This document shows positions 1 to 6,418 of a stretch of DNA of 6,418 nucleotides, one piece after another (position 1 is the first letter of the stretch; each line of letters begins with the position of its first letter). This DNA is from Thermoflexales bacterium (GTDB lineage: Bacteria > Chloroflexota > Anaerolineae > Fen-1058): positions 1-6,418 of the forward strand of contig JAFGFO010000210.1 of assembly GCA_016931085.1 (NCBI GenBank). Direction: 5' to 3'. A program made the position numbers and the translations under genes. The notes beneath the pieces were generated by a model that was not told where the DNA came from, ran no database searches, and worked only from the letters and a program-made list of their open reading frames with translations.

Positions 1-563
1 ATGCTGACGCTTTCCAGCACCAGGCCGTTTTCCTCCAGGTCACCCTTGACGCGGTTTTGCACCTCCTGGATAAAGTTCTCGCGTTCCTGGTGCAGGCTCA
101 TCAAGGTGAAGGTGGCTGCCACGTCGCGCAGCGCGCCGTCCAGCTTGGCGTCCACCAACTGCTTGACGACCTCGGCGTCGACCGTCTTGCCGCCGATGGT
201 GCGGGCGGCGTCGATGATGCCATTGATGGTCGGGGCGACCTTGATGTAAAAGATGGCCTTGATGTCGGCGTACTGCGGGTCGCGCGTGAGCAGCGCATTC
301 TGCTCGGTGCGCTCGATCTCGACCGCCATCGTGCGCAAATCGACCCAGGTGACTTCGTGAATAAAGCCAAACACCCACGAGCCGCCGTTCATCACCACCT
401 TGGGCGGGGCGTCGGGCTTGCGGAACAGGAACCCGCCCGTACGCACAAAGGCGCGGTTGGCCGGCGCTTTGACATAAGACTTGACGAGCATCACGAAAAA
501 TACTGAAACCAGCAATACCAAACCGCAAACGATCATCGCTACAAATGTAGTCGGGTCTAGCAT
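1..563 (-). CDS. yqiK: YqiK-type flotillin / SPFH-domain membrane protein, N-terminal part (C-terminus beyond window edge)
   Basis: Only the first 187 codons are present; the gene continues past the left edge. The start at 561-563 is supported by a perfect AGGAGG at 569-574, five bases upstream. Residues about 6-28 form one hydrophobic N-terminal segment (IVCGLVLLVSVFFVMLV). An SPFH/Band-7 domain follows, starting with KAPANRAFVRTGG. Signatures recalled from E. coli YqiK are visible in order: AFVRTG, VMNGGSWV, FIHE, VEIERTE, LLTRD, YIKV, AARTIGG, RENFIQEVQN and, at the visible end, GLVLESVS. Family members are usually about 500-600 residues, with a long Glu/Ala-rich coiled coil after SPFH that would lie outside this window. 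Flotillins are membrane-anchored scaffolds that oligomerise and organise membrane microdomains. Here the gene lies 66 bases downstream of a YqiJ-like gene on the same strand, the usual YqiJ-YqiK pairing. Family assignment is confident; any specific cellular role is inference. Confidence 0.9.
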   Translation of the reverse strand, partial: MLDPTTFVAMIVCGLVLLVSVFFVMLVKSYVKAPANRAFVRTGGFLFRKPDAPPKVVMNGGSWVFGFIHEVTWVDLRTMAVEIERTEQNALLTRDPQYADIKAIFYIKVAPTINGIIDAARTIGGKTVDAEVVKQLVDAKLDGALRDVAATFTLMSLHQERENFIQEVQNRVKGDLEENGLVLESVS

Positions 564-568
564 TTTTT

Positions 569-574
569 CCTCCT
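569..574 (-). promoter_or_regulatory. Ribosome binding site of the flotillin gene
   Basis: The minus strand reads AGGAGG here, five bases before the ATG at 561-563. This fixes the flotillin start and argues against the longer overlapping frame that begins near 591. Confidence 0.8.
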
Positions 575-586
575 AAATCATCATGG

Positions 587-604
587 GTCACGTGTGTCCG
601 TGAC
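587..604 (-). other. Short hairpin in the yqiJ-yqiK intergenic gap
   Basis: A perfect 6-bp inverted repeat, GTCACG at 587-592 and CGTGAC at 599-604, with a 6-base loop. It sits in the 66-base gap between the YqiJ-like stop and the flotillin start. No U-tract follows on the minus strand, so it is not an obvious terminator. It could be an mRNA-stabilising or processing hairpin, or chance. Confidence 0.35.
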
Positions 605-629
605 AGTCACCAAACTCGTGCGCTATGCG

Positions 630-1475
630 CTACATCTCTGAAGGAACGACGATATATGTTTTCGTGGCGGCGTTGTATTCGACCAGGATCACTTCCGTAT
701 CGCGTAGGACGGGCGGCTGGCCGGCGTCCACCAGTGCAAACACCGTGATGAGCGTCCCCCCCCGGTCGCGCACCTTGACCTGGCCGTACTTTTCGTCCAC
801 ATGCGGGCTGGTCACGTGCCCGCGCAGCCCGACCAAGCCCCTGGCCGAAGTGGCCGTGCTGGAAAAAACGGGCAGAGCGCGGCCAATAAAGCCAGCCGTC
901 TTGCCGGTGATCCAGCCTCCGACGGCAAAGTCGGCTACCGTTATAGCCAAGAAACCCAGCGTGCTGAGAAAGCCGCGGCTGGCGTATTGGGGTACGATGC
1001 TCAACACCAACCAGTTCGCTATCCAGCCCAGCATGCCAAATCCGCCCAGCAAGATTAGCAAGATGATGGTCACCGGCGCCTGGCCCACGCCCAGGAACTT
1101 GAGTGCGCCTACCCAACCCGGCAGGCCGCCGGCGTCGACGTCGTGGGCCACGTCGTGGGCGAGCTCGGCGCCGTGCTCCACGTCCACATCGTGGTCCATA
1201 TCGTGGCTCACGTCCACATCGTGGTCCACGTCGGCGTGGATATCCACATCGTGGTCAATGTCCAGGTCGTGGTCAATGTCCAGGTCGTGGTCAATGTCCA
1301 GGTCGTGGTCGATGTCCAGGTCGTGATCCACGCCTACGTCTGCGTCAGCATCGTGCTCGTGCCCCAGGCCAGCAAACTGCAAGGCCGAAAGCCCCAGGAA
1401 GGCCAGCAGCGCCAACGAGAACGGAATATTGTACCAGGCCGTGGCAAAGGTCCAGATATCCAGTAGTGCTTTCAT
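630..1475 (-). CDS. yqiJ: YqiJ-type inner-membrane protein (OB-fold/DUF1449-like) with an Asp/His-rich loop
   Basis: 281 residues. The ATG at 1473-1475 is preceded by a perfect AGGAGG at 1481-1486, five bases upstream. Visible layout: hydrophobic segment 1 at residues about 14-36; a highly acidic, His-rich low-complexity loop at 39-114 (14 His and about 29 Asp); hydrophobic segments at about 134-161 and 169-190; and a soluble C-terminal domain from about 210 to 281 containing GLRGHVTSP, GQVKVRD, TLITVFA and EVILVEYN. That domain matches the small beta-barrel (OB-fold, NfeD-like) recalled for YqiJ. E. coli YqiJ is about 209 residues, and most of the extra length here is the loop. YqiJ/NfeD-type proteins partner flotillins, and the flotillin gene follows directly, so the two probably form one membrane-microdomain complex. 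The loop may bind divalent metal, which is inference. Asp falls at nearly every second residue from 42 to 98. Confidence 0.85.
   Translation of the reverse strand: MKALLDIWTFATAWYNIPFSLALLAFLGLSALQFAGLGHEHDADADVGVDHDLDIDHDLDIDHDLDIDHDLDIDHDVDIHADVDHDVDVSHDMDHDVDVEHGAELAHDVAHDVDAGGLPGWVGALKFLGVGQAPVTIILLILLGGFGMLGWIANWLVLSIVPQYASRGFLSTLGFLAITVADFAVGGWITGKTAGFIGRALPVFSSTATSARGLVGLRGHVTSPHVDEKYGQVKVRDRGGTLITVFALVDAGQPPVLRDTEVILVEYNAATKTYIVVPSEM
1251..1322 (-). repeat. 18-bp tandem repeat, four copies, in frame inside the YqiJ-like gene
   Basis: The plus-strand unit is GTGGTCAATGTCCAGGTC. Copies at 1251-1268, 1269-1286 and 1287-1304 are identical; the copy at 1305-1322 has one change (A to G). 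More degenerate units extend on both sides, roughly 1190-1340. On the coding strand one unit gives six residues, HDLDID, repeated four times at residues 51-74. Because 18 is a multiple of three, copy-number change by slippage would lengthen or shorten the loop without a frameshift. The near-perfect identity suggests recent expansion. Confidence 0.92.
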
Positions 1476-1480
1476 CGTAG

Positions 1481-1486
1481 CCTCCT
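1481..1486 (-). promoter_or_regulatory. Ribosome binding site of the YqiJ-like gene
   Basis: AGGAGG on the minus strand, five bases upstream of the ATG at 1473-1475. It lies immediately downstream of the predicted transcription start (about 1487), so the leader would be very short. Confidence 0.75.
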
Positions 1487-1493
1487 TATGCCT

Positions 1494-1522
1494 ATTGTAT
1501 CACACGTTTGCCAGACAATCAA
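1494..1522 (-). promoter_or_regulatory. Sigma70-like promoter with extended -10 for the yqiJ-yqiK operon
   Basis: On the minus strand, TTGATT (1517-1522) is followed by a 17-base spacer and TACAAT (1494-1499). A TG one base before the -10 gives the extended form TGATACAAT. The expected start is near 1487, about a dozen bases before the ATG. Optimal spacing and the extended -10 make this a good candidate, although it is predicted from sequence only. Confidence 0.65.
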
Positions 1523-1803
1523 TTCCCTTGTGATGACAATAAGCTGACAAACAAATGACGGGGAGCGCAGCTCGTTCTGATGCGCGAGCTGATGGCCACG
1601 TTTTATGGCAACGAGCTGCTCTTTGGGCTTGCGTTGATGGCCTGACGTCCAAAGGTAGCTGAGGTTGGGGCAAGTCGTGGATGGTTTGCCGCTTTCGTCC
1701 AGCCCGGTCAAGCTCGACCCGGCCCGCCAACGCGCGCAGAAACGGCGATAGAGCGAGTAACTATTCAACCCGGCGTGTGTTTTAGCACCATGCCTGGCAC
1801 GCG
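1523..1803. other. Divergent intergenic stretch with no convincing gene
   Basis: About 280 bases between the yqiJ-side promoter and the terminator-like hairpin. Open frames exist on both strands, but none has a ribosome binding site or a recognisable family signature. One notable structure is an inverted repeat of 10 bases, GCAGCTCGTT at 1567-1576 against AACGAGCTGC at 1610-1619. Part of the left arm can alternatively pair with CGAGCTG at 1585-1591. It could be a decayed gene or an intergenic insertion. I recognise no tRNA or known RNA family. Confidence 0.5.
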
Positions 1804-1836
1804 AGAGGCTTGGGAACCAGTTCCAAGCCTCTTTTT
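1804..1836 (+). terminator. Rho-independent terminator-like hairpin upstream of the two-module Fe-S gene
   Basis: AGAGGCTTGG at 1804-1813 pairs perfectly with CCAAGCCTCT at 1823-1832. Two further inner pairs (one G-U) leave a 5-base loop, and a T5 tract spans 1832-1836. Stem and T-tract have classic intrinsic-terminator form on the plus strand. It lies just upstream of the candidate -35 box, so it would block read-through into the next gene. No intact plus-strand gene precedes it in the window, so it may have belonged to a lost gene, or it may be a dispersed repeat. Confidence 0.65.
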
Positions 1837-1863
1837 GCAGTTCTGGCTCAAACGGTGTAGAAT
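1835..1863 (+). promoter_or_regulatory. Candidate promoter for the two-module Fe-S protein gene
   Basis: TTGCAG (1835-1840), a 17-base spacer, then TAGAAT (1858-1863). The -10 matches the consensus at five of six bases and the -35 at three of six. The predicted start near 1870 gives a leader of about 22 bases ending in the ribosome binding site. The -35 box overlaps the last T residues of the terminator-like hairpin. Confidence 0.45.
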
Positions 1864-1878
1864 AGCGCCAATTGAGAG

Positions 1879-1884
1879 AGAGGT
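1879..1884 (+). promoter_or_regulatory. Ribosome binding site deciding the start of the two-module Fe-S protein
   Basis: AGAGGT within a GAGAGAGAGG purine run, seven bases before the ATG at 1892. This supports 1892 over the in-frame ATG at 1775, whose extension would read through the terminator-like hairpin and the promoter. Confidence 0.65.
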
Positions 1885-1891
1885 AAGACAT

Positions 1892-4063
1892 ATGTCACGT
1901 ATCGGTATACCGCGCGCGTTAAACTTTGTGCATCACTACCCGCTCTGGCGGACCTTTTGGGAAGAGCTGGGGCAAGAGCTGGTCGTCTCGCCGCTCACCA
2001 ACCGCCAAATCGTGGCGGCCGGCAGCAAGGTGGTGGCCGACGTCACCTGCTTGCCGATCAAGGTGCACGCCGGTCACGTCATCTGGCTGCGCGACGAGGG
2101 CCAGGTCGATTTTGTGCTGGCGCCGGCCATTCGCAGCGTCGAGCGAGACGCTTTTCACTGCGCCAAGTTCCAGGCCCTGCCCGATTTGACCAAGGCGACC
2201 ATACCCGATTGCCCGCCGCTGCTGGACATCGAGATCGACGTGCACCGGCGCAAAATCAGTCCCGAGCAAGCCTTTAAAAAGTGGGGCAGGAAATTCACGC
2301 TCAACCCCTTCAAAATCAACCGCGCCTGGGAAAAAGCGTGCCAGGTCGACGACGCCTACCGGGCGCTCACAATCAGGGAAAAGCTGACTTACCCGGAGGC
2401 TTTAGCGAGCCTCTATCCGGACGAATTTCCTGCGCAAGCGCGACCCAAGCTGGACGCCCAGCCTCTGACGATCGCCTTGTTGGGGCACCCTTACTGCCTC
2501 TACGACGACTATATCAACCACGACATGGTGAGCAAGTTGCGCGAGATGGGGGTACGTTTGGTCACCAGCGAAATGGTCGAGCCGGACAAGGCCGCCGAGG
2601 GTGTGCAGCAGGTGACCGGTCAAAAACGCTGGTTCTTTGAGGATTGGATGAGCGGGGCGGCCGGGCATTATTTACGCCAGCCGGACGTGGACGGCGCGAT
2701 CGTGGTACTCGCCTTTACGTGCGGCCCAGATTCGGCCATGACAGAAACCATCATCCGGCGCGCGCACGCCTGGAAACGCTCGTGCATGAACCTGGTGCTC
2801 GACGAACACGGCAGTGCGACGGGCATGATCACGCGCCTGGAAGCCTTCGTGGACATGCTCTCGCGCCAGAAAATGCGCGGGCAGTTGGAAACGCCTGGCG
2901 AGCCGATTGCGCCGCCGGTGGTCTTGCGCGAAAGCAAGCGCCCCGTGCTTGGCTTCCCGCGCATGGGGACGACCGAAATCCCGCTCAGATCCCTGGTGCG
3001 CGGCCTGGGCATCCGGCTGGAATTGGGGCCGCAGCTCAGCAAGAATACCGTTTCATTGGGCGTGCGCCACTCGCCCGAGTTTATGTGCGCGCCCTACAAG
3101 TATGTGCTGGGCAACATGATCGAGGCGCTCGAAGCGGGCGCCAACCTGCTGCTGTACATGGATGGGCCAGAACTGTGCCGCAACAGCACCTACACCCAAC
3201 TGATGCAAGATACCCTGCGCGACCTGGGCTATAAATTCACCTTCGTCTCGACAGCCTTGCTGGACGACCGGGTGATGGGCATCGCCAAGCTCTTGCGCCA
3301 ACTGTCGCCCGATTTCACCTGGGGGGGTGTCGTGCGCGAAATTCGCCTGGCCTTGGCCAAGATGAACGTGCTGGACGAGCTGGAGACGCGCGTGATGTGG
3401 GTGCGCGCCCGCGAAACCCAACGAGGCCGCGTGGACAAGGTGTGGGACCAGGCGATGCAGCGCGTGGACGAGGCCATGGACATCAAGGCGCTCAAGCGTG
3501 CCAAGCAAGACGTGCTGCGCAAGATCAAGGGCGTGGAGATCGACCCGGCCCTCAAGCCAGTCAGGATCGCCACGACCGGCGAATACTATGCCGTGCTCGA
3601 GCCGTTCTTCAACCAGGACTTGGAGCGCGAGCTGGGCAAGCTGGGAGCGGAGGTGCGTCGCACGCTGATGATCGGCGAGTGGATCCACAGTATGTTGATC
3701 ATGGAGTCGCTCGGCTTCCCCCGCAAGCCGCATATCCAACGCGCCGCCAAGCCCTATCTGCGCTGGGACGTGACCGGCGAAGGCTGGGTGACGATCGGGC
3801 AGGCCGTCATCCACGCGCGCAAGGGCTTCGATGGGCTGGTGGAGACGCTGCCCTTTACATGTGTCCCCGAAGTCACGGCCTTGAACATCTTGCCGCGCGT
3901 CAGCCGCGACTTTAATTTGCCCATCCTATCGTTGATCTTTGACGAGCAGACCGGGCACGCCGGGGTGCGCACGCGGCTGGAAGCGTTTGTGGACTTGCTC
4001 AAGCGCCGGCAGCAGGCAGCCGACGGCGTGGCGGGCTTTCGCCCGGCCCAGGCAGGCGCTTGA
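1892..4063 (+). CDS. Two-module 2-hydroxyacyl-CoA dehydratase-like Fe-S protein (DUF2229/COG3580-like fused to COG3581-like)
   Basis: 723 residues from the ATG at 1892, a start consistent with the conserved opening MSRIGIPRALNF. Module 1 (about 1-330) resembles DUF2229/COG3580 proteins and module 2 (about 350-705) resembles COG3581 proteins. The modules share ending motifs: LDEHG then TRLEAFVDML (314-323), and FDEQTGHAG then TRLEAFVDLL (694-703). Parallel cysteines are visible. In module 1 these are C53 (VTCLPIK), C90 and C277 (FTCGP); in module 2 they are C399 (FMCAPYK), C429 (DGPELC) and C657 (FTCVP). This fits the three-Cys ligation of a [4Fe-4S] cluster in each subunit of HgdAB-type dehydratases, so two cluster sites per chain are predicted. 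No signal peptide or membrane segment is seen, so it is probably cytoplasmic. The HgdC-type activase follows on the same strand and is the likely electron donor. The substrate is unknown; dehydratase, reductase or double-cubane-cluster activity are all possible. Confidence 0.85.
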   Translation: MSRIGIPRALNFVHHYPLWRTFWEELGQELVVSPLTNRQIVAAGSKVVADVTCLPIKVHAGHVIWLRDEGQVDFVLAPAIRSVERDAFHCAKFQALPDLTKATIPDCPPLLDIEIDVHRRKISPEQAFKKWGRKFTLNPFKINRAWEKACQVDDAYRALTIREKLTYPEALASLYPDEFPAQARPKLDAQPLTIALLGHPYCLYDDYINHDMVSKLREMGVRLVTSEMVEPDKAAEGVQQVTGQKRWFFEDWMSGAAGHYLRQPDVDGAIVVLAFTCGPDSAMTETIIRRAHAWKRSCMNLVLDEHGSATGMITRLEAFVDMLSRQKMRGQLETPGEPIAPPVVLRESKRPVLGFPRMGTTEIPLRSLVRGLGIRLELGPQLSKNTVSLGVRHSPEFMCAPYKYVLGNMIEALEAGANLLLYMDGPELCRNSTYTQLMQDTLRDLGYKFTFVSTALLDDRVMGIAKLLRQLSPDFTWGGVVREIRLALAKMNVLDELETRVMWVRARETQRGRVDKVWDQAMQRVDEAMDIKALKRAKQDVLRKIKGVEIDPALKPVRIATTGEYYAVLEPFFNQDLERELGKLGAEVRRTLMIGEWIHSMLIMESLGFPRKPHIQRAAKPYLRWDVTGEGWVTIGQAVIHARKGFDGLVETLPFTCVPEVTALNILPRVSRDFNLPILSLIFDEQTGHAGVRTRLEAFVDLLKRRQQAADGVAGFRPAQAGA

Positions 4064-4090
4064 TGCGCTCTTGGCAAGGGTGATTGTTTT

Positions 4091-4185
4091 TTACCACAAA
4101 GGACACCAAGGACACTAAGGTTTTCTTTGTGCTCTTCCCCTGGCACTTGCCGCGCCAGGGGCAAGTGTGTGTCCTTCGTGGTTAA
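4091..4185. repeat. Nested palindromic intergenic element with alternative hairpins
   Basis: The outer arms are ACCACAAAGGACAC (4093-4106) and, inverted, GTGTCCTTCGTGGT (4169-4182), matching at 13 of 14 positions. Just inside the left arm, AAGG and GACAC words recur with a 9-base period (4099-4120). Two perfect but mutually exclusive 8-bp hairpins lie in the centre: CCCCTGGC (4137-4144) with GCCAGGGG (4154-4161), and CACTTGCC (4144-4151) with GGCAAGTG (4160-4167). CACAAAG at 4096-4102 can also pair with CTTTGTG at 4125-4131. The ACCAC-AAGGACAC word resembles a dispersed repeat recalled from several environmental bacterial genomes. It sits between the two genes of the Fe-S/activase pair, so it may be a MITE-like insertion or a structured RNA spacer. 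Confidence 0.75.
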
Positions 4186-4201
4186 TTTTCGGAGCAGATC
4201 T

Positions 4202-4208
4202 GAGGTGA
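4202..4208 (+). promoter_or_regulatory. Ribosome binding site of the activase gene
   Basis: GAGGTGA, a strong match to the anti-Shine-Dalgarno complement, with the GAGG core seven bases before the ATG at 4213. The activase therefore has its own efficient initiation site despite the 149-base gap. Confidence 0.75.
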
Positions 4209-4212
4209 TGGT

Positions 4213-5217
4213 ATGATCAAGAGTTATTTGGGTATCGACGTGGGGTCAGTGACGACCAAGCTGGTGGTAGTGGACGAAACATACCGGGTGTTAGAATCGC
4301 TGTATTTGCGCACGCGCGGGCGGCCCCTGGAAGTCGTCCAGCAAGGGCTGCGCCAGATCACGCAAGAGATGGGCGACAACCTGAACATCGCCGGTGTCGG
4401 GACGACGGGCAGCGGGCGCTACTTGGCCGGGGTTGTGGTCGGCGCGGACGTGATCAAGAACGAGATCACGGCTCACGCCGTGGCCACGCTGCACTTTTTG
4501 CCAGGCGTGCAGACGATCATCGAGATCGGCGGGCAGGACTCCAAGATCATCATTCTGCGCGATGGCGTGGCAGTTGATTTCGCCATGAACACCGTCTGCG
4601 CAGCCGGGACGGGCGCGTTTCTCGACCAGCAGGCGGCGCGCTTGAACGTGAGTATCGAAAGCGTGGGCGAGCTGGCGCTCCGCTCCAAATCGCCGGTGCG
4701 CATCGCCGGCCGCTGCACGGTGTTTGCCGAATCGGACATGATTCACAAGCAGCAGATGGGCCACAGCGTCCCAGATATCCTGTACGGCCTGTGCCAGGCG
4801 ATGGCGCGCAACTATTTGAACAACCTGGGCCTGGGCAAAGACATCCGCGAGCTGGTCGTCTTCCAGGGTGGTGTAGCCTTCAACCAAGGCATGCTGCGCG
4901 CCTTTGAAGAAGCGCTGGACATGAAAGTGCACGTGCCACCGCACCACGACGTGATGGGCGCAATCGGGGCCGCCATGTTGGCCCGCGAAAAAATGTGCAG
5001 CAATGGGCACACGACCCACTTTAAAGGCTTTGGCATCAGCGAGCTGGAATATCGCACGACCTCCTTCGAGTGCCGTCACTGCACGAATCACTGCGAAATC
5101 GTCCAGGTCTTGGTGGGCAAGCAAGTAGTCGCGCGTTGGGGCGGGCGTTGCGAGCGCTGGGAGCTGGGCAGCACCCCCCAGCCCCAGGAGCAAAGCGCCG
5201 AGCCGGCCATGCCTTGA
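4213..5217 (+). CDS. HgdC/BcrAD/BadFG-type ATPase, activator of 2-hydroxyacyl-CoA dehydratase-like proteins
   Basis: 334 residues of the ASKHA-fold activase family (COG1924). Nucleotide-binding motifs are visible: GIDVGSVTTKLVVVD (7-21), GTTGSGR (63-69), IEIGGQDSK (103-111) and VFQGGVAFNQGM (216-227). The two cysteines that ligate the [4Fe-4S] cluster shared across the homodimer interface in HgdC are present: C129 in NTVCAAGTGAF and C168 in GRCTVFAESDM. By family, the protein is a homodimeric cytoplasmic ATPase that couples ATP hydrolysis to one-electron transfer to its partner, here most likely the 723-residue protein encoded just upstream. It is longer than HgdC (about 260 residues). The extra C-terminal part carries C287-x2-C290-x3-C294 and C313 (GGRCERW), a possible extra metal or Fe-S site. 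It ends in a Gln/Pro/Ala-rich tail. It probably shares an operon with the gene upstream. Confidence 0.93.
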   Translation: MIKSYLGIDVGSVTTKLVVVDETYRVLESLYLRTRGRPLEVVQQGLRQITQEMGDNLNIAGVGTTGSGRYLAGVVVGADVIKNEITAHAVATLHFLPGVQTIIEIGGQDSKIIILRDGVAVDFAMNTVCAAGTGAFLDQQAARLNVSIESVGELALRSKSPVRIAGRCTVFAESDMIHKQQMGHSVPDILYGLCQAMARNYLNNLGLGKDIRELVVFQGGVAFNQGMLRAFEEALDMKVHVPPHHDVMGAIGAAMLAREKMCSNGHTTHFKGFGISELEYRTTSFECRHCTNHCEIVQVLVGKQVVARWGGRCERWELGSTPQPQEQSAEPAMP

Positions 5218-5241
5218 CCATTTGAACACTTGGGGTATAAT
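5214..5241 (+). promoter_or_regulatory. Near-consensus sigma70-like promoter overlapping the activase stop codon
   Basis: TTGACC (5214-5219, five of six matches), a 16-base spacer, then a perfect TATAAT (5236-5241). The activase stop codon TGA (5215-5217) lies inside the -35 box. The predicted start near 5248 leaves a leader of about 60 bases before the downstream gene. This is the strongest promoter match in the window and indicates that the downstream gene can be transcribed on its own. Confidence 0.75.
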
Positions 5242-5267
5242 CTGGTAGATAGAAAGCTTGATACTTA

Positions 5268-5288
5268 CGCCTGCGCGAAGTGCAGGTG
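5268..5288 (+). other. Leader hairpin enclosing an SD-like sequence
   Basis: CGCCTGC (5268-5274) pairs with GCAGGTG (5282-5288) with one G-U pair and a 7-base loop. The 3' arm contains most of AGGTGA (5284-5289), the only strong SD-like word in the leader, but it lies about 20 bases before the ATG at 5310. A direct role in initiation is therefore doubtful. Confidence 0.35.
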
Positions 5289-5309
5289 AACCTTAAACTT
5301 GAAACTCAC

Positions 5310-5975
5310 ATGGACATTAGCTGGTTTGGACTGAGTTGTTTCCGGCTGCGCGATCGCACAGCCTCGGTTGTCACCGATCCCTACGGCAAGAACGTGGGGC
5401 TCCTGCTGCCGCGCGTGCGGGCAGACGTGGTCACCGTCAGCCAGGCGAGCGAGGAGCATAATTACACCAAGGGCGCCAAAGGCGATTTCAAGGTCATTGA
5501 CGGCCCGGGCGAATACGAAGTTTCGGGCGTGTTTATCACTGGCCTGGAATTACGCGGCGAGCGGAGAAAGCGCAAGACAGACCAAGCGGAGCTGCGCAAT
5601 ACGGTCTTTTTGCTCGAGTTCGATGATCTCAGCGTGTGCCACCTGGGAGGCCTGGACCACGTGCCCAGCCAGGCCCAAGTTGAAGAAACGCTCGAAGCCG
5701 TCGATGTGTTGTTGGTCCCGGTCGGCGGCGGCACGGCGCTGAACGCGGCCCAGGCCGCCGAGGTGGTCAGCCTGCTGGAACCACGCCTGGTTATTCCCAT
5801 GTACTACCGGCTGCCAGGCCTCGTTTCCCGCTTGGACCCGGTCGACAAGTTTCTGCGAGAAATGGGGCTGGGCGCCATTCCAGCCCAAGAAACACTCAAG
5901 GTATCTCGCAGCGGGCTGGGGGAAGAGACACAAGTTGTCGTGCTCGAGTCCAGGAACAAAGAAGAGGAAACCTAA
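5310..5975 (+). CDS. Metallo-beta-lactamase-fold protein (COG2220/UlaG-like) with degenerate metal site
   Basis: 221 residues. The ATG at 5310 is chosen because MDISWFGLSCFRL aligns with the usual N-terminus of this family (WLGHSCF); a GTG at 5280 would add ten unrelated residues. No good ribosome binding site precedes 5310. Family signatures are clear: VVTDPY (20-25), DGPGEYEVSGVFITG (64-78), CHLGGLDHV (110-118), VDVLLVPVGGG (131-141) and VIPMYYR (161-167). Metal ligands are largely lost. The usual HxHxDH after TVS reads QASEEH (45-50), keeping only the last His. HLGD reads HLGG (111-114), the His of IPMHY is Y165, and the His of GHSCF is L8. H50 and H111 remain. Active relatives hydrolyse esters or lactones using two metals; this one probably lacks canonical hydrolase activity and may be a binding or structural protein. 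The fold is intact, with no frameshift. It has its own promoter and terminator. Confidence 0.85.
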   Translation: MDISWFGLSCFRLRDRTASVVTDPYGKNVGLLLPRVRADVVTVSQASEEHNYTKGAKGDFKVIDGPGEYEVSGVFITGLELRGERRKRKTDQAELRNTVFLLEFDDLSVCHLGGLDHVPSQAQVEETLEAVDVLLVPVGGGTALNAAQAAEVVSLLEPRLVIPMYYRLPGLVSRLDPVDKFLREMGLGAIPAQETLKVSRSGLGEETQVVVLESRNKEEET

Positions 5976-5996
5976 TATATAATTACTCAATGACAT

Positions 5997-6018
5997 TTGC
6001 GCCAACCGCGCAAGTTTT
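5997..6018 (+). terminator. Rho-independent terminator of the MBL-fold gene
   Basis: TTGCGC (5997-6002) pairs perfectly with GCGCAA (6008-6013) around a 5-base loop. One extra U-G pair at the base is followed by TTTT (6015-6018). It begins 22 bases after the stop codon. The stem is short, so termination may be partial. Confidence 0.55.
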
Positions 6019-6114
6019 CAGAGTCTCAAACACATCTTGAGAGTGTTGCAGAATTCGGGGTACACCGTGGGATCGGCACTTTTGGGGCCGCATTGGGGTG
6101 TTGAGTGGCTGGCC

Positions 6115-6147
6115 AGACTTCCGAAGTCTTAAAGACTTCGGAAGTCT
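6115..6147. repeat. Perfect nested palindrome (16-bp arms, 1-base centre)
   Basis: AGACTTCCGAAGTCTT (6115-6130), a single A, then its exact reverse complement (6132-6147). Each arm is itself a palindrome, GACTTC-C-GAAGTC and GACTTC-G-GAAGTC. The element can therefore fold as one long hairpin or cruciform, or as two small ones. No T-tract follows. The form fits a dispersed intergenic palindromic repeat or a tandem binding site for a dimeric protein. Confidence 0.85.
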
Positions 6148-6154
6148 CAGGGCT

Positions 6155-6177
6155 GCCAGCCTGGCTCCATGGCTGGC
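6155..6177. repeat. GC-rich inverted repeat in a GGCTGGCC-rich patch
   Basis: GCCAGCC (6155-6161) and GGCTGGC (6171-6177) form a perfect 7-bp inverted repeat with a 9-base loop. Related words, GGCTGGCC at 6107-6114 and CTGGCCAG at 6179-6185, flank it and the palindrome at 6115-6147. The 6019-6261 stretch otherwise shows no gene. Confidence 0.45.
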
Positions 6178-6261
6178 CTGGCCAGTCGTTTGGCCGGTTT
6201 TGGGTCTTGCCGTTGCCCGCTTGCCGCGTTATGTGTGTTCGTCATTCCCTTGCGGCAGTCA

Positions 6262-6418
6262 TCAGGCATAGTTGCCCCCCGCTTGTGGTTTGGGTCGTTG
6301 GGGTTTGGGATAGAGCAACTTGATCCAGGTCTTGATGTTGAAAGCGGTGGCGTTCATCTTGGCCTGAAAGTCGGCCTTGTCCTGGCCGCGCCGCCGAGCG
6401 CGGCGAGCGCCGTTGTAG
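6262..6418 (-). CDS. Transposase C-terminal end (probable IS1182/IS5-like), rest beyond the right edge
   Basis: 51 residues and a TGA stop at 6262-6264 on the minus strand; the gene enters from the right edge. The visible peptide begins YNGARRARRRGQDKADFQ and continues with MNATAFNIKTWIKLLYPKP. This pattern, an Arg-rich GARRARRRG stretch, then a K-F-Q helix, then a T-A-x-N-x-K motif just before the C-terminus, is typical of DDE transposases of IS1182/IS5-like elements. The last residues are basic and Pro/Gln-rich. Whether the element is intact cannot be seen. No terminal inverted repeat could be assigned in the bases left of 6262 without the other end of the element. Confidence 0.65.
   Translation of the reverse strand, partial: YNGARRARRRGQDKADFQAKMNATAFNIKTWIKLLYPKPQRPKPQAGGNYA

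What the first reader, a model, noticed from the sequence alone, without database searches (positions are those of the whole stretch)
1892..4063. Single-chain fusion of two dehydratase-like modules with parallel cysteine triads
The 723-residue protein contains two modules that end in nearly the same motif (TRLEAFVDML and TRLEAFVDLL). Each has an equivalent set of three cysteines: C53/C90/C277 and C399/C429/C657. Local contexts correspond: VTCLPIK with FMCAPYK, and FTCGP with FTCVP. Spacings of 37 and 187 in module 1 and 30 and 228 in module 2 resemble the layout I recall for the cluster ligands of the two subunits of 2-hydroxyacyl-CoA dehydratases. This suggests an intramolecular heterodimer carrying two cluster sites, of unknown substrate.
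Basis: partly seen in the sequence, partly recalled or inferred. Interest (0 to 1): 0.72.

Follow-up and report, generated by a model that had tools for sequence, protein, structure and literature searches.

The report
Fused reductase with two cluster sites
This gene makes, in one chain, the two halves of what looks like an oxygen-sensitive iron-sulfur enzyme that most relatives seen here make as two proteins; with the activating protein encoded next to it, it resembles a separate-parts version of the enzymes that turn membrane-lipid esters into ethers.

Summary
Window 1892-4063 encodes 723 residues in two homologous modules, M1 and M2. The six named cysteines are conserved: five in 107/107 aligned sequences, C53 in 105/105 that have the position; four other cysteines vary. 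M1 and M2 match each other (hhalign E 1.6e-42) and PF06050 dehydratase-family proteins, which carry the same triad. Confident models give both modules the HAD/benzoyl-CoA reductase/DCCP fold. In 55 of 67 loci with both modules complete, M1 and M2 are two genes; an activase lies within 700 bp in 51 of 67. The 'intramolecular heterodimer' is well supported; the distances between the cysteines were not measured. New here: the nearest relatives are ~1400-residue activase-activase-M1-M2 proteins, the layout published for plasmalogen synthase PlsA and glycerol ester reductase Ger. The partner activase carries an invariant four-cysteine tail (55/55). Best reading: the reductase part of an ATP-activated, two-cluster enzyme, probably reducing an ester, perhaps of a membrane lipid. 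A 2026 paper calls the role of PlsA homologues without activation domains unclear (PMC13274423). The substrate is inferred, not shown.

The parts
1892..4063 (+). Two-module gene, 723 aa, Pfam DUF2229 (8.9e-54)
1892..2926 (+). Module 1 (M1, residues 1-345 as cut here; weak linker at 336-347); like Red1 of PlsA
2927..4060 (+). Module 2 (M2, residues 346-723); like Red2
2048..2050 (+). C53, triad 1
2159..2161 (+). C90, triad 1
2720..2722 (+). C277, triad 1
3086..3088 (+). C399, triad 2
3176..3178 (+). C429, triad 2
3860..3862 (+). C657, triad 2
4213..5217 (+). Activase gene, 334 aa, BcrAD_BadFG / TIGR00241
4597..4599 (+). Activase C129, invariant; by position the bridging-cluster ligand (recalled)
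4714..4716 (+). Activase C168, invariant; by position the bridging-cluster ligand (recalled)
5071..5151 (+). Activase tail with C287, C290, C294, C313 (CxxCxNxC...C)

Best explanation
The gene encodes the reductase component of a two-component, ATP-activated, radical-type iron-sulfur enzyme of the BCR/HAD superfamily, with the two halves of the usual heterodimer joined in one chain. Proposed working: (1) the neighbouring activase, an ATPase dimer with a bridging [4Fe-4S] cluster, takes an electron from a ferredoxin-like donor and, on ATP hydrolysis, passes it at very low potential to the two-module protein (inferred from the superfamily). (2) Each module binds one [4Fe-4S] cluster by three invariant cysteines (supported by homology, fold and conservation; not measured); one module relays the electron, the other presents an open iron site to the substrate (which is which is unknown). 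(3) The substrate is an ester or thioester carbonyl, most likely an acyl ester of a membrane glycerolipid as in PlsA and Ger, giving a vinyl- or alkyl-ether lipid (inferred). My estimates: superfamily membership with two triads 0.95; dependence on the neighbouring activase 0.85; ester reduction rather than 2-hydroxyacyl-CoA dehydration 0.6; lipid substrate 0.5.
Against: No chemistry was tested. Of the loci I annotated only L017 (with L014 by shared clusters) has a clearly lipid-like context; in Clostridia the genes sit in a sporulation/spoVA block and in Dehalococcoidia beside housekeeping genes, and plsX is itself housekeeping. 13 of 67 complete loci have no activase match although more than 3 kb follow the genes. 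Residues near the C-terminal motifs differ from the giants: T314, E317-F319 (M1) and E685, G691, T694 (M2) are not kept there, so the active sites may differ. In the tree the giants lie on one side of a branch, apart from all stand-alone rows. No sequence of a characterised PlsA or Ger was compared directly.
Confidence: 0.55

Rival explanations
1. A true 2-hydroxyacyl-CoA dehydratase (or benzoyl-CoA reductase-like acyl-CoA enzyme) that happens to be fused; the activase injects one electron per many turnovers.
For: Same fold, same triads, separate activase as in HadBC-HadI; a weak PF06050 match at the C-terminus of M1.
Against: PF06050 match below its gathering score; far closer to activase-M1-M2 giants than to PF06050 proteins; no CoA-metabolism operon among the contexts annotated; 13 of the 20 genomes searched carry separate PF06050 proteins that match over most of the profile.
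Confidence: 0.2
2. A low-potential electron-transfer or maturation module: the two clusters pass activated electrons to another protein or cofactor rather than to a small substrate, which would explain housekeeping and sporulation neighbours.
For: Widespread among anaerobes with no common catabolic context; DCCP shows that the fold can reduce small molecules without a known pathway (recalled).
Against: Shared reductase-module architecture with the ether-lipid enzymes; conserved non-cysteine residues common to both (H62, Y201, D205, E305 in M1; R430, E564, N574, D684 in M2) suggest a substrate pocket.
Confidence: 0.15
3. A double-cubane [8Fe-9S] enzyme like DCCP or BzdN, using all six cysteines together or extra ones in M1.
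For: DCCP chains are among the best fold matches; the close clade has two more conserved cysteines in M1 (C107 80/84, C202 83/84).
Against: Three invariant cysteines per module; C107 is C in 4 and C202 in 0 of 23 distant rows; a double cubane in BzdN needs six cysteines in one subunit (PMC11971306 section 8).
Confidence: 0.06

Closest known systems
Plasmalogen synthase PlsA/PlsR and glycerol ester reductase Ger
   Same: Two homologous reductase modules (Red1, Red2, taken here as M1, M2) served by BcrAD_BadFG activase modules; BCR/HAD superfamily
   Different: There the activase modules and Red1-Red2 form one chain (or the plsA-plsR pair in C. perfringens); here Red1-Red2 is one chain and a single activase gene is separate. 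Activity unknown here
PlsA homologues lacking an activation domain (Bacillota; PMC13274423 section 18)
   Same: Reductase modules without a fused activation domain; probably the same group (inferred; their sequences were not seen)
   Different: That section names no partner activase and calls their role unclear; here an adjacent activase is found in 51 of 67 complete loci
2-hydroxyacyl-CoA dehydratases HadBC/HgdAB (PF06050)
   Same: Fold of each module, three conserved cysteines per subunit, separate activase
   Different: Two chains, acyl-CoA substrates; score far below the giants against our profiles; their solved activases are 270-276 residues and align only to residue 264 of ours
Benzoyl-CoA reductase BzdNO and double-cubane protein DCCP
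   Same: Fold; strand-helix linkers carry the ligands; BzdO uses C95/C128/C380 for one [4Fe-4S] (PMC11971306 sections 7 and 8)
   Different: BzdN and DCCP bind an [8Fe-9S] cluster, with six cysteines in BzdN; each module here has three invariant ones

Membership tests
BCR/HAD radical enzyme superfamily | Three-domain alpha/beta fold of HadB/C, BzdN/O, DCCP | tested here: met
   Foldseek and VIA-align 2 for M1 alone and for the whole model
BCR/HAD radical enzyme superfamily | At least three conserved cysteines per subunit in strand-helix linkers | tested here: met
BCR/HAD radical enzyme superfamily | Partner activase ATPase | tested here: met
   window 4213-5217; within 700 bp in 51 of 67 complete loci, none found in 13, contig end in 3
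BCR/HAD radical enzyme superfamily | Bound [4Fe-4S] clusters and ATP-dependent reduction | not testable with these tools
   needs purified protein
BCR/HAD radical enzyme superfamily | Two cluster sites facing each other across the subunit interface | not testable with these tools
   no model coordinates delivered; structure libraries are chain by chain
2-hydroxyacyl-CoA dehydratase (PF06050) | Match above the PF06050 gathering score | tested here: not met
   18.5 against 28.4 bits, E 0.0017; many homologues carry a precomputed PF06050 label
2-hydroxyacyl-CoA dehydratase (PF06050) | Acyl-CoA binding and dehydration | not testable with these tools
   no coordinates, no assay
PlsA/Ger | Red1-Red2 modules homologous to ours | tested here: met
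   M1 and M2 profiles match 12 of 12 giant ORFs; that these giants are PlsA/Ger rests on architecture, not on a characterised sequence
PlsA/Ger | Activation domains fused to the reductase modules | tested here: not met
   window encodes M1-M2 and one separate activase
PlsA/Ger | Ester to vinyl- or alkyl-ether conversion | not testable with these tools
   needs expression and lipid analysis
Double-cubane cluster proteins (DCCP, BzdN) | Six cluster cysteines in one subunit | tested here: not met
   three invariant cysteines per module; the close clade has two more in M1, still five

The most novel reading that the evidence does not exclude
The stand-alone M1-M2 proteins with their four-cysteine-tailed activase are a widespread two-component ester reductase that keeps the parts arrangement preceding PlsA/Ger: three genes (M1, M2, activase), fused repeatedly into two genes as here, and fully fused (with a second, tail-less activase copy) into PlsA/Ger. 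They could make ether lipids, or a new reduced lipid, in anaerobic Chloroflexota, Clostridia and others, including lineages with no fused enzyme, and the activase tail would carry an extra electron-entry cluster.
Probability: 0.3. Interest if true: 0.8.

Novelty: new variant of a known kind. Interest (0 to 1): 0.5.

Why it matters
PlsA/Ger-type enzymes let anaerobes make ether lipids, some of which serve as geochemical markers, and a 2026 paper states that the role of PlsA homologues without activation domains is unclear (PMC13274423 section 18, read). This result offers a concrete test: such proteins have a dedicated activase, usually the next gene in the loci seen here, so they may be silent when expressed alone. 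It also gives three-gene, two-gene and one-gene versions of what looks like the same machine, useful for structural work on how an activated electron reaches the substrate.

Tried and rejected
Double-cubane cluster: judged unlikely, three invariant cysteines per module. Single-sequence search of the PDB with the 723-aa protein: no meaningful hit; profiles and models revealed the kinship. Reading-frame or assembly artefact: rejected, 106 aligned homologues (14 more listed ones were shorter pieces and left out). The first activase count (47 of 67 within 500 bp) was too low because the greedy ORF choice hid some activases (for example L009); tblastn gave 51 of 67 within 700 bp. The same greedy choice gave a wrong frame for L130 and dropped L112 and L131 from the PF06050 set; redone with all 23. 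Ger2 of Desulfatibacillum alkenivorans, inactive when expressed, was considered as a published stand-alone member; at a calculated 153 kDa it has the size of a giant, so it is not used as evidence. NCBIfam gave no named model for the modules, and only activase models for two giants. Superposing the six cysteines on a HadBC or BzdNO heterodimer was not possible (no coordinates).

Literature searches: DUF2229 (one paper, on hydrocarbon degradation, not opened), double-cubane terms, 'dehydratase activase-related protein' (none), archerase (20 of 462 listed), plasmalogen plsA plsR, glycerol ester reductase, BcrAD_BadFG with plasmalogen and others (20 of 858 listed). No title listed describes a stand-alone two-module protein with its own activase, but two lists were capped and the library lacks most subscription papers. 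The original PlsA and Ger papers were not seen; one look-up failed. Papers seen: PMC11971306 (outline, sections 4, 7, 8), PMC12838417 (passages, section 16), PMC13274423 (passages, section 18), PMC11150832 (passages, section 16), PMC9702350, PMC8788747, PMC11868695 and PMC10418091 (passages).

Full report
WHAT IS THERE. On the + strand the window carries the two-module gene 1892-4063 (723 aa), an activase gene 4213-5217 (334 aa) and a metallo-beta-lactamase-fold gene 5280-5975; on the - strand upstream a YqiJ-like membrane protein (630-1475) and part of a flotillin-like protein (3-563). The closest homologues with a named source are from Anaerolineales and Chloroflexi metagenome genomes, so the source is probably an anaerobic Chloroflexota; no whole genome is held for it.

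THE OBSERVATION. Of 127 homologues, 120 are listed; I aligned 106 with the window (A1) and left out 14 shorter pieces. Five of the six cysteines are invariant in 107/107, C53 in the 105 rows that have the position; the other four cysteines vary. In genome loci and giants the M1 triad is complete in 81/81 and the M2 triad in 86/87 (L022 has W for C429). M1 and M2 are homologous: BLASTP E 2e-13 as single sequences, hhalign E 1.6e-42 as profiles. C53/C399 and C277/C657 fall in the same columns; C90 and C429 are six columns apart, but both lie between a strand and a helix.

ONE CHAIN OR TWO. With starts taken as the first possible codon, the two frames overlap in 29 of 55 and lie within 314 bp in 51 of 55; in four (L055, L067, L068, L072) 963-1878 bp lie between. 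On a quick tree of 79 rows (13 fused, 55 split, 11 giant) the fused label needs at least 4 changes, 3 forced by starred branches, and the giants form one side of a branch. Several long branches make the deep order unsure: recurrent fusion or fission is supported, its direction is not.

THE ACTIVASE. The neighbour matches TIGR00241 (1e-58) and five solved activases of 243-276 residues, which align only to residues 5-264 of our 334. By tblastn an activase lies within 700 bp in 51 of the 67 complete loci (9 of 12 fused, three of them on the opposite strand; 42 of 55 split), the contig ends too soon in 3, and none is found in 13. Of seven genomes in which I fetched other activase-like genes, five have a tailed activase elsewhere (L135-L139; two of these, L136 and L138, lie beside another DUF2229 gene), and two fetched candidates (L140, L141) gave no match. 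C129 and C168 are invariant in 55/55 single activases. The surprise is the tail: C287, C290, C294 and C313 are invariant in 55/55 single activases and in 12/12 second activase domains of giants, and absent from the 11 first activase domains aligned (the twelfth fell below my score limit). An extra Fe-S cluster or a zinc site is likely; which, cannot be told.

RELATION TO PlsA AND Ger. In 20 genomes searched through loci, DUF2229 lies in frames of 1000 aa or more in 11 (G002, G003, G006, G008, G010, G012, G014, G016, G017, G019, G020) and only in shorter frames in 9. Twelve such ORFs, 1127-1580 aa, from ten genomes read ACT-ACT-M1-M2 (L103 cut by a contig end). Our M1 profile scores 123-204 bits against the twelve, M2 73-157; against the 23 PF06050 proteins the best are 27 and 26 bits, with 8 and 9 of 23 matched at E<=10. 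PlsA of lactic acid bacteria is described with Act1, Act2, Red1 and Red2 and assigned to BCR/HAD (PMC12838417 section 16). [quoted passage not shown] coli to make alkyl ethers (PMC13274423 section 18; PMC11150832 section 16 and passages). Of 14 control genomes DUF2229 is found in four: Thermotoga maritima (tested Ger), Lactococcus lactis (kin of L. cremoris, tested PlsA), Thermus composti and Deinobacterium chartae. So M1 is probably Red1 and M2 Red2, and the window holds a parts-separate relative. It cannot be filed as PlsA/Ger: the fused activation domains are missing and residues near the C-terminal motifs differ. PMC13274423 notes additional PlsA homologues without activation domain, of unclear role; I take these to be the same group but have not seen their sequences.

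SUBSTRATE. Evidence is thin. L017 and, by shared clusters, L014 (titled Deltaproteobacteria and Syntrophobacterales) place the fused gene in a lipid-type cluster. In nine loci a plsX-type gene follows the activase. Against this, Clostridia show a conserved sporulation-locus setting and others housekeeping neighbours. Non-cysteine residues kept in at least 95% of stand-alone rows and 90% of giants include H62, Y201, D205, E305, R315 (M1) and R430, Y434, D495, E564, N574, D684 (M2): candidates for the active site.

VERDICT. The finding is real and correctly read in its main point: a single-chain, two-triad reductase component with its own tailed activase, related to ether-lipid enzymes; the substrate is unproven and the geometry of the six cysteines unmeasured.

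Noticed in passing
window 5071-5151: Activase tail with four invariant cysteines (CxxCxNxC...C), in 55/55 single activases and 12/12 second activase domains of giants, absent from the 11 first domains aligned.
   Followed up: partly
window 2210-2212 and 2495-2497 (C107, C202): Within the close clade M1 has two further conserved cysteines: C107 in 80 of 84 and C202 in 83 of 84 rows, against 4 and 0 of 23 distant rows. C202 follows the first strand of the C-terminal domain.
   Followed up: partly
L004, L006, L012, L057, L070, L078 and others: In Clostridia M1-M2(-activase) follows STAS, anti-sigma-type kinase, sigma-factor and spoVA genes and a GerA-type gene, and is often followed by a TrpB-like and a decarboxylase (lysA-like) gene.
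   Followed up: no
L067, L068, L072: A PHP-domain gene (annotated on L067) lies between M1 and M2, with a radical SAM gene behind.
   Followed up: no
L142 (G010, genome of the Heimdallarchaeal locus L021): This genome has several DUF2229 genes plus a giant; one activase frame on this contig holds a TAA.
   Followed up: no
window 1224-1325: 18-bp tandem repeat (4.3 copies, 98% matches) encoding an Asp-His-rich stretch in the YqiJ-like protein, beside a flotillin-like gene.
   Followed up: no
control genomes: DUF2229 also rings in Thermus composti and Deinobacterium chartae, from mostly aerobic groups (recalled).
   Followed up: no
window 4089-4185: The gap before the activase gene seems to hold an imperfect inverted repeat (AAAGGACAC...GTGTCCTTCGTGG), seen by eye only.
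   Followed up: no
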